Shown here piece after piece: positions 1-46,204 of a stretch of 46,204 nucleotides of DNA. The notes under the pieces were generated by a model, which made no database searches, was not told the DNA's origin, and saw only the letters and a program-made list of their open reading frames with translations. Position 1 is the stretch's first letter; each line of letters starts with the position of its first letter. The stretch comes from a virus. The position numbers were made by a program, and so were the translations under genes. The stretch spans positions 1 to 46,204 of the IMG/VR virus record IMGVR_UViG_3300035179_000018; one strand, written 5' to 3'.

Positions 1-874
1 TTGGGCAGGAATGTCGATTAAAGATTTCAGGGATGGGGAATTTAATAGTGCAACTGTCGAGTTTCTAACTTCGCATGGCGGAGTATCCGCTGGTACTCGA
101 ATGTTGATTGATAAAGACGGTAATGTTACCATTGGTTCTCTTGCAGGTATTCTCAAAGGCACAGCAGGTGTGGTATCCGGTGGAGCTACCCATGCTGAAC
201 TTGCAAGTATTGACAGTAATCAGCATATAGACCATACAACGGTTTCCATATCCGCCGGTACTGGAATGTCTGGTGGTGGAACAATTGCTGCAAACAGAAC
301 TCTTACCTGTACCATTACACAGTACACAGATGCTCTTGCAAGAACTGCTTGCATTGCCAGTTCTATATCTGATGGTGATTTAACTCATAGCCCAGACGGC
401 AATTCTGTATTCGATGCTCTGGCATTAAAGTCTCCTATTGCTTCTCCTACGTTCACAGGCACGGTTACGATGCCTGCATCAATTGTTATTCCTGATGGTG
501 GAACAATAGGTCAGGCAGCGGGGCCTTTAATTGCATTTGATGATACACTTAATTATCTTGAAATAACTGGGTGTGATGTTGGTATTGGGACAATAACACC
601 AGGAGCAAAATTAGATATTGCAGGTTCCGGCAATATAAAAATTGGAGTTGATTATGCTGGATCAAATTATTTTTACAAAGCATTTACCACTGCACATTCA
701 GTATCTAATGTTCCTTCACAACTTTTCGTAGGTATGGCCGATGGTGCTTGGGCAGGAATGTCGATTAAAGATTTCAGGGATGGGGAATTTAATAGTGCAA
801 CTGTCGAGTTTCTAACTTCGCATGGCGGAGTATCCGCTGGTACTCGAATGTTGATTGATAAAGACGGTAATGTT
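1..874 (+). repeat. 127-bp exact direct repeat (1-127 and 748-874)
   Basis: The first 127 bases of the window recur without mismatch at 748-874; the sequences diverge immediately afterwards (acc... versus gga...). The distance between copies is 747 bp, a multiple of three, so the repeat is in frame within the fibre gene. A contig that begins exactly at a repeat of 127 bases is also what a de Bruijn assembler with k = 127 produces at a branching node. Confidence 0.9.
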
Positions 875-1147
875 GGAATAAATGTAACTCCTCTTGCTCA
901 ACTTCATATAGACCAATCTTCTACTACCGCAGCAATACCAGTATTGACTCTTGACCAGGGGGACGTAAGCGAGGAAGCAATTAGAATTATAGGGACAGCC
1001 ACTGATAACGTGTTGACTCAAACCTTAGTTGCATCCGCCGATGTTACAACATTCACACCGGCTGGTTATCTTAAAGTTTATATTTCAGATGATGGAAATC
1101 AAGTTACTGATGGGCCATACTACGTTCAATTTGGAACAATTGCTTAG
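2..1147 (+). CDS. tail fibre protein, C-terminal part (5' end outside window)
   Basis: The reading frame is open from base 2, so the ATG at 11 is internal; the same peptide recurs inside the gene preceded by more coding sequence. The protein is rich in Gly, Ser, Thr and Ala and has short beta-repeat motifs (SISAGTGMSGGG at about residue 80, SPTFTGTVTMP, GNVGI) typical of phage tail fibres built from beta-strand repeats. Bases 1-127 are repeated exactly at 748-874, so a 249-residue unit occurs at least partly twice. Bases 241-357 are identical and in frame with 46072-46188 in the gene cut by the right end of the window, so this is probably the C-terminal half of that gene. No chaperone or peptidase domain is recognised at the C-terminus. 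The likely role is host-surface recognition. Confidence 0.75.
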   Translation, partial: WAGMSIKDFRDGEFNSATVEFLTSHGGVSAGTRMLIDKDGNVTIGSLAGILKGTAGVVSGGATHAELASIDSNQHIDHTTVSISAGTGMSGGGTIAANRTLTCTITQYTDALARTACIASSISDGDLTHSPDGNSVFDALALKSPIASPTFTGTVTMPASIVIPDGGTIGQAAGPLIAFDDTLNYLEITGCDVGIGTITPGAKLDIAGSGNIKIGVDYAGSNYFYKAFTTAHSVSNVPSQLFVGMADGAWAGMSIKDFRDGEFNSATVEFLTSHGGVSAGTRMLIDKDGNVGINVTPLAQLHIDQSSTTAAIPVLTLDQGDVSEEAIRIIGTATDNVLTQTLVASADVTTFTPAGYLKVYISDDGNQVTDGPYYVQFGTIA

Positions 1148-1155
1148 GAGATAAT

Positions 1156-2058
1156 ATGCCAGGTCTACCATTTGAACAACTTCCCGCACAGGATGATCCG
1201 TTGACAATGCTTGGTGAGATGACCAAGAGGCAATTAGCCGATCTGGAACAACAGGCAAGTCAGGCGGAACAACAGGCAACGGCGGAATCTCAAAACCGAT
1301 TGCAGACATTGCGACAGGAATGGCAAATTGAAAAACAAGGATTGGAACAAGAATGGAATCAATTACTTGATATGAACTTAGACCAAGAAACACTTTCAAA
1401 ACACTGGAATCGTTTGAAGTTGGGGGTCGCAGCTTTACAACAAAAATATGCGCTTGCGGATACACGGATTAGGGGCAAGAATAGACCTGATTTATTGGCA
1501 ATCCAACAGGCAAAACAAAATGCCATTATGAAGATAAATCAAGAAGCCAGAGACAAACAAATTCGCATCGACCAGATTAGACGAATGGTTGTTGGTGGGG
1601 CACTTGATCCTTATGAAGGTAAATCAGAAGAATTGGGTCTTGTAGGACATACTATATCTGCCTCTCAATTGCGACCTGCAACACCGGCACAACAGATACA
1701 AGAGATTGACCGTGATGTAAAGTTGTTGGATGCGGGTACGTTAAATATCGGTGGCGGGAAAACATCCAATGATTTGACCATGCAGGAAAAAGCCAAATAC
1801 AAAGCTGATATGTATACGAGACGTAATAAATTGAGCCGACAGATGGGTGGACAATATGCCGGGCCTATGCAGACAGCAACCCGTCTACAACGTGTGGCCG
1901 CAGAACAGATGGCCGATTCATTTACCCAGGGGATCGCAGAACAAAAACCTAAGAGAAAACCTCTTACACGGGAAGTGGTGGAGCAATACAAAAAAGCAGG
2001 ATTGACCAAAGAACAGGCCAGACAGATGGCAGTACAGGAAGGATATACAATTGATTAA
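1156..2058 (+). CDS. coiled-coil virion-associated protein
   Basis: A 300-residue protein follows the fibre gene after 8 bases and has a GGAG Shine-Dalgarno. Residues about 15-110 are a Gln/Glu-rich alpha-helical coiled coil (repeated EQQ/QQAT patterns), followed by a basic, helix-rich middle and a Lys/Arg-rich C-terminus. There is no signal peptide, membrane segment or catalytic motif. Its place between the fibre gene and the very large internal protein suggests a structural or ejection protein. I do not recognise the family, so the role is inferred from context and composition. Confidence 0.6.
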   Translation: MPGLPFEQLPAQDDPLTMLGEMTKRQLADLEQQASQAEQQATAESQNRLQTLRQEWQIEKQGLEQEWNQLLDMNLDQETLSKHWNRLKLGVAALQQKYALADTRIRGKNRPDLLAIQQAKQNAIMKINQEARDKQIRIDQIRRMVVGGALDPYEGKSEELGLVGHTISASQLRPATPAQQIQEIDRDVKLLDAGTLNIGGGKTSNDLTMQEKAKYKADMYTRRNKLSRQMGGQYAGPMQTATRLQRVAAEQMADSFTQGIAEQKPKRKPLTREVVEQYKKAGLTKEQARQMAVQEGYTID

Positions 2059-2117
2059 GGGTAGTTTGATACGCCTCAGACAGGAATTGTCAATCCTGGG
2101 GCTTGCTGGAGGCCAAA

Positions 2118-5100
2118 ATGGCCAATATTCTTGATGAAGTCTATGGTGAAACAGAACCTCAAAAGAATGTCTTAGATGAGGTTTATGCTGAAGGACCCAA
2201 AAGCGGTATAAGTGGTTTGGTTGAAGCACCGAAAGGTCTTGTTTCAACTTTCTTAGGTGCGGGCAAACGCGCATTAGAATCTCTCCAACACATGGAACAA
2301 GTAGGAGCAGAAATGCCCGGCAGTTGGATGCCTTCTCGTGAGGCATTTGTGGCAGTTGGTGCACCTTTACCGATTCCTGGGGCACATCTTGAAGAACCAA
2401 TTGAAAAGATTGCCACTGCTGAAGAAGCCTGGAAACCAACTCACGCGGGTGCAATTGCAAAGGTTGCACGGTTCGCAGGTGAGGCCGGTGGTTCAGTGGC
2501 ACAAATTGTCGCTGCCAGCGCAATGGGTGGTGCACCACTGGTTGTTACTCTTATGGGTACACAAGGTTATCAGTCTGCTTATGATGAAGCTAAAGCCGCA
2601 GGAGAATCAGAAACCAAAGCCAACATAGAAGGTATTCTGAATGGTGCGGTAAATGCAGCATTATCTGTTTATGGGGCGGATAAACTTGTTAGTTTCCGCC
2701 AGACTGGCAAGGCTTCGATGGGTGCATTTGTGCGCAATCTTCGAGGTCGTCTATGGCAAGAGGCCAAAGGGGACATAAAAAATATCACTCTGGACACACT
2801 TAAATCTGCTACTGCTGGAGCACTGACTATGGCTGGTTTCTCTGGTGCGGGATTGGCAGTTCCGGCGGCGGTTAGTCAAAGGTGGCCTAAGAAAGAGGAT
2901 GGTTCACCTGATTGGGGACAAATTCTCACAGAGATTGGCGGTGCAGCAATTGGCGGCGCAGTAATGGGTGCAGGAACTACATTGGGTGCTGCCATTCCCA
3001 GGGGATTACATGAGGCTACAATGCCAACACAACCCAAAATTCTGGAGACGGCGAGACAAATCCAGGAAGCCGAACTTACACTTTTTGAAACACCTTTTGA
3101 AAAAGCCAGATCATTAGATGATTTGAAAAAAATGATGCCAGAAGTTGGCGCAGTTCAAACGGCAAAACCTTCTTCTGTTGTCGCAGACCCATTTGCTGTT
3201 CCTGAAAATGTTCGGCAGACAATGGTAGTGGCTGATAGGATTCAACAAGATATTACGCCACTTTATACGCGCGCAATTAGAAAAGAACGTGCGGCAGAAA
3301 TCAAAACAAAACGTGGAGAGATGTTTGCCCTTCGGTCAGGGAAAATAGAAGAACTTCGCAAACAAGGTATTGAACCACAGGAAATAACCAGGCGCATATT
3401 GGCAAGTGAAAAAGGACTCCTCAGAAAGTCTTTGCCGGAGTTCAAAACTCCATATACAACGGAAGATGTAAACAGACTTCAATGGGCAGTGCAAGAAGCC
3501 AATGTGTCTGAAGGTACAAAAAGTACACTTTATAGTTGTCTTAAAGACATGTTTGAAAACGGTGTTTTTCCTTCAAGGGGCAAAGTGCGCGAATTTGATA
3601 ATTTCTTTGGTACAAATATCTTGACTACTGCACAGGGTAGACCAGAAGGCGCAGTTGCAAAAGTTGCGGACTGGTGTAATGCCTATAAAGCGGTTCGTGC
3701 TTCATTTGACCATTCGATGGTCTTACGGCAAGGACTCATTCTTTTCCAAAATCACCCACTTAAAGGCACAATCGCTGTTGGCAAAGGTCTACGGGCAATG
3801 TGGAGTGATGAATATTACCATTTGGCTGATTTGAATATGCGGACTGATCCTTATTGGCTAAAGGCAGTAGAAAGCAATGTTCCTTATACAGAAGTGGGCA
3901 AGTGGAAAAAAGGTGAAGAACAGTTTGGTAGTCAGACAGCACATAAATTACCTTGGATAGGTAAAATAGTTCGCGGATCGGATAGGGCTGCTACAACATA
4001 TCTTAACAGTTTGCGATTCAGTTGTTTCAAACAAACTTGTATGCAATGGGAAGGACTTGGTAGATCACCAAAGGCATATCAACAACTGGCCGAATATCTT
4101 GGTCATGCTTCTGGGCGCGGTGGATTTAAGAACCCTGAAAATTGGTTTGAAAAATATAATGAACTCCTTCAGGTTGGGTTTTGGGCGCCTCGATTGACTG
4201 TTGGACGTGTGCAAACTATTACTGATCTTTATACCAAACCTGAAATTCGCAAAATGATTGCGGGTGATTTGGTCATGTCTTTTGGTCAGGGAATGATGGC
4301 GCTTGGTTTGGCCAGTTTAATTCCAGGTGTTAAAACAGGAATGAGTTGGATTTCTGCTGATTTTGGTAAAATTATTGCTGGAAAATTCAGGTCTGATTTT
4401 TGGGGTGGATATGCTCAAATCATGCGGACTATTGCACAATTTGTAACGGCCAAAAAAGAAATGACTGCTTCGGAAGAAATTTATCATATCAAACGCCGAG
4501 AACCTATAATAAAATTTATCCGAGGCAAACTATCACCACAGGCGCAAATTGTTTGGGATATGATAGAAGGCAAAACTTTTGCCGGCAAAATAGTGCGGCC
4601 AGAAGTGAATTTTGTTACTCAATATATGGTAGAACAAATTCCGCCTCTTATAATTGGTGATATTATAGATGCTATCAAAAATCAAGGATTGCGCACGGCT
4701 GTTGTTGCTGCACCAATGGCATTTTTTGGTGCTGGTGTACAAATTTATGAGGATACAGCAACAGGTACAGCACGACAAGTCAAGAATGGTTATGCCCATG
4801 AGATATTTGGTTGTGATTGGAATGATCTTGGTCCAGAGGCACAGAATGAACTGCGGCGCAACAGACCCCTCATTGGAACCTGGGAAGAAAAAGTCAAGTA
4901 TGAACGAGAAAATTATGACTTTGCGGGTATGATAATACAAGAATCTCAGGAAACAGGACGAAGAATACAAAAAGGTTTGTCAAACAAAGTCCAAAAAGAA
5001 TTGGATGGATTGGAGATAAAAATAGGTGGTATTCCCAGGCGTATAGGCAGTAACTGGTATTTGAATGAGAAACGGTTTACAAAGTATGAAAAGGATTTGC

Positions 5101-5294
5101 GTGAGACATTAGAGAAGGTTTTATCTGAGACTGTTTCTCAATCAGGGTGGAATGAAGTGGGTCCAGAAACACAGAAACTATATCTTGAACAAATGATTAA
5201 GGATGTGAAAACTCACATACGTGGGCAATTGGTCGAAACGTCTGATAATGAATCCAGACTGAAATATGAAGACTTACAAAAGGTACTGCCATGA
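2118..5294 (+). CDS. large internal virion / DNA-ejection protein
   Basis: The ATG at 2118 follows GGAGG at 7-nt spacing, so it is preferred to the upstream TTG at 2103. The product is about 1058 residues. The N-terminus has two copies of a short motif, N(I/V)LDEVYxE, separated by about nine residues. Two Gly/Ala-rich hydrophobic stretches follow (around residues 125-175 and 270-295), which could insert in a membrane. The central and C-terminal parts are mixed helical and charged with no catalytic motif that I recognise. Size, position at the end of the structural operon and the amphipathic or hydrophobic stretches fit a podovirus internal core protein that leaves the capsid during infection. 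It overlaps the next small membrane gene by 4 bases (ATGA). Confidence 0.65.
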   Translation: MANILDEVYGETEPQKNVLDEVYAEGPKSGISGLVEAPKGLVSTFLGAGKRALESLQHMEQVGAEMPGSWMPSREAFVAVGAPLPIPGAHLEEPIEKIATAEEAWKPTHAGAIAKVARFAGEAGGSVAQIVAASAMGGAPLVVTLMGTQGYQSAYDEAKAAGESETKANIEGILNGAVNAALSVYGADKLVSFRQTGKASMGAFVRNLRGRLWQEAKGDIKNITLDTLKSATAGALTMAGFSGAGLAVPAAVSQRWPKKEDGSPDWGQILTEIGGAAIGGAVMGAGTTLGAAIPRGLHEATMPTQPKILETARQIQEAELTLFETPFEKARSLDDLKKMMPEVGAVQTAKPSSVVADPFAVPENVRQTMVVADRIQQDITPLYTRAIRKERAAEIKTKRGEMFALRSGKIEELRKQGIEPQEITRRILASEKGLLRKSLPEFKTPYTTEDVNRLQWAVQEANVSEGTKSTLYSCLKDMFENGVFPSRGKVREFDNFFGTNILTTAQGRPEGAVAKVADWCNAYKAVRASFDHSMVLRQGLILFQNHPLKGTIAVGKGLRAMWSDEYYHLADLNMRTDPYWLKAVESNVPYTEVGKWKKGEEQFGSQTAHKLPWIGKIVRGSDRAATTYLNSLRFSCFKQTCMQWEGLGRSPKAYQQLAEYLGHASGRGGFKNPENWFEKYNELLQVGFWAPRLTVGRVQTITDLYTKPEIRKMIAGDLVMSFGQGMMALGLASLIPGVKTGMSWISADFGKIIAGKFRSDFWGGYAQIMRTIAQFVTAKKEMTASEEIYHIKRREPIIKFIRGKLSPQAQIVWDMIEGKTFAGKIVRPEVNFVTQYMVEQIPPLIIGDIIDAIKNQGLRTAVVAAPMAFFGAGVQIYEDTATGTARQVKNGYAHEIFGCDWNDLGPEAQNELRRNRPLIGTWEEKVKYERENYDFAGMIIQESQETGRRIQKGLSNKVQKELDGLEIKIGGIPRRIGSNWYLNEKRFTKYEKDLRETLEKVLSETVSQSGWNEVGPETQKLYLEQMIKDVKTHIRGQLVETSDNESRLKYEDLQKVLP

Positions 5295-5455
5295 ACGAAA
5301 CTGATCATGTAATACTGGCACGAATGGATGAACGTCTTTCCAATATAGAAAAACAACTTGAGAACCATTTACATTTTCATTATTCTCTCAATGTTGCCCT
5401 TGTCATTGCCGCCATCAGTGCACTCATGAGTTTTATTCTGGTCCTCGTTCGCTAA
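5291..5455 (+). CDS. small coiled-coil membrane protein, holin/XhlA-like
   Basis: This 54-residue gene starts in an ATGA overlap with the stop of the large internal protein. The N-terminal half is a short amphipathic helix (LARMDERLSNIEKQLENH), and residues about 34-53 form one hydrophobic transmembrane segment (VALVIAAISALMSFILVLV) ending in Arg. The arrangement, a cytosolic helix plus one C-terminal membrane span, resembles XhlA-type accessory lysis proteins and small holins, but no sequence signature proves the function. It is the last gene of the rightward unit, and its 3' end overlaps the 3' end of the leftward gene at 5369-5689 by 87 bases. Confidence 0.6.
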   Translation: MNETDHVILARMDERLSNIEKQLENHLHFHYSLNVALVIAAISALMSFILVLVR

Positions 5456-5689
5456 CACCTTGCCTGCTTCTGGGGAAATTATGATTGCTTGATCCCAAGC
5501 GAAAGCACATATAGAATTAACGCCGGATATTTTTGCTTTATCCTGTTGAATAGACATTTCATTTCTAACCACTTCAATCGGGATCAAGGCATAAATACCT
5601 TGGTTTATCCACAATATAGATTTAGGGTCTTGAATTGCAACCCAAATTTGCAATTGTCCGTTTGTTTTTATCACATGTAGTTTAATCAT
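5369..5689 (-). CDS. hypothetical protein, last gene of the leftward unit
   Basis: This 106-residue product is not recognised. The first 75 residues look like a small compact alpha/beta domain (QLQIWVAIQDPKSILWI, YALIPIEVV), and the last 20 or so are hydrophilic and overlap the opposite-strand membrane gene antisense. The start sits in an ATGA overlap with the preceding HTH gene, which supports translation in the operon. The tail overlapping 5369-5455 may be non-essential. No function is proposed. Confidence 0.45.
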   Translation of the reverse strand: MIKLHVIKTNGQLQIWVAIQDPKSILWINQGIYALIPIEVVRNEMSIQQDKAKISGVNSICAFAWDQAIIISPEAGKVLANEDQNKTHECTDGGNDKGNIERIMKM

Positions 5690-5916
5690 TCTGTGTGTTC
5701 TTTAATAAATCTATCTATCTCTGATTTCAACACATATTTGCGCCGCCGATCATATCCCACAGGTGCAATCAAATGAATCCAACCTGCATTAACCCATCGT
5801 TTAATCTTCCATAATGATAGCATCACACCAGTACGCGAATGAATATACAAAGATGTTTTACTAAGTGGTAAAACATCATCAATCAAAGTTTGTTGTGGTG
5901 ATACGATCTTTTTCAT
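5686..5916 (-). CDS. small winged-helix/excisionase-type DNA-binding protein
   Basis: This is a 76-residue product. Residues about 25-70 read as a MerR/excisionase-like winged helix: a helix-turn-helix (GVMLSLWKIKRWVNAGW), a basic hairpin (GYDRRRKYV) and a final helix (LKSEIDRFIKEH). The spacing is that of the AlpA/Xis-like 'helix-turn-helix domain 17' group. With no integrase in the window, a regulatory or DNA-architectural role is more likely than excision. It overlaps the upstream gene by 38 bases and the downstream gene by 4. Confidence 0.55.
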   Translation of the reverse strand: MKKIVSPQQTLIDDVLPLSKTSLYIHSRTGVMLSLWKIKRWVNAGWIHLIAPVGYDRRRKYVLKSEIDRFIKEHTE

Positions 5917-6160
5917 CCGGCAATTCTTTAAGTCTATACCACCGATATTGTCTTTGTTTGTTATCTACAATTACTGCAACCCAATGTTTCTCTCCAAATT
6001 TAATTACCCATCCTGGCCAAATACTACCAGGGATTTTTGAAAAAGTCCCCAATAGAATAACATTCCCCTCTGCTAAAATATCTTGCAGAAATCTATCTTT
6101 GACGTTTCGTTTGATCCAGGTAAGAAGTTGGTCTTTAGTAAAGATCATATATGATTCCAA
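5879..6160 (-). CDS. hypothetical protein
   Basis: This 93-residue protein is rich in Trp, Lys and Ile (SIWPGWVIKFGEKHWVAVIVDNKQRQYRWYRL) and probably forms a small beta-barrel-like fold. A second Met at codon 5 (base 6148) is a possible start. No motif or family is recognised. It lies in the run of short, closely packed genes at the end of the leftward unit. Confidence 0.5.
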   Translation of the reverse strand: MESYMIFTKDQLLTWIKRNVKDRFLQDILAEGNVILLGTFSKIPGSIWPGWVIKFGEKHWVAVIVDNKQRQYRWYRLKELPDEKDRITTTNFD

Positions 6161-6176
6161 ACTAGCGGGCAGGCCT

Positions 6177-6344
6177 TCAAATTATTCGCCATTGCAGTAT
6201 CAAACGATATAATCGCCACAACCAATGAAAGGATTCCTTTGCTACGGGAGGCGTTTTTTGCGTTGCCTTTAACCATTTTTCTACTGCTTTAACGTCAATG
6301 TAGTCTCGGTCATCACAAGGAACATCAGAGATTATGTTTGCCAT
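6177..6344 (-). CDS. small hypothetical protein (55 aa)
   Basis: The ATG at 6344 is preceded by AAAGGAGG at 5-nt spacing, one of the strongest ribosome-binding sites in this unit, and it overlaps the stop of the upstream Zn-finger gene (TAATG). The product is 55 residues with an acidic N-terminus (SDVPCDDRDYIDV), a basic middle and a Trp/Leu-rich C-terminal helix. The function is unknown. The site and coupling are the main evidence that it is real. Confidence 0.5.
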   Translation of the reverse strand: MANIISDVPCDDRDYIDVKAVEKWLKATQKTPPVAKESFHWLWRLYRLILQWRII

Positions 6345-6535
6345 TACATCCTCCTTTCAAAAACTGGCGGACAGGATTCCCTTGCCGTATGCTTCCAGTG
6401 GTTGGTTTTTGAATTTAATTCAATAGGCCTGCCACATTTGAAACAATAGTATTGTTTTTTTCTTAACCACCAATCCTTCTCTTTTGTCCAACTCTCACAA
6501 AGATAAGCTGCCCCAGTATGACACGCTTTTTTCAT
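6344..6535 (-). CDS. small Zn-finger-like protein
   Basis: A 63-residue basic protein with a zinc-knuckle pattern: C-x2-C at FKCGRP in the middle and His/Cys residues near the end (HWKHTARESC). It looks like the small single-Zn-ribbon proteins common in phage early regions. Its last codons overlap the RBS and start of the next gene, so the two are probably translationally coupled. Confidence 0.5.
   Translation of the reverse strand: MKKACHTGAAYLCESWTKEKDWWLRKKQYYCFKCGRPIELNSKTNHWKHTARESCPPVFERRM
6358..6376 (-). repeat. copy of a recurrent CTGCCCGCCAGTTTTT-like motif
   Basis: On the minus strand this reads CTGTCCGCCAGTTTTTG. Related sequences occur on the same strand at 6594-6612 (CTGCCCGCCAGCTTTTTG), 6161-6174 (CTGCCCGCTAGTTT) and 20244-20259 (CTGCCCGCCAGTTTTTT). 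All lie between or at the ends of short leftward genes. The function is unknown. Confidence 0.4.
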
Positions 6536-6697
6536 AATTGAGCCTTAAAATACTATGGTCTCAAAACAAACTAACTACTACAACCAGCACTATCCAAAAA
6601 GCTGGCGGGCAGGTCAGTAAGGGTGCTACTGATGGTCTGTTTTTTCGACTTGCTACTTCACCCTTTTCATAAGTCGCCGCCAACTATTATCTTATTG

Positions 6698-6790
6698 CTA
6701 TCTAATCCTTGCGAGAAGTTTCTCGACAATGTACTTTAGGATTGGATACGCCACCAATCCGGCAAGAAATCCAATAAGGATGTTTCCCAT
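6698..6790 (-). CDS. very small single-span membrane protein (30 aa)
   Basis: The ATG at 6790 overlaps the stop of the upstream gene (TAATG) and has GGAG nine bases upstream. The product starts MGNILIGFLAGLVAYPILKY, a hydrophobic segment long enough to span a membrane, followed by a basic amphipathic tail ending in Arg. It could be a membrane-active peptide such as a holin partner. It is too short for homology. About 160 bases follow without a gene, containing one copy of the CTGCCCGCCAG motif. Confidence 0.45.
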   Translation of the reverse strand: MGNILIGFLAGLVAYPILKYIVEKLLARIR

Positions 6791-7335
6791 TAGATTACTC
6801 CTTTCATTTTTAAGTTGCCTTTGATTAATTGCACAAGTTTCTGAGTCGATTTAGATTGCTTATCCAGTTCTTTTTTCAATGTTGTCTTTCCAGGATTTTC
6901 TCCACCAATTCCTATCATATTATCTTTAGCTTTCTGCACTCCAATAATAATCTCCTTAATTGCCTTATTCTTCAACAAGATACTTGCAGCGCAGATGGCT
7001 ACTGACCCTATCAAACCACACACAGCCATCCAAGTAGCAAAACGTGCAACGGCCAGTGTCATAAAGAGTGAAACACAGGAAGCAATTGTCGCAGATATGC
7101 CGATCTTGTTGCCGTTCATCAGAGCAAATACTCCACTAGCAATACCCAGAATAGACAAAGTAGCAAGCCAATTGGTTTGTTTGGCCACGTTCCAAAGTTG
7201 TTCTATTGGGGTTGGAATAATAGGGGTGGTAGGTTTAGTTGGCAAACTCAAATAAGTACAACCACCAAGACTTATGAGAAAACCTCCTAAAATAAGCAAT
7301 CCCAACAAAGTACATAAAACAAGAATCTTATTCAT
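6790..7335 (-). CDS. predicted polytopic lipoprotein-like membrane protein
   Basis: This 181-residue protein opens with a basic residue and a long hydrophobic segment ending in a lipobox-like LISLGGC at about residues 20-26, then a Pro/Thr-rich linker (KPTTPIIPTP). Three further hydrophobic segments lie around residues 58-73, 80-97 and 101-122, and a charged Lys-rich C-terminus follows. It is therefore an envelope protein, either lipid-anchored or a multi-span protein with a fortuitous Cys. Family unknown. It overlaps the upstream gene by 8 bases. Confidence 0.5.
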   Translation of the reverse strand: MNKILVLCTLLGLLILGGFLISLGGCTYLSLPTKPTTPIIPTPIEQLWNVAKQTNWLATLSILGIASGVFALMNGNKIGISATIASCVSLFMTLAVARFATWMAVCGLIGSVAICAASILLKNKAIKEIIIGVQKAKDNMIGIGGENPGKTTLKKELDKQSKSTQKLVQLIKGNLKMKGVI

Positions 7336-7561
7336 TTTCTACTGCCTCCATAATTACTGCTTTTTTCAAACCAGTTTTTACATATTCAACAAATTCTTTT
7401 GTTGATAGTCGGTGGATCATCAATTCTTCAATAGGAAATTGAACTTCTCCAAGACCAAAAAATACCTGAATTGTACGTTTTGTTGGATCATATTGTGCGA
7501 AGACACACATTAAATCCTTTACGGTTGCATAAACCACATCTCTCATTCCAAGTTCATTCAT
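7328..7561 (-). CDS. hypothetical protein (77 aa)
   Basis: A 77-residue product with a predicted beta-rich N-terminal half (DVVYATVKDLMCVFAQYD, TIQVFFGLGEVQFPIEEL) and a helical C-terminus. There are no catalytic residues or membrane segments. Its 8-base overlaps with both neighbours fit a tightly packed early operon. No function is proposed. Confidence 0.5.
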   Translation of the reverse strand: MNELGMRDVVYATVKDLMCVFAQYDPTKRTIQVFFGLGEVQFPIEELMIHRLSTKEFVEYVKTGLKKAVIMEAVENE

Positions 7562-7742
7562 TCTTCACTGCCTCCAGTTCTTTTTGAATATCTTTTACAC
7601 CATCAAGACCATCCCAATCACTTGGATAATTTAATTTTATTTGATATAATGCCCATTTCAAAGCAGCAATCCAAGATGTTTGTTGGGTATAATAATCACA
7701 ATCATCCCCATTTTCATCCCACCATTTTTGAAATTCATTCAT
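7554..7742 (-). CDS. hypothetical acidic protein (62 aa)
   Basis: An acidic, Trp-rich 62-residue protein (MNEFQKWWDENGDDCDYY, then TSWIAALKWALYQIK) of a type often seen beside phage replication genes. It is probably all-helical. The start codon overlaps the stop of the primase-helicase gene in an ATGA arrangement, so its expression is likely coupled to that gene. Confidence 0.5.
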   Translation of the reverse strand: MNEFQKWWDENGDDCDYYTQQTSWIAALKWALYQIKLNYPSDWDGLDGVKDIQKELEAVKNE

Positions 7743-9856
7743 TTCAAATACCTTTGTTTTGAATGTGGTAATATAGACACACCTTCATACACATAATCCA
7801 GTTCCCCGGCCACGCGCCTGCGCGCTTTGCGCACGCATGGAAAACTGGTTTTGAACCGCCGCCCAAATAATTCTCGGCCCATTGGCCACATATTATCTTC
7901 TTTATAAACTGCTTTGTGTAAATCAAAAATAGCGTCACAAGTTTCCCAATGAGTCGGATTGAGTTCACAGTGTTCGTTTACCATTGCCCACAAGGGGTTC
8001 ATTAATGCTTCAAACTCCGCCAAATCTTCAGTACAACTTGACGGTTTAGTAAACACATTGGTTTTAAGTAATCGTCGTAATCCTTCCAACGCCCAAATTG
8101 CAATTCCTGGCGTTTCTTTAACCAACCGATCTTTGAGAGTAACATCCATCTTGCCAAGTGCAGCATAGTTATTTCTGAAACACAGAAGATTAAGTCGTCT
8201 AATTAGTGCTCCTGGAATATCGTGAAACACTGGCACTTCATTTGTGGCATAAGTCAAACGACAAAACAGACTGGCCTGTAAATCTCCTTTATATTTGCGG
8301 TGTACTGTAAGTTTATCCTGGCCGGTAATTCGTTTCCAAGTTTGAAGAATTTTAGTTGCTTCTTTCTTATCCGCTTGATCTTCGCTTAATGTAAGAGCAT
8401 ATTTGTCTACAAAAGCCTCTAATCCAAATTGCAGAGAGAAACTATCCATATTGGCCGCAAAACATCGGTTATTACCAAGTAGGTTTTGAAGTACACCCAA
8501 TGCCGTACTCTTACCCGATCTGGGAACACCATAAAATATCATCAGATGTTCCATATAATTAGAGGCAATCAGATTATAACCCCACCACTCGCGCAACAGT
8601 TCTACTGATTGTTGTTCATTGTTAAAAATATCTCGACTAAACCATTCCCAATTAGGACATTGCGCCTTTGGATCATAGGCATAAGGTAAAGTCGAAGTCA
8701 CAAAAATATCAGGAGTTAATGATTCTAATTCGCCGGTATCTATGTGTAAAAGACCGTTCTGAAAAACTACAATATTCTTCGGATCAAGTTGTTTATTGAA
8801 CTTGATATAGAACAGTTCTTTTGGTGATTCCAAATAGACTTTAGACTTCAAGTAATCTATCCAACGATCTACCAAATGTTTTTGGGCATCTAATGGTTTT
8901 GTAGTCTTGCCAAAGTTTACAATATAGTCTTTGAAATATTCATAGAACTCATTACGGATAACAAGTTCATCTATTTCTTTGTAATGACTTCCAATAAATT
9001 TATACCAATTACCATTGGCATAATGGAGTAACTTGTTGTCATATTTATCTTTTAACCACTTATCAACTAATTCGGATGTTGTGGTGGTAGAGTCCACAAT
9101 TCTGTCGACAGACCATTCTGCGTGTTCTTTGACCCATTGGTCAAATTCTTCTCTTGTTGGATGCCAGGCCCGTAAATCCTTAAAGTGTGGGGGTGGTAAA
9201 CATTTTTGCACTTTGCGTCCAAAGATTCTGGATACTGCTTCCATTCCTTTGCGGCCTGGTTCGTCATTTTCTCCGATAACGATGATTTCTTTGTCTTGGA
9301 GAAGTGGAACCAACCACTCAGTAAAATCTTCAGCAGAAGGACGACCCACGGCACTATAACCAATATCAATAGCGGCCAAAACATCACTTGCACCTTCCAC
9401 AACCAAAACGGAATTGTTTCCAGAAATATCATATACCAATCCTCTCTTTGATCCTTTCTCCATTGTCTTATGTCCATCAAGGTGACGGAGAAGAAGACCT
9501 GTTATATTGCCTTTATCATCTTGTTCTGCAAACATCCATGCCTGTTGACTGGGATTAAATCCTATGTCAAGTTTCTCAATGGATTCAACTTTGACACCAA
9601 GTTGTTGCGACAAATGTTTGACCATCGCTGGATACACGTTGCTTTGATATGCAGTAAATTTTTGCTCCCATTCATTTGGTTTGTAATCACCATTGTTCTT
9701 GGCATCTAAAATATGTAACCATCCGGCATTTCCTATTTTTCTATCTGATTCGGTGCGCGGGCAAATTACTGCCGAATCATCTGAGTTCCGCAAACACCAA
9801 TCACAATGCTGGCATATTTTACAGGGATTTTCCTTGTTGACTCTAAGCCATTGCAC
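7739..9856 (-). CDS. primase-helicase (D5-type, SF3 helicase with TOPRIM-like domain)
   Basis: This 705-residue replication protein should unwind the fork and may prime synthesis. An N-terminal zinc-binding cluster (C12-x2-C15-x2-H/C, then C21 and C32) is followed by a TOPRIM-like segment (LVVEGASD at 151-158, IGENDEPG at 194-201), the D5 N-terminal region and a superfamily-3 helicase core with Walker A GVPRSGKST at 443-451. The C-terminal 65 residues form a winged-helix DNA-binding domain (NMWPMGRELFGRRFK, YVYEGVSIL), which has a stand-alone paralogue at 24737-25066. The gene overlaps the methyltransferase upstream by 14 bases. The helicase assignment is firm; priming activity is an inference from the zinc and TOPRIM regions. 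Confidence 0.88.
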   Translation of the reverse strand: MQWLRVNKENPCKICQHCDWCLRNSDDSAVICPRTESDRKIGNAGWLHILDAKNNGDYKPNEWEQKFTAYQSNVYPAMVKHLSQQLGVKVESIEKLDIGFNPSQQAWMFAEQDDKGNITGLLLRHLDGHKTMEKGSKRGLVYDISGNNSVLVVEGASDVLAAIDIGYSAVGRPSAEDFTEWLVPLLQDKEIIVIGENDEPGRKGMEAVSRIFGRKVQKCLPPPHFKDLRAWHPTREEFDQWVKEHAEWSVDRIVDSTTTTSELVDKWLKDKYDNKLLHYANGNWYKFIGSHYKEIDELVIRNEFYEYFKDYIVNFGKTTKPLDAQKHLVDRWIDYLKSKVYLESPKELFYIKFNKQLDPKNIVVFQNGLLHIDTGELESLTPDIFVTSTLPYAYDPKAQCPNWEWFSRDIFNNEQQSVELLREWWGYNLIASNYMEHLMIFYGVPRSGKSTALGVLQNLLGNNRCFAANMDSFSLQFGLEAFVDKYALTLSEDQADKKEATKILQTWKRITGQDKLTVHRKYKGDLQASLFCRLTYATNEVPVFHDIPGALIRRLNLLCFRNNYAALGKMDVTLKDRLVKETPGIAIWALEGLRRLLKTNVFTKPSSCTEDLAEFEALMNPLWAMVNEHCELNPTHWETCDAIFDLHKAVYKEDNMWPMGRELFGRRFKTSFPCVRKARRRVAGELDYVYEGVSILPHSKQRYLK

Positions 9857-11087
9857 TTAACTGCTCCTTCAGTCCCCCGATACGTTTATTTGCAATCTCA
9901 CAGTATTCAGGTTCTTTTTCTATGAGAACGTAATCACGCCCTGTTTTAATACAGGCGAGTGCTGTTGTCCCACTGCCACCAAATGGATCAAGTACAAGTC
10001 CGCCGGTCGGGGTCTTAGTCAGTTTGCAGAGATATTCCATTAGGGCCAGAGGTTTAACAGTTGGATGTATATTCTGTCGTAAAGTTTCACCCCTAAGATA
10101 CGGGTTGTCAATTTTCTTCTGCCGACCATCATCTACAATTTGTCCTTCACCATCTAATCCTATATTACGTTCTTTCTTGCCCGCTTTGGCACAGTAGAAA
10201 AACCTTGCAGGTTGTCCCAGCAACTCTGCCGATTCTTCATCGAGTAGCAGGTTCGCAGGCCAACGACCTTGTTGTTTTCCTTCTATTCTCCCCTCATCTA
10301 CATTCAATCCTGCCACGCCATGTGTCTCGGCATTGTGGGCGAAAGTCCCATCGAGAGACTTCATTGCGACAATGATGGGTTCCCAGGCGGGCTTTAGGGC
10401 CGTGCCCCAGCCATCCCATTGGCAGGCAAGAGGAGTAGCGGGAATGGTTAAAGGTTCAGGAGGACGACTAATTTGTGAATATTCACCAGGTCCGCCATGA
10501 AATCCAACACCACCGGGTCCATTTGGGTATTGGTTTGCGTGTTTGTTTGCTGCAATTATCTTTCTTTCTGCCCCCGCCGCCTTATCTATCGCCTTGCTAA
10601 TATCCAGCGATTTGGGAAACCCCGATCCATAAAGCCACATCATACAATCTCGTATCTGCCATCCGGCGTCTTCTATGGCACAGGCAAGTCGGTGGAAGGT
10701 ACGAGTCCCGCCAAAGACCAACATCATTGCACCTGGTTTGGCAACACGAAGACATATCTTGGCCCATTCATAGTGCCATTGTTGCATTTGGTTTGTGTCA
10801 GCACCCAGACGGCATCGTGCAGCAGCATAAGGGTTTGAACCACTTTTATTGTTTCGCAAAAATCCACCAGCACTATCACGAGTTGGTTCAATAAGATTAT
10901 CCCATTCTTTACCCATAAACCCCAAACCATAAGGCGGGTCTGTGATAACAGTATCAAAAGTATTGGGGGGAAATCTACGCAGAACTTCTTTGCAGTCTCC
11001 ACAGATTACTTGATTTTTCATCTTATCTTCAATCCAAATGGTGGGGGCATCCTTGCCACCCACCAGGGGGACACTTTTTATCTTCAA
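9843..11087 (-). CDS. DNA methyltransferase, beta-class (N6-adenine or N4-cytosine)
   Basis: The 414-residue product has catalytic motif IV DPPYG at residues 50-54 and the AdoMet-binding motif DPFGGSGTT at about 367-375. That order, catalytic motif first, is the beta class of amino-methyltransferases. DPPY is usual for adenine-N6 enzymes, although N4-cytosine specificity cannot be excluded. The long start is supported by the ATGA overlap with the SSB-like gene; a Met at residue 23 (MKNQVICGDC) would give a start matching the second methyltransferase. No restriction endonuclease is adjacent, so it is probably a solitary protective enzyme. Sequence specificity is unknown. Confidence 0.85.
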   Translation of the reverse strand: MKIKSVPLVGGKDAPTIWIEDKMKNQVICGDCKEVLRRFPPNTFDTVITDPPYGLGFMGKEWDNLIEPTRDSAGGFLRNNKSGSNPYAAARCRLGADTNQMQQWHYEWAKICLRVAKPGAMMLVFGGTRTFHRLACAIEDAGWQIRDCMMWLYGSGFPKSLDISKAIDKAAGAERKIIAANKHANQYPNGPGGVGFHGGPGEYSQISRPPEPLTIPATPLACQWDGWGTALKPAWEPIIVAMKSLDGTFAHNAETHGVAGLNVDEGRIEGKQQGRWPANLLLDEESAELLGQPARFFYCAKAGKKERNIGLDGEGQIVDDGRQKKIDNPYLRGETLRQNIHPTVKPLALMEYLCKLTKTPTGGLVLDPFGGSGTTALACIKTGRDYVLIEKEPEYCEIANKRIGGLKEQLSAMA

Positions 11088-11851
11088 AAGGGTAAATCTT
11101 GTTTTACTTGTTCAATCACTGTATCTCGGACTTTTGACCAATTTGTAATGGTCTTTTCACCACCCATTGTCTCGATGGTTTTGAGCCAAATCTCAGCTAC
11201 CTGGTTATCAGTTACACTTTGGTCTTTTACTTCGTATGCACTGTTCCAGGCTTCCTCTTTGGTGCAAACTGGTAGTGCAACAGTTGACGGCATAGTAGGT
11301 TTTGTCTTCTTGTTCTTTACTTTAGCAGGTAGAGGTGCGGGTGCGGATATGGGTCCAGGTTCTACTTTCTTCGGTTTTGGTCCACCACTTGCCTGACGTA
11401 AGGCATTGATATACTTGGCATCCAGTTCCTTAACTTTATCAGGATCAAGTTTTTGAATTGTCCGGCCAGGTTCAGCATCATAGGCATCAATCCATTTGAC
11501 TTGTAAACTGGTCACACCTTCATAAAGATTGGTTTCAACACGCCATTGGATCTTAACCTGACTATAATCCATTGTGACCAATTCCGAAAAGGAAACACCA
11601 GACCAACCAATTGCCTTTTGAAGTTGGTTGTAACTCAATAGAGGTTTGCCCTCACCACCAAAAAGAACAGTATAAACTGTAATATGTTTTTCCTCATACG
11701 AAGTCCAATTGACCCACTGTTTTGTTTCATCGTCATAATATTCAGTAGCTTCCAATTGTGCCACCCATTGAGGAAAACCATTCTTGGTTGTGGCAATTCC
11801 AGCATCCAAGATAATACCTCTGAACGTGCCAGTTTTAGTTATTGTACTCAT
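11084..11851 (-). CDS. probable single-stranded DNA-binding protein
   Basis: The 255-residue protein starts after GGAGG at good spacing. Residues 1-120 look like a beta-rich OB-type domain (GTFRGIILDAGIATTKNGFPQWVAQLEATEYY in two parts). A Pro/Lys-rich flexible linker follows at about 150-190, then a helical region, and the protein ends in KQDLPF. An acidic/hydrophobic tip ending in Pro-Phe is the partner-binding hallmark of bacterial and phage SSBs. It sits between two methyltransferases and next to the recombination genes and primase-helicase, which fits. No catalytic motif is seen. The assignment rests on domain layout and tip rather than on a recognised family. Confidence 0.55.
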   Translation of the reverse strand: MSTITKTGTFRGIILDAGIATTKNGFPQWVAQLEATEYYDDETKQWVNWTSYEEKHITVYTVLFGGEGKPLLSYNQLQKAIGWSGVSFSELVTMDYSQVKIQWRVETNLYEGVTSLQVKWIDAYDAEPGRTIQKLDPDKVKELDAKYINALRQASGGPKPKKVEPGPISAPAPLPAKVKNKKTKPTMPSTVALPVCTKEEAWNSAYEVKDQSVTDNQVAEIWLKTIETMGGEKTITNWSKVRDTVIEQVKQDLPF

Positions 11852-12782
11852 TTCTTACCTCCAATATACGTTTACAACCCAGATCAATTTGGTTCTGTCT
11901 GATGTCTATTCCAGTCCACATACGTCCTGTCTTCTCTGCTACTGCACAAGTAGTTCCACTGCCGGAGAAAGGATCGAGAAGCCATCCGCCAGGTGGACAA
12001 AAGGATCGGATGAAAAACTCTGCCAGATATTCTGCAAAGGGGGCTTCGTTTTCATGAGCAAGTTTGCTGCCCAGATGTCCACCACCAACAGCACCACAAT
12101 TTATCATATTGCCGGGATTTGCAATTTCAATTTGGTCAAGTGTATAACCATGTTTGCGGCGTTTGCCATTGGGATAACGCATCCCTTGTTCTGGTAGTTC
12201 ATCAGCATGTCGTTTGATTATATTACCGGGATTAGATTTCTTAGATGGTTCATAATTTTTGGAAACTGTTCTTGTATCTCCATGTCCCATTACGGTTGTG
12301 GTCTTTTGCCAATTACTACATGGACCACCTGGTTTCTGCCATTTAGGTGGATGTCCCATTGCCGTGTTGTCACTCCAGGGCAATCGTCCACCATTTGTAG
12401 CACACACAACCCATTCATAATCTCCCCGCAACCAATCAGGGCCTCCTGAACCTGGGATGCCAGAACGCTGATAAAGTGGTGGATTGCGAACACATATTCC
12501 CGCTCTATGTAAATCGGCTATAAGAAGCGCAGGAGTGGCAGACCACTGATAATTTCGCGTTCGCCCCTGCACTACAAAGGCAACCAGTCCTTTGCAAATC
12601 TGTAAACTTGTCTTGTAAACCTCCACCATCCAGTCCACCCACTCTTGGCCTTTGAGATTGAAATCTATTCCATAGGTCCGACAATCTTCATAAGGTGGTG
12701 AACCAAATACAAGATCAACAGATCGTGGAGGGATTTGCCTTATTATCTCTAAACAATCTCCACAAATGAATTGGTTTTTCAC
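11835..12782 (-). CDS. DNA methyltransferase, beta-class, N4-cytosine type
   Basis: The 315-residue protein starts with GTG and has the catalytic motif SPPY at 28-31 and the AdoMet-binding motif DPFSGSGTT at about 270. The SPPY form is characteristic of N4-cytosine enzymes. The variable region between them (residues 100-240) is Gly/Asn/His-rich and should contain the target-recognition part. Its N-terminus resembles the other phage methyltransferase (MKNQxICGDC), so the two may be distant paralogues with different targets. There is no endonuclease neighbour. It overlaps the SSB-like gene by 17 bases. Confidence 0.85.
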   Translation of the reverse strand: MKNQFICGDCLEIIRQIPPRSVDLVFGSPPYEDCRTYGIDFNLKGQEWVDWMVEVYKTSLQICKGLVAFVVQGRTRNYQWSATPALLIADLHRAGICVRNPPLYQRSGIPGSGGPDWLRGDYEWVVCATNGGRLPWSDNTAMGHPPKWQKPGGPCSNWQKTTTVMGHGDTRTVSKNYEPSKKSNPGNIIKRHADELPEQGMRYPNGKRRKHGYTLDQIEIANPGNMINCGAVGGGHLGSKLAHENEAPFAEYLAEFFIRSFCPPGGWLLDPFSGSGTTCAVAEKTGRMWTGIDIRQNQIDLGCKRILEVRNEYNN

Positions 12783-12785
12783 CCT

Positions 12786-13094
12786 TTATGTCTCCGCAAC
12801 TGGTTGGTCTTTGTTGACTTTTGTACTTCCACATTCCGGGCAAATAGGTATAATTGGTTCAACAGTTGAAACATCCGGTGCATCGAATCCCGCGCCACAA
12901 TCACCACATCGAAACCGATATGGCATTAGACCACGTTTCTTTTGTTCTTCTGCAATAAGAATATTCATTGTCTGATTGGCAATGTAATTGCAATACTCTA
13001 TTTTCACTGGGTCATTGTGACAAAATTTGCTCTTTAATCCAGACCCACAAGGGCAAGGTTGGTTTCTGTCTATTTTACCCACAATAGTCTCCAA
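12786..13094 (-). CDS. SEC-C / zinc-ribbon protein
   Basis: A 102-residue protein with an N-terminal SEC-C motif (RNQPCPCGSGLKSKFCH), a zinc-binding signature named for its occurrence at the SecA C-terminus and found in many unrelated proteins. A second zinc ribbon lies near the C-terminus (CGDCGAGF ... CPECGS). The start is uncertain (TTG at 13094 or a downstream GTG); both keep the SEC-C motif. It lies between methyltransferase and recombinase genes, suggesting nucleic-acid or protein binding, but its role is unknown. Confidence 0.6.
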   Translation of the reverse strand: METIVGKIDRNQPCPCGSGLKSKFCHNDPVKIEYCNYIANQTMNILIAEEQKKRGLMPYRFRCGDCGAGFDAPDVSTVEPIIPICPECGSTKVNKDQPVAET

Positions 13095-13903
13095 ATTGAA
13101 TCGTCTTTAGGTTCTGCAAATTCTATTACATCGTATTTAGGTGGAATGGTGCGAGATTTTGCAAAAAATGTAGCATCGGGAACCACAAAAATTGCTCGTT
13201 CTTTAACTGGGTTGATTTTGCCACTTTTTACAATTGTGTTTGCATACCCAATTCTAAATATATGATCCGACCAGTTCATATAAGGCAACAAAGTTGATGC
13301 GGTTCTACTATGTTGAAGATCAGGACCGGCCATCAAAAAATCCTCTTGACCTGAAGTTTTCCAACGGTGTGTTGTTTCTTGGGCAAGTAGAAGAATATTT
13401 TTGCTGCGCCGAATCCAAACATCGAAATCAGGCAAGAGTAATTGCATTGTCTCTGCCCAATGATGAAATCCCTCGTGGTATCCATAATCGTGAATATCTT
13501 TGGCCGGTCCTCCACCTTGAGATTTTGGTTTAGGAATAGTCTGTAATGTATAATCCAATGCCCATCGTTCAACCTGTGTGATAGTATCTATTACGATAGT
13601 CTTGCACTTTTCAAACACATTGGAATGAAGTACATCTCGTAGAGTTTTGAAATCAGAAATACCAGGAACAAAAGCCAATGGTTCACCAGTAACGGGATTC
13701 CTAATTTTTCGTCCCCCATCATCCGCACCAATGAATACAGGATCGGGGACAAGACTGGCAAGAGTAGTCTTGCCCATGCCCGTGATGGCATAGAGGAGTA
13801 TCTTTTCACCTTCTCCTGCACCTGTCCACTGGGAGATAGTAAACCTGTTCATTATATTAGTTTGAGGTATTGCTGGTAATGGCATTAGTCTTGATCTGAT
13901 CAT
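13070..13903 (-). CDS. Sak4-like RecA/AAA-type recombination ATPase
   Basis: The ATG at 13903 has AGGAG six bases upstream and is preferred to an ATG at 14038, giving 277 residues. Walker A is ILLYAITGMGKTTLAS (about residues 35-50) and Walker B is IVIDTITQVER. The size and the DTIT signature fit the AAA_24/Sak4 group of phage single-strand-annealing or RecA-core ATPases, which act with a phage SSB. The neighbours are a RecB-like nuclease, a VRR-NUC nuclease and an SSB-like gene, so a recombination role is well supported by context. A RAD-like mobile ATPase of another kind is the main alternative. It overlaps the nuclease gene by 47 bases. Confidence 0.72.
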   Translation of the reverse strand: MIRSRLMPLPAIPQTNIMNRFTISQWTGAGEGEKILLYAITGMGKTTLASLVPDPVFIGADDGGRKIRNPVTGEPLAFVPGISDFKTLRDVLHSNVFEKCKTIVIDTITQVERWALDYTLQTIPKPKSQGGGPAKDIHDYGYHEGFHHWAETMQLLLPDFDVWIRRSKNILLLAQETTHRWKTSGQEDFLMAGPDLQHSRTASTLLPYMNWSDHIFRIGYANTIVKSGKINPVKERAIFVVPDATFFAKSRTIPPKYDVIEFAEPKDDSIWRLLWVK

Positions 13904-14855
13904 TTTTTCTCCTGTATCCTTGTGGAACATCATCTGGTCCCACTTGTGTTTGATTGTAACAGATGTCACGAAACTCACAATAGAACGGGGTTTCACATGC
14001 GCGATCGTGACCATACCACAAACTATTTTTATCAACATAACAAATGTGTTTCACTAATTTAACCAACTCAATTTCAAACGCCGCAAGTTGTTTGTCCTGT
14101 CGTGGAATTTCCCGCCGAGCAAAATAGTGTTCGGGACGACTGCAAATGTCTATGGATAAACGACTTGCATACATTTCTGGAGTTTCAAACCCATTTGCAG
14201 GAGGGTCAAATTTCTGTCCAAAATAATCACCTCCAACAATTAAACTGGCTCTTTCAGCAAGTGTCGTTTTACGAGGTTTTATGTCTGGTTTGTGCCACAC
14301 ATCATAGAACACACCCTGAATCAGAGAAGTATCTTTACCAATACCGAGTTTCTCAAACTTGCCGAGTTGTTGACAGATGCGTGCAGCCCAAAGATAACCT
14401 GTGATTTGCATATCCAATTTAAGTCGGTTCCAATACTGTCCACTGTCGAGAGATTGACTGGTAGATTTTCGCTCGAAGACATAGACCAGACCTGTTTGTT
14501 TGTCCCGCACTAACTCATCAATTTTGCCAACAAATCGGGCCTTTCGCATCTTCTTATCAGTCGCCGGATCAACAATTGGAAGATTGAACCAAACCTCAGA
14601 AGCGATTGTCTCAAAAGGATTCTCTAAACCGTAATAGTGTCGATAGGCAACCAAGGTATTCAAAATTGTTAATTGTTCAGTTTTCCAATCATCACAAGTT
14701 TTGCCCTCTGGAATTTGTTCGTAGCGTTTATCCAGATAGTGAATTACAGATGCCATCAAATCTTGCGGTAATACGCCCTTGCCATTACACAACGGACATT
14801 GTGGCTGTATTTCCTGTTGTCTCTGGCAATCAGGACAAATGTCTCCTGATTTCAT
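13857..14855 (-). CDS. PD-(D/E)XK (RecB/Cas4-like) nuclease, downstream part after an in-frame TGA
   Basis: As an ATG-initiated frame this gives 332 residues with two CxxC pairs near the N-terminus (CPDC, CPLC), the nuclease core (GKIDELVRDKQTG, VYVFERKST with the E-x-K catalytic pair) and a C-terminal cysteine cluster (CETPFYCEFRDIC) resembling the 4Fe-4S site of Cas4/AddB-type nucleases. The ATG at 14855 lacks a good Shine-Dalgarno. The same frame continues upstream through coding-like sequence to a better start at 15011, interrupted only by TGA at 14941-14939. The product probably pairs with the Sak4-like ATPase and SSB in phage recombination. Whether it is made full-length is open. Confidence 0.7.
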   Translation of the reverse strand: MKSGDICPDCQRQQEIQPQCPLCNGKGVLPQDLMASVIHYLDKRYEQIPEGKTCDDWKTEQLTILNTLVAYRHYYGLENPFETIASEVWFNLPIVDPATDKKMRKARFVGKIDELVRDKQTGLVYVFERKSTSQSLDSGQYWNRLKLDMQITGYLWAARICQQLGKFEKLGIGKDTSLIQGVFYDVWHKPDIKPRKTTLAERASLIVGGDYFGQKFDPPANGFETPEMYASRLSIDICSRPEHYFARREIPRQDKQLAAFEIELVKLVKHICYVDKNSLWYGHDRACETPFYCEFRDICYNQTQVGPDDVPQGYRRKNDQIKTNAITSNTSN

Positions 14856-15011
14856 GTTGATTATTTCGTGAACTCGATGCCAGACTTCTCCTATACGCAG
14901 AGAATCTTTTTCCCAATCCGCCTCTATTCGGTATACTCACGAATATAAATATCGTGTAGGACAGGCTTTCCAGTCTCCTATTGCAGAGGCGCTCAAATGA
15001 AATTCTTGCAT
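14856..15011 (-). pseudogene. N-terminal segment of the RecB-like nuclease, separated by one in-frame TGA
   Basis: ATG at 15011 is preceded by GAGGAAAA and starts a frame reading MQEFHLSASAIGDWKACPT then RYLYS, TGA, VYRIEADWEKDSLRIGEV, WHRVHEIIN, running directly into the 13857-14855 frame. The pattern LSAS-x3-W-x2-CPxRY...RxG-x2-xH is the N-terminal motif of RecB/Cas4-type PD-(D/E)XK nucleases, with the first iron-sulphur Cys and the RIGEVWHRVHE helix. The stop therefore cuts a conserved domain. Possible causes are nonsense mutation, readthrough, reinitiation at 14855 or a base error. Confidence 0.65.
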
Positions 15012-15469
15012 TTTTCCTCTAACTCTTTAACCGATTTTATCAAAAGATATACGCCATTATGGGTACAAATTTGTTTCCCAAATTCTTTCTGTGCATCCGA
15101 TTGTTTGCCTGCAACGGATTTACATTCCACTTCTAATCGTCTTCCATCAGACAGTATCCCACTAATGTCTCCAGAACCTTTATGACCATAGGTGATAGGT
15201 CTTCCACCGGCCCACAATACACCAGTATTTTGCCGCCACACCCAAATGCCATGTGCCGCAAACCACTGAAGACACGCATGAATCAAATCAGTCTCTTGGT
15301 GTTGTCGAGGTTGTTTGACTTTGGGCGCAATAGGCATTGGCGGTATAACCTGCCAAGGGTCTTTTCCCTCTGCCTTTGCTTCTCGCATTCTATGAATCAA
15401 TTCTCCAAGTGGTTTTGCCTGTTTAGCCACTTGCGATTTATTGATCGCTACGTTTCTTTGCTGGTTCAT
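14993..15469 (-). CDS. VRR-NUC domain nuclease
   Basis: The ATG at 15469 gives 158 residues; an ATG at 15523 would add 18 residues but overlaps the upstream gene more. The C-terminal half matches the VRR-NUC fold of PD-(D/E)XK nucleases: KGSGDISGIL (catalytic Asp), RRLEVECKS (E-x-K pair) and QKEFGKQICTHNGVYLLI. Such stand-alone VRR-NUC proteins in phages act on branched or replication-intermediate DNA, perhaps as Holliday junction resolvases. It sits between the DNA polymerase and the recombination genes. Its last 19 bases overlap the start of the RecB-like frame. Confidence 0.78.
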   Translation of the reverse strand: MNQQRNVAINKSQVAKQAKPLGELIHRMREAKAEGKDPWQVIPPMPIAPKVKQPRQHQETDLIHACLQWFAAHGIWVWRQNTGVLWAGGRPITYGHKGSGDISGILSDGRRLEVECKSVAGKQSDAQKEFGKQICTHNGVYLLIKSVKELEEKCKNFI

Positions 15470-15911
15470 TTTGCAGAATACCAAGAGTTTGTAGGGATTT
15501 TCTCTCAACAGGTGTAAGTTCATTATCCGTTTTCAACACAAGATAACCACATAGTTTGCAGACAAACATGTGATTAAAGGCCAAATCACCTGTATATTCA
15601 AACTCATGTTTTGTTTTCAGACCGCAAACATCTTGTTTGAGTTTGGTGATCTGCGTTTTCAATTCATTTGTCTTAATAATATTTTTGTTCCATTCTTGAT
15701 CCAAATGAACTAAATGTTCTGACCTATTGTTCCACCACGTTTGCAAATCATATATTTGTGAAGCGTGTTTATTCATTGCACCTAATACATCATTTTCAAA
15801 TTTCACTCCATGTTTTTGCAAACTGGAAATTTGAGAACCAAAATCAGTAATTGTATCCCACAACAAATCAAGATTTGTCTGCACATTTTTTCTAAGACCC
15901 ATTTCAAACAC
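15438..15911 (-). CDS. coiled-coil hypothetical protein
   Basis: This 157-residue protein has a helical, coiled-coil-like stretch at about residues 10-100 (FGSQISSLQKHG, NKHASQIYDLQTWW, KTNELKTQITKLKQD). A short C-terminal segment carries one CxxC (MFVCKLCGYL) and reads like half of a zinc ribbon. It starts 4 bases after the polymerase stop. The polymerase neighbourhood suggests a replication accessory factor, but no family is recognised. Met at codon 4 is an alternative start. Confidence 0.5.
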   Translation of the reverse strand: MFEMGLRKNVQTNLDLLWDTITDFGSQISSLQKHGVKFENDVLGAMNKHASQIYDLQTWWNNRSEHLVHLDQEWNKNIIKTNELKTQITKLKQDVCGLKTKHEFEYTGDLAFNHMFVCKLCGYLVLKTDNELTPVERKSLQTLGILQNEPAKKRSDQ

Positions 15912-15914
15912 CCT

Positions 15915-17261
15915 TTATTTCTTATAACGCTCTGTTATACACCCTTCAACATTGATTGGCAAACCTGTCGCCCATGCTGGCACAACACACATTATGCCGA
16001 GCATCTGTTTCAATTCAGATTCATCTTTGAGCAAACATATTACTTCATCGTGACTGGTGAAAAGTACATTGTATTCTGCATCAAGTAGTCGCAAAATTGC
16101 TTCTGCCAAGATGTCACGCGCAATTGCTTGCACAATGTTCTCCACCAAAAACCCCCCCCATAAGTTGTTTCCCCACCGATACTTACATTGACCTTCTGAA
16201 TTTACACTGGCATACGGATAACGAAGATAACGGCCAGAAGGAAGTTCTATAAAAGTGGCTTTGTTTTGGTGATAAAATTTAAGAAGCGGTTCATTATCAC
16301 TGAATTTTTCATAACCTTGAATAGAACAACCTTTGAATTTAGTTATTTCGTGTGTTGGTCGTTGTCCAAAATATTGTATCTCGCGCGGATATTTTGTCAC
16401 GAACCGCCATGCTTTCTCTACATTCCTCCAGAATTCAGGAATTTTGGCATATTTTGTCCGGTACATCTTAATTAGTTTTTCGATGAACGCAAAATCATAT
16501 TCGCCACTATTAAATGCTGAGCAGAGATCAGGATTTGTCTGGCATCGTTCAAAGAACAAAGAAGCCCCCATGCCGTATCCACATCCAAGGATTGTATCTT
16601 TGCCAAATCCACGCCGGATTATAAGCATTTTTCTAATTGGTTCTGGATCATTTTCCACTGCTTTTCTAACTGGTGTTTTGAATAACCCTGTTGCAAACTC
16701 TGAATAAATGTCTTTGCCATCTGTAAACCCTTTCACCAGATCATCTTGTCCTGCAAGCCAAGCCAAGACCCGTGCCTCCACTTGGACATAATCACCAATT
16801 CCAAACAGTTGTTCTTGTGGTGCTTTGAGCATTTGGCGGACCTGACCAATCAGAGGATGTATTGGTTTCCCGCGCCCGCGTCCGCCAAGATTCTGTAGAT
16901 TGATCCCCTCAGTCCCAGACCATCTTCCTGTATGTGCCCCATAGTAACTAATAGGTGAACCAATTTTACCACCTCTAACCTTCGCTTGACTCATTAGTTT
17001 TTGAACTCTTTTTATATGAAGTGGCCAAGACTTAACAGCTAATCGTGCTTGCATTAGTTGTCTTATTTTTGGATTAGAATGATGTAATAAATAACTACAT
17101 CCTTCATCATTTTGTGCAAGTTGAACTATCTGTCCTTTCTTGCCTGATTTCATAGGTAAAAATTCTCCTGGCGGCAAAACATTGGCAAGAATGTCCACAA
17201 ACAAATTACTACTACGCAGTATTTTTAAGATATTCTCTTGCTCTTTTGTTAAAGTTTTCAT
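15915..17261 (-). CDS. polA: family A DNA polymerase, polymerase domain (separate gene)
   Basis: The 448-residue protein contains the palm, fingers and thumb of a Pol I-type enzyme: template-binding TGRWSGTEGINLQN at 111-124, motif A GDYVQVEARVLAWLAG at 156-171 (metal ligand Asp157), motif B around RRGFGKDTILGCGYG at 216-230 (Lys221, Tyr229) and motif C SHDEV at 403-407 (Asp405, Glu406). No 3'-5' exonuclease is present; that domain is encoded by the separate gene at 17633-18358, with an HNH gene between. The first 40 residues match the linker that normally follows the exonuclease domain. All key catalytic residues are intact, so it should be active, presumably with the exonuclease as a second subunit. 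Confidence 0.9.
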   Translation of the reverse strand: MKTLTKEQENILKILRSSNLFVDILANVLPPGEFLPMKSGKKGQIVQLAQNDEGCSYLLHHSNPKIRQLMQARLAVKSWPLHIKRVQKLMSQAKVRGGKIGSPISYYGAHTGRWSGTEGINLQNLGGRGRGKPIHPLIGQVRQMLKAPQEQLFGIGDYVQVEARVLAWLAGQDDLVKGFTDGKDIYSEFATGLFKTPVRKAVENDPEPIRKMLIIRRGFGKDTILGCGYGMGASLFFERCQTNPDLCSAFNSGEYDFAFIEKLIKMYRTKYAKIPEFWRNVEKAWRFVTKYPREIQYFGQRPTHEITKFKGCSIQGYEKFSDNEPLLKFYHQNKATFIELPSGRYLRYPYASVNSEGQCKYRWGNNLWGGFLVENIVQAIARDILAEAILRLLDAEYNVLFTSHDEVICLLKDESELKQMLGIMCVVPAWATGLPINVEGCITERYKK

Positions 17262-17643
17262 CTTCTATCGCCGATAATAGTGGATTGCAACGATAACACA
17301 GCAATCCTCTTACTTTTCCAATTTTATGGTTATGATCTACATACAGATTGGAATAAGGAATAGGTTGTTCACAAATAGCACAACAACCATTTTGATTTGC
17401 GCACATTTGTAGTTTTTCCACAGAAGTTAATCCATATTTGACTTTCAAATTAAGGTCTTTTTTGGTTTGCAACATTTTTATCCGTTTTTCTTTTGAAAGT
17501 ACTCTTAAATAATCTTTTTTTGCTACATTACTACAATTTCTACACCATGAACGGAATCCATTTTTGTTCCTTTTGCAAGGACCAAAATATTCTAATGTCA
17601 TTGGCAAGTCGTGTTTGCATTTTGTACAAACTTTAGTTTGCAT
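17212..17643 (-). CDS. HNH homing endonuclease inserted between exonuclease and polymerase genes
   Basis: The 143-residue product has an N-terminal zinc finger (CTKC ... CRNC) and an HNH core (CCAICEQPI, then YVDHNHKIGKVRGLLCYRCN), as in phage recombination-endonuclease-VII/HNH homing enzymes. Its start overlaps the exonuclease stop by 11 bases and its end overlaps the polymerase start by 50 bases. The three genes are in three different frames, so it is neither an intein nor an in-frame domain. The zinc finger is related to those of the small proteins at 25069-25302 and 25299-25574. Confidence 0.88.
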   Translation of the reverse strand: MQTKVCTKCKHDLPMTLEYFGPCKRNKNGFRSWCRNCSNVAKKDYLRVLSKEKRIKMLQTKKDLNLKVKYGLTSVEKLQMCANQNGCCAICEQPIPYSNLYVDHNHKIGKVRGLLCYRCNPLLSAIEDENFNKRAREYLKNTA

Positions 17644-18358
17644 AATTTAATATCCACTCAAGACCGTCTATTGTCTTTAACATTTCCTGTTCCATTTTCT
17701 CTTTGAGTTCTTCCCCCAACTCAAAGTTGATCTCAATATTTGGCTCTAAAAAGGCGTGAAGGCAGTGTGTTGCAAGTCGCAACTCCTTATCAGGATTGCT
17801 AATTAACGGCAACAGTTTTTGAAATAAGTAAGATTCGATCTCCACATCAGTTTTGCAATAATCAGCCAATAACTGTCTCTGAATATCAGTCATATCAGAC
17901 CAATGCGATCCTTTACTCCACTGATTATCGCCTTTTGGTTTTGGTGCACCGAATTGTTTGGCCATATATTCAAGAGAATGTTTATCTCTGGCATCCCAGA
18001 ATTTGGCAAGGTCCCGAATATCTACTGTAAAATGCGGTATGATACCAAAATGTTCTCGCAAAATAAGACCATCAAAAAACAGGTATTGTCCCACAATCGT
18101 GGTGTTATCCCAATCAACACTGTCAAGAAAATCTTGCACTTGATCTGGTAGGAAAAATGTAGGTGCAATTTGTTGAGACGGAGCACCAGCACCCAATCCC
18201 ATTATTTCAAACCGCTTATCCTTGACATATTCTACAGTTGAGAGGTTTTTGAGGGAATAATCTTTGTCCCAATAGGTCTCAAAATCAAGGATCAAGACAT
18301 CTGTAGGATAACCGGCTTTTGCAAGAATATCAGACCAATTGGTATTCAACTTTGTCAT
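17633..18358 (-). CDS. 3'-5' exonuclease domain of the DNA polymerase (separate gene)
   Basis: Starting at ATG 18358 (or a TTG four codons later, which has better RBS spacing), the product is about 241 residues. It is a DEDD-family proofreading exonuclease: Exo I LDFETY at about 24-29, Exo II around GQYLFFDGLIL, and Exo III ADYCKTDVEIE with Tyr and Asp four residues apart (the DEDDy type). DKHSLEYMAKQFG before Exo III is typical of Pol I exonuclease domains. The frame ends where the polymerase domain would be expected, and the HNH gene begins in the stop region. It presumably acts in trans with the 448-residue polymerase. Confidence 0.85.
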   Translation of the reverse strand: MTKLNTNWSDILAKAGYPTDVLILDFETYWDKDYSLKNLSTVEYVKDKRFEIMGLGAGAPSQQIAPTFFLPDQVQDFLDSVDWDNTTIVGQYLFFDGLILREHFGIIPHFTVDIRDLAKFWDARDKHSLEYMAKQFGAPKPKGDNQWSKGSHWSDMTDIQRQLLADYCKTDVEIESYLFQKLLPLISNPDKELRLATHCLHAFLEPNIEINFELGEELKEKMEQEMLKTIDGLEWILNYAN

Positions 18359-18734
18359 CTCCCTCTGTCTTACAGTTTTGTAATCCGCACTGAGTGATCT
18401 TTTTAATCTCTGCAATCTTGCCTTTTAGGGTTTCAATCCCGATACCATCCTCACAAAATTGCCAATAGGTCTTTAACAGTTGGTATATCTTAGCACAAAG
18501 ACATTCAATTTTATCATTATGTTTTGCTGTCTCTCGATCATACGGTATTCGTGCAGGATCTTTGCAGGAATCGGGATTTATACAATTTACAAATCCAAAA
18601 ATCTTGTTTTTTTGCTCGGAGGTTGGCATCTTATTAGCAAGTGCGACCAGAATTATTCGTATCTCCTTAGAGAGTTCCTTCTGACTAACATGTTTTTCTG
18701 AATTAGGAAAAGAAGGGACAGGTGGATTAGACAT
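18330..18734 (-). CDS. hypothetical Cys-containing protein (134 aa)
   Basis: This helical protein with scattered Cys residues (CINPDSC, IECLCAKI, CGLQNC) could bind a metal. Its N-terminus is hydrophilic (SNPPVPSFPNSEK). The start overlaps the stop of the metallophosphoesterase gene (TAATG), and its end overlaps the exonuclease start by 29 bases, so it belongs to the replication operon. No family is recognised. Confidence 0.5.
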   Translation of the reverse strand: MSNPPVPSFPNSEKHVSQKELSKEIRIILVALANKMPTSEQKNKIFGFVNCINPDSCKDPARIPYDRETAKHNDKIECLCAKIYQLLKTYWQFCEDGIGIETLKGKIAEIKKITQCGLQNCKTEGDDKVEYQLV

Positions 18735-19435
18735 TAGGTTTTCTCCTTTTTGTCATAGTATTTTTCGCCGGTCGAGATCGGCATGATTTCAAGGTAAGGT
18801 ACACCATCCAGAATCACAGCGGCAGACATGACAGAACGTATAGCATTAAACTGGTTGTAGGCAAAGGCAAGTTGATTGTCGTCACAACCAGCCCCTACAT
18901 CAAGACCAAAAAGTCTGGCATTATGATTTACAAGATATTTTAGTCCAGCAGCGCTATGGTAGTGGCCGCAAACACATGATTGCGCTGTTTTACGCATCAT
19001 ATTATAGGCTGGCCAAAGACCCCCACCACTATTGTGGCCATGAACATAGTGAATGTTATCTATATCAAATGACCATTGCCAATTCCATCCTGGCGTTTCC
19101 CAAATCTCTTGATAAGTTTTTAACATCTGGCTTGGAATATTGACTGAGTTTGCAAGTCGAATAATCCTGGAATCGTGGTTTCCGATCACCACTAACATTT
19201 TTGGAAAAACCACTTTCCATTCTTTCACCATTTCAAACGCTTGCTTATACTCATCAAGAGAATTCGGAAGTTCTGGGTGATGTTCGTGGAAACTAATCGA
19301 ATGACTGTCTACAACATCTCCAATATGCAAAATCATATTACAACGGTATTTCTTGCGGAGATCTTTAAGAAATTGAAGATACCCTTTGCGAACAAAAGGA
19401 AGATGAGTGTCACCTGCGATTAAGATACGAGCCAA
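18734..19435 (-). CDS. metallophosphoesterase (calcineurin-like)
   Basis: The 233-residue protein carries the full set of metallophosphoesterase motifs: GDTHLP at 8-13, GDVVDSHS at about 39-46, GNHDSR at about 95-100, then VHGHN and CGHYHS. These bind two metal ions and hydrolyse phosphoesters. In phages such enzymes act on DNA ends, cyclic nucleotides or RNA ends; the substrate cannot be read from sequence. It lies upstream of the exonuclease gene and overlaps the deoxyribosyltransferase-like gene by 16 bases. Confidence 0.85.
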   Translation of the reverse strand: MARILIAGDTHLPFVRKGYLQFLKDLRKKYRCNMILHIGDVVDSHSISFHEHHPELPNSLDEYKQAFEMVKEWKVVFPKMLVVIGNHDSRIIRLANSVNIPSQMLKTYQEIWETPGWNWQWSFDIDNIHYVHGHNSGGGLWPAYNMMRKTAQSCVCGHYHSAAGLKYLVNHNARLFGLDVGAGCDDNQLAFAYNQFNAIRSVMSAAVILDGVPYLEIMPISTGEKYYDKKEKT

Positions 19436-19758
19436 TTTTCAATCTCCTCTAAGGTATAAAAAATAGGGATGTTGTGTTTCAAAGCAAAATCTATTTCCTT
19501 TTGTGTACCTTTACTATTCTCCCATCCAGGTACAACAAACACAGCATCTGTTACTTCAAGCCAGGCTTGATTTGAGTTAAAGTAATCTGCATAAATCCAA
19601 TCACCATTTACGAGACCAGCAAGAAAATCCATACCAGGAACAAACGTAGAACACCCCAATTTACGGACTTTGTTGGCCCAAATAATCATACGATGAAGAT
19701 TCTGAATATAATCACATGCCATTCCGTTGAGTGCACCTGCCATGTAAACCTTGCACAT
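19420..19758 (-). CDS. nucleoside 2-deoxyribosyltransferase-like protein (DUF4406-type)
   Basis: A 112-residue Rossmann-like protein beginning KVYMAGALNG, with WLEVTDAVFVVPGWENSKGTQKEIDFALKHNIPIF in the second half. That signature (aD/v-x4-pgW..S.G...Ei..A...gipi) is typical of the DUF4406/nucleoside deoxyribosyltransferase-like family in phages, linked to nucleotide metabolism. The start has GGAG at good spacing. Catalytic activity is uncertain because these small members often lack complete active sites. Confidence 0.65.
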   Translation of the reverse strand: MCKVYMAGALNGMACDYIQNLHRMIIWANKVRKLGCSTFVPGMDFLAGLVNGDWIYADYFNSNQAWLEVTDAVFVVPGWENSKGTQKEIDFALKHNIPIFYTLEEIENWLVS

Positions 19759-20071
19759 TGTATTTCTCCACTAAAAGAGCGTAAAGCAAAATTAAATAAT
19801 TTATTTCATCTATCGTTTTTTCCCACCATACTATTAGTGGATATGTTTTACCTTCTTTTAGACCATCTAACATATCACGCAAAGATGTAAGGTGTTTTAA
19901 TTCCATTCCTCGTAAGGCTTCTATTGAAGTAATTCCATCGATTAATGCAGCACGTTTGAAATTGTGTAATTTATCATCGTTAGAAGCATATTCTTTGTTT
20001 TTTGCATCTAATCGTTGATATATTTCTTTTACAATAGCTGCAAGAATTATATGAAATTCCGAGTGTATCAT
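19712..20071 (-). CDS. hypothetical helical protein, possible nucleotide-metabolism (MazG-like) family
   Basis: The 119-residue protein is almost entirely helical: RLDAKNKEYASNDDKLHNF, then EALRGMELKHLTSLRDML and WWEKTIDEINYLILLYALL. Small phage proteins of this pattern are common and their helices with E/D pairs recall all-alpha NTP pyrophosphatases, but I cannot confirm the metal-binding set. It starts in a TAATG overlap with the upstream small membrane gene and has GGAG. It overlaps the next gene by 47 bases. Confidence 0.5.
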   Translation of the reverse strand: MIHSEFHIILAAIVKEIYQRLDAKNKEYASNDDKLHNFKRAALIDGITSIEALRGMELKHLTSLRDMLDGLKEGKTYPLIVWWEKTIDEINYLILLYALLVEKYNVQGLHGRCTQRNGM

Positions 20072-20166
20072 TATTTTTCTCCATTTACGCGGATCAGAAG
20101 ATACAACAGTACTACCGCATCCACGATGAATTTGGTCGCAAATATGAGAATATCCAATCGTTTCAT
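20071..20166 (-). CDS. small single-span membrane protein (31 aa)
   Basis: The ATG at 20166 begins a 31-residue peptide with one hydrophobic segment (DILIFATKFIVDAVVLLYLL) and a charged tail. A longer TTG-initiated form from 20268 is possible (65 residues, GGAG 13 bases upstream), but it would translate through the hairpin at 20182-20205 and the CTGCCCGCCAG motif, so the short form is preferred. The stop overlaps the next start (TAATG). Function unknown. Confidence 0.4.
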   Translation of the reverse strand: MKRLDILIFATKFIVDAVVLLYLLIRVNGEK

Positions 20167-20181
20167 TTTATGATTCCAATC

Positions 20182-20205
20182 GCGGTGGATGGGTATCCCC
20201 ACCGC
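20182..20205. other. small perfect hairpin
   Basis: GCGGTGG (20182-20188) and CCACCGC (20199-20205) form a 7-bp GC-rich stem with a 10-base loop, in the gap between two leftward genes. No T-run follows on the minus strand, so it is a poor intrinsic terminator. It may shape the leader of the 31-residue gene. Confidence 0.4.
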
Positions 20206-20315
20206 TTTATCCGACAGTGTTAATTCACTGCCACCATTTTGTAAAAAACTGGCGGGCAGTTTTGCCAAGTCCCAGATTATCTCCTTCTGGTTATTATGGT
20301 CTTATCCACCGCCAG

Positions 20316-20501
20316 TTAATTGTCATCTGTACCTTTTTGAAGTTTGTATCTTGGTCGGTAATATATCTTGCCTTCTTTGCGTAGTTGTTCTATACCAACC
20401 GCGAATTGTTCTTCGGTTATCTCACCGTATGCAAGTTGCCAGCGCAGATTTTCTTCGTCTGGCGATACTTGACAAGGACGCCGATGATCATTCTTAGACA
20501 T
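20316..20501 (-). CDS. hypothetical protein, SHOCT-like C-terminal helix pair
   Basis: ATG at 20501 is preceded by GGTGGG at 3-nt spacing. The 61-residue product is hydrophilic; its centre (ENLRWQLAYGEITEEQFAVGIEQLRKEG) resembles the short-helix pair of SHOCT domains, usually found as an oligomerisation or linker element. No enzymatic motif. About 100 bases upstream hold no gene that I can support. Confidence 0.45.
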   Translation of the reverse strand: MSKNDHRRPCQVSPDEENLRWQLAYGEITEEQFAVGIEQLRKEGKIYYRPRYKLQKGTDDN

Positions 20502-20605
20502 GTACCCACCGAAAAAGCCAGCGGACGACCGCACAGGTGTAACCTATACGACCGCCGCCGACTCCCTCTTTACCCCACCCATAATCCGGGCTGTACCACC
20601 CCAAA

Positions 20606-20938
20606 TTACCATTTAGCAATTACTGATTCATTATGTTGTTCTAAATTAAGAGGTATAATTTTTGATATTACTAACGGTTTACCAGGTAAATGCCGCCAAA
20701 CCTGGCGGACCGTTCCAACCATTTGTGCTACGTCGGTTTGTGGAATACCAAGTCGATCTGCAATCTGTTGTTCTGTAAATTCCCCATTTGCCCAGTTTAC
20801 ATAGCATACACAAGCCCGATACGATACCCGATGTTTTTGTAGAGACCATCGAGCAATTGTGCCAGCATACAGATAACTTTCAAACTCAAATATCTGCTGG
20901 GCTTTTTTTATCATATCCCTGAAAGTGAGCCAAGCCAT
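20606..20938 (-). CDS. helix-turn-helix DNA-binding protein
   Basis: The 110-residue product has an HTH of the sigma-70 region 4/Crp type at about residues 50-80 (GEFTEQQIADRLGIPQTDVA then QMVGTVRQVW). A basic N-terminal helix (RWSLQKHRVSYRA) precedes it. It is the first gene downstream of a copy of the 30-bp promoter element (20944-20973), whose AGAGGA end also serves as its Shine-Dalgarno. A transcription regulator of phage early genes is likely; targets are unknown. Confidence 0.62.
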   Translation of the reverse strand: MAWLTFRDMIKKAQQIFEFESYLYAGTIARWSLQKHRVSYRACVCYVNWANGEFTEQQIADRLGIPQTDVAQMVGTVRQVWRHLPGKPLVISKIIPLNLEQHNESVIAKW

Positions 20939-20943
20939 ATTAC

Positions 20944-20973
20944 TCCTCTCAACAATGAAGAAATATTATACGT
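20944..20973 (-). promoter_or_regulatory. phage promoter element, copy 1
   Basis: Read on the minus strand this starts ACGTATAATATTTCTTCATT and ends TTGAGAGGA, matching copy 3 at 27 of 30 positions. It contains a perfect -10 hexamer TATAAT (20965-20970) and lies 6 bases before the HTH gene. No good -35 is visible. A 10-bp palindrome CAGAATTCTG lies just upstream. Confidence 0.65.
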
Positions 20974-21069
20974 TGGTTTGACCAGAATTCTGAAGATTTC
21001 AAGTGTCATTAACACATATTTCCCTTATGTTTGTATCAGTTGTAGTGATTCCAACAACTTTATCACAAA

Positions 21070-21315
21070 TTACGGCGTTCGATTCCAATGATAAACTCCT
21101 TCTTCAGAACATTCTTTGCAAAACGGAAGACCATTCGTATCGCGTCCACAACCTTCACAAAGAAAAGAAAAACTGTACTTACACTTTCTACAAACTTTAT
21201 ATCTAAGCGGCTGAATCCAGCCACATTTTGGACAACATTTACACGCTATGAGTTTTCCCCACGTTTTGAAATAATACAGGATTTCGCCGTTGCTCCCCAT
21301 CTTTGGATATTTCAT
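21070..21315 (-). CDS. double zinc-ribbon protein
   Basis: ATG at 21315 follows GAAGGA at 7-nt spacing and gives 81 residues. Two or three zinc ribbons are visible: CCPKCGW ... CRKCKYS, and CEGCGRD ... CKECSEE. Such proteins bind nucleic acid or protein partners, but no specific function can be given. A longer TTG start at 21441 would add a hydrophobic N-terminus without RBS support. Confidence 0.5.
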   Translation of the reverse strand: MKYPKMGSNGEILYYFKTWGKLIACKCCPKCGWIQPLRYKVCRKCKYSFSFLCEGCGRDTNGLPFCKECSEEGVYHWNRTP

Positions 21316-21451
21316 TTCTGTTTCCTTCAATAAATCCATGTGTTTTAACAAAATAATTTTGCACAACGCCACCAAAACGATGCAAATGTTTGTGAGCACA
21401 GAGATCATTCTGGACCCAGGCAGGTCGACTGGTTGAATCAATAAGAATCAT
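21239..21451 (-). CDS. small hypothetical protein (70 aa), uncertain
   Basis: The ATG at 21451 has AAGGTG upstream and overlaps the stop of the preceding gene by 14 bases, as in the rest of the operon. The product has no recognisable domain, and it overlaps the zinc-ribbon gene at its 3' end by 77 bases in another frame. It is included because it fills the gap between two supported genes. Confidence 0.3.
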   Translation of the reverse strand: MILIDSTSRPAWVQNDLCAHKHLHRFGGVVQNYFVKTHGFIEGNRNEISKDGEQRRNPVLFQNVGKTHSV

Positions 21452-21629
21452 TTTTCACCTTCCTTTTTACACAGAGTTTTTCATTATGCACCTTTTCTTC
21501 CGCAACAAATTTCTCATAAACTCTTTTTGCTATATCTCCGGCGTGTATTGAATGGCGGCATATTAAAACTCGTTTAACAGCTTCAGCGATATGGTCTAAT
21601 TCGACTGGATTATATTTAGGTTTTAGCAT
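21438..21629 (-). CDS. small basic hypothetical protein (63 aa)
   Basis: A helical, basic 63-residue protein (VELDHIAEAVKRVLI, HAGDIAKRVYEKFVAEE). The spacing of the central helices could form a small DNA-binding unit, but no family is recognised. It overlaps both neighbours by 14 bases. Confidence 0.45.
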   Translation of the reverse strand: MLKPKYNPVELDHIAEAVKRVLICRHSIHAGDIAKRVYEKFVAEEKVHNEKLCVKRKVKNDSY

Positions 21630-21804
21630 TTTTTTCCTCTAAGTCTTCGCGCCAAGCTGCCAAAAATTCAAACCAGGCGCGTTTTTCTAAATCATTCTCA
21701 GCGAAAGTTTGAACAAAACGGCACATTGCCTGCCAAAAGGCATTGCCTGTACCCATCCGCAAAGAAGCAGCATGGGTGCCAATATCTTCAATTGAAAGAC
21801 ACAT
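21616..21804 (-). CDS. small hypothetical protein (62 aa)
   Basis: A 62-residue helical protein rich in Trp, Phe and Ala (GNAFWQAMCRFVQTFAENDL, WFEFLAAWREDLEEK). It has a GGAGG-type Shine-Dalgarno. No motif or function is recognised. It overlaps the downstream gene by 14 bases. Confidence 0.48.
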   Translation of the reverse strand: MCLSIEDIGTHAASLRMGTGNAFWQAMCRFVQTFAENDLEKRAWFEFLAAWREDLEEKNAKT

Positions 21805-21823
21805 ACCAACCTCCTATTTTGAC

Positions 21824-21958
21824 TTAAGTTGTTTCTGTTTCTGGCTGATATTCCGGGCAGCCGTCCGGCAATTCGCCCTCAAGTCTACCTGTACATTCAC
21901 CGTTTTGCAATAGTTTACAATCGTTACATTCCTCTGGCCGATACGGTGTTGTGTTCAT
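21824..21958 (-). CDS. tiny Cys-rich protein (44 aa)
   Basis: ATG at 21958 with GAGGT upstream starts a 44-residue peptide with four Cys (ECNDCKLLQNGECTGRL ... GCPEY), a spacing that could bind one zinc or iron-sulphur cluster. It is too short for homology but has a good RBS and lies in line with the operon. Confidence 0.45.
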   Translation of the reverse strand: MNTTPYRPEECNDCKLLQNGECTGRLEGELPDGCPEYQPETETT

Positions 21959-22083
21959 CTTCTTACCTCACTTTCTTAGTTATATCATTTTAATATATCA
22001 AATTAGCCCTCTGGCTTGCCCTGCAAGGCTCGATCCCTGTCTTGCCTGGACCAGACTACCCTCCTACAAGGTCCGCTTTCTAC

Positions 22084-22123
22084 GCCCTTGTATCGGAGTC
22101 GAACCGATGCGCCGGACAAGGGC
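22084..22123 (-). other. tRNA-like mini-hairpin: acceptor stem plus T-arm only
   Basis: On the minus strand GCCCTTGT (22123-22116) and ACAAGGGC (22091-22084) form a perfect 8-bp stem. Nested inside is a T-arm: ATCGG / CCGAT with the loop TTCGACT, which fits the tRNA T-loop consensus. Only seven bases (CCGGCGC) stand where a normal tRNA has D- and anticodon arms. It lies 6 bases after the stop of the 57-residue gene. It could be a tRNA remnant, a tRNA-mimicking RNA, or a chance structure; no T-run follows. Confidence 0.45.
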
Positions 22124-22129
22124 ACAATG

Positions 22130-22303
22130 TTATATCCGTTGCGTTTCTATTTTATGTCCTGGAGCTTTTTTTGATGCCGCAAGTTTCTTATGGTGATTAC
22201 ACCAATAATAAAAATAAGGGCCATAAGTCTGCCGTTGTTGTTTGTAGTAATCTACAATCCGCCAAACGGCTTTGTTTTTGCAATCAGGTATTTGACAGTT
22301 CAT
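22130..22303 (-). CDS. small zinc-finger protein (57 aa)
   Basis: ATG at 22303 is preceded by GAGGAG. The 57-residue basic protein has a C-x4-C pair near the N-terminus (NCQIPDCKNKAVW) and a C-x2-H pair (YYWCNHHKK), a C4/C2HC-type zinc knuckle seen in small phage early proteins. The start overlaps the stop of the metallopeptidase gene by 4 bases (ATGA). Confidence 0.52.
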   Translation of the reverse strand: MNCQIPDCKNKAVWRIVDYYKQQRQTYGPYFYYWCNHHKKLAASKKAPGHKIETQRI

Positions 22304-23079
22304 ATTTTATACTCCTCTGAATGTGTAAAATCGCTAATACAATCCAAACACAACAAACTGTCGTGATAATTCCGCATTTCGTTCAAAGGAAAATATCCAC
22401 AGCAGTTGTCGCAGAAAACCCAAATAGGATTTTCTGTCGGCCATGTTTCAATATCTGACTGTTGATCGCGCACAAATTTGGTATTTACGTATTGTCGATA
22501 AAACTGTTTGAATTGGTTTATTTGCCAATTCATAACTCGAATATCAACAAAAGCATTTTTGTTGTGCATATCATTGTGCCCGATACCTATGTTGACACAG
22601 CACGCATCGGTATCTAAGAAAACCAAATCTGAGAACGAACCTGCACCAATTGTAAAATACTTATTTAATGCTGCAAGAAATTCCGCAGAATCTAAATCAT
22701 AAGTAACCACATCTGCGCCAGCTCGATCAAATTCGACAATCCAGTTGTAGTCTTTACAAACATGTTTCCTGGCTGTTGACATAGCACGTTCTTCATTATC
22801 TGTTAAGAGTAAGTCTGCACCAAATTCTTGCGATAATGTGTAGGCCAGCCAGCAGCCGAGTCGATCATCTAATCCCGTCGCGTAAATTTGGTTGTGATTG
22901 CGCCAACGGTAACAAGGCGTTTGTACTGTGTCTAAATGCGCAACTAATAGCACTTTGCCACCGGTGTCAATATAAATTCTGCGCCTTGATCTATCCTTGT
23001 AGTCAAGTGTATGACACTTGAAAACTTTGAAAATATGATCAATAGGCGCGAACCAATCAATTAGGTATTTGGTAGACAT
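22300..23079 (-). CDS. M20/M28-type zinc metallopeptidase (deacylase) homologue with C-terminal zinc ribbon
   Basis: The 259-residue protein has the di-zinc ligand set of co-catalytic metallopeptidases: VAHLDTV with His48 and Asp50, GLDDRLG with Asp71/72, TDNEE with Glu96/97, FDRAGAD with Asp118, and GHNDMHN with His168/172. A short C-terminal extension (CDNCCGYF ... CLDC) adds a zinc ribbon. There is no signal peptide, so it acts in the cytoplasm. Members of this clan remove amino acids or acyl groups; the phage substrate is unknown. It is a rare class in phage genomes and may modify a host or defence molecule. Confidence 0.7.
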   Translation of the reverse strand: MSTKYLIDWFAPIDHIFKVFKCHTLDYKDRSRRRIYIDTGGKVLLVAHLDTVQTPCYRWRNHNQIYATGLDDRLGCWLAYTLSQEFGADLLLTDNEERAMSTARKHVCKDYNWIVEFDRAGADVVTYDLDSAEFLAALNKYFTIGAGSFSDLVFLDTDACCVNIGIGHNDMHNKNAFVDIRVMNWQINQFKQFYRQYVNTKFVRDQQSDIETWPTENPIWVFCDNCCGYFPLNEMRNYHDSLLCLDCISDFTHSEEYKI

Positions 23080-24248
23080 AATTGCCCTGGATAGTCTTCT
23101 GAACAGGTTTTACAAATAATTTTATGATTCTTTGTTTCAAAAGTATCTCCCTTGTAATATTCTCCACAACGCTCACAATAGTTATAATCGTCTGCGCAAT
23201 TTTTACAAACCACGTTATCGCCACGTACTGATATACTCTCTATATCATTTGAAAAATAACTGCCGCAGTTATTACAGTGCCATGTGTGTTCACTTATACA
23301 AGAATCACAATAAGCAACACCTTCTGATTCAAGACAAACTGTATCGTCATTATCAACTGTTTCACCACAAAAATCACAAGTTGTAAAATGCTCACAAAAA
23401 CAGGATTCACAATAATGCTCGTTTCCGTCTGGTTCGATGAATAAATTATCCTCGTTCAGGTGTTCACCGCAACAAACACAAGTTTCTGACACAATGTAGC
23501 CGTTTACGCTTCGTAGTTCCAGATCGCCATCACATGCACTGATAGTCAATTTGTTTTCACTGGTAATTTCGCCATATATCATAGTATCTTGATAAGGCAC
23601 ATGACCATCTTCCCAGTCCAAATCGCTAACTTTTAGAATGTGTTCGTCACAAGACGGCAGACAATGCGTATTTTTATAGTGCCAACCCTGCTTTTTGGCA
23701 TATTCACACATAGCTTTTACAAGTGTTTGGCTATCTGAATAAATGCGGTCGAGGTAATAATCCCCATTATCTAACTTATGTACTATGGCGCGAGCACTTG
23801 TGTTAAATTGACGCATAATCAGCATTTGGAAACGATCTGGATTCATCTCATAAAGTAAAGTATATTCCGAGCAAGCGCGCGTCATACATGAATTATTGCC
23901 AACAGCATTTTCATAAGCCTTTGTAATAGCCGGACCACATATCAGTTCAACGGACAAAACACTTTGAAACAAAACAAGGTTAATTTTTTCGGCTATTTGT
24001 TGAATTACGTCATCGGACAAAAACCCACTGTTCAATGACAGCTTACGTGTTAAAAATCTTGCCGTACGCAGTTTCATACGTGGTTTATCCACCACATTAA
24101 AAGCAATATAACCATGTACACCGTCTTTAGGTATGCCCGGCTGAAGAAAAGCAAGTTCTGCATGAAGATCATCACAGCGCTTCTTATCAATTTGAGTAGA
24201 ATCAACATACGAGTAGATCGTATCATAAATGAGCGATTCTAAAGACAT
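23061..24248 (-). CDS. large protein with C-terminal multi-zinc-finger (LIM-like) repeats
   Basis: ATG at 24248 has GGGGG upstream, giving 395 residues; a longer frame to 24299 lacks support. The N-terminal 260 residues form an alpha/beta region without recognisable motifs. The C-terminal 130 residues have about four CxxC...CxxC units: CVCCGEHL, CESCFCEHF, CDFCGETV, CDSCISEH, CNNCGSYF, CKNCADDY, CERCGEYY, CKTCSEDY. Such arrays mediate protein binding. Function unknown. It overlaps the metallopeptidase gene by 19 bases. Confidence 0.6.
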   Translation of the reverse strand: MSLESLIYDTIYSYVDSTQIDKKRCDDLHAELAFLQPGIPKDGVHGYIAFNVVDKPRMKLRTARFLTRKLSLNSGFLSDDVIQQIAEKINLVLFQSVLSVELICGPAITKAYENAVGNNSCMTRACSEYTLLYEMNPDRFQMLIMRQFNTSARAIVHKLDNGDYYLDRIYSDSQTLVKAMCEYAKKQGWHYKNTHCLPSCDEHILKVSDLDWEDGHVPYQDTMIYGEITSENKLTISACDGDLELRSVNGYIVSETCVCCGEHLNEDNLFIEPDGNEHYCESCFCEHFTTCDFCGETVDNDDTVCLESEGVAYCDSCISEHTWHCNNCGSYFSNDIESISVRGDNVVCKNCADDYNYCERCGEYYKGDTFETKNHKIICKTCSEDYPGQLCLPNT

Positions 24249-24261
24249 AGTTTTATCCCCC

Positions 24262-24459
24262 TTAACACAGTGCAATAAAGGTCCAGATCGACAAGACAAT
24301 TATTTCTTTTGGCAGAGCTGACGTATGCAAAACATTACGTACAGTACGAGTAAAACCTATGAGTTTATCTCGAACATCCGCTTGCCGCAGCAGGCCCCCG
24401 TGAATAAGGACCTCAAGTCTTTTTTCTTTGAGTTCCAAAAACCACTTGTATCTGCTCAT
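24262..24459 (-). CDS. hypothetical basic protein (65 aa)
   Basis: The ATG at 24459 follows AAGGTG at suitable spacing; a longer frame from 24516 lacks an RBS. The product has a basic N-terminal helix (SRYKWFLELKEKRLEVLI) and a hydrophobic C-terminus (EIIVLSIWTFIALC) that could be membrane-associated. No family is recognised. Confidence 0.42.
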   Translation of the reverse strand: MSRYKWFLELKEKRLEVLIHGGLLRQADVRDKLIGFTRTVRNVLHTSALPKEIIVLSIWTFIALC

Positions 24460-24463
24460 CTTA

Positions 24464-24664
24464 TCACCTTTCATTATCGCCAATATCAGTAAGAAGACAT
24501 ATATCAGTATCACCAACTAATTCAGGAACTATCCAAGAGCTGATACATTCCAGATAGACTACATCATTTTCAATGCTAAGGATTTTCCACTTAGCACCAA
24601 AAAAATCGGTTACTATATCCTTTTCACATATCATAAGGCCTTGCCCGGCCTTTCTATTAGGCAT
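24464..24664 (-). CDS. small hypothetical beta-rich protein (66 aa)
   Basis: A 66-residue protein whose centre (KWKILSIENDVVYLECIS) suggests a small beta-barrel. It follows a candidate promoter with TATAAT at 24684-24679. Its 3' end precedes the next start by 4 bases. No function is recognised. Confidence 0.45.
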   Translation of the reverse strand: MPNRKAGQGLMICEKDIVTDFFGAKWKILSIENDVVYLECISSWIVPELVGDTDICLLTDIGDNER

Positions 24665-24678
24665 TATTGCCTACACAG

Positions 24679-24706
24679 ATTATATGCTCTATTTTTACAA
24701 AAGCAA
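24679..24706 (-). promoter_or_regulatory. candidate sigma70-type promoter
   Basis: On the minus strand the hexamer TATAAT (24684-24679) is preceded by TTGCTT at 16-base spacing. It lies about 15 bases before the ATG of the 66-residue gene, after an AT-rich stretch with A and T runs (around 24717-24737). The -35 match is weak. Confidence 0.35.
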
Positions 24707-24736
24707 CAAAAATCTTGCCAGATTGTAAAAATTTTT

Positions 24737-25066
24737 TTATGGGACTAAGCAGATTCCTTTATAGATATAGCAGAGCTTGCCGTCTACGCGCTTGCGGATT
24801 TTTTTAATTTGCGGATAAAAGGCTTTTAGGCGCTGTGTAAAAAGAGTTTTAGTCATCGGCCACCAATTGTATTTTTTGCAATATAATTGGTGCGCTTGAT
24901 ATAGTTGTCCAGCGTCTATCCAAGCGGCATTATTAAATAGGCAATAATCTCTTACAAAAGTTTTAATTGCTATGTCAATCGGCCTATCTGTTTGTGGCAT
25001 AGGCACAGGCTTAGGTTTTTTCATGCTTGCGCAAGTAGCGCGCCAATACTCATTGTATTTACTCAT
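24737..25066 (-). CDS. stand-alone winged-helix domain related to the primase-helicase C-terminus
   Basis: The ATG at 25066 (or GTG at 25069) follows GAGGGG. The product is 109 residues. Its C-terminal half (YCKKYNWWPMTKTLFTQRLK, then YPQIKKIRKRV and YIYKGICLV) aligns directly with the last 60 residues of the phage primase-helicase (VYKEDNMWPMGRELFGRRFK, SFPCVRKARRRV, YVYEGVSIL). This is the D5-type winged helix that binds DNA at the helicase. As a separate protein it could bind the same origin or helicase site and modulate loading. The N-terminus is a Pro-rich linker plus helix. Confidence 0.62.
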   Translation of the reverse strand: MSKYNEYWRATCASMKKPKPVPMPQTDRPIDIAIKTFVRDYCLFNNAAWIDAGQLYQAHQLYCKKYNWWPMTKTLFTQRLKAFYPQIKKIRKRVDGKLCYIYKGICLVP

Positions 25067-25068
25067 CA

Positions 25069-25302
25069 CTATTTCCCCTCAGCTATTTTCTTTGCACACA
25101 TCCAACATTTACCATTCTCTAAGAAAGCCCCATCAATTGGGCAAAGACCAGATTGTCGACAAGTAGCTAACCATTCGCGCTTTTTGCGGGCTTGCTCAGT
25201 TCTACATACTTTGCAAACTGATTGTAATCCGTCTTTGTTTCGTTTATCAGGTGAAAATTCACTATCTGGTTTTGTTTGCTTGCAACTATTACAAAGTTTC
25301 AT
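25069..25302 (-). CDS. small zinc-finger protein related to the HNH N-terminal finger
   Basis: ATG at 25302 lies in an ATGA overlap with the upstream gene and has GGGG upstream, so it is preferred to 25344. The 77-residue product starts MKLCNSCKQTKPDSEFSPDK, then CKVCRTEQARKKR, the same finger as the HNH protein at 17212-17643. It ends with a second finger (CPIDGAF ... CWMCAKK). No HNH histidines are present, so it is a binding protein or a remnant rather than a nuclease. Confidence 0.55.
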   Translation of the reverse strand: MKLCNSCKQTKPDSEFSPDKRNKDGLQSVCKVCRTEQARKKREWLATCRQSGLCPIDGAFLENGKCWMCAKKIAEGK

Positions 25303-25574
25303 TCTGTATTTCCCCATTTTAACGTTTGTATACATTTTTTGCATATTTTAGATCGTTTTGTTGTAAATGAATCGGCGGATTGCATTTTTCCACATCCAGG
25401 ACAATAGCGTTTTGGGCGTTGCCGTTTAGCTATTTCATAGCGTTTGCGGTGATCAAACGCTACACAGCTTTTACATTTACTTTGTCGGCCATCTTTATGG
25501 GAAAGATTTGGTGAAAATTCACTTAATGGTTTTGGCGGTCCACAATGACCAACACATAGTTTATAACCGTCCAT
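25299..25574 (-). CDS. small zinc-finger protein, first gene of the leftward unit
   Basis: The 91-residue product has the same finger layout as its downstream neighbour: CVGHCGPPKPLSEFSPN, then CKSCVAF, then CPGCGKM ... CKKC. The two adjacent genes are probably tandem paralogues. It starts after AAAGGA about 40 bases downstream of copy 2 of the 30-bp promoter element, so it is among the first leftward genes transcribed. No catalytic motif. Confidence 0.55.
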   Translation of the reverse strand: MDGYKLCVGHCGPPKPLSEFSPNLSHKDGRQSKCKSCVAFDHRKRYEIAKRQRPKRYCPGCGKMQSADSFTTKRSKICKKCIQTLKWGNTE

Positions 25575-25614
25575 ATTCTATCCTTTCAAAACAGTATTAT
25601 AGACTTTACTACAG

Positions 25615-25644
25615 TCCTCTTACTAATGAAGAAGAATTATACGT
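25615..25644 (-). promoter_or_regulatory. phage promoter element, copy 2
   Basis: The minus-strand sequence starts ACGTATAATTCTTCTTCATT and ends AGTAAGAGGA, matching copy 3 at 28 of 30 positions without gaps. TATAAT is at 25641-25636. It lies 41 bases upstream of the first leftward gene. A second TATAAT (25601-25596) lies about 40 bases downstream. Confidence 0.65.
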
Positions 25645-25947
25645 TGGCGGATTGCTATTTGGGGGCAATTTTCAGATTTTTGCACGATATTGTAGACTTT
25701 GTTGTAGTGATTGTAGCAATTGTAGCAATTGTATGGAATTACAAAGAAAATAGGCAAAAAATCAAAAAGTTTGCCGACTGATTTTGCGGTAAATCTGTAT
25801 TATTGAACCAGAATCAAGGGTCTGTCTGCCGCGTTCCTAAGGTTATTCGGGACGTTAGTGCTATAAGTCCTTGTTATTAAACCAATTATACAGCACGACA
25901 AAACTGTCCGATTAAATCATTTAACAAGAGATTTACATGTGGCGCGT

Positions 25948-26034
25948 GATGTATGATGTATGATGTAATGTATGATGTAATGTGATGTAATGTATGATGT
26001 ATGATGTATGATGTAATATATGTAATGTATACAT
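25948..26034 (+). repeat. GATGTA iteron array
   Basis: Eight copies of GATGTA occur in about 75 bases, spaced 7 to 11 bases apart as GATGTAT and GATGTAAT units, ending in the palindrome ATGTATACAT. The sequence is AT-rich and has no coding potential. Regular short direct repeats in a control region suggest binding sites for an initiator or regulator. Confidence 0.8.
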
Positions 26035-26178
26035 CATATTATTTACTACTATAATCTTTTACTATATTTTATAGAAAAAAGAAGACAAGTAAGACTATCC
26101 TTATTTAATAGCCAAAAAGGCTGTTTTTTGTTCTATGTTCTGTTCCGACTTGTCATGGACATTCTATGTTCTTGGCAG

Positions 26179-26190
26179 ATAGGCGCCTAT
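26179..26190. other. 12-bp perfect palindrome
   Basis: ATAGGCGCCTAT reads the same on both strands and lies directly before the long hairpin in the control region. It could be a dimeric protein-binding site. Confidence 0.5.
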
Positions 26191-26238
26191 TTAAGTAAAC
26201 ATCTAATAAATAAGGAAGTTTGTTAGATATTTACTTAA
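26191..26238. other. long hairpin in the origin-like region
   Basis: TTAAGTAAACATCTAA (26191-26206) pairs with TTAGATATTTACTTAA (26223-26238): 16 bp with one mismatch and a 16-base loop. It is AT-rich and has no T-run on either side, so it fits a DNA structural element (origin stem or binding site) better than a terminator. Confidence 0.6.
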
Positions 26239-26588
26239 CAAAGTCAGAAGTTAAGCGAATAGTGAAAGTCTTTGACTTGCTCGGTTGGCGCATTGGTCTT
26301 GCATTCTGATATGTTTTCCAATTTACAATGTCCAGAATATAAGTGTTTATCCCGCAACTACTTATGAGACAATAGTCATATAATAGTTGTTATGTTTCAT
26401 TCAGGATTGTGGCAAGGCCCCCCTTTTTATCAGACTCCCGCCGGTGGGACCCTCCTTTATTGGGCGTTTGTGTTCCGACTTAGTATTGCTTAGATTCCCT
26501 CAACCTATTATAAATCCTACAACCGATACAGACCATACAACAATCTGCTACAAAACCCACAAATATTTTAAGATTTACAGTCAAACGG

Positions 26589-26618
26589 ACGTATAATTCT
26601 TCTTCATTATTGAGAGGA
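26589..26618 (+). promoter_or_regulatory. phage promoter element, copy 3
   Basis: The sequence starts ACGTATAATTCTTCTTCATT and ends ATTGAGAGGA. TATAAT is at 26592-26597. It stands 22 bases before the ATG of the first rightward gene, after which AAGGAGG provides the RBS. It shares its full length with copies 1 and 2 on the other strand. Confidence 0.65.
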
Positions 26619-26640
26619 ACTATTATTTTAAGGAGGTCTT

Positions 26641-26976
26641 ATGTTTATAACACATAGCAACAATGCCGGTGGTAAATCTTCACCTACGCCGGAATCAAGT
26701 CAACCGAAAGTAACACAGACGGCACTGCAACTTACTCAGGCCACTGCTGGGACTAATACAGAGGCTACTGTAGTCGCAGGGCGGCGTTATCGCTTTACGG
26801 CCTATATCACAGGCGGTTTTCGCTTTGGCCTTGCTACTATGGCCACTGTGGGCAATACACGCTGGGTCTGTCCGCTTTATCGCAGTGTCGAGATAGAGAT
26901 TCCTGTTGGTTACACAACACTGCATTATACAACGGATACTAACAGTGCGCTGGGCTTCCTAGTGGAGTTACAATAA
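26641..26976 (+). CDS. hypothetical protein, first gene of the rightward unit
   Basis: The 111-residue product has a Ser/Thr/Pro-rich N-terminus (NNAGGKSSPTPESSQPKVTQ) and a beta-rich C-terminal domain (RRYRFTAYITGGFRFGLAT, then WVCPLYRSVEIEIPVGY and GFLVEL). That is the look of a small virion decoration or head-fibre domain. It has AAGGAGG at 7-base spacing and is the first gene after promoter copy 3. No family is recognised. Confidence 0.5.
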   Translation: MFITHSNNAGGKSSPTPESSQPKVTQTALQLTQATAGTNTEATVVAGRRYRFTAYITGGFRFGLATMATVGNTRWVCPLYRSVEIEIPVGYTTLHYTTDTNSALGFLVELQ

Positions 26977-26994
26977 TTACTGAAAGGGGACAAA

Positions 26995-27171
26995 ATGAGA
27001 CGTGGACATTATCACAACGACATAAAATCAGGCAAAGGATTTTTGGCAATTGCGGGAGCAGTGGCCATATTTGCTTGGATTTGTGCAGGACCAGGATGGG
27101 CATTATGTAATCCACTTACTCTGTTCTATGGAATCTTTGGTTTGGCGTTTTTGGTGCGAGGAAATAAATGA
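26995..27171 (+). CDS. small membrane protein (58 aa), possible holin
   Basis: ATG at 26995 follows AAAGGGG. The product has a His/Arg-rich N-terminus, one hydrophobic segment at about 15-31 (FLAIAGAVAIFAWIC) and a second at about 38-53 (LTLFYGIFGLAFLV), with a basic tail: a two-span topology common in class II holins. It sits directly before another small membrane protein and a secreted protease, so a lysis or envelope role is possible. No sequence family is recognised. Confidence 0.5.
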   Translation: MRRGHYHNDIKSGKGFLAIAGAVAIFAWICAGPGWALCNPLTLFYGIFGLAFLVRGNK

Positions 27172-27183
27172 CGGAGGACCCTG

Positions 27184-27402
27184 ATGGGCACGGCGCTTCA
27201 GATAGCCACGACATTGGCGAGCCTCCTGACCGGCGCACTCTTGGCCAGCAAGCGATGGCGGCAATACGGATATTTGCTTGGCTTTTGCTCCTTACCTCTC
27301 TGGGCCGCAATGGAATGGTATTTTTCTCAATGGGTATTCTTGGCGCTTAATCCGATTTATGTAGTGATTTGGGGTGTAGGACTTTACAGGAATTGGAAAT
27401 GA
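27184..27402 (+). CDS. small membrane protein (72 aa), possible holin
   Basis: The 72-residue protein starts after GGAGG and has about three hydrophobic segments (LQIATTLASLLTGALLA, YGYLLGFCSLPLWAA, and VFLALNPIYVVIWGVGLY). A short basic loop joins the first two. Size and topology fit a class I holin, but similar small proteins also act in superinfection exclusion. The stop overlaps the protease start in ATGA, so the two are translationally coupled. Confidence 0.52.
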   Translation: MGTALQIATTLASLLTGALLASKRWRQYGYLLGFCSLPLWAAMEWYFSQWVFLALNPIYVVIWGVGLYRNWK

Positions 27403-28058
27403 TCCGGCGATTAGTAATAATACTCAGTCTTTTTATTCTGGTGGGGGTTGTGGGTATTGTGCGATCTTTGCCTGATTCCCGACCCTATATTGTTCTCGTT
27501 CGCGCTCTTGATCCTAACGGAGTGACCAAATGGAGCGGGTCGGGGGTTTTCATCCGCAAAGGTCTTATTCTCACGGCAGGACACGTAGTTCACGACACAA
27601 AGGAATTTGAAATAATTCTGCCCAATGGCAAGATTAGACCTGGTTTCTTTGCATATCAGGAAGACCCAAATTTGACAGACATGGGATTTATCAGGGTGCG
27701 TGGTGATTATTCTATAACTCATTTTGGTAAAACTCCATATCTGGGTCAAGATGTGTGGATTGCGGGATATGCCCTGGCTGAAATACCACTAACTCTGACA
27801 AAGGGTATTGTTTCTTGTATAAATAGAGATACGGATTTCTTTGGAAGAATCAATTTATTGCAAATTGATGCATCTTCTTGGCCTGGAAATAGTGGTTCAC
27901 CTGTATTGGATAAACATAATCACATAGTAGGAATATTGGTTGGGGGTTTGCGAAATAGTGATAATTGGTCTATTTGTGTTTCGGTTGATGTAATTAAATT
28001 ATCACTTGCTAAATACGATGCAATGGAGGCATTATGCAATTGCGGCCAGGTGATTTAA
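27399..28058 (+). CDS. membrane-anchored trypsin-like serine protease
   Basis: The start at 27399 lies in the ATGA overlap and is preferred to 27369. The 219-residue protein begins MIRRLVIILSLFILVGVVGI, an uncleaved signal anchor or signal peptide, so the protease domain should be outside the cytoplasm. The chymotrypsin-fold triad is complete: His62 in LTAGHVV, Asp94 in NLTDMGF and Ser165 in WPGNSGSP. It resembles the protease part of HtrA/DegP without PDZ domains. Neighbours are two small membrane proteins. Possible roles are lysis, envelope remodelling or removal of surface proteins. Confidence 0.8.
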   Translation: MIRRLVIILSLFILVGVVGIVRSLPDSRPYIVLVRALDPNGVTKWSGSGVFIRKGLILTAGHVVHDTKEFEIILPNGKIRPGFFAYQEDPNLTDMGFIRVRGDYSITHFGKTPYLGQDVWIAGYALAEIPLTLTKGIVSCINRDTDFFGRINLLQIDASSWPGNSGSPVLDKHNHIVGILVGGLRNSDNWSICVSVDVIKLSLAKYDAMEALCNCGQVI

Positions 28059-28333
28059 TTATTGTCCATTGGCGTGATGCCGTAGATATAGCTGGTTGGA
28101 CGGAAGATGCAGTAGCGCAAATCTTCCAATCTACAATTTGTATGACAATTGGTTGGTTTTTGAACGAAGACAAAATTGATTTGCGGCTTTTTAATTCCAT
28201 ATCGGGAGATGGCGACAAAGGGATAGAGATTATACCTAAAGGAATGATACAACGGATTCAAAAGATAAAGTATAAACGTATTGGAGAGAAGTTATATGCC
28301 ACTGTTACCGGGCAAAAAGAACATAGGTCGTAA
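28034..28333 (+). CDS. hypothetical protein (99 aa)
   Basis: A 99-residue protein with a beta-rich N-terminus (LRPGDLIIVHWRDAVDIAGW) recalling small NlpC/P60-like or SH3-like folds, but without the Cys-His pair needed for catalysis. It overlaps the protease gene by 25 bases and the next small gene by 38. Function unknown. Confidence 0.5.
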   Translation: MQLRPGDLIIVHWRDAVDIAGWTEDAVAQIFQSTICMTIGWFLNEDKIDLRLFNSISGDGDKGIEIIPKGMIQRIQKIKYKRIGEKLYATVTGQKEHRS

Positions 28334-28460
28334 TATACAGACAGAATTGAAACACGGAAAGAAAAAAGATCAGGCCATTGCCATTGCGTTAGATGTGGCC
28401 AGACGAAGTGGGGCCAATATAAAAGCCCGCAAGGGCCTACGCCGATTGGCGGGGAGGTAA
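28296..28460 (+). CDS. small basic protein, DUF6496-like
   Basis: ATG at 28296 (GGAG upstream) starts a 54-residue basic protein: MPLLPGKKNIGRNIQTELKH, then KKKDQAIAIALDVARRSGA. The 'GK...K-QAIAIAL..A' pattern matches the short DUF6496-type proteins frequent in phage late regions near the terminase. It probably binds nucleic acid or the capsid. Function unknown. Confidence 0.55.
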   Translation: MPLLPGKKNIGRNIQTELKHGKKKDQAIAIALDVARRSGANIKARKGLRRLAGR

Positions 28461-28462
28461 AA

Positions 28463-28663
28463 ATGTCAAGAAAAAACAAAGTACAAATGGTGGTAGAAGA
28501 TTTTGAAACACAGTTTGGGAATCTTGTTCAAGAATATCTGGGTGATGTTGATATGGAGAAGGCCGTAGAATGTTTTCAATCCGATAATCTTTTTGAGGCA
28601 GTTTGTGATGTATTTGCATCATGCGAATCTGAAGAGGTAGAGGAAGATGGCAAAACCCAGTAG
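28463..28663 (+). CDS. small acidic hypothetical protein (66 aa)
   Basis: An acidic helical protein (VVEDFETQFGNLVQEYLGDV, CESEEVEEDG) with no recognised family. It starts just after GGGGAGG and overlaps the next basic gene by 17 bases. The acidic/basic gene pair could be partners. Confidence 0.5.
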   Translation: MSRKNKVQMVVEDFETQFGNLVQEYLGDVDMEKAVECFQSDNLFEAVCDVFASCESEEVEEDGKTQ

Positions 28664-28874
28664 TGGATTATCAGTGAAGCAACGGTCTAATATAGTTAAA
28701 CAGGCCAGAGCCGGCAAGGATATTGGCAAACCTGGCAAGGGATTTGCGGCGGTGGCGGCCAGTGCTGCAAAACGATATGGGTCGCAAGAACGTGGTGAGG
28801 CGGCAGCCGCTGCGGCCATGTGGAAGAACCAGGCAAAAGCGCGTAGAGGTTTGCGGAGGGCGGCTGGAAGATGA
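28647..28874 (+). CDS. small basic Ala-rich protein (75 aa)
   Basis: The product contains GKDIGKPGKGF, then AASAAKRYGSQERGEAAAAA and MWKNQAKARRG, a pattern I know from short proteins coded next to phage terminase genes. It is strongly basic and Ala-rich. The function of that group is unknown; DNA or capsid contact is a guess. It overlaps the next gene by 4 bases. Confidence 0.52.
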   Translation: MAKPSSGLSVKQRSNIVKQARAGKDIGKPGKGFAAVAASAAKRYGSQERGEAAAAAAMWKNQAKARRGLRRAAGR

Positions 28875-29203
28875 AAGAGAAACCTCCTGAACTCGGTGAT
28901 TTTGCCCGATCTGGCGCACTTGTAGCGGGTTATTTGCGGGCCATTGGTGCAGAAAAGGATGTTATAGTTGAGATTGGCAACAAGTCGAAATTCATTAGTA
29001 AGGCGGAGGCATTGGCCCGTGACATCTGGAATAAAGCATTGAATGGTCAGGATGAAATGTTGAAATACAAATATCGAGAACTCCTGATGAATCGTGCAGA
29101 AGGTAAACCTGGTACTGCTGGGGAGAGTGGACCGCAGATTCAGCAAATTCCTGAAAAGATCAGCGAGACAAATAAGAAACGGCTTAATGCAATGGTGGTC
29201 TGA
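28871..29203 (+). CDS. putative terminase small subunit
   Basis: A 110-residue helical protein placed directly before the large terminase and sharing a base with its start (TGATG). The centre (EALARDIWNKALNGQDEMLK, then YRELLMNRAEGKPGT) resembles the small DNA-binding packaging proteins of the DUF5681 type. A distinct HTH cannot be seen, so the call rests on position and composition. It would recognise the packaging site on concatemeric DNA. Confidence 0.55.
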   Translation: MKEKPPELGDFARSGALVAGYLRAIGAEKDVIVEIGNKSKFISKAEALARDIWNKALNGQDEMLKYKYRELLMNRAEGKPGTAGESGPQIQQIPEKISETNKKRLNAMVV

Positions 29204-31119
29204 TGCTGGCAAGTGGCTTCTTAGAGAAACCTTCTTTGCCGGAACCTTTTCCTTCTGGCCGAAAAACTTGGACGTGCCCAAAGACGGGTCTTGTAGTTCC
29301 GAAGATTTATGAAGAAAACCTTGAATGGAGAAAAGAATTACTTCGGCAAGCCGCTGGTGATTTAGTCTTACAACAGGATTTGTTGGCCGCGTGCAAAGAA
29401 AGTGTTCTTTACTGGATAAACGCCTTTGCCTGGACTTATCACCAATTTGATGAAGACCCCGCGACTGGTAAGGAACTGCCATCCAGACAACCCCATCAAC
29501 CAATGATTACTTGGGAAATTCAAGATAATCTATTTGATTGGATAAGTGAACGGTTTGAGAACGGTGAAGATGGGTTGATTGACAAATCCCGTAAGATGGG
29601 AGCTTCCTGGTGTTGTTTGGAATTTTGTCACCACTTGTGGCTTTTTCGACCAGGGACGGAAATCCGTGAGATGTCACGGGTGGAAGACCTGGTTGATAGT
29701 TCGGTGGCATCGTCTCTCTTTTGGAAACACGATTATTTGAATTCCAGGTTGCCTGTATGGATGCGACCTCCAGATATATTGGAGAGAGGACAAAAGAATC
29801 GCACAAAATTGCGGATTTACAATGGGTTGAATGGTTCAACTATTGCTGGTTCATCTACTCAGAAATATTCGATGCGAGCAGATAGAGCAGCGATTATTCT
29901 TTTGGATGAATTTGCAGCGGTTGAAGATGGAGAGGCAATAAGGACTTCTACGGCAAGTGTTGCTCCGTGTAGGATTGTAAATTCAACCACAATTGGTGCT
30001 GGAACAGAATATTCAAGGTGGAAAAAATCGACACAAATTAAGGTTTTCTCCCTGATGTTTTGGGAACACCCGGCAATGGGGGCGAGGCGTTTTGTACTTC
30101 AAGATGAAGTTACAAAACGGTTTCATATTACCTCGCCCTGGTTGGAGAGACAGAAGTTACGCCGGACTGAAAAAGAGATAGCATCAGAAATTTTAGCAAT
30201 TGATCTTGAAGCTGGCGACATGTTTTTCAGTCTCAACGAAATCGAGAAACATATTGCTTTGTTTGCTCGCGAACCGAAACAACGATTCAATATAGAATTG
30301 AAAAGAGGTATTGCAAATGATGGTATCTTCCAAATCTTGCGGGCGAGAGATAAAACCGTTGTCTCAATCCACGCAGCAAAAGAAGGTAAACTCGAAGTCT
30401 GGTGTGAACTCATTGACGGACGACCTGATCAAAGTAGAACTTACATATTCGGCATTGATACCTCGAAAGGACAAGGCGCTTCAGAATCTGTTGTTTCACT
30501 TAAAAACAGACAAACGGGTGAAATTATTGCAAAATGGAAATGTAAATATACGCCTCCGTATGAATTCGCCAGGATCATTGTTGGACTTGCTTTATGGTGT
30601 GGGGGTGCAAATCCACAACGTCTGCCATTTCTTGTATGGGAAAACAATGGACCAGGATGGGATTTAGGGAGACTTCTGGTACAGGTGTTCAAATATCCGT
30701 ATTATTATCGTTCTCATACAATAGGAGTAGTGACTGAAAAAGACACAAAGAAATATGGTTTTCAGGTCAATCGACAAAGTAAGGTTTTGCTCTTGCGGGC
30801 GTATGAGCGAGCGTTGAAAACAGGATTGACAATCAATCACGATAAAAGAGGTCTTGAACAAGCAAAATATTATATTCACATGCCAAACGGCGGTGTAGGT
30901 CCTGCTGAATTGACAGATAAGAGTGCCTCTGAAATGCTCTTACATGGAGACATCGTAATGGCAGACGCTTTGACTACGGAAGATCGAGAGGTTTTTTCTC
31001 CAAAGATTAAGGGACCTGTTGCTCCTTATGCAAGTTTTGGATGGTTCAAAGATAGAAAAAAGACAAAACAAAATACAGGTTGGCAAATACCCTGGGATTT
31101 TGGGGGGATTAAGAGATGA
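29203..31119 (+). CDS. terL: terminase large subunit
   Basis: The 638-residue protein is the packaging motor. The ATPase has a deviant Walker A KSRKMGASW at 128-136, Walker B AIILLDEF at 230-237 (Asp235, Glu236) and a motif III-like VNSTTIGAGTEY at about 258. The C-terminal RNase H-like nuclease begins at YIFGIDTSKG and includes the WENNGPG segment and a late acidic residue in the HGDIVMADAL stretch. Length and layout are usual for tailed phages. It follows the putative small subunit and precedes the portal after a few tiny genes. Confidence 0.92.
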   Translation: MLASGFLEKPSLPEPFPSGRKTWTCPKTGLVVPKIYEENLEWRKELLRQAAGDLVLQQDLLAACKESVLYWINAFAWTYHQFDEDPATGKELPSRQPHQPMITWEIQDNLFDWISERFENGEDGLIDKSRKMGASWCCLEFCHHLWLFRPGTEIREMSRVEDLVDSSVASSLFWKHDYLNSRLPVWMRPPDILERGQKNRTKLRIYNGLNGSTIAGSSTQKYSMRADRAAIILLDEFAAVEDGEAIRTSTASVAPCRIVNSTTIGAGTEYSRWKKSTQIKVFSLMFWEHPAMGARRFVLQDEVTKRFHITSPWLERQKLRRTEKEIASEILAIDLEAGDMFFSLNEIEKHIALFAREPKQRFNIELKRGIANDGIFQILRARDKTVVSIHAAKEGKLEVWCELIDGRPDQSRTYIFGIDTSKGQGASESVVSLKNRQTGEIIAKWKCKYTPPYEFARIIVGLALWCGGANPQRLPFLVWENNGPGWDLGRLLVQVFKYPYYYRSHTIGVVTEKDTKKYGFQVNRQSKVLLLRAYERALKTGLTINHDKRGLEQAKYYIHMPNGGVGPAELTDKSASEMLLHGDIVMADALTTEDREVFSPKIKGPVAPYASFGWFKDRKKTKQNTGWQIPWDFGGIKR

Positions 31120-31304
31120 ATACTTGTGAAACTTGTAAATGGTGGAAAGAAGGATGGAAAACAGACACACCAGATTGGAAATTTTGTCAAAAACACTCAA
31201 CTGAACCATATTCTCTGAGCAATTACACTTGTTTTGATGATTGTTGCAATGAATGGGAGTCAAGAAGAACACCAGATACAAAAACTTGTGCAACTTGCAA
31301 ATAG
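31116..31304 (+). CDS. small zinc-finger protein (62 aa), first of two domain copies
   Basis: The gene starts in an ATGA overlap with terL. The 62-residue product has CETCKWWKEGW at the N-terminus and FCQKHSTE, CFDDCC in the middle, a Cys-rich metal-binding unit. Its end begins a second copy (CATCK) where a TAG stop replaces the expected Trp. The rest of the second copy continues in the +1 frame (31306-31458). Confidence 0.5.
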   Translation: MNTCETCKWWKEGWKTDTPDWKFCQKHSTEPYSLSNYTCFDDCCNEWESRRTPDTKTCATCK

Positions 31305-31458
31305 TGGGTATGGTGTATGTGAGTGTCAAAAATTGACTAAGGGTTTAAGTTCTCCTATAAATGGGTTTTTAGATTGTACAACTGGAGATGAAACTCATCC
31401 ATTTATTACAACTAAATCTAATTTTGGATGTGTTTTGTGGAAATTAAAGGGGGATTAA
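31305..31458 (+). pseudogene. second copy of the Cys-rich domain, shifted into the +1 frame
   Basis: Downstream of the TAG, the +1 frame reads SGYGVCECQKLTKGLSSP, ING, then FLDCTTGDETHPFITTKSNF and GCVLWKLKGD, with Cys spacing like a complete second metal-binding unit. The frame has an ATG at 31234, but that start lies inside the first gene without an RBS. Either a frameshift disrupted a two-domain protein, or a shift at the AAA TAG region makes a longer product. Confidence 0.4.
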
Positions 31459-31461
31459 AAG

Positions 31462-31641
31462 ATGAAGAATCATTATAAAGTGTTTGGAAATCCAGACAGA
31501 ACTAATTTTGAGATTAGTTTTGATTTGAGTAGATGGTTGATTGGTTTTAGTTGGACAAATTTGAATACTTTGCGATTCAAACAACGATTGTCTATTTATC
31601 TTCCTATCGGACCATTGGCGTTTTTCTTGACTATAAAATAA
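31462..31641 (+). CDS. small hypothetical protein (59 aa)
   Basis: ATG at 31462 follows GGGGG. The 59-residue product is rich in Phe, Leu and Ile (TNFEISFDLSRWLIGFSW, then YLPIGPLAFFLTIK); the C-terminal part could be membrane-associated or beta-rich. It ends 20 bases before the portal gene start. No family is recognised. Confidence 0.5.
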   Translation: MKNHYKVFGNPDRTNFEISFDLSRWLIGFSWTNLNTLRFKQRLSIYLPIGPLAFFLTIK

Positions 31642-31661
31642 AGGGGACAAGGAGGTTAGTG

Positions 31662-33449
31662 GTGGTAGTGGAAGTAACGGCGAGCAAAGTCTCGCAGTGT
31701 GTAAAAGATGGGTTTGAACGCATAAAACGATTTCGACTCGCCCGTGTCCAGTTTATTCGTGATTATGTCGGAACCTATTTTGCTAAGGAAAGTGGTCTAA
31801 CCGGCGAATACCCCATCAATTTAGTCTTCTTAGCCATCCGCATTTTAATTCCAAATTTAGTGATGCGCGAAGGACTGAATAAAGTTTTAACTCCCCATCT
31901 CGCCCACAAAGAAACCGCTGAACTCTTAGGTCTTGCACTCGATCAGGCACAACGTCAGATGAAACTCAAAAATGTTCTGCGTGCTGGACTGGTCGATATG
32001 TGTTTTGGTCTCTCCACTTTCAAAACCTCAATCGCTGCTTCTGGCAATCTCCTTCCTATTGCTCCTGATATAAACATTGACCCAGGGATGGTCTATACAG
32101 ATTTAGTCAGTCTGGATGATTTGGTCTTTGATCCTGTCTGCACGAATCTTTCAAAGGCGGAATTTGTTGGTCACAGGATTGAAATTTCCAGACAATTACT
32201 TTTGGACGACAAAACCTGGGATCACGATCTTATAGTGACGTTACCTTCTGCCTATATGCAAAAGGCAGATAGTGAAGCCAAAGACATTACGCAGAAAAAT
32301 CTTGGTTCTCAACAGATGAAGGAACTCCAGGACAAAGTACGAATAATTGAACTTTGGATTCCTGGCGCTCAAGCGGTTTGTTATGTTCCCGATCCTCAAC
32401 AACAGACTAATGAAGATTTTTTGAAGATTCAAGATTATTACGGCCCGGCGGAGGGGCCGTATACTTTCGGCAGTCTCACTCCTCCTGTTCCTGATAACCC
32501 ATTCCCTGTTGCTCCTGTCGGTGTTTGGCGCGACATCAACCAGATGGCCAATAAACTGTTTACAAAATTGATGAATCGTGCTGATAGACAGAAAGATTTT
32601 CTACTCTATAAACCTGCATACGCAGATGTGGCGCAAACAATAGTTGATGGAATGGATGGTGAATCAGCAGCGTGTGATGATCCCGAAGCGGCAAAAGTAG
32701 TATCTTTTGGCACACAATCCACAGAAGTAGACAAGATGATTAACCAGATGTCTGTATGGTGGAACCAACTTGCGGGTAATCCGTTGCAATTGGCCGGTAT
32801 TACTACTTCTGGTTCGACTGGTACTGCAACTGAATCTTCGCTTTTGCAAAGTAATCTGACTATTGGTATAGAGGATATGCGGGATATTATCACGGATGTA
32901 AATGCTGATATTAGCAAAAAACAGGGATGGTTTTTGATGTATGACCCGATGATAAAATTGCCCCTCTATAAACGAGACAATCAAGGCAAGGAAATACAAC
33001 TTTATCTCACGCCCGAACAACGACAGGGAACATGGGAGGAATATACATTTAGTATAGTTAAACGTTCAACTGTAATAATGGAACCCAATTTGCGGGCAAA
33101 ACGTATTATAGACTTTTATACTAATGTTTTACCTGGTATTGTTCAATCGGCGCAGGTGATGATGCAGATGGGTGTGGAGTTCAATATCTCGCGGGCGCTT
33201 ATGCAGGCGGCAGAGGAATTGGGCATCTCTGAAAATATGGTTGAGGTATTTAACGATCCAACATTTACAAGTCGGTTAGAAGTGTTTATGAAAATGGGAC
33301 CGCAGAAATCAGAGGGGATGTCTTTGAAAGCAGTAGCGCAGAATGAAGGATTGCCTTCTAAACGGACAATTCCATCTGCGGGGACTGAAATGGCACAGGG
33401 ATTTCAAGAGGGTGCTGCACCGGTGCAGTCGGCAATGAGGATAATGTAA
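31662..33449 (+). CDS. portal protein
   Basis: GTG at 31662 stands six bases after AAGGAGG and is chosen over an upstream ATG at 31551 that lies inside the previous gene. The product is about 595 residues. Position between terL and the scaffold/capsid genes, size, and the helix-rich pattern (VSQCVKDGFERIKRFRLARV at the start, a long acidic central part, and 'ITTSGSTGTATESSLLQSN' before the helix bundle) fit the portal ring that connects packaging motor, capsid and tail. The C-terminal region is Gly/Met/Gln-rich. No other candidate exists in the window. Confidence 0.82.
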   Translation: MVVEVTASKVSQCVKDGFERIKRFRLARVQFIRDYVGTYFAKESGLTGEYPINLVFLAIRILIPNLVMREGLNKVLTPHLAHKETAELLGLALDQAQRQMKLKNVLRAGLVDMCFGLSTFKTSIAASGNLLPIAPDINIDPGMVYTDLVSLDDLVFDPVCTNLSKAEFVGHRIEISRQLLLDDKTWDHDLIVTLPSAYMQKADSEAKDITQKNLGSQQMKELQDKVRIIELWIPGAQAVCYVPDPQQQTNEDFLKIQDYYGPAEGPYTFGSLTPPVPDNPFPVAPVGVWRDINQMANKLFTKLMNRADRQKDFLLYKPAYADVAQTIVDGMDGESAACDDPEAAKVVSFGTQSTEVDKMINQMSVWWNQLAGNPLQLAGITTSGSTGTATESSLLQSNLTIGIEDMRDIITDVNADISKKQGWFLMYDPMIKLPLYKRDNQGKEIQLYLTPEQRQGTWEEYTFSIVKRSTVIMEPNLRAKRIIDFYTNVLPGIVQSAQVMMQMGVEFNISRALMQAAEELGISENMVEVFNDPTFTSRLEVFMKMGPQKSEGMSLKAVAQNEGLPSKRTIPSAGTEMAQGFQEGAAPVQSAMRIM

Positions 33450-33679
33450 TGGGAGATCAACCAATAATGGCGACAAAGAAAACAAAACAGGATTTAGAAT
33501 GGGAAGCCAGGTCAGATGTTGATGCTTTGATTAAAGCACAAGAAATTTTGGATGATTCTGGTCGTAAAACAAGAGCATTGGCGGAAATTCACAAACGTAA
33601 CGCAGATACAAAACAAGCTGAAGCACAACTTGAATCACGAACATCTGAACGGGCAAAGAAACTTCTTGGGGGTGAATGA
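33449..33679 (+). CDS. small charged hypothetical protein (76 aa)
   Basis: A highly charged helical protein (KKTKQDLEWEARSDVDALIK, then RNADTKQAEAQLESRTSE) whose start overlaps the portal stop (TAATG). Such short helical proteins between portal and scaffold genes may be scaffold or assembly helpers. No family is recognised. Confidence 0.5.
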   Translation: MGDQPIMATKKTKQDLEWEARSDVDALIKAQEILDDSGRKTRALAEIHKRNADTKQAEAQLESRTSERAKKLLGGE

Positions 33680-33948
33680 TGGCAGTTAGGGTACAACAGT
33701 ATGCCCAGGAATTAGAGAAGAATCTTGCTGCGGGCATGGGTTTGCAAGAGGCACATGATGAGGCCGTGAAGAAAGGAACTGTTAAACCAAAGGCAAAATC
33801 AGAACCAGATATTATCTCTCGTGCATGGGCACGCCTGAAGGCGCTTTTTGGCGGCGAAGAAACTGTTAGAACCAAAGCAGTAGAATCTGGACTAAAAACC
33901 GCTGGTCTGACCCAGAAAGAGATTGACCGATTCAAGGGGAAAAAGTGA
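33676..33948 (+). CDS. small hypothetical protein (90 aa)
   Basis: A basic, helical 90-residue protein (QQYAQELEKNLAAGMGLQEA, KPKAKSEPDIISRAWARLKA) in an ATGA overlap with the previous gene. The C-terminal segment AGLTQKEIDRFKGKK resembles the C-terminus of the coiled-coil virion protein at 1156-2058 (AGLTKEQARQMA). Assembly function is an inference from position. Confidence 0.5.
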   Translation: MMAVRVQQYAQELEKNLAAGMGLQEAHDEAVKKGTVKPKAKSEPDIISRAWARLKALFGGEETVRTKAVESGLKTAGLTQKEIDRFKGKK

Positions 33949-34310
33949 TTTACGCATATAGGTGTCCCAATAAAGAATGTGGAGGCAAGGATGAAAGAGT
34001 GAAACCTGCGAAGGATGTTGGTTTAGATGAATTGTGTCCTCAATGCAGGATGCCAATGGTGCGAGATTATGTAGCAGAACATCCTCACATACAGGGAGGA
34101 AAGGAATATCATAGACCGATTCACTCTGATAGTTTGGCGATAAATCCAAATCAACGGGAACAACACGAAAAAATGTTTCCAAATATTCCAATAGATACAG
34201 AAGGTCGTCCCGTGTTTACGAACTATCGAGATCACGATAACTATCTAAAGGCGACCGGTTTTATCAAGAATACACAGAAAACTCGCAAACGCGGAAAAAG
34301 AATTGCATAA
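33945..34310 (+). CDS. FmdB-like zinc-ribbon protein
   Basis: The start is GTG in a GTGA overlap. The 121-residue product begins IYAYRCPNKECG and continues CPQCRMPMVRD, a zinc ribbon of the FmdB type found in many small phage proteins near the capsid genes. The rest is hydrophilic and basic at the end (TRKRGKRIA). Its role in the particle or assembly is unknown. Confidence 0.6.
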   Translation: MIYAYRCPNKECGGKDERVKPAKDVGLDELCPQCRMPMVRDYVAEHPHIQGGKEYHRPIHSDSLAINPNQREQHEKMFPNIPIDTEGRPVFTNYRDHDNYLKATGFIKNTQKTRKRGKRIA

Positions 34311-34327
34311 TTATTGAAAGGTTTTTT

Positions 34328-35380
34328 ATGCCTGATTCCCAAAAGGAAAATATTGGTCTAAAAGATGCAGATTACGCTGATCCTGCAATTGCAGATAAGG
34401 TATCACAACACTTAAATCTGCTTGAAGGTGAGGAAATTGTTACCCCGGAACCAGAATCGGAACCGGCAGGTGAATCAGAACCTACCCCGTCTCCGAAAGT
34501 AAAGACGGCAGGAGAAGGTGAGCCTACCCCGGAACCAGGACCAGAACCGGCAACAGAACTTCCTGACAATCATTATCGTGCGGCATTGCATCAAGGATGG
34601 ACGGCAGAAGAAGTTAGTGACTTCTTAAAATCAGACTCAGAGAAGGCTCTAAAGACTTTTGAACGGATTTACAAGTCTACTAACGAGTTGTCAAGACGGT
34701 TTGCGCAGTTGGGTGAGGCGGCGTTGAAGGTACAACAACCTCAACCAGAAGCAAAACCAATTGTTCAAATACCACAAGTCCAAGACTTCGTGGATATGAA
34801 GAAAATCCGTGAGGAATATAGTGACAACCCATTGGTGGATATGATTGGCACATTGAATGAAGGTTTGAAGAAAGTTCTGGCACAACGTCAAGAACAACCT
34901 CAGCCTCAAACAGTTGTACAATCACAGGTCGATAGGGCCAGATACGAGGAAGATATGGCGATTGCTCAGCAATTGCAATACTTCTTCGGGGATGATGATA
35001 TGAAGTCTTATGATGACTTCTACGGCGCTTCGTTGGATGAATCTGGCAAGATATTGATGACAGTCGATCATCTTACCCCAGGCCAACAGGCGAACCGCAT
35101 GGCTGCAATTCGTTTGGCTGATAGGATTTTGGCTGGTTCTGAATTACAAGGTGAGACGATGCCTGTTGCGGAAGCACTGGAATTGGCGCATCTTGTAATT
35201 ACGGAGAAAATAAGGGAAAAGGCAATTCGGGATGGTCTGACCGCAAAAGTAGTAAAACAGGGCAAGGGATTGACTTTGAGGCCGACTGGTTCCAAGAAGG
35301 ATGAAAGTGGTGGTCCTCCAAAAACGGAGGATGAATTAGTAGAAAGGACAAAGGCGCGAATGGAGAAACTTCTCAAATAA
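34328..35380 (+). CDS. probable capsid scaffolding protein
   Basis: A 350-residue protein placed directly before the major capsid gene. It starts with an acidic region and a Pro/Glu/Ser low-complexity stretch at about residues 40-80 (PEPESEPAGESEPTPSP), followed by helices with Gln/Pro linkers and a basic C-terminus (KVVKQGKGLTLRPTGSKK, ERTKARMEKLL). Acidic, helical and with a basic C-terminal capsid-binding end is the usual pattern of tailed-phage scaffolds. No protease domain is visible. Confidence 0.65.
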   Translation: MPDSQKENIGLKDADYADPAIADKVSQHLNLLEGEEIVTPEPESEPAGESEPTPSPKVKTAGEGEPTPEPGPEPATELPDNHYRAALHQGWTAEEVSDFLKSDSEKALKTFERIYKSTNELSRRFAQLGEAALKVQQPQPEAKPIVQIPQVQDFVDMKKIREEYSDNPLVDMIGTLNEGLKKVLAQRQEQPQPQTVVQSQVDRARYEEDMAIAQQLQYFFGDDDMKSYDDFYGASLDESGKILMTVDHLTPGQQANRMAAIRLADRILAGSELQGETMPVAEALELAHLVITEKIREKAIRDGLTAKVVKQGKGLTLRPTGSKKDESGGPPKTEDELVERTKARMEKLLK

Positions 35381-35412
35381 TTGCGTCTTAAAATGGAGAG
35401 AGGGAGAGGAAA

Positions 35413-36516
35413 ATGGGAGTTAAAAACGCGAACCTTACGGACTTTATCGCGTTGACCCTCAATGATTTGCCCAAACAAAAGTTTGAAGTTACGTGGACAA
35501 ATCAGGATTACGAATTCTGTCGTATTTATCAGAACGATAGGATGGTCATAGACGGCGGCAACGAGATTGAACGTAAGGTAATGTTAAGTAATACAGGAAG
35601 GGCGACATATTGTCGGCTCTTTGATACAGCCTCCCCAGCAGTGGGTGATGTGATGCACACCATAAAAGTAGGTTGGACTCAGTTAAGAACTGATTATAGC
35701 TGGGACAAGTTGGAAATTCTTCGGAACAGGAACTCGGCCAAGCAATTGGTTGACCTGATGAAAGTCCGAAGAACGGATGGTCTTTGGTCACTCGCGGATT
35801 TGATTGAAACGCGTGGTTGGCTCACACCGACAAGTGCAACCGATGACCTGTATCCTTATGGCATTCCCTATTATTTGAGGATGATGAACAAGAATACATC
35901 TACGGATGGGTTTGTTGGGCAAACAATTCGTTTTCAAGATGCAAGAACTACCACGACTTGTGCTGGTATTGATTCATCTGTGGAATCGAATTGGCGGAAT
36001 TATGCAGCGCTTTATACCAATATAGACAATGCACTGCTTAAGACCTTCCGCAAAGCGTTTATAAAAACACAGTTCAAAGCTCCGATTATTGTTGGTGATC
36101 CAGGTGATTTACGTGCTTCGCAGAAACGTGTCTATTGTGATTCTGACATAGCCTGTGAATTGATGGATTTGGCGGACGCCAAAGATGACAATCATAAAGG
36201 CAAAGAGGTGTTGGGAAATTTGACAGTAGATAATGGTTCAAATGTATACTTGAATCGTCTTGCTGTCGTTTCACCCAACCAGTTGGAGGGTGTTACTGAT
36301 CCTGAGACCAGTGATGTCACTGCTCCTTTGTACTGTGTTGATTTTAAGTATTTTCAACCTTATGTTCAAGCAGACTGGTGGATGGAGGAGTCAGAGCCTA
36401 TGATAGATCGCGGACAACCCACGACTGTCACCGTATATTTATTCGGCAGTCACCAGAACCTCTGTACGAATGTAAAGAGGGCTGGTTTTGTTATTCACAA
36501 GGCTTTGACGGCGTAA
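35413..36516 (+). CDS. major capsid protein
   Basis: The 367-residue protein follows the scaffold gene and has a very strong purine-rich leader (GGAGAGGAAAATG), as expected for the most abundant product. Sequence features fit a HK97-fold coat: an N-terminal arm (NLTDFIALTLNDLPKQKFEV), a beta/alpha middle with a long spine-helix candidate around residues 195-220, and an Asp/Thr-rich C-terminal part (GQPTTVTVYLFGSHQNLCTN). The next gene has the same leader. No alternative coat candidate is present. Confidence 0.82.
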   Translation: MGVKNANLTDFIALTLNDLPKQKFEVTWTNQDYEFCRIYQNDRMVIDGGNEIERKVMLSNTGRATYCRLFDTASPAVGDVMHTIKVGWTQLRTDYSWDKLEILRNRNSAKQLVDLMKVRRTDGLWSLADLIETRGWLTPTSATDDLYPYGIPYYLRMMNKNTSTDGFVGQTIRFQDARTTTTCAGIDSSVESNWRNYAALYTNIDNALLKTFRKAFIKTQFKAPIIVGDPGDLRASQKRVYCDSDIACELMDLADAKDDNHKGKEVLGNLTVDNGSNVYLNRLAVVSPNQLEGVTDPETSDVTAPLYCVDFKYFQPYVQADWWMEESEPMIDRGQPTTVTVYLFGSHQNLCTNVKRAGFVIHKALTA

Positions 36517-36536
36517 GGTGAAGGAAGGAGAGGAAA

Positions 36537-37340
36537 ATGAGTAGAGGAAAAGCTAAAGTTAATTATCTAAACAGGGAAGGTTTAGTTGCACACAGTGACG
36601 CACCGAATTGGGATTTCATTTACGATGTTTCAAAGGTGAAAGACCCACAATGGGATGTGGGCGATAGAGTAGTATTACCTGATAGTCGTGAGTTTCGTTA
36701 TGCAAAATCTAACGGAGCGGCAGCTCTTTATGCTTCACATGGTTGTGAATTTACTGCTACTGGATATACTGCTATTACAACTTTTGCAACATCTCATGCT
36801 ATTGGAGCGAAACAAGTTACAGTTCCTGCTGCAACACATGCTGCTTTGACGCAGGATGAATTACGTGGCGGATATATTACTATCTTTGATGGGGCGTCTG
36901 ATTATTATACTACAACCAGAGGCATTATTGGTAATGATGCTGCTGTGGCTGATGCTTTGTTTGTAGTATATCTTGATGCTCCAATCACATACGCAATTAC
37001 CGCTTCAACTTCAAAGTGTGAGACTTACGAAAATCCATACGCAGCTTTAACTGTCGCTTCAAATGCGGACAAACCAAAAGCCGGAGTGCCTGCGGCTTAT
37101 GTGAGCGCGGCAGCCAACTATTTTTGGGTGCAGACAAAAGGGTTTATATGGGTTGCGCCTCAAGGTGCAGATTCGGATAATGGAGGTATTGCCCGTGTAT
37201 GGAGGCATAATGGCGGTCTTGAATCTTTGGAAACAGCGTATGCTATAACAGTTGCTACTGCTGATACTTCACAGTATGCTGGTTATTGTGTTGTAGGTAG
37301 TCCTGGTGGCAACGGTCCGCTGTTTAATTTGCAAGGTTAG
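36537..37340 (+). CDS. virion protein, probable capsid decoration or head-completion protein
   Basis: The 267-residue product follows the coat gene and has an almost identical leader (GGAGAGGAAAATG), suggesting high expression. It is Ala/Thr/Tyr-rich and beta-strand-rich (YTAITTFATSHAIGAKQVTV, then YFWVQTKGFIWVAPQGAD), without charged coiled coils or catalytic motifs. That fits an outer decoration protein. Identity is inferred from position and expression signals. Confidence 0.55.
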   Translation: MSRGKAKVNYLNREGLVAHSDAPNWDFIYDVSKVKDPQWDVGDRVVLPDSREFRYAKSNGAAALYASHGCEFTATGYTAITTFATSHAIGAKQVTVPAATHAALTQDELRGGYITIFDGASDYYTTTRGIIGNDAAVADALFVVYLDAPITYAITASTSKCETYENPYAALTVASNADKPKAGVPAAYVSAAANYFWVQTKGFIWVAPQGADSDNGGIARVWRHNGGLESLETAYAITVATADTSQYAGYCVVGSPGGNGPLFNLQG

Positions 37341-37380
37341 CCCATAGGAGAGTGGAGAGGGAGCGAGGGAGAGGAAGGGG

Positions 37381-37407
37381 AGTGCGCCAGTGCAATGCTG
37401 GCGCGCT
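37381..37407 (+). terminator. candidate intrinsic terminator or attenuator after the head genes
   Basis: AGTGCGCCAG and CTGGCGCGCT form a 10-bp stem with one wobble pair and the loop TGCAATG. It is followed by CCAGTTTTG, a short T-run, 34 bases before the next ATG. A purine-rich tract (37347-37380), like the leaders of the two previous genes, precedes it. It could lower tail-gene expression relative to the capsid gene. Confidence 0.5.
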
Positions 37408-37440
37408 CCAGTTTTGAAACCCTTATTTTGGAGGATAGTA

Positions 37441-37656
37441 ATGAACATCAATCAAGCTCGTGATATTTTGGACAAGGTATTGGCCAATTTGCAGATGACC
37501 CGCCAAGACCATGCAGTTTTACAGCAGGCATTGCAACTATTGTATGCAAAAGCCAAAGACAATCAGGATGATCTGGGTGTGAAACAAGAATACGGACTGG
37601 AGGAAGATAATGTCGGAGCCAACGGGAAAATTATCCCTATACGACCTACTTCTTAA
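37441..37656 (+). CDS. small helical hypothetical protein (71 aa)
   Basis: ATG at 37441 has TTGGAGG upstream, preferred to an upstream in-frame TTG-type start at 37390. The 71-residue product is helical (INQARDILDKVLANLQMTRQ, AVLQQALQLLYAKAKDN) with an acidic C-terminus, and overlaps the next gene by 47 bases. Such short coiled-coil proteins are common between head and tail genes. Function unknown. Confidence 0.52.
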   Translation: MNINQARDILDKVLANLQMTRQDHAVLQQALQLLYAKAKDNQDDLGVKQEYGLEEDNVGANGKIIPIRPTS

Positions 37657-38908
37657 AGTTGCGAAGGCGGGAGGGGTGGCCTATTACGGGAGCGCGGGCG
37701 CAAGCAAGGCAATAATTCCTATTGATGCACACGATCTTGATAAGTGTCTGGGCGTTGTAAATGATGGGATTCGCCTTTTCATGTCCTCTGCTCCACCACA
37801 AGGTTGGCGGTGGCAACGCAGACTGGCTGAAGTGACATTTGCTACAGTGCAGGTAGAGGGTACTGTAGACTCTGGTTCTACTACTACACTTGTAGATTTG
37901 ACTCTACACACTACATATACTGCCAATACGGATTTGGTTGGTTATTATGTGTATGACCTCACAAAGGGAATCTACGGGATTGTTACAAGTTATGTAACTG
38001 CAACTGGTACGGTCACACTGTCTGCCGGGTGGAAGACTTATGAGGATAGAACAACTGCATTATATCCTGTGATAGGAGACAGTTTTCAAATCACCAACTT
38101 GAAAACAGTCAAAGGTGATAAAACAAGATATTTTCTGCCGGACGATTTTAATGGAGCCGTGATAGGTGCAATCACATACGCACACGATAGTAACAGAGGT
38201 CATATTATAAGTTGGTGTAGTGAAGAAATAATCCGTGAAAATGAGGAAGTTTCGGTCAGTACAGGTTATCCGATGTATGCCGCTGTGCGACCTTCACCTG
38301 TGCGAAGAAAATGGGAACTGGTGGTTGATCCAAGTCCAACAAGTGGAGATACGGTTGTCTTCCCATACTTTGTAGGATTCAATAGGTTTCAGGCGCTCAC
38401 AGGTACGGCTACGGCTAATTGTGGTGCTACGGCACTTGTTGATAGTGGTCTGGCAACACAATCATATCCTGATGATTATTTTATTGGTTGGACGGCGGAG
38501 ATTGTCAGTGGTACAGGTGTTGGTAGTTACGCTGTAATAACAGATTATACTGCCAGCACTGGTACATTTGCAGTGGCCAAATGGTTGGCAGTGGACGGAT
38601 CGTCAACAGGTGTATCTCCTGCGACCAGTAGTATCTATTACCTCTATGATGGATATACTCATCCTGCTGGGATTGCCTTTGATCAAGCGGTACTCAGTGC
38701 TTGCCTGGCAGTTGCAGAGCAAGAGTTCGAGGACTTACAACTCGGTTATGTTGAGAGATTTTATAAAGTAGATTTACCTCTTGCATATCAACTGGATGCA
38801 AGAAGTGCGCCTCGTAAACTAGGTGTTGTAAAACCGGATGGCGGTGTTCGCCGTCTGGCTACGTGGAATGATGTCGGTTACTTAACTGAACATACAAAAT
38901 CATATTAA
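37610..38908 (+). CDS. tail/neck protein, possible head-tail connector
   Basis: ATG at 37610 follows GGAGG. The 432-residue protein starts with a helical region (LSLYDLLLKVAKAGG, LDKCLGVVNDGIRLFMSS), then has long Thr/Val/Gly-rich beta stretches (TYTANTDLVGYYVYDLTKGI, GSYAVITDYTASTGTFAVAK) and a C-terminal helical end (AVAEQEFEDLQLGYVERFYK). The helical start resembles phage neck adaptor proteins fused to beta-rich domains. Position after the head genes supports a neck or tail tube role. The exact assignment is open. Confidence 0.5.
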   Translation: MSEPTGKLSLYDLLLKVAKAGGVAYYGSAGASKAIIPIDAHDLDKCLGVVNDGIRLFMSSAPPQGWRWQRRLAEVTFATVQVEGTVDSGSTTTLVDLTLHTTYTANTDLVGYYVYDLTKGIYGIVTSYVTATGTVTLSAGWKTYEDRTTALYPVIGDSFQITNLKTVKGDKTRYFLPDDFNGAVIGAITYAHDSNRGHIISWCSEEIIRENEEVSVSTGYPMYAAVRPSPVRRKWELVVDPSPTSGDTVVFPYFVGFNRFQALTGTATANCGATALVDSGLATQSYPDDYFIGWTAEIVSGTGVGSYAVITDYTASTGTFAVAKWLAVDGSSTGVSPATSSIYYLYDGYTHPAGIAFDQAVLSACLAVAEQEFEDLQLGYVERFYKVDLPLAYQLDARSAPRKLGVVKPDGGVRRLATWNDVGYLTEHTKSY

Positions 38909-38941
38909 CGGGGAAAACCTGTCCCCCAAAAGGAGAAGGAA

Positions 38942-39784
38942 ATGAGTAGATATAATGTGAACTATCAACTTGCAAACGCAATCAATCACGAGAGTTTGAT
39001 TGCTGGCACAGCGGCTGGTGTTGGGCCGTCTCCGGCAATATGGGCAAGTTGTCCGTATTTGCCGATGATGTTTGACCCATCCAAAGGGTTTGTTTACTTC
39101 AATGATTTTTTGAACGCTGCTGTTACTACTACTGCTGATGCGGCAGTCTATGATGGTTTGGTTCATACTGAACGAACACAGGGAAGTATATCAAATGCTC
39201 CTACTATACCTGGAGGCATTGTTGTATTAGATGCTGGTGCGACTACGGCGGACACGGGCATAACAGCACAGTTGCTTGGTTGTCAATGTGAGCCTGCAAG
39301 TGGCACAACTATCTATATGGAATGGCGATGTATGATAAATGTCGGTGGTGGTCAGATGTTTATGGGCCTGTGCAATGATGACACAACCGCCATTGTTAGT
39401 TCCAGTGATGCTATTGTTACTACCAAAGACCTGGTAGGTTTCTATCGAGACACTGGTACAGGTGACACTGATTGGACAGTTGGTGTCTGTGATGGTAGTT
39501 CAAGTGATGAAAAAGATGATGCAGTATCAGGGGCCTCTGAATCGGCATACGAAAAGTTTGGTATAGTTCTTAGGGGTATTGGTGCTGTTGCTGGTTCTAC
39601 TGCTGAGTTTTATCACAACGGTGTGTTAAAGTACGTTCTTGGTGATACGGCTGATTTGCCGTTACTTCTGATGTGTCCGGTATTTCAAGCGGACGGAGAC
39701 GGCACTGACAGACCATATATTTATTTGGATTGGCTTCGGGTTGCTGTGTCTCATGTTAATGGCAAGTGTCGTGAAGGTGCATAA
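38942..39784 (+). CDS. virion protein with concanavalin/LamG-like fold
   Basis: The 280-residue protein has a strong RBS (AAAGGAGAAGG). Gly/Thr/Asp-rich beta-strands (KGFVYFNDFLNAA, VVLDAGATTADTG, YMEWRCMINVGGGQMFMGLC, FYHNGVLKYVLG, RPYIYLDWLRVAV) fit a jelly-roll sugar-binding domain of the LamG/concanavalin type, as in many phage capsid or tail surface proteins. It lacks a catalytic motif. Its role is probably surface attachment or decoration. Confidence 0.6.
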   Translation: MSRYNVNYQLANAINHESLIAGTAAGVGPSPAIWASCPYLPMMFDPSKGFVYFNDFLNAAVTTTADAAVYDGLVHTERTQGSISNAPTIPGGIVVLDAGATTADTGITAQLLGCQCEPASGTTIYMEWRCMINVGGGQMFMGLCNDDTTAIVSSSDAIVTTKDLVGFYRDTGTGDTDWTVGVCDGSSSDEKDDAVSGASESAYEKFGIVLRGIGAVAGSTAEFYHNGVLKYVLGDTADLPLLLMCPVFQADGDGTDRPYIYLDWLRVAVSHVNGKCREGA

Positions 39785-39803
39785 TTTTATACCCTGGGGC
39801 TTA

Positions 39804-39857
39804 GGGAGCGCGTCGGAGTCGGCTTCGCAAGATGTCCCACCGGTGCTCCCTTCTTTT
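39804..39857 (+). terminator. candidate intrinsic terminator
   Basis: GGGAGC (39804-39809) pairs with GCTCCC (39845-39850); a smaller GC-rich structure fills the loop, and TTCTTTT follows. It lies after the 280-residue gene and just before a 48-residue gene. The loop is long for a strong terminator. Confidence 0.35.
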
Positions 39858-39866
39858 GGAGATTAT

Positions 39867-40013
39867 ATGGAATCAGGTATTATTCATCATGTTGGAGAAG
39901 AAATAATACCTGATGTTTCAGATGTTGTGGTTAGTGTTCCATCAAAAGACAAGTGCAAAATTGTTAATATCTATGTTGATCCAAATACAAAAAAAAACAA
40001 TTGTACAATATGA
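39867..40013 (+). CDS. small protein (48 aa) with a poly-A frameshift at its end
   Basis: ATG at 39867 follows TGGAG. The product is MESGIIHHVGEEIIPDVSDV, then VSVPSKDKCKIVNIYVDPNT and KKNNCTI. A run of nine A (39989-39997) lies near the end. Dropping one A makes the C-terminus KKTIVQYDDNK and moves the stop to about 40026, a sequence that fits the usual ending of such short phage proteins (IYVDPxTxK-x-VVQYDD). So either a homopolymer error or slippage occurs here. Confidence 0.5.
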   Translation: MESGIIHHVGEEIIPDVSDVVVSVPSKDKCKIVNIYVDPNTKKNNCTI

Positions 40014-40077
40014 TGACAATAAATAAATCACCATAATTATTATAAAATATACCGTATCAATATAGAAGGAGGGAAAT

Positions 40078-40518
40078 ATGGCAATTCAAAGTATACTTTT
40101 AGACCCAAATGCTCAGTATTTGAGCGATGATGCAGTTGTTGCAAAAGTTAATGCTGCTTCAGACAATATCACCCGTGCCGGTTCAGTAGATGCGGCTGCA
40201 AGACCCATAGCCGCTGGTGAAGTAACGGCTACTGAACTTGGTGCTGGTGCAGTAACTGAAGCCAAAATCGGGGCCGGTGCAGTAACTGAAGCCAAAGTAG
40301 GTGCTGGTGCAGTAACTGAAGCCAAAATCGGGGCCGGTGCTATTAGTGCGGCCAAAGTTGCTACTGGAGTTGCAAAGACTAATTTGGATGCGATGGCTGA
40401 TACGGCGAGAGGTTACATTAAAACCAGTCCGGCAGTCGGACAATTCAGGGTTATTGCTCTTGAGCGAGATGCTGATGGTAAAATTAAGACAGAATATGAT
40501 GATGTAGCAATAGAGTAA
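40078..40518 (+). CDS. tail fibre/appendage protein with a 10-residue repeat
   Basis: ATG at 40078 has GGAGGG upstream. The 146-residue protein has an Asp/Ala-rich N-terminus, then a repeated unit (GAGAVTEAKIGAGAVTEAKV) at about residues 54-90, a pattern known from trimeric fibre or collar proteins of tailed phages, followed by a short beta/acidic C-terminus (ALERDADGKIKTEYDDVAI). The repeat is also visible as 30-bp DNA repeats (40239-40340). Confidence 0.62.
   Translation: MAIQSILLDPNAQYLSDDAVVAKVNAASDNITRAGSVDAAARPIAAGEVTATELGAGAVTEAKIGAGAVTEAKVGAGAVTEAKIGAGAISAAKVATGVAKTNLDAMADTARGYIKTSPAVGQFRVIALERDADGKIKTEYDDVAIE
40239..40340 (+). repeat. 30-bp in-frame tandem repeat in the appendage gene
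   Basis: AGTAACTGAAGCCAAA recurs at 40251, 40281 and 40311, exactly 30 bases apart, with alternating GCTGGT and GCCGGT flanks. It encodes the 10-residue protein repeat. Copy number probably varies by recombination. Confidence 0.85.
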
Positions 40519-40520
40519 TT

Positions 40521-41255
40521 ATGACAGTTCAAAGTGAACAAATAGCACACAAAGATTTGGTGGGTGGTGGACAAATTACCTTGCACAGTCATGCAGGTGG
40601 TGGTGCTCCACCCAATTGGTACGGTGTATTTTATAGTAATTATGGTGATTGTGATCCTGCAAAAAGTCTTCTATTACAGAATATGAATGGGTCCGCAGTT
40701 ACGTTGGCTGTTGCAAGACCTACTCCTACTGAGATAGGTACATCAGTTGCTCGATGTGTTCAATTTACTCCACCGGCCAATATGACTTTGCTTAGAGTTA
40801 AGATGTTTGGTATTGGCACAACTACTGGTAAATATAGTATAGCCATATATCCAGTGGGTCAAGGTTCAGCAAGATTGTGGTTTGCTGATATGTGTAATAC
40901 AGTAGTGAATACTTGGATGATTTATTTAGGATATACACCTTCAGTTGATTTGATTGCTGGAACTAAGTATTGGTTTTGTATAACAGCAACGGGTACAGGA
41001 ACTACGGCAGGATTCAGGTCTTTGATTGCTCCTTCTGGAACTAATTTTTGGGGTAATAACTCTGCATCTGAACCCTGGCTTGGAAGAAGTTTAAGTTTTC
41101 CAGTATTTGCTCAATTTACTTCTCCATCGAGTGGTCAATTTTTTGATTTACCAACTTTACCGGCAATAACGGCAGCAACCTATGCCGGTATAACAGCCTT
41201 TACTGGTGGAACAACTGGTAGTGTGCCATTTGCATTTTTGGATAGTGCAATATAG
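40521..41255 (+). CDS. virion appendage protein, jelly-roll-like
   Basis: A 244-residue protein starting 2 bases after the repeat gene. It is beta-rich (RCVQFTPPANMTLLRVKMFG, KYSIAIYPVGQGSARLWFAD, AGTKYWFCITATGTGTTAGF) with the usual carbohydrate-binding 'choice-of-anchor' look. The N-terminus (QITLHSHAGGG) resembles the attachment end of fibre or head-fibre proteins. No catalytic motif. Likely a receptor-binding accessory. Confidence 0.55.
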   Translation: MTVQSEQIAHKDLVGGGQITLHSHAGGGAPPNWYGVFYSNYGDCDPAKSLLLQNMNGSAVTLAVARPTPTEIGTSVARCVQFTPPANMTLLRVKMFGIGTTTGKYSIAIYPVGQGSARLWFADMCNTVVNTWMIYLGYTPSVDLIAGTKYWFCITATGTGTTAGFRSLIAPSGTNFWGNNSASEPWLGRSLSFPVFAQFTSPSSGQFFDLPTLPAITAATYAGITAFTGGTTGSVPFAFLDSAI

Positions 41256-41263
41256 GAGATAAG

Positions 41264-41485
41264 ATGGCTGAGTTTCTATTCCCTTTTCAGGGATTAAATA
41301 GGGGGTTGCCTGCAAGCAAACAACCCCAGAATACGGCCTATGACTTGAAGAATGTGCGCCCATATAAGGATGGGCGTGTGCGTGGTGGGCAGAGACCTGC
41401 TCTGGACAAGTGGGGTGCAGGAACGCAAATTGGGGCCAGTGAACAACCGATAGTTGCAATGTGTGTCGTGTCATCGGTGAAGTAA
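41264..41485 (+). CDS. N-terminal fragment of the tail propeller (stabilisation) protein
   Basis: The 73-residue product begins MAEFLFPFQGLNRGLPASKQ, continues LKNVRPYKDGRVRGGQRPAL and ends QPIVAMCVVSSVK. This is the N-terminal signature (FPF-x-GLNRG...NVRP...RGGQRP) of the phage tail beta-propeller protein, which usually runs on for about 500 more residues. Here it stops and two inserted genes separate it from the rest of the protein (43015-44622). It may still fold and assemble as a separate subunit. Confidence 0.7.
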   Translation: MAEFLFPFQGLNRGLPASKQPQNTAYDLKNVRPYKDGRVRGGQRPALDKWGAGTQIGASEQPIVAMCVVSSVK

Positions 41486-41486
41486 T

Positions 41487-42383
41487 ATGCCCAAACAATT
41501 ATCTTATGAAAGTTATTCTACCAGTAAAGATTTTGATGCACCACCTCCAACTGGTACAAGAAGATTTTATCAATCTTTTTTACCTACAGTTCCTTTTACA
41601 ATATCTTCGGCTGGCATATATGTTGGAGTAAAAACTACAAATGATTATGTTTACTATAATCTTTACCTGGCAGATGCGGATGGCAAACCAACTGGAGATG
41701 CACTTTTAACAGTAAGTGATATTTGGTGCAGTGCAACAGGGTGGGCATTTGGTGATGTCGATATGGCGAGTCCGCCAACTTTATATCCAGGGACATCATA
41801 CTGTTTAATGATGTATTGGGGACAAGGAAAATTAAGTCTTGGGTTTGATACTGGATATACAGATGGCAAGGCGTGGTTATACGATGGAAGTACGTGGGTA
41901 GACCAATCAGGAGATTTTGCATTTCAATTATGGGGAACTGCCGCAGCACCAGCAAAGGCAACAAGTCCAATACCATTAGATAATGCCACAGATGTGACAT
42001 TGGACCAGGCTACGATAGGTTGGTCAGATGGTGGTGGAGCAACTTCTTATAATGTATATTATGGAGTAAATGAGGCCGGATTAACTTTGGTTTCTGATGG
42101 ACAAATAGAAACATCTTTTACAGTTTCAGATATAACCAACGGCTCACCTTTTGATTATGCAGTTACTCGTTACTGGCGTATAGATTCAATTAACAGTGCT
42201 GGAACTACGACTGGTGATACTTGGAGTTTTACTACAATTACTTATGATCCTCCCAAACCAACAGGTGCTACAACTTGGAATGTAGACCATTGGGATGGAA
42301 CACTGACTGGAGAGAACACCATAGCAACAATCAAAAAACTTGTTATTGCTTCTGATGATATGATTTGGTATGAGAACGTATGA
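41487..42383 (+). CDS. inserted tail module 1: jelly-roll, FN3 and a copy of the propeller edge motif
   Basis: The 298-residue protein starts one base after the N-terminal fragment. Residues about 1-145 are a lectin-like jelly roll (RFYQSFLPTVPFTISSAGIY, SYCLMMYWGQGKLSLGFDTG), 148-245 a fibronectin type III domain (TSYNVYYGV ... YWRIDSINSAGTTTGDTWSF) and the end reads TGENTIATIKKLVIASDDMI then WYENV. That end motif recurs at the end of the next gene and near the start of the propeller gene. An ATGA overlap couples it to the next gene. Likely carbohydrate-binding on the tail. Confidence 0.6.
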   Translation: MPKQLSYESYSTSKDFDAPPPTGTRRFYQSFLPTVPFTISSAGIYVGVKTTNDYVYYNLYLADADGKPTGDALLTVSDIWCSATGWAFGDVDMASPPTLYPGTSYCLMMYWGQGKLSLGFDTGYTDGKAWLYDGSTWVDQSGDFAFQLWGTAAAPAKATSPIPLDNATDVTLDQATIGWSDGGGATSYNVYYGVNEAGLTLVSDGQIETSFTVSDITNGSPFDYAVTRYWRIDSINSAGTTTGDTWSFTTITYDPPKPTGATTWNVDHWDGTLTGENTIATIKKLVIASDDMIWYENV

Positions 42384-43018
42384 CCACAACTCGATATGAA
42401 TATTATAATACTGGTGATGGTAGTAATTACGGGACTGCCGATGATACAGATTATGGTGGTATGGGGCAAACATTTATACCACAAAAACGCCAAACAGTTG
42501 AATATACATCCTTGAAACTTAAAAAAAGTGTTGGTGCAACTGGAAGTTGTTATTTTCAGATAAAAAAGGCATACAACCATTTGCCAAAAGGTAGCGTGAT
42601 TGCTACCAGTAATGTGATAGATGTTTCTTCACTCGATCTTGCTCCTGGTTCTTGGAAAACAGTAACATTTGCTTCTCAACCAACTCTTGAAAAATTTCAG
42701 GAGTATGCACTTATTACAACTAATCCTTTGGGGGCGATTAATGTTGGTTGGCGATACAAGAGTAATGGTGGATATAGTAACGGATGTATGATTTACAGTG
42801 ATACAGATCATCCAACTTGGACGGTTAGAACTGTGGGTGGCGACCTTATGTTTGAGGAGTGGGGTTCGCCCGCGCACAGTCCTCCTGGCCCTTCAAAGAT
42901 TATGACTTGGAATGAGGAAACTGAAGAGTGGGAAGAAACAATAACTGGCGAAAACAATATAATTACTCTCAAAAAACTTGTTGCAGCAGCAAATTCAAAA
43001 ATCTGGTATGAACAATGA
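42380..43018 (+). CDS. inserted tail module 2: jelly-roll and a copy of the propeller edge motif
   Basis: A 212-residue protein with a jelly-roll-like domain at 1-150 (GGMGQTFIPQKRQTVEYTSL, GSCYFQIKKAYNHLPKGS, YALITTNPLGAINVGWRYKS) and the end TGENNIITLKKLVAAANSKI then WYEQ, nearly the same as module 1. Both modules also share PPxP-x-KI/GATTWN...W-x3-TGEN before the motif. ATGA overlaps link it on both sides, so it is translated in step with its neighbours. Probably a tail-surface sugar-binding subunit. Confidence 0.6.
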   Translation: MTTTRYEYYNTGDGSNYGTADDTDYGGMGQTFIPQKRQTVEYTSLKLKKSVGATGSCYFQIKKAYNHLPKGSVIATSNVIDVSSLDLAPGSWKTVTFASQPTLEKFQEYALITTNPLGAINVGWRYKSNGGYSNGCMIYSDTDHPTWTVRTVGGDLMFEEWGSPAHSPPGPSKIMTWNEETEEWEETITGENNIITLKKLVAAANSKIWYEQ

Positions 43019-44622
43019 CAGTGACATTGACAGATAAGATTAGTTACAAAAAACTTATTGTCTGTGGCAATAATGAGGTATGGTGTGAGATGACAGCAGG
43101 AACAATGACCGAACTGACAACCACTGGTTATACAATTGATACCTCGGATCAATTGATGATGTTTGAAGGTTATCAGAAAGCGTTCGTGGTTAATGGTTCT
43201 ATATTGGGGGTTGCGGATCTTGTTAATACAGAAATCTATGATGACACTGGATTTACAAATAAACCAACAAGAGGAGCAATCGTTTATCAAAATGGTACGA
43301 GTCCTGCCACGATACTTGTAGATTATATTAACGGTACAGATAAGGTATTATATGGTTATGTAATGTCTGGTACAGTTCAGGCAACTACTCCAATAACAAG
43401 TGCAGTTAGCGGTGGCGGAAATGTTATATTTCCATCTCCCACTACTATAACTGCTTCGCCTAATTGGTATGCCTGGACACCTTATGATAATGATACAACT
43501 ACTTATGGCAGTATGCCCTCAAAAGCATATCTTGGTTGTTTGTATCGTGGTAGGACAGTTCTTGCTGGCAATCCTAATTATCCACAACAATGGTATATGT
43601 CAAGGCAGGCAAATCCCTGGGATTGGAATACAAGTGTATCTATTTCGGATGCCCAACGCCCGATAACAGGCAGTTTGGGAAACGCCGGAGAAAGTGGAGA
43701 TATTATACGTGCATTGATTCCATATAAAGATGATTATTTGATTCTTGGTTGTAGCACGAGTATATCTATTATGACTGGTGATCCTGCAATGATGGGACCA
43801 ATTGATGTACTTGATTTGACTACTGGCATATTCGGGGCAAAAAGTTGGTGTTTGGGACCGCCAGGAAAAGAAGGTGGTGCGGCCAGACTATATTTCTGGG
43901 GAACAAACGGTATTTATGTTACAGAAATTCCTGGACATCCGGTTTGTATATCTGCTTTGAGTTTACCTGATATAGTAAAGGATGAAGCACCTGATCCTTC
44001 AACATACAGAATTAGTATGGCCTTCGGTGTGCGCAAACAGGGAATACTTATTTGTATTACCAAACTCGCAGATGGAAGTAATTCAAATTATTGGTATGAC
44101 CTGCGAACAGAAGGATTTTTTCCAGAACAGTATCCTGATGAATGTGGAGCATATTCTTTGCTTAATTATCCGGCGAATAGTCCTACTTATGCTGGTTTGT
44201 TGGTGGGATGTAAAGATGGATATATCAGGGTATTTGATGAGGCAGGTAAGAATGATGATAAAGGTGCAACAGATGAGGCAATTGATAGTTATGTAGTATT
44301 TGGTCCTATTCAAATTGCAGAAGATAACAAAGAGGGCAAAATTGGTAATCTTACTATAATTACAGGTGGCGGGGCTGCAAGTGGAACACACACTGATTCC
44401 AATGATATTGCCTATGAGATATTTACTGCTGATACGGCAGAGGAAGTAATGGAAAAATTGGATGCCAACACTGCACCAAGAATAACTGGAACTGCCACCA
44501 ATTCAGGAAAAGGAATTAAGAAAGATACACGTAAAGTCAGAGGGACTTATGGTGCGATCCGTTTAGGTAATAATACGGCATCAGAAACATGGTCGTTTGA
44601 AAAATTGTTGGTAGGGAAATAA
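43015..44622 (+). CDS. tail beta-propeller (stabilisation-type) protein, main part
   Basis: The 535-residue protein starts in an ATGA overlap and begins with SYKKLIVCGNNEVWCEMTAG, a propeller edge strand. The core has the typical order: SRQANPWDWNTSVSISDAQR, PITGSLGNAGESGDIIRALI, PYKDDYLILGCSTSISIMTG, DPAMMGP, SWCLGPPGKEG and LYFWGTNGIYVTEI. This matches the tail protein of podoviruses that closes the portal exit and holds the DNA in. Its normal N-terminus is encoded apart at 41264-41485. C-terminal residues form a beta-rich extension. Confidence 0.72.
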   Translation: MTVTLTDKISYKKLIVCGNNEVWCEMTAGTMTELTTTGYTIDTSDQLMMFEGYQKAFVVNGSILGVADLVNTEIYDDTGFTNKPTRGAIVYQNGTSPATILVDYINGTDKVLYGYVMSGTVQATTPITSAVSGGGNVIFPSPTTITASPNWYAWTPYDNDTTTYGSMPSKAYLGCLYRGRTVLAGNPNYPQQWYMSRQANPWDWNTSVSISDAQRPITGSLGNAGESGDIIRALIPYKDDYLILGCSTSISIMTGDPAMMGPIDVLDLTTGIFGAKSWCLGPPGKEGGAARLYFWGTNGIYVTEIPGHPVCISALSLPDIVKDEAPDPSTYRISMAFGVRKQGILICITKLADGSNSNYWYDLRTEGFFPEQYPDECGAYSLLNYPANSPTYAGLLVGCKDGYIRVFDEAGKNDDKGATDEAIDSYVVFGPIQIAEDNKEGKIGNLTIITGGGAASGTHTDSNDIAYEIFTADTAEEVMEKLDANTAPRITGTATNSGKGIKKDTRKVRGTYGAIRLGNNTASETWSFEKLLVGK

Positions 44623-44623
44623 T

Positions 44624-45436
44624 ATGGCAATCAATGCATTAGGTGGTTATACTACTACTACATATCAATATAATCCTGGACTCGATCCTGCATATAAACA
44701 AATGCAGGCGGTGGCGGGTCAATATGCGCCTGGTGGCAAGATTGAAAAAGCTATGACAAAAGCGCAGGAAAGTGCGCTTCAACAGGGTAAACGTAAAAGT
44801 ATATCCAATATGGCTCAACAGTTAGTGAGTGCTGGTTTGGCAAATACGACTAATCTGCCTTCTGCCGAATTGGGTTATGAAGCAGAAGTGATGGCTCCGG
44901 CAAGGACACAATTATCAGCGCAATTGGCCCAACAGTATGCAAATATGTTGATGCAAATGGCACAATATACTGGACAAAGAGAGACAGGAGCTGAGCAAAT
45001 GCAATATGAGGCAGCGCAATCGGCATTACAACGTGCTGCACAATATGGCGGCGGAGGCGGTGGTGGAACTCCTTTTATGGGTAGTGCCGCTGGAGGCGGT
45101 GGTGGTGGTGGATATGGTGGTTCTTTGACTGGTGGGTTAAATTATCCTGGTGGTGGTGAAACTACTACTGGTGGTGAAACTACTGGTGGTGGAGTATCTA
45201 CAAGTCAAACAGGTTTCGGTGCAAAAATAGGTGATACAGTAGAAACTTCACAAGGAACCTTGAGGTGGAATGGTTCTTCATGGGTGGCAACAGGAAAGAT
45301 TGAATCTGCGTTACGTTATGCTCCTGGATATGGATATGGTGTTGGTGTTGCTCCAGTTCCAACATATAGTTTATTAGGTGAACAAGGTGGCGGTGGTGGT
45401 ACTTTCAAAGGCGCTGGTTATACAGGAACTTGGTGA
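44624..45436 (+). CDS. virion protein with Gly-rich linker
   Basis: The 270-residue protein has a helical N-terminal half (AYKQMQAVAGQYAP, AQESALQQGKRKSISNMAQQ, QLAQQYANMLMQMAQYTGQR), a Gly-rich stretch at about 140-190 (GGGGGGGTPFMGSAAGGGGG), and a short beta-rich end (GDTVETSQGTLRWNGSSWVA). It lies between the tail propeller and the fibre gene. Similar Ala/Gln-helical plus Gly-rich proteins are internal or tail-tip proteins; no specific family is recognised. Confidence 0.58.
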   Translation: MAINALGGYTTTTYQYNPGLDPAYKQMQAVAGQYAPGGKIEKAMTKAQESALQQGKRKSISNMAQQLVSAGLANTTNLPSAELGYEAEVMAPARTQLSAQLAQQYANMLMQMAQYTGQRETGAEQMQYEAAQSALQRAAQYGGGGGGGTPFMGSAAGGGGGGGYGGSLTGGLNYPGGGETTTGGETTGGGVSTSQTGFGAKIGDTVETSQGTLRWNGSSWVATGKIESALRYAPGYGYGVGVAPVPTYSLLGEQGGGGGTFKGAGYTGTW

Positions 45437-45442
45437 GATTAA

Positions 45443-46204
45443 ATGCCAATTTTTACACCCAAATTAACTGATATTAAGACTATACGACAGGTCATTCAAC
45501 GTCTGGCACAACAGATACATGAAAGTGCTACGCCTACGTTTGCTGGTATTACTTTATCTGATCTTACTGCAAGTCGATTAGTAAGTACAAATACCAGTAA
45601 GACATTGGCAAGCGTAGCAAATCTGGCCAGTTGGGTTGCAGGTGTTGCAAATGAAATAGATGTTACAGATGATACAGATGGTACAATTACCATAGGTATT
45701 GTAAATCCACTTATTGTAGGTAAAGGTGGTATAGGTGTTGCTACTCTTACAGATCACGGAATACTCCTGGGTTCGGGTACGGATGCGATCACGCCCCTGG
45801 GTGCGGCCACTAACGGCCAATTACCTATAGGTTATACTGGGGCTGACCCTGTTCTAGCAACACTCACAGAGGGTGAGGGTATTGATGTAACCAATGCTGC
45901 GGGTAGTATTACCATTGCGGGAGAAGATGCTACTATAACCAATAAAGGTATTGCATCATTTGCTACTGCTGATTTTACAGTAACATCAGGTGCAGTTACA
46001 ATAAATGATTCTGGTATCGACCACGATGCAACTACTAATTTTGCATCTGATGAACATATTGCACATTCTGGGGTTTCCATATCCGCCGGTACTGGAATGT
46101 CTGGTGGTGGAACAATTGCTGCAAACAGAACTCTTACCTGTACCATTACACAGTACACAGATGCTCTTGCAAGAACTGCTTGCATTGCAAGCAGTTCTTG
46201 CAAG
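45443..46204 (+). CDS. tail fibre protein, N-terminal part (3' end outside window)
   Basis: The frame starts at ATG 45443 and is open to the last base (254 codons). The N-terminus (MPIFTPKLTDIKTIRQVIQR) could be the virion-attachment end; the rest is a Gly/Thr-rich beta-repeat (NPLIVGKGGIGVATLTDHGI, GSGTDAITPLGAATNGQLPI) ending in SISAGTGMSGGG. Bases 46072-46188 equal 241-357 and are in the same frame, so joining there gives one fibre of at least 511 residues. The final 16 bases are a fold-back and probably not real coding sequence. Confidence 0.72.
   Translation, partial: MPIFTPKLTDIKTIRQVIQRLAQQIHESATPTFAGITLSDLTASRLVSTNTSKTLASVANLASWVAGVANEIDVTDDTDGTITIGIVNPLIVGKGGIGVATLTDHGILLGSGTDAITPLGAATNGQLPIGYTGADPVLATLTEGEGIDVTNAAGSITIAGEDATITNKGIASFATADFTVTSGAVTINDSGIDHDATTNFASDEHIAHSGVSISAGTGMSGGGTIAANRTLTCTITQYTDALARTACIASSSCK
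46072..46188 (+). repeat. 117-bp sequence shared by both contig ends (241-357)
   Basis: The 117 bases at 46072-46188 are identical to 241-357 and in the same reading frame. Different sequence precedes each copy, and the right copy then runs into the terminal fold-back. This supports circular closure or terminal overlap within the fibre gene. Confidence 0.85.
46166..46204. repeat. terminal perfect fold-back (19-bp arms, 1-base loop)
   Basis: The arm at 46166-46184 and its reverse complement at 46186-46204 are separated by a single T. The internal copy of this region (336-357) continues differently, so the last 16 bases after 46188 look like an assembly or polymerase snap-back artefact. Confidence 0.75.

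Follow-up and report, generated by a model that had tools for sequence, protein, structure and literature searches.

A polA-type gene of an uncultured virus split within its thumb-coding region by an Endo VII-type endonuclease gene

How does a DNA polymerase come to be encoded by two genes with an endonuclease gene between them, and could the two products still act as one enzyme? This question arises from a 46 kb record of an uncultured virus (the window, meaning the whole stretch of 46,204 nucleotides analysed here), in which three minus-strand open reading frames (ORFs) in three different frames encode an exonuclease, an endonuclease and a polymerase. We refer to the two polymerase genes as exo and pol. 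The coordinates, strand, frames and overlaps given in a preliminary description of the locus were all reproduced (Table 1). Exo overlaps the endonuclease gene by 11 nt, and pol indeed starts inside the 3′ end of the endonuclease gene, in an overlap that we measured at 50 nt.

Pfam placed DNA_pol_A_exo1 in exo, Endonuclease_7 in the middle ORF and DNA_pol_A in pol, and the motifs Exo I–III followed by Pol A, B and C stand in the order of family-A (polA-type) polymerases. An AlphaFold model of the pol chain had a mean pLDDT of 84.9; residues ~304–330 (window 16266–16370, minus strand) form a low-confidence insertion relative to most relatives. Directly upstream of exo lies a small gene of unassigned function (18330–18734, minus strand). 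Its homologues sit between the phosphoesterase and polymerase genes in two related loci (L010 and L011, 29–34% identity), and it could encode a replication accessory protein.

Table 1 Features of the interrupted polymerase locus, in window positions
Feature	Position	Strand	Evidence
N-terminal polymerase gene (exo), 241 aa	17633..18358	-	ORF; PF01612; Klenow mapping; strong Shine-Dalgarno site
Exo chain content: DEDDy 3′–5′ exonuclease domain and first polymerase-domain helices, including thumb helix H	17633..18358	-	
Exo II position: TAC (Tyr92), Asn in 135/139 relatives	18083..18085	-	Alignment with 139 relatives
Insertion interval, Tyr239 codon (17644–17642) to Leu15 codon (17219–17217)	17217..17644	-	Comparison with L093, L094 and L097
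Free-standing Endo VII-type (DHHRN) endonuclease gene, 143 aa, within the polymerase gene	17212..17643	-	PF02945; PDB match; conserved residues
C-terminal polymerase gene (pol), 448 aa: remaining thumb, palm, fingers, motifs A, B and C	15915..17261	-	ORF; PF00476; AlphaFold; motif columns
Candidate alternative pol start Met37, with CCAGGAGA upstream at ~17164–17171	17151..17153	-	Duplex energy -7.4

A single gene in the relatives

We gathered relatives of the polymerase by profile searches of IMG/VR and bacterial genomes. Both parts were recognisable in 167 loci, and in 154 of these the frame was open from the start of the exonuclease match through pol. Twelve of the remaining 13 had a single stop near the upstream end of the exonuclease match, within the start region or shortly ahead of it, and the thirteenth (L173) had a stop at +351. 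All 139 non-redundant full-length relatives, that is, the full-length single ORFs left after redundancy removal, encode exo and pol together. The nearest were L091 (59% identity in pol), L010 and L092 (49% in exo, 56% in pol) and L011, which carries an apparent intein; none above ~60% identity in pol was found. Used alone as a query for close relatives, the terminase returned one terminase-only contig and the endonuclease none, and at the nucleotide level no useful relative of the locus was found among cultured phages.

The window and L010–L013 share a gene order of phosphoesterase, polymerase, PD-(D/E)XK nuclease, AAA ATPase and zinc-ribbon protein. In trees built separately for exo and pol, the window groups each time with L092 and neighbouring sequences, within a clade of intact genes. 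Because all 139 relatives are unsplit and the two trees agree on intact neighbours, the split is derived. An assembly chimera is made less likely by the common ancestry of the two halves with intact genes, and a complete endonuclease inside a gene that is open in 139 of 139 relatives is more than chance would give. The branch lengths of the two trees gave no clear sign of decay of exo after the split.

Relatives in which the two domains had always been separate would have spoken for another history, in which exo and pol were ancestrally distinct and the endonuclease entered the gap between them. There is precedent for separate exonuclease and polymerase genes in LUZ24-group phages and phiEco32 (PMC3517423). 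Both halves, however, descend together with intact genes, and exo and pol are fused in every one of the 139 relatives, among them the closest in either tree. These points, the great distance of the LUZ24 proteins from the window's clade and the position of the break, which falls in the thumb and not at the end of the exonuclease domain, make this history extremely unlikely. At locus L269 (327–2501), ~300 nt with no long joining frame separate an ORF resembling an exonuclease (183 aa) from one for a polymerase (437 aa), possibly another separated polymerase or a frameshift.

The insert and its endonuclease

Comparison with unsplit relatives, which the preliminary description had recommended, located the insertion interval. 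The linkers most like the window's are those of L093, L094 and L097, which have 11 residues at this interval (in L093, WILEYATKTKKTMEQILRARSIF). In the window, WILNY precedes the endonuclease and LRSSNLF comes after it. Homology ends in exo with the Tyr239 codon and resumes in pol with the Leu15 codon, and strictly 422 nt lie between these two. The endonuclease has a native start (MQTKVCTKC, compared with MQTIECKKC in HTVC100P) and a native end (..YLKN), so the insert of ~422 nt consists of the ORF and little else. The native sequence of exo stops at Tyr239, its final two codons and stop being supplied by endonuclease DNA, and up to 14 N-terminal codons of pol overprint the 3′ end of the endonuclease gene. 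Third-position GC is low in the endonuclease (22%) and in pol codons 15–113 (19%), compared with 36% in the remaining exo and pol codons. The low-GC stretch that follows the insert hints at a co-conversion tract but no more than that, as its boundary was picked after viewing the data and a change-point permutation gave p ~0.07–0.09.

Could the insert be removed, or the parts be joined, after transcription? Endo VII-type endonucleases do occur in group I introns of the DNA polymerase genes of LUZ24 and Yersinia phage Berlin (PMC6083498), and by inspection of the sequence a U-ending exon and a G-ending intron can be placed in frame at the locus, so that a compact intron carrying the endonuclease might be spliced out to give one polymerase chain, as in LUZ24. 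Against this, Rfam gave no relevant group I or group II intron at the locus at E values up to 10, while the LUZ24 polymerase intron, our positive control in evalue mode, was found with E 1.5e-8. The insert is wholly ORF at ~422 nt, compared with 638 nt for the LUZ24 match, and its predicted RNA folding is not unusual (z -1.03). We regard an intron as very unlikely, in keeping with the earlier view that no room remains for one.

Still more improbable, to the point of being nearly negligible, is that an intein, a ribosomal frameshift or a translational bypass unites the parts in one chain. A related polymerase gene (L011) has an apparent intein at a different site, but the three parts of the window's locus lie in three frames with stop codons, which excludes an intein as had been argued, and the nuclease has no protein-splicing domain. 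We know of no precedent for a translational bypass of ~420 nt. The apparent intein of L011 (5440–6250) lies in a 970-aa polymerase ORF between TGRWSGCE and SINLQN, begins with CVTEDHEV, ends with VTGNS and has a weak LAGLIDADG match. In L038 (1078–3795), a 906-aa polymerase ORF has an in-frame insertion between pol residues ~201 and 222, a possible second intein site; across this phage group, polA is a target of mobile elements at multiple positions.

On these comparisons, gene fission by endonuclease insertion, with no intron or intein, is well supported, since the unsplit relatives have the same gene order, the trees match, the insert has the length of the ORF and the intron search was negative with a working control.

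What kind of endonuclease is this? The gene had been described as an HNH endonuclease. An endonuclease gene does stand at that place, but its subtype is Endo VII. It matched PF02945 (Endonuclease_7) with E 3e-17 over residues 65–141 of 143, and its PDB match was T4 endonuclease VII. It has the CX2-4C, DHxH, R, CX2C, N motif of the DHHRN family, including the zinc cysteines, and C88, C91, D103, H104, H106, R112, C116, C119 and N120 are invariant in the endonuclease-family alignment (A5). The Endo VII motif occupies the C-terminus, the arrangement seen in the endonuclease clade and not in the resolvase clade. Proteins with a C-terminal Endo VII motif include proven homing endonucleases such as F-CphI (PMC6083498).

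The closest endonuclease relatives in IMG/VR (L191, L192, L194, L202 and L204) are 40–43% identical, and the phages that carry them have terminase, portal or capsid proteins resembling the window's. Those endonuclease genes that were inspected closely stand beside the terminase gene or between virion genes, and in two relatives from the polymerase clade (L098 and L099) such genes occur elsewhere in the replication cassette. Kin at other sites in related phages suggest movement as a free-standing element; from these sequence comparisons, the endonuclease looks like one that has moved among sites in this phage group and landed inside polA. Several of the 80 closest endonuclease loci adjoin a polA-type gene, and no polymerase split by an Endo VII-type gene was seen among the inspected loci of these 80. 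At eight loci (L195, L197, L222, L241, L246, L263, L264 and L269), Endo VII-type genes start near or overlap the stop of a polA-type gene without splitting it, an arrangement that recurs among these phages. The window itself also has two adjacent 91-aa ORFs (25069–25574, minus strand) whose similarity to Endo VII-type endonucleases is confined to the N-terminal zinc-binding part; they may be DNA-binding relics of such genes.

The break in the thumb and the catalytic residues

Exo had been thought to end exactly at the linker between the two domains. This is off by ~50 residues. In the Klenow fragment the exonuclease domain ends near 518, the exo–pol boundary lies near 518–521 and the thumb starts near 549. 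When the clade profile was aligned to the Klenow fragment, the exo chain ended at about residue 571 and native pol sequence resumed at about 581. In the intact L092 protein, the Pfam DNA_pol_A match begins at residue 223 and the equivalent of the split is ~242–252. The AlphaFold model of L092 (mean pLDDT 92.5) puts the break between helix 218–241 and helix 254–264. The exo chain thus runs ~50 residues into the polymerase domain and does not end at the exonuclease-domain boundary as LUZ24-type exonucleases do. In the model it carries the first thumb helix, whose long partner helix (L092 301–332) belongs to the pol chain.

A break inside the thumb leaves each chain incomplete without the other. 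The modelled structure makes two interlocking chains more probable than a simple pair of exonuclease and polymerase, and the position of the break gives a sharp prediction of how the two chains must fit.

We aligned both chains with the 139 relatives. The preliminary description had all catalytic motifs kept, and this holds for the DEDD carboxylates and the Exo III tyrosine (Exo I D25 and E27, Exo II D96, Exo III Y167 and D171) as well as for the motif A Asp, the motif B Arg/Lys and the motif C His-Asp in pol. The exception is the Exo II Asn, which is Tyr92 in the window. Near-invariant columns were matched at 38 of 39 positions in pol and 9 of 10 in exo. The Exo II Asn supports proofreading in polymerases with such a motif; its replacement by Tyr92 suggests that proofreading by the window's polymerase may be reduced.

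Expression, rival readings and comparison with known systems

Translation in this phage makes use of Shine-Dalgarno sites: the median duplex energy is -6.0, compared with -2.2 at random positions. The ribosome-binding site of exo is strong and that of the endonuclease weak, and the overlap of the endonuclease start with the exo stop is as expected of translational coupling. The pol ATG at 17261 is without a ribosome-binding site (duplex energy -2.1). AGGAG upstream of Met37 is the only strong site near the pol start, and a pol chain beginning at Met37 would lose one thumb-tip helix. Of the unsplit relatives, 66 have a Met in the same column and none of these reaches -7.4, which leaves room for a new pol start that may have evolved after the split.

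Has the insertion simply inactivated the polymerase, so that we are looking at a recently disrupted gene, a defective phage or a chimeric assembly? The changed Exo II Asn and the pol start without a ribosome-binding site would suit such a reading, as would the lack, in our searches, of a close relative showing that the split form is maintained. Yet each half has an open reading frame and is conserved at near-invariant positions, exo and pol share their nearest relatives, the flanking genes are collinear with those relatives, and the window holds no second full endonuclease copy that could have caused misassembly. We consider inactivation unlikely.

The explanation that we favour, and hold to be likely, is that insertion of an Endo VII-type endonuclease gene broke the polA-type gene in the thumb and that the two chains together make one polymerase. 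A free-standing DHHRN gene, putatively encoding a homing endonuclease, entered the thumb-coding part of the gene and, bringing neither intron nor intein, turned one polymerase gene into two. A single transcript would carry all three cistrons. Translation of exo would begin at its strong ribosome-binding site, that of the endonuclease would probably be coupled to termination of exo, and pol would be translated through coupling with the endonuclease or after a restart at Met37. Through the thumb that they share, the two polymerase chains would most likely associate, like the halves of Aeh1 NrdA and phage 25 gp43. In this account the insertion with its boundaries, the unsplit ancestor and the conserved catalytic residues are established by the sequence comparisons, and expression, association, activity and homing are inferred. 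Function as two subunits is plausible by analogy with those enzymes. A more elaborate version, to which we give some but rather little credence, has a two-chain thumb, a pol chain that has acquired a start of its own at Met37 and a proofreading site that has since drifted from Asn to Tyr in Exo II; fission would then have turned the exo chain partly into a structural or dissociable subunit.

Enzymes split by endonucleases are already known in other phages, and this locus is a good new example with a mechanistically tidy split point. In Aeromonas phage Aeh1, nrdA is split by the HNH endonuclease MobE and both chains still form an active enzyme (PMC2988022). The parallel with Aeh1, drawn in the preliminary description, is apt: in each case a free-standing endonuclease ORF splits the gene of an essential phage enzyme with no intron, and in the window the ORF interrupts a gene that relatives have in one piece, with no splicing element detected. 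The Aeh1 enzyme, however, is a ribonucleotide reductase and its endonuclease belongs to another family. In Aeromonas phage 25, the replicative DNA polymerase is likewise made as two chains (43A/43B) with an endonuclease gene, seg43, associated with the split, and the chains co-purify and polymerise (PMC2988022). That polymerase is of family B and its endonuclease of the GIY-YIG type, whereas the window combines family A with Endo VII; the phage 25 split may predate the endonuclease, while the window's intact relatives show an unsplit ancestor.

The LUZ24 group (gp25, gp34–gp36; PMC3517423) also has its 3′–5′ exonuclease and polymerase on separate genes, and LUZ24 has an Endo VII-type endonuclease in the polymerase gene (gp35, which shares 39% identity with the window's enzyme across 71 aa). 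There, however, the exonuclease gene (169 aa) lies kilobases away, whereas the window's exo adjoins the endonuclease, and gp35 is carried by a group I intron at a later point in pol, whereas the window has a break in the thumb and no intron. DHHRN endonucleases are known from introns of polymerase genes (PMC6083498). In Methylophilales phage MEP401 (PMC10580990), a family-A polymerase is similarly split into two ORFs by a small ORF, but one without a known homologue, and the break comes further downstream, close to motif A in the polymerase domain. F-CphI, the founding DHHRN member (PMC6083498), is free-standing and has the same catalytic residues and a C-terminal Endo VII motif; it adjoins psbA and acts with an intron, whereas the window's endonuclease sits inside the gene that it interrupts. 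In the open-licence literature we came across neither an intronless DHHRN insertion in polA nor a split located within the thumb.

The locus offers a before-and-after case in which a selfish endonuclease turns an essential single-chain enzyme into two genes, and it shows together the ancestral unsplit gene, the limits of the insertion and kin of the mobile element at other sites. It is also a system that allows one to ask whether fission frees the proofreading part of a polymerase to change.
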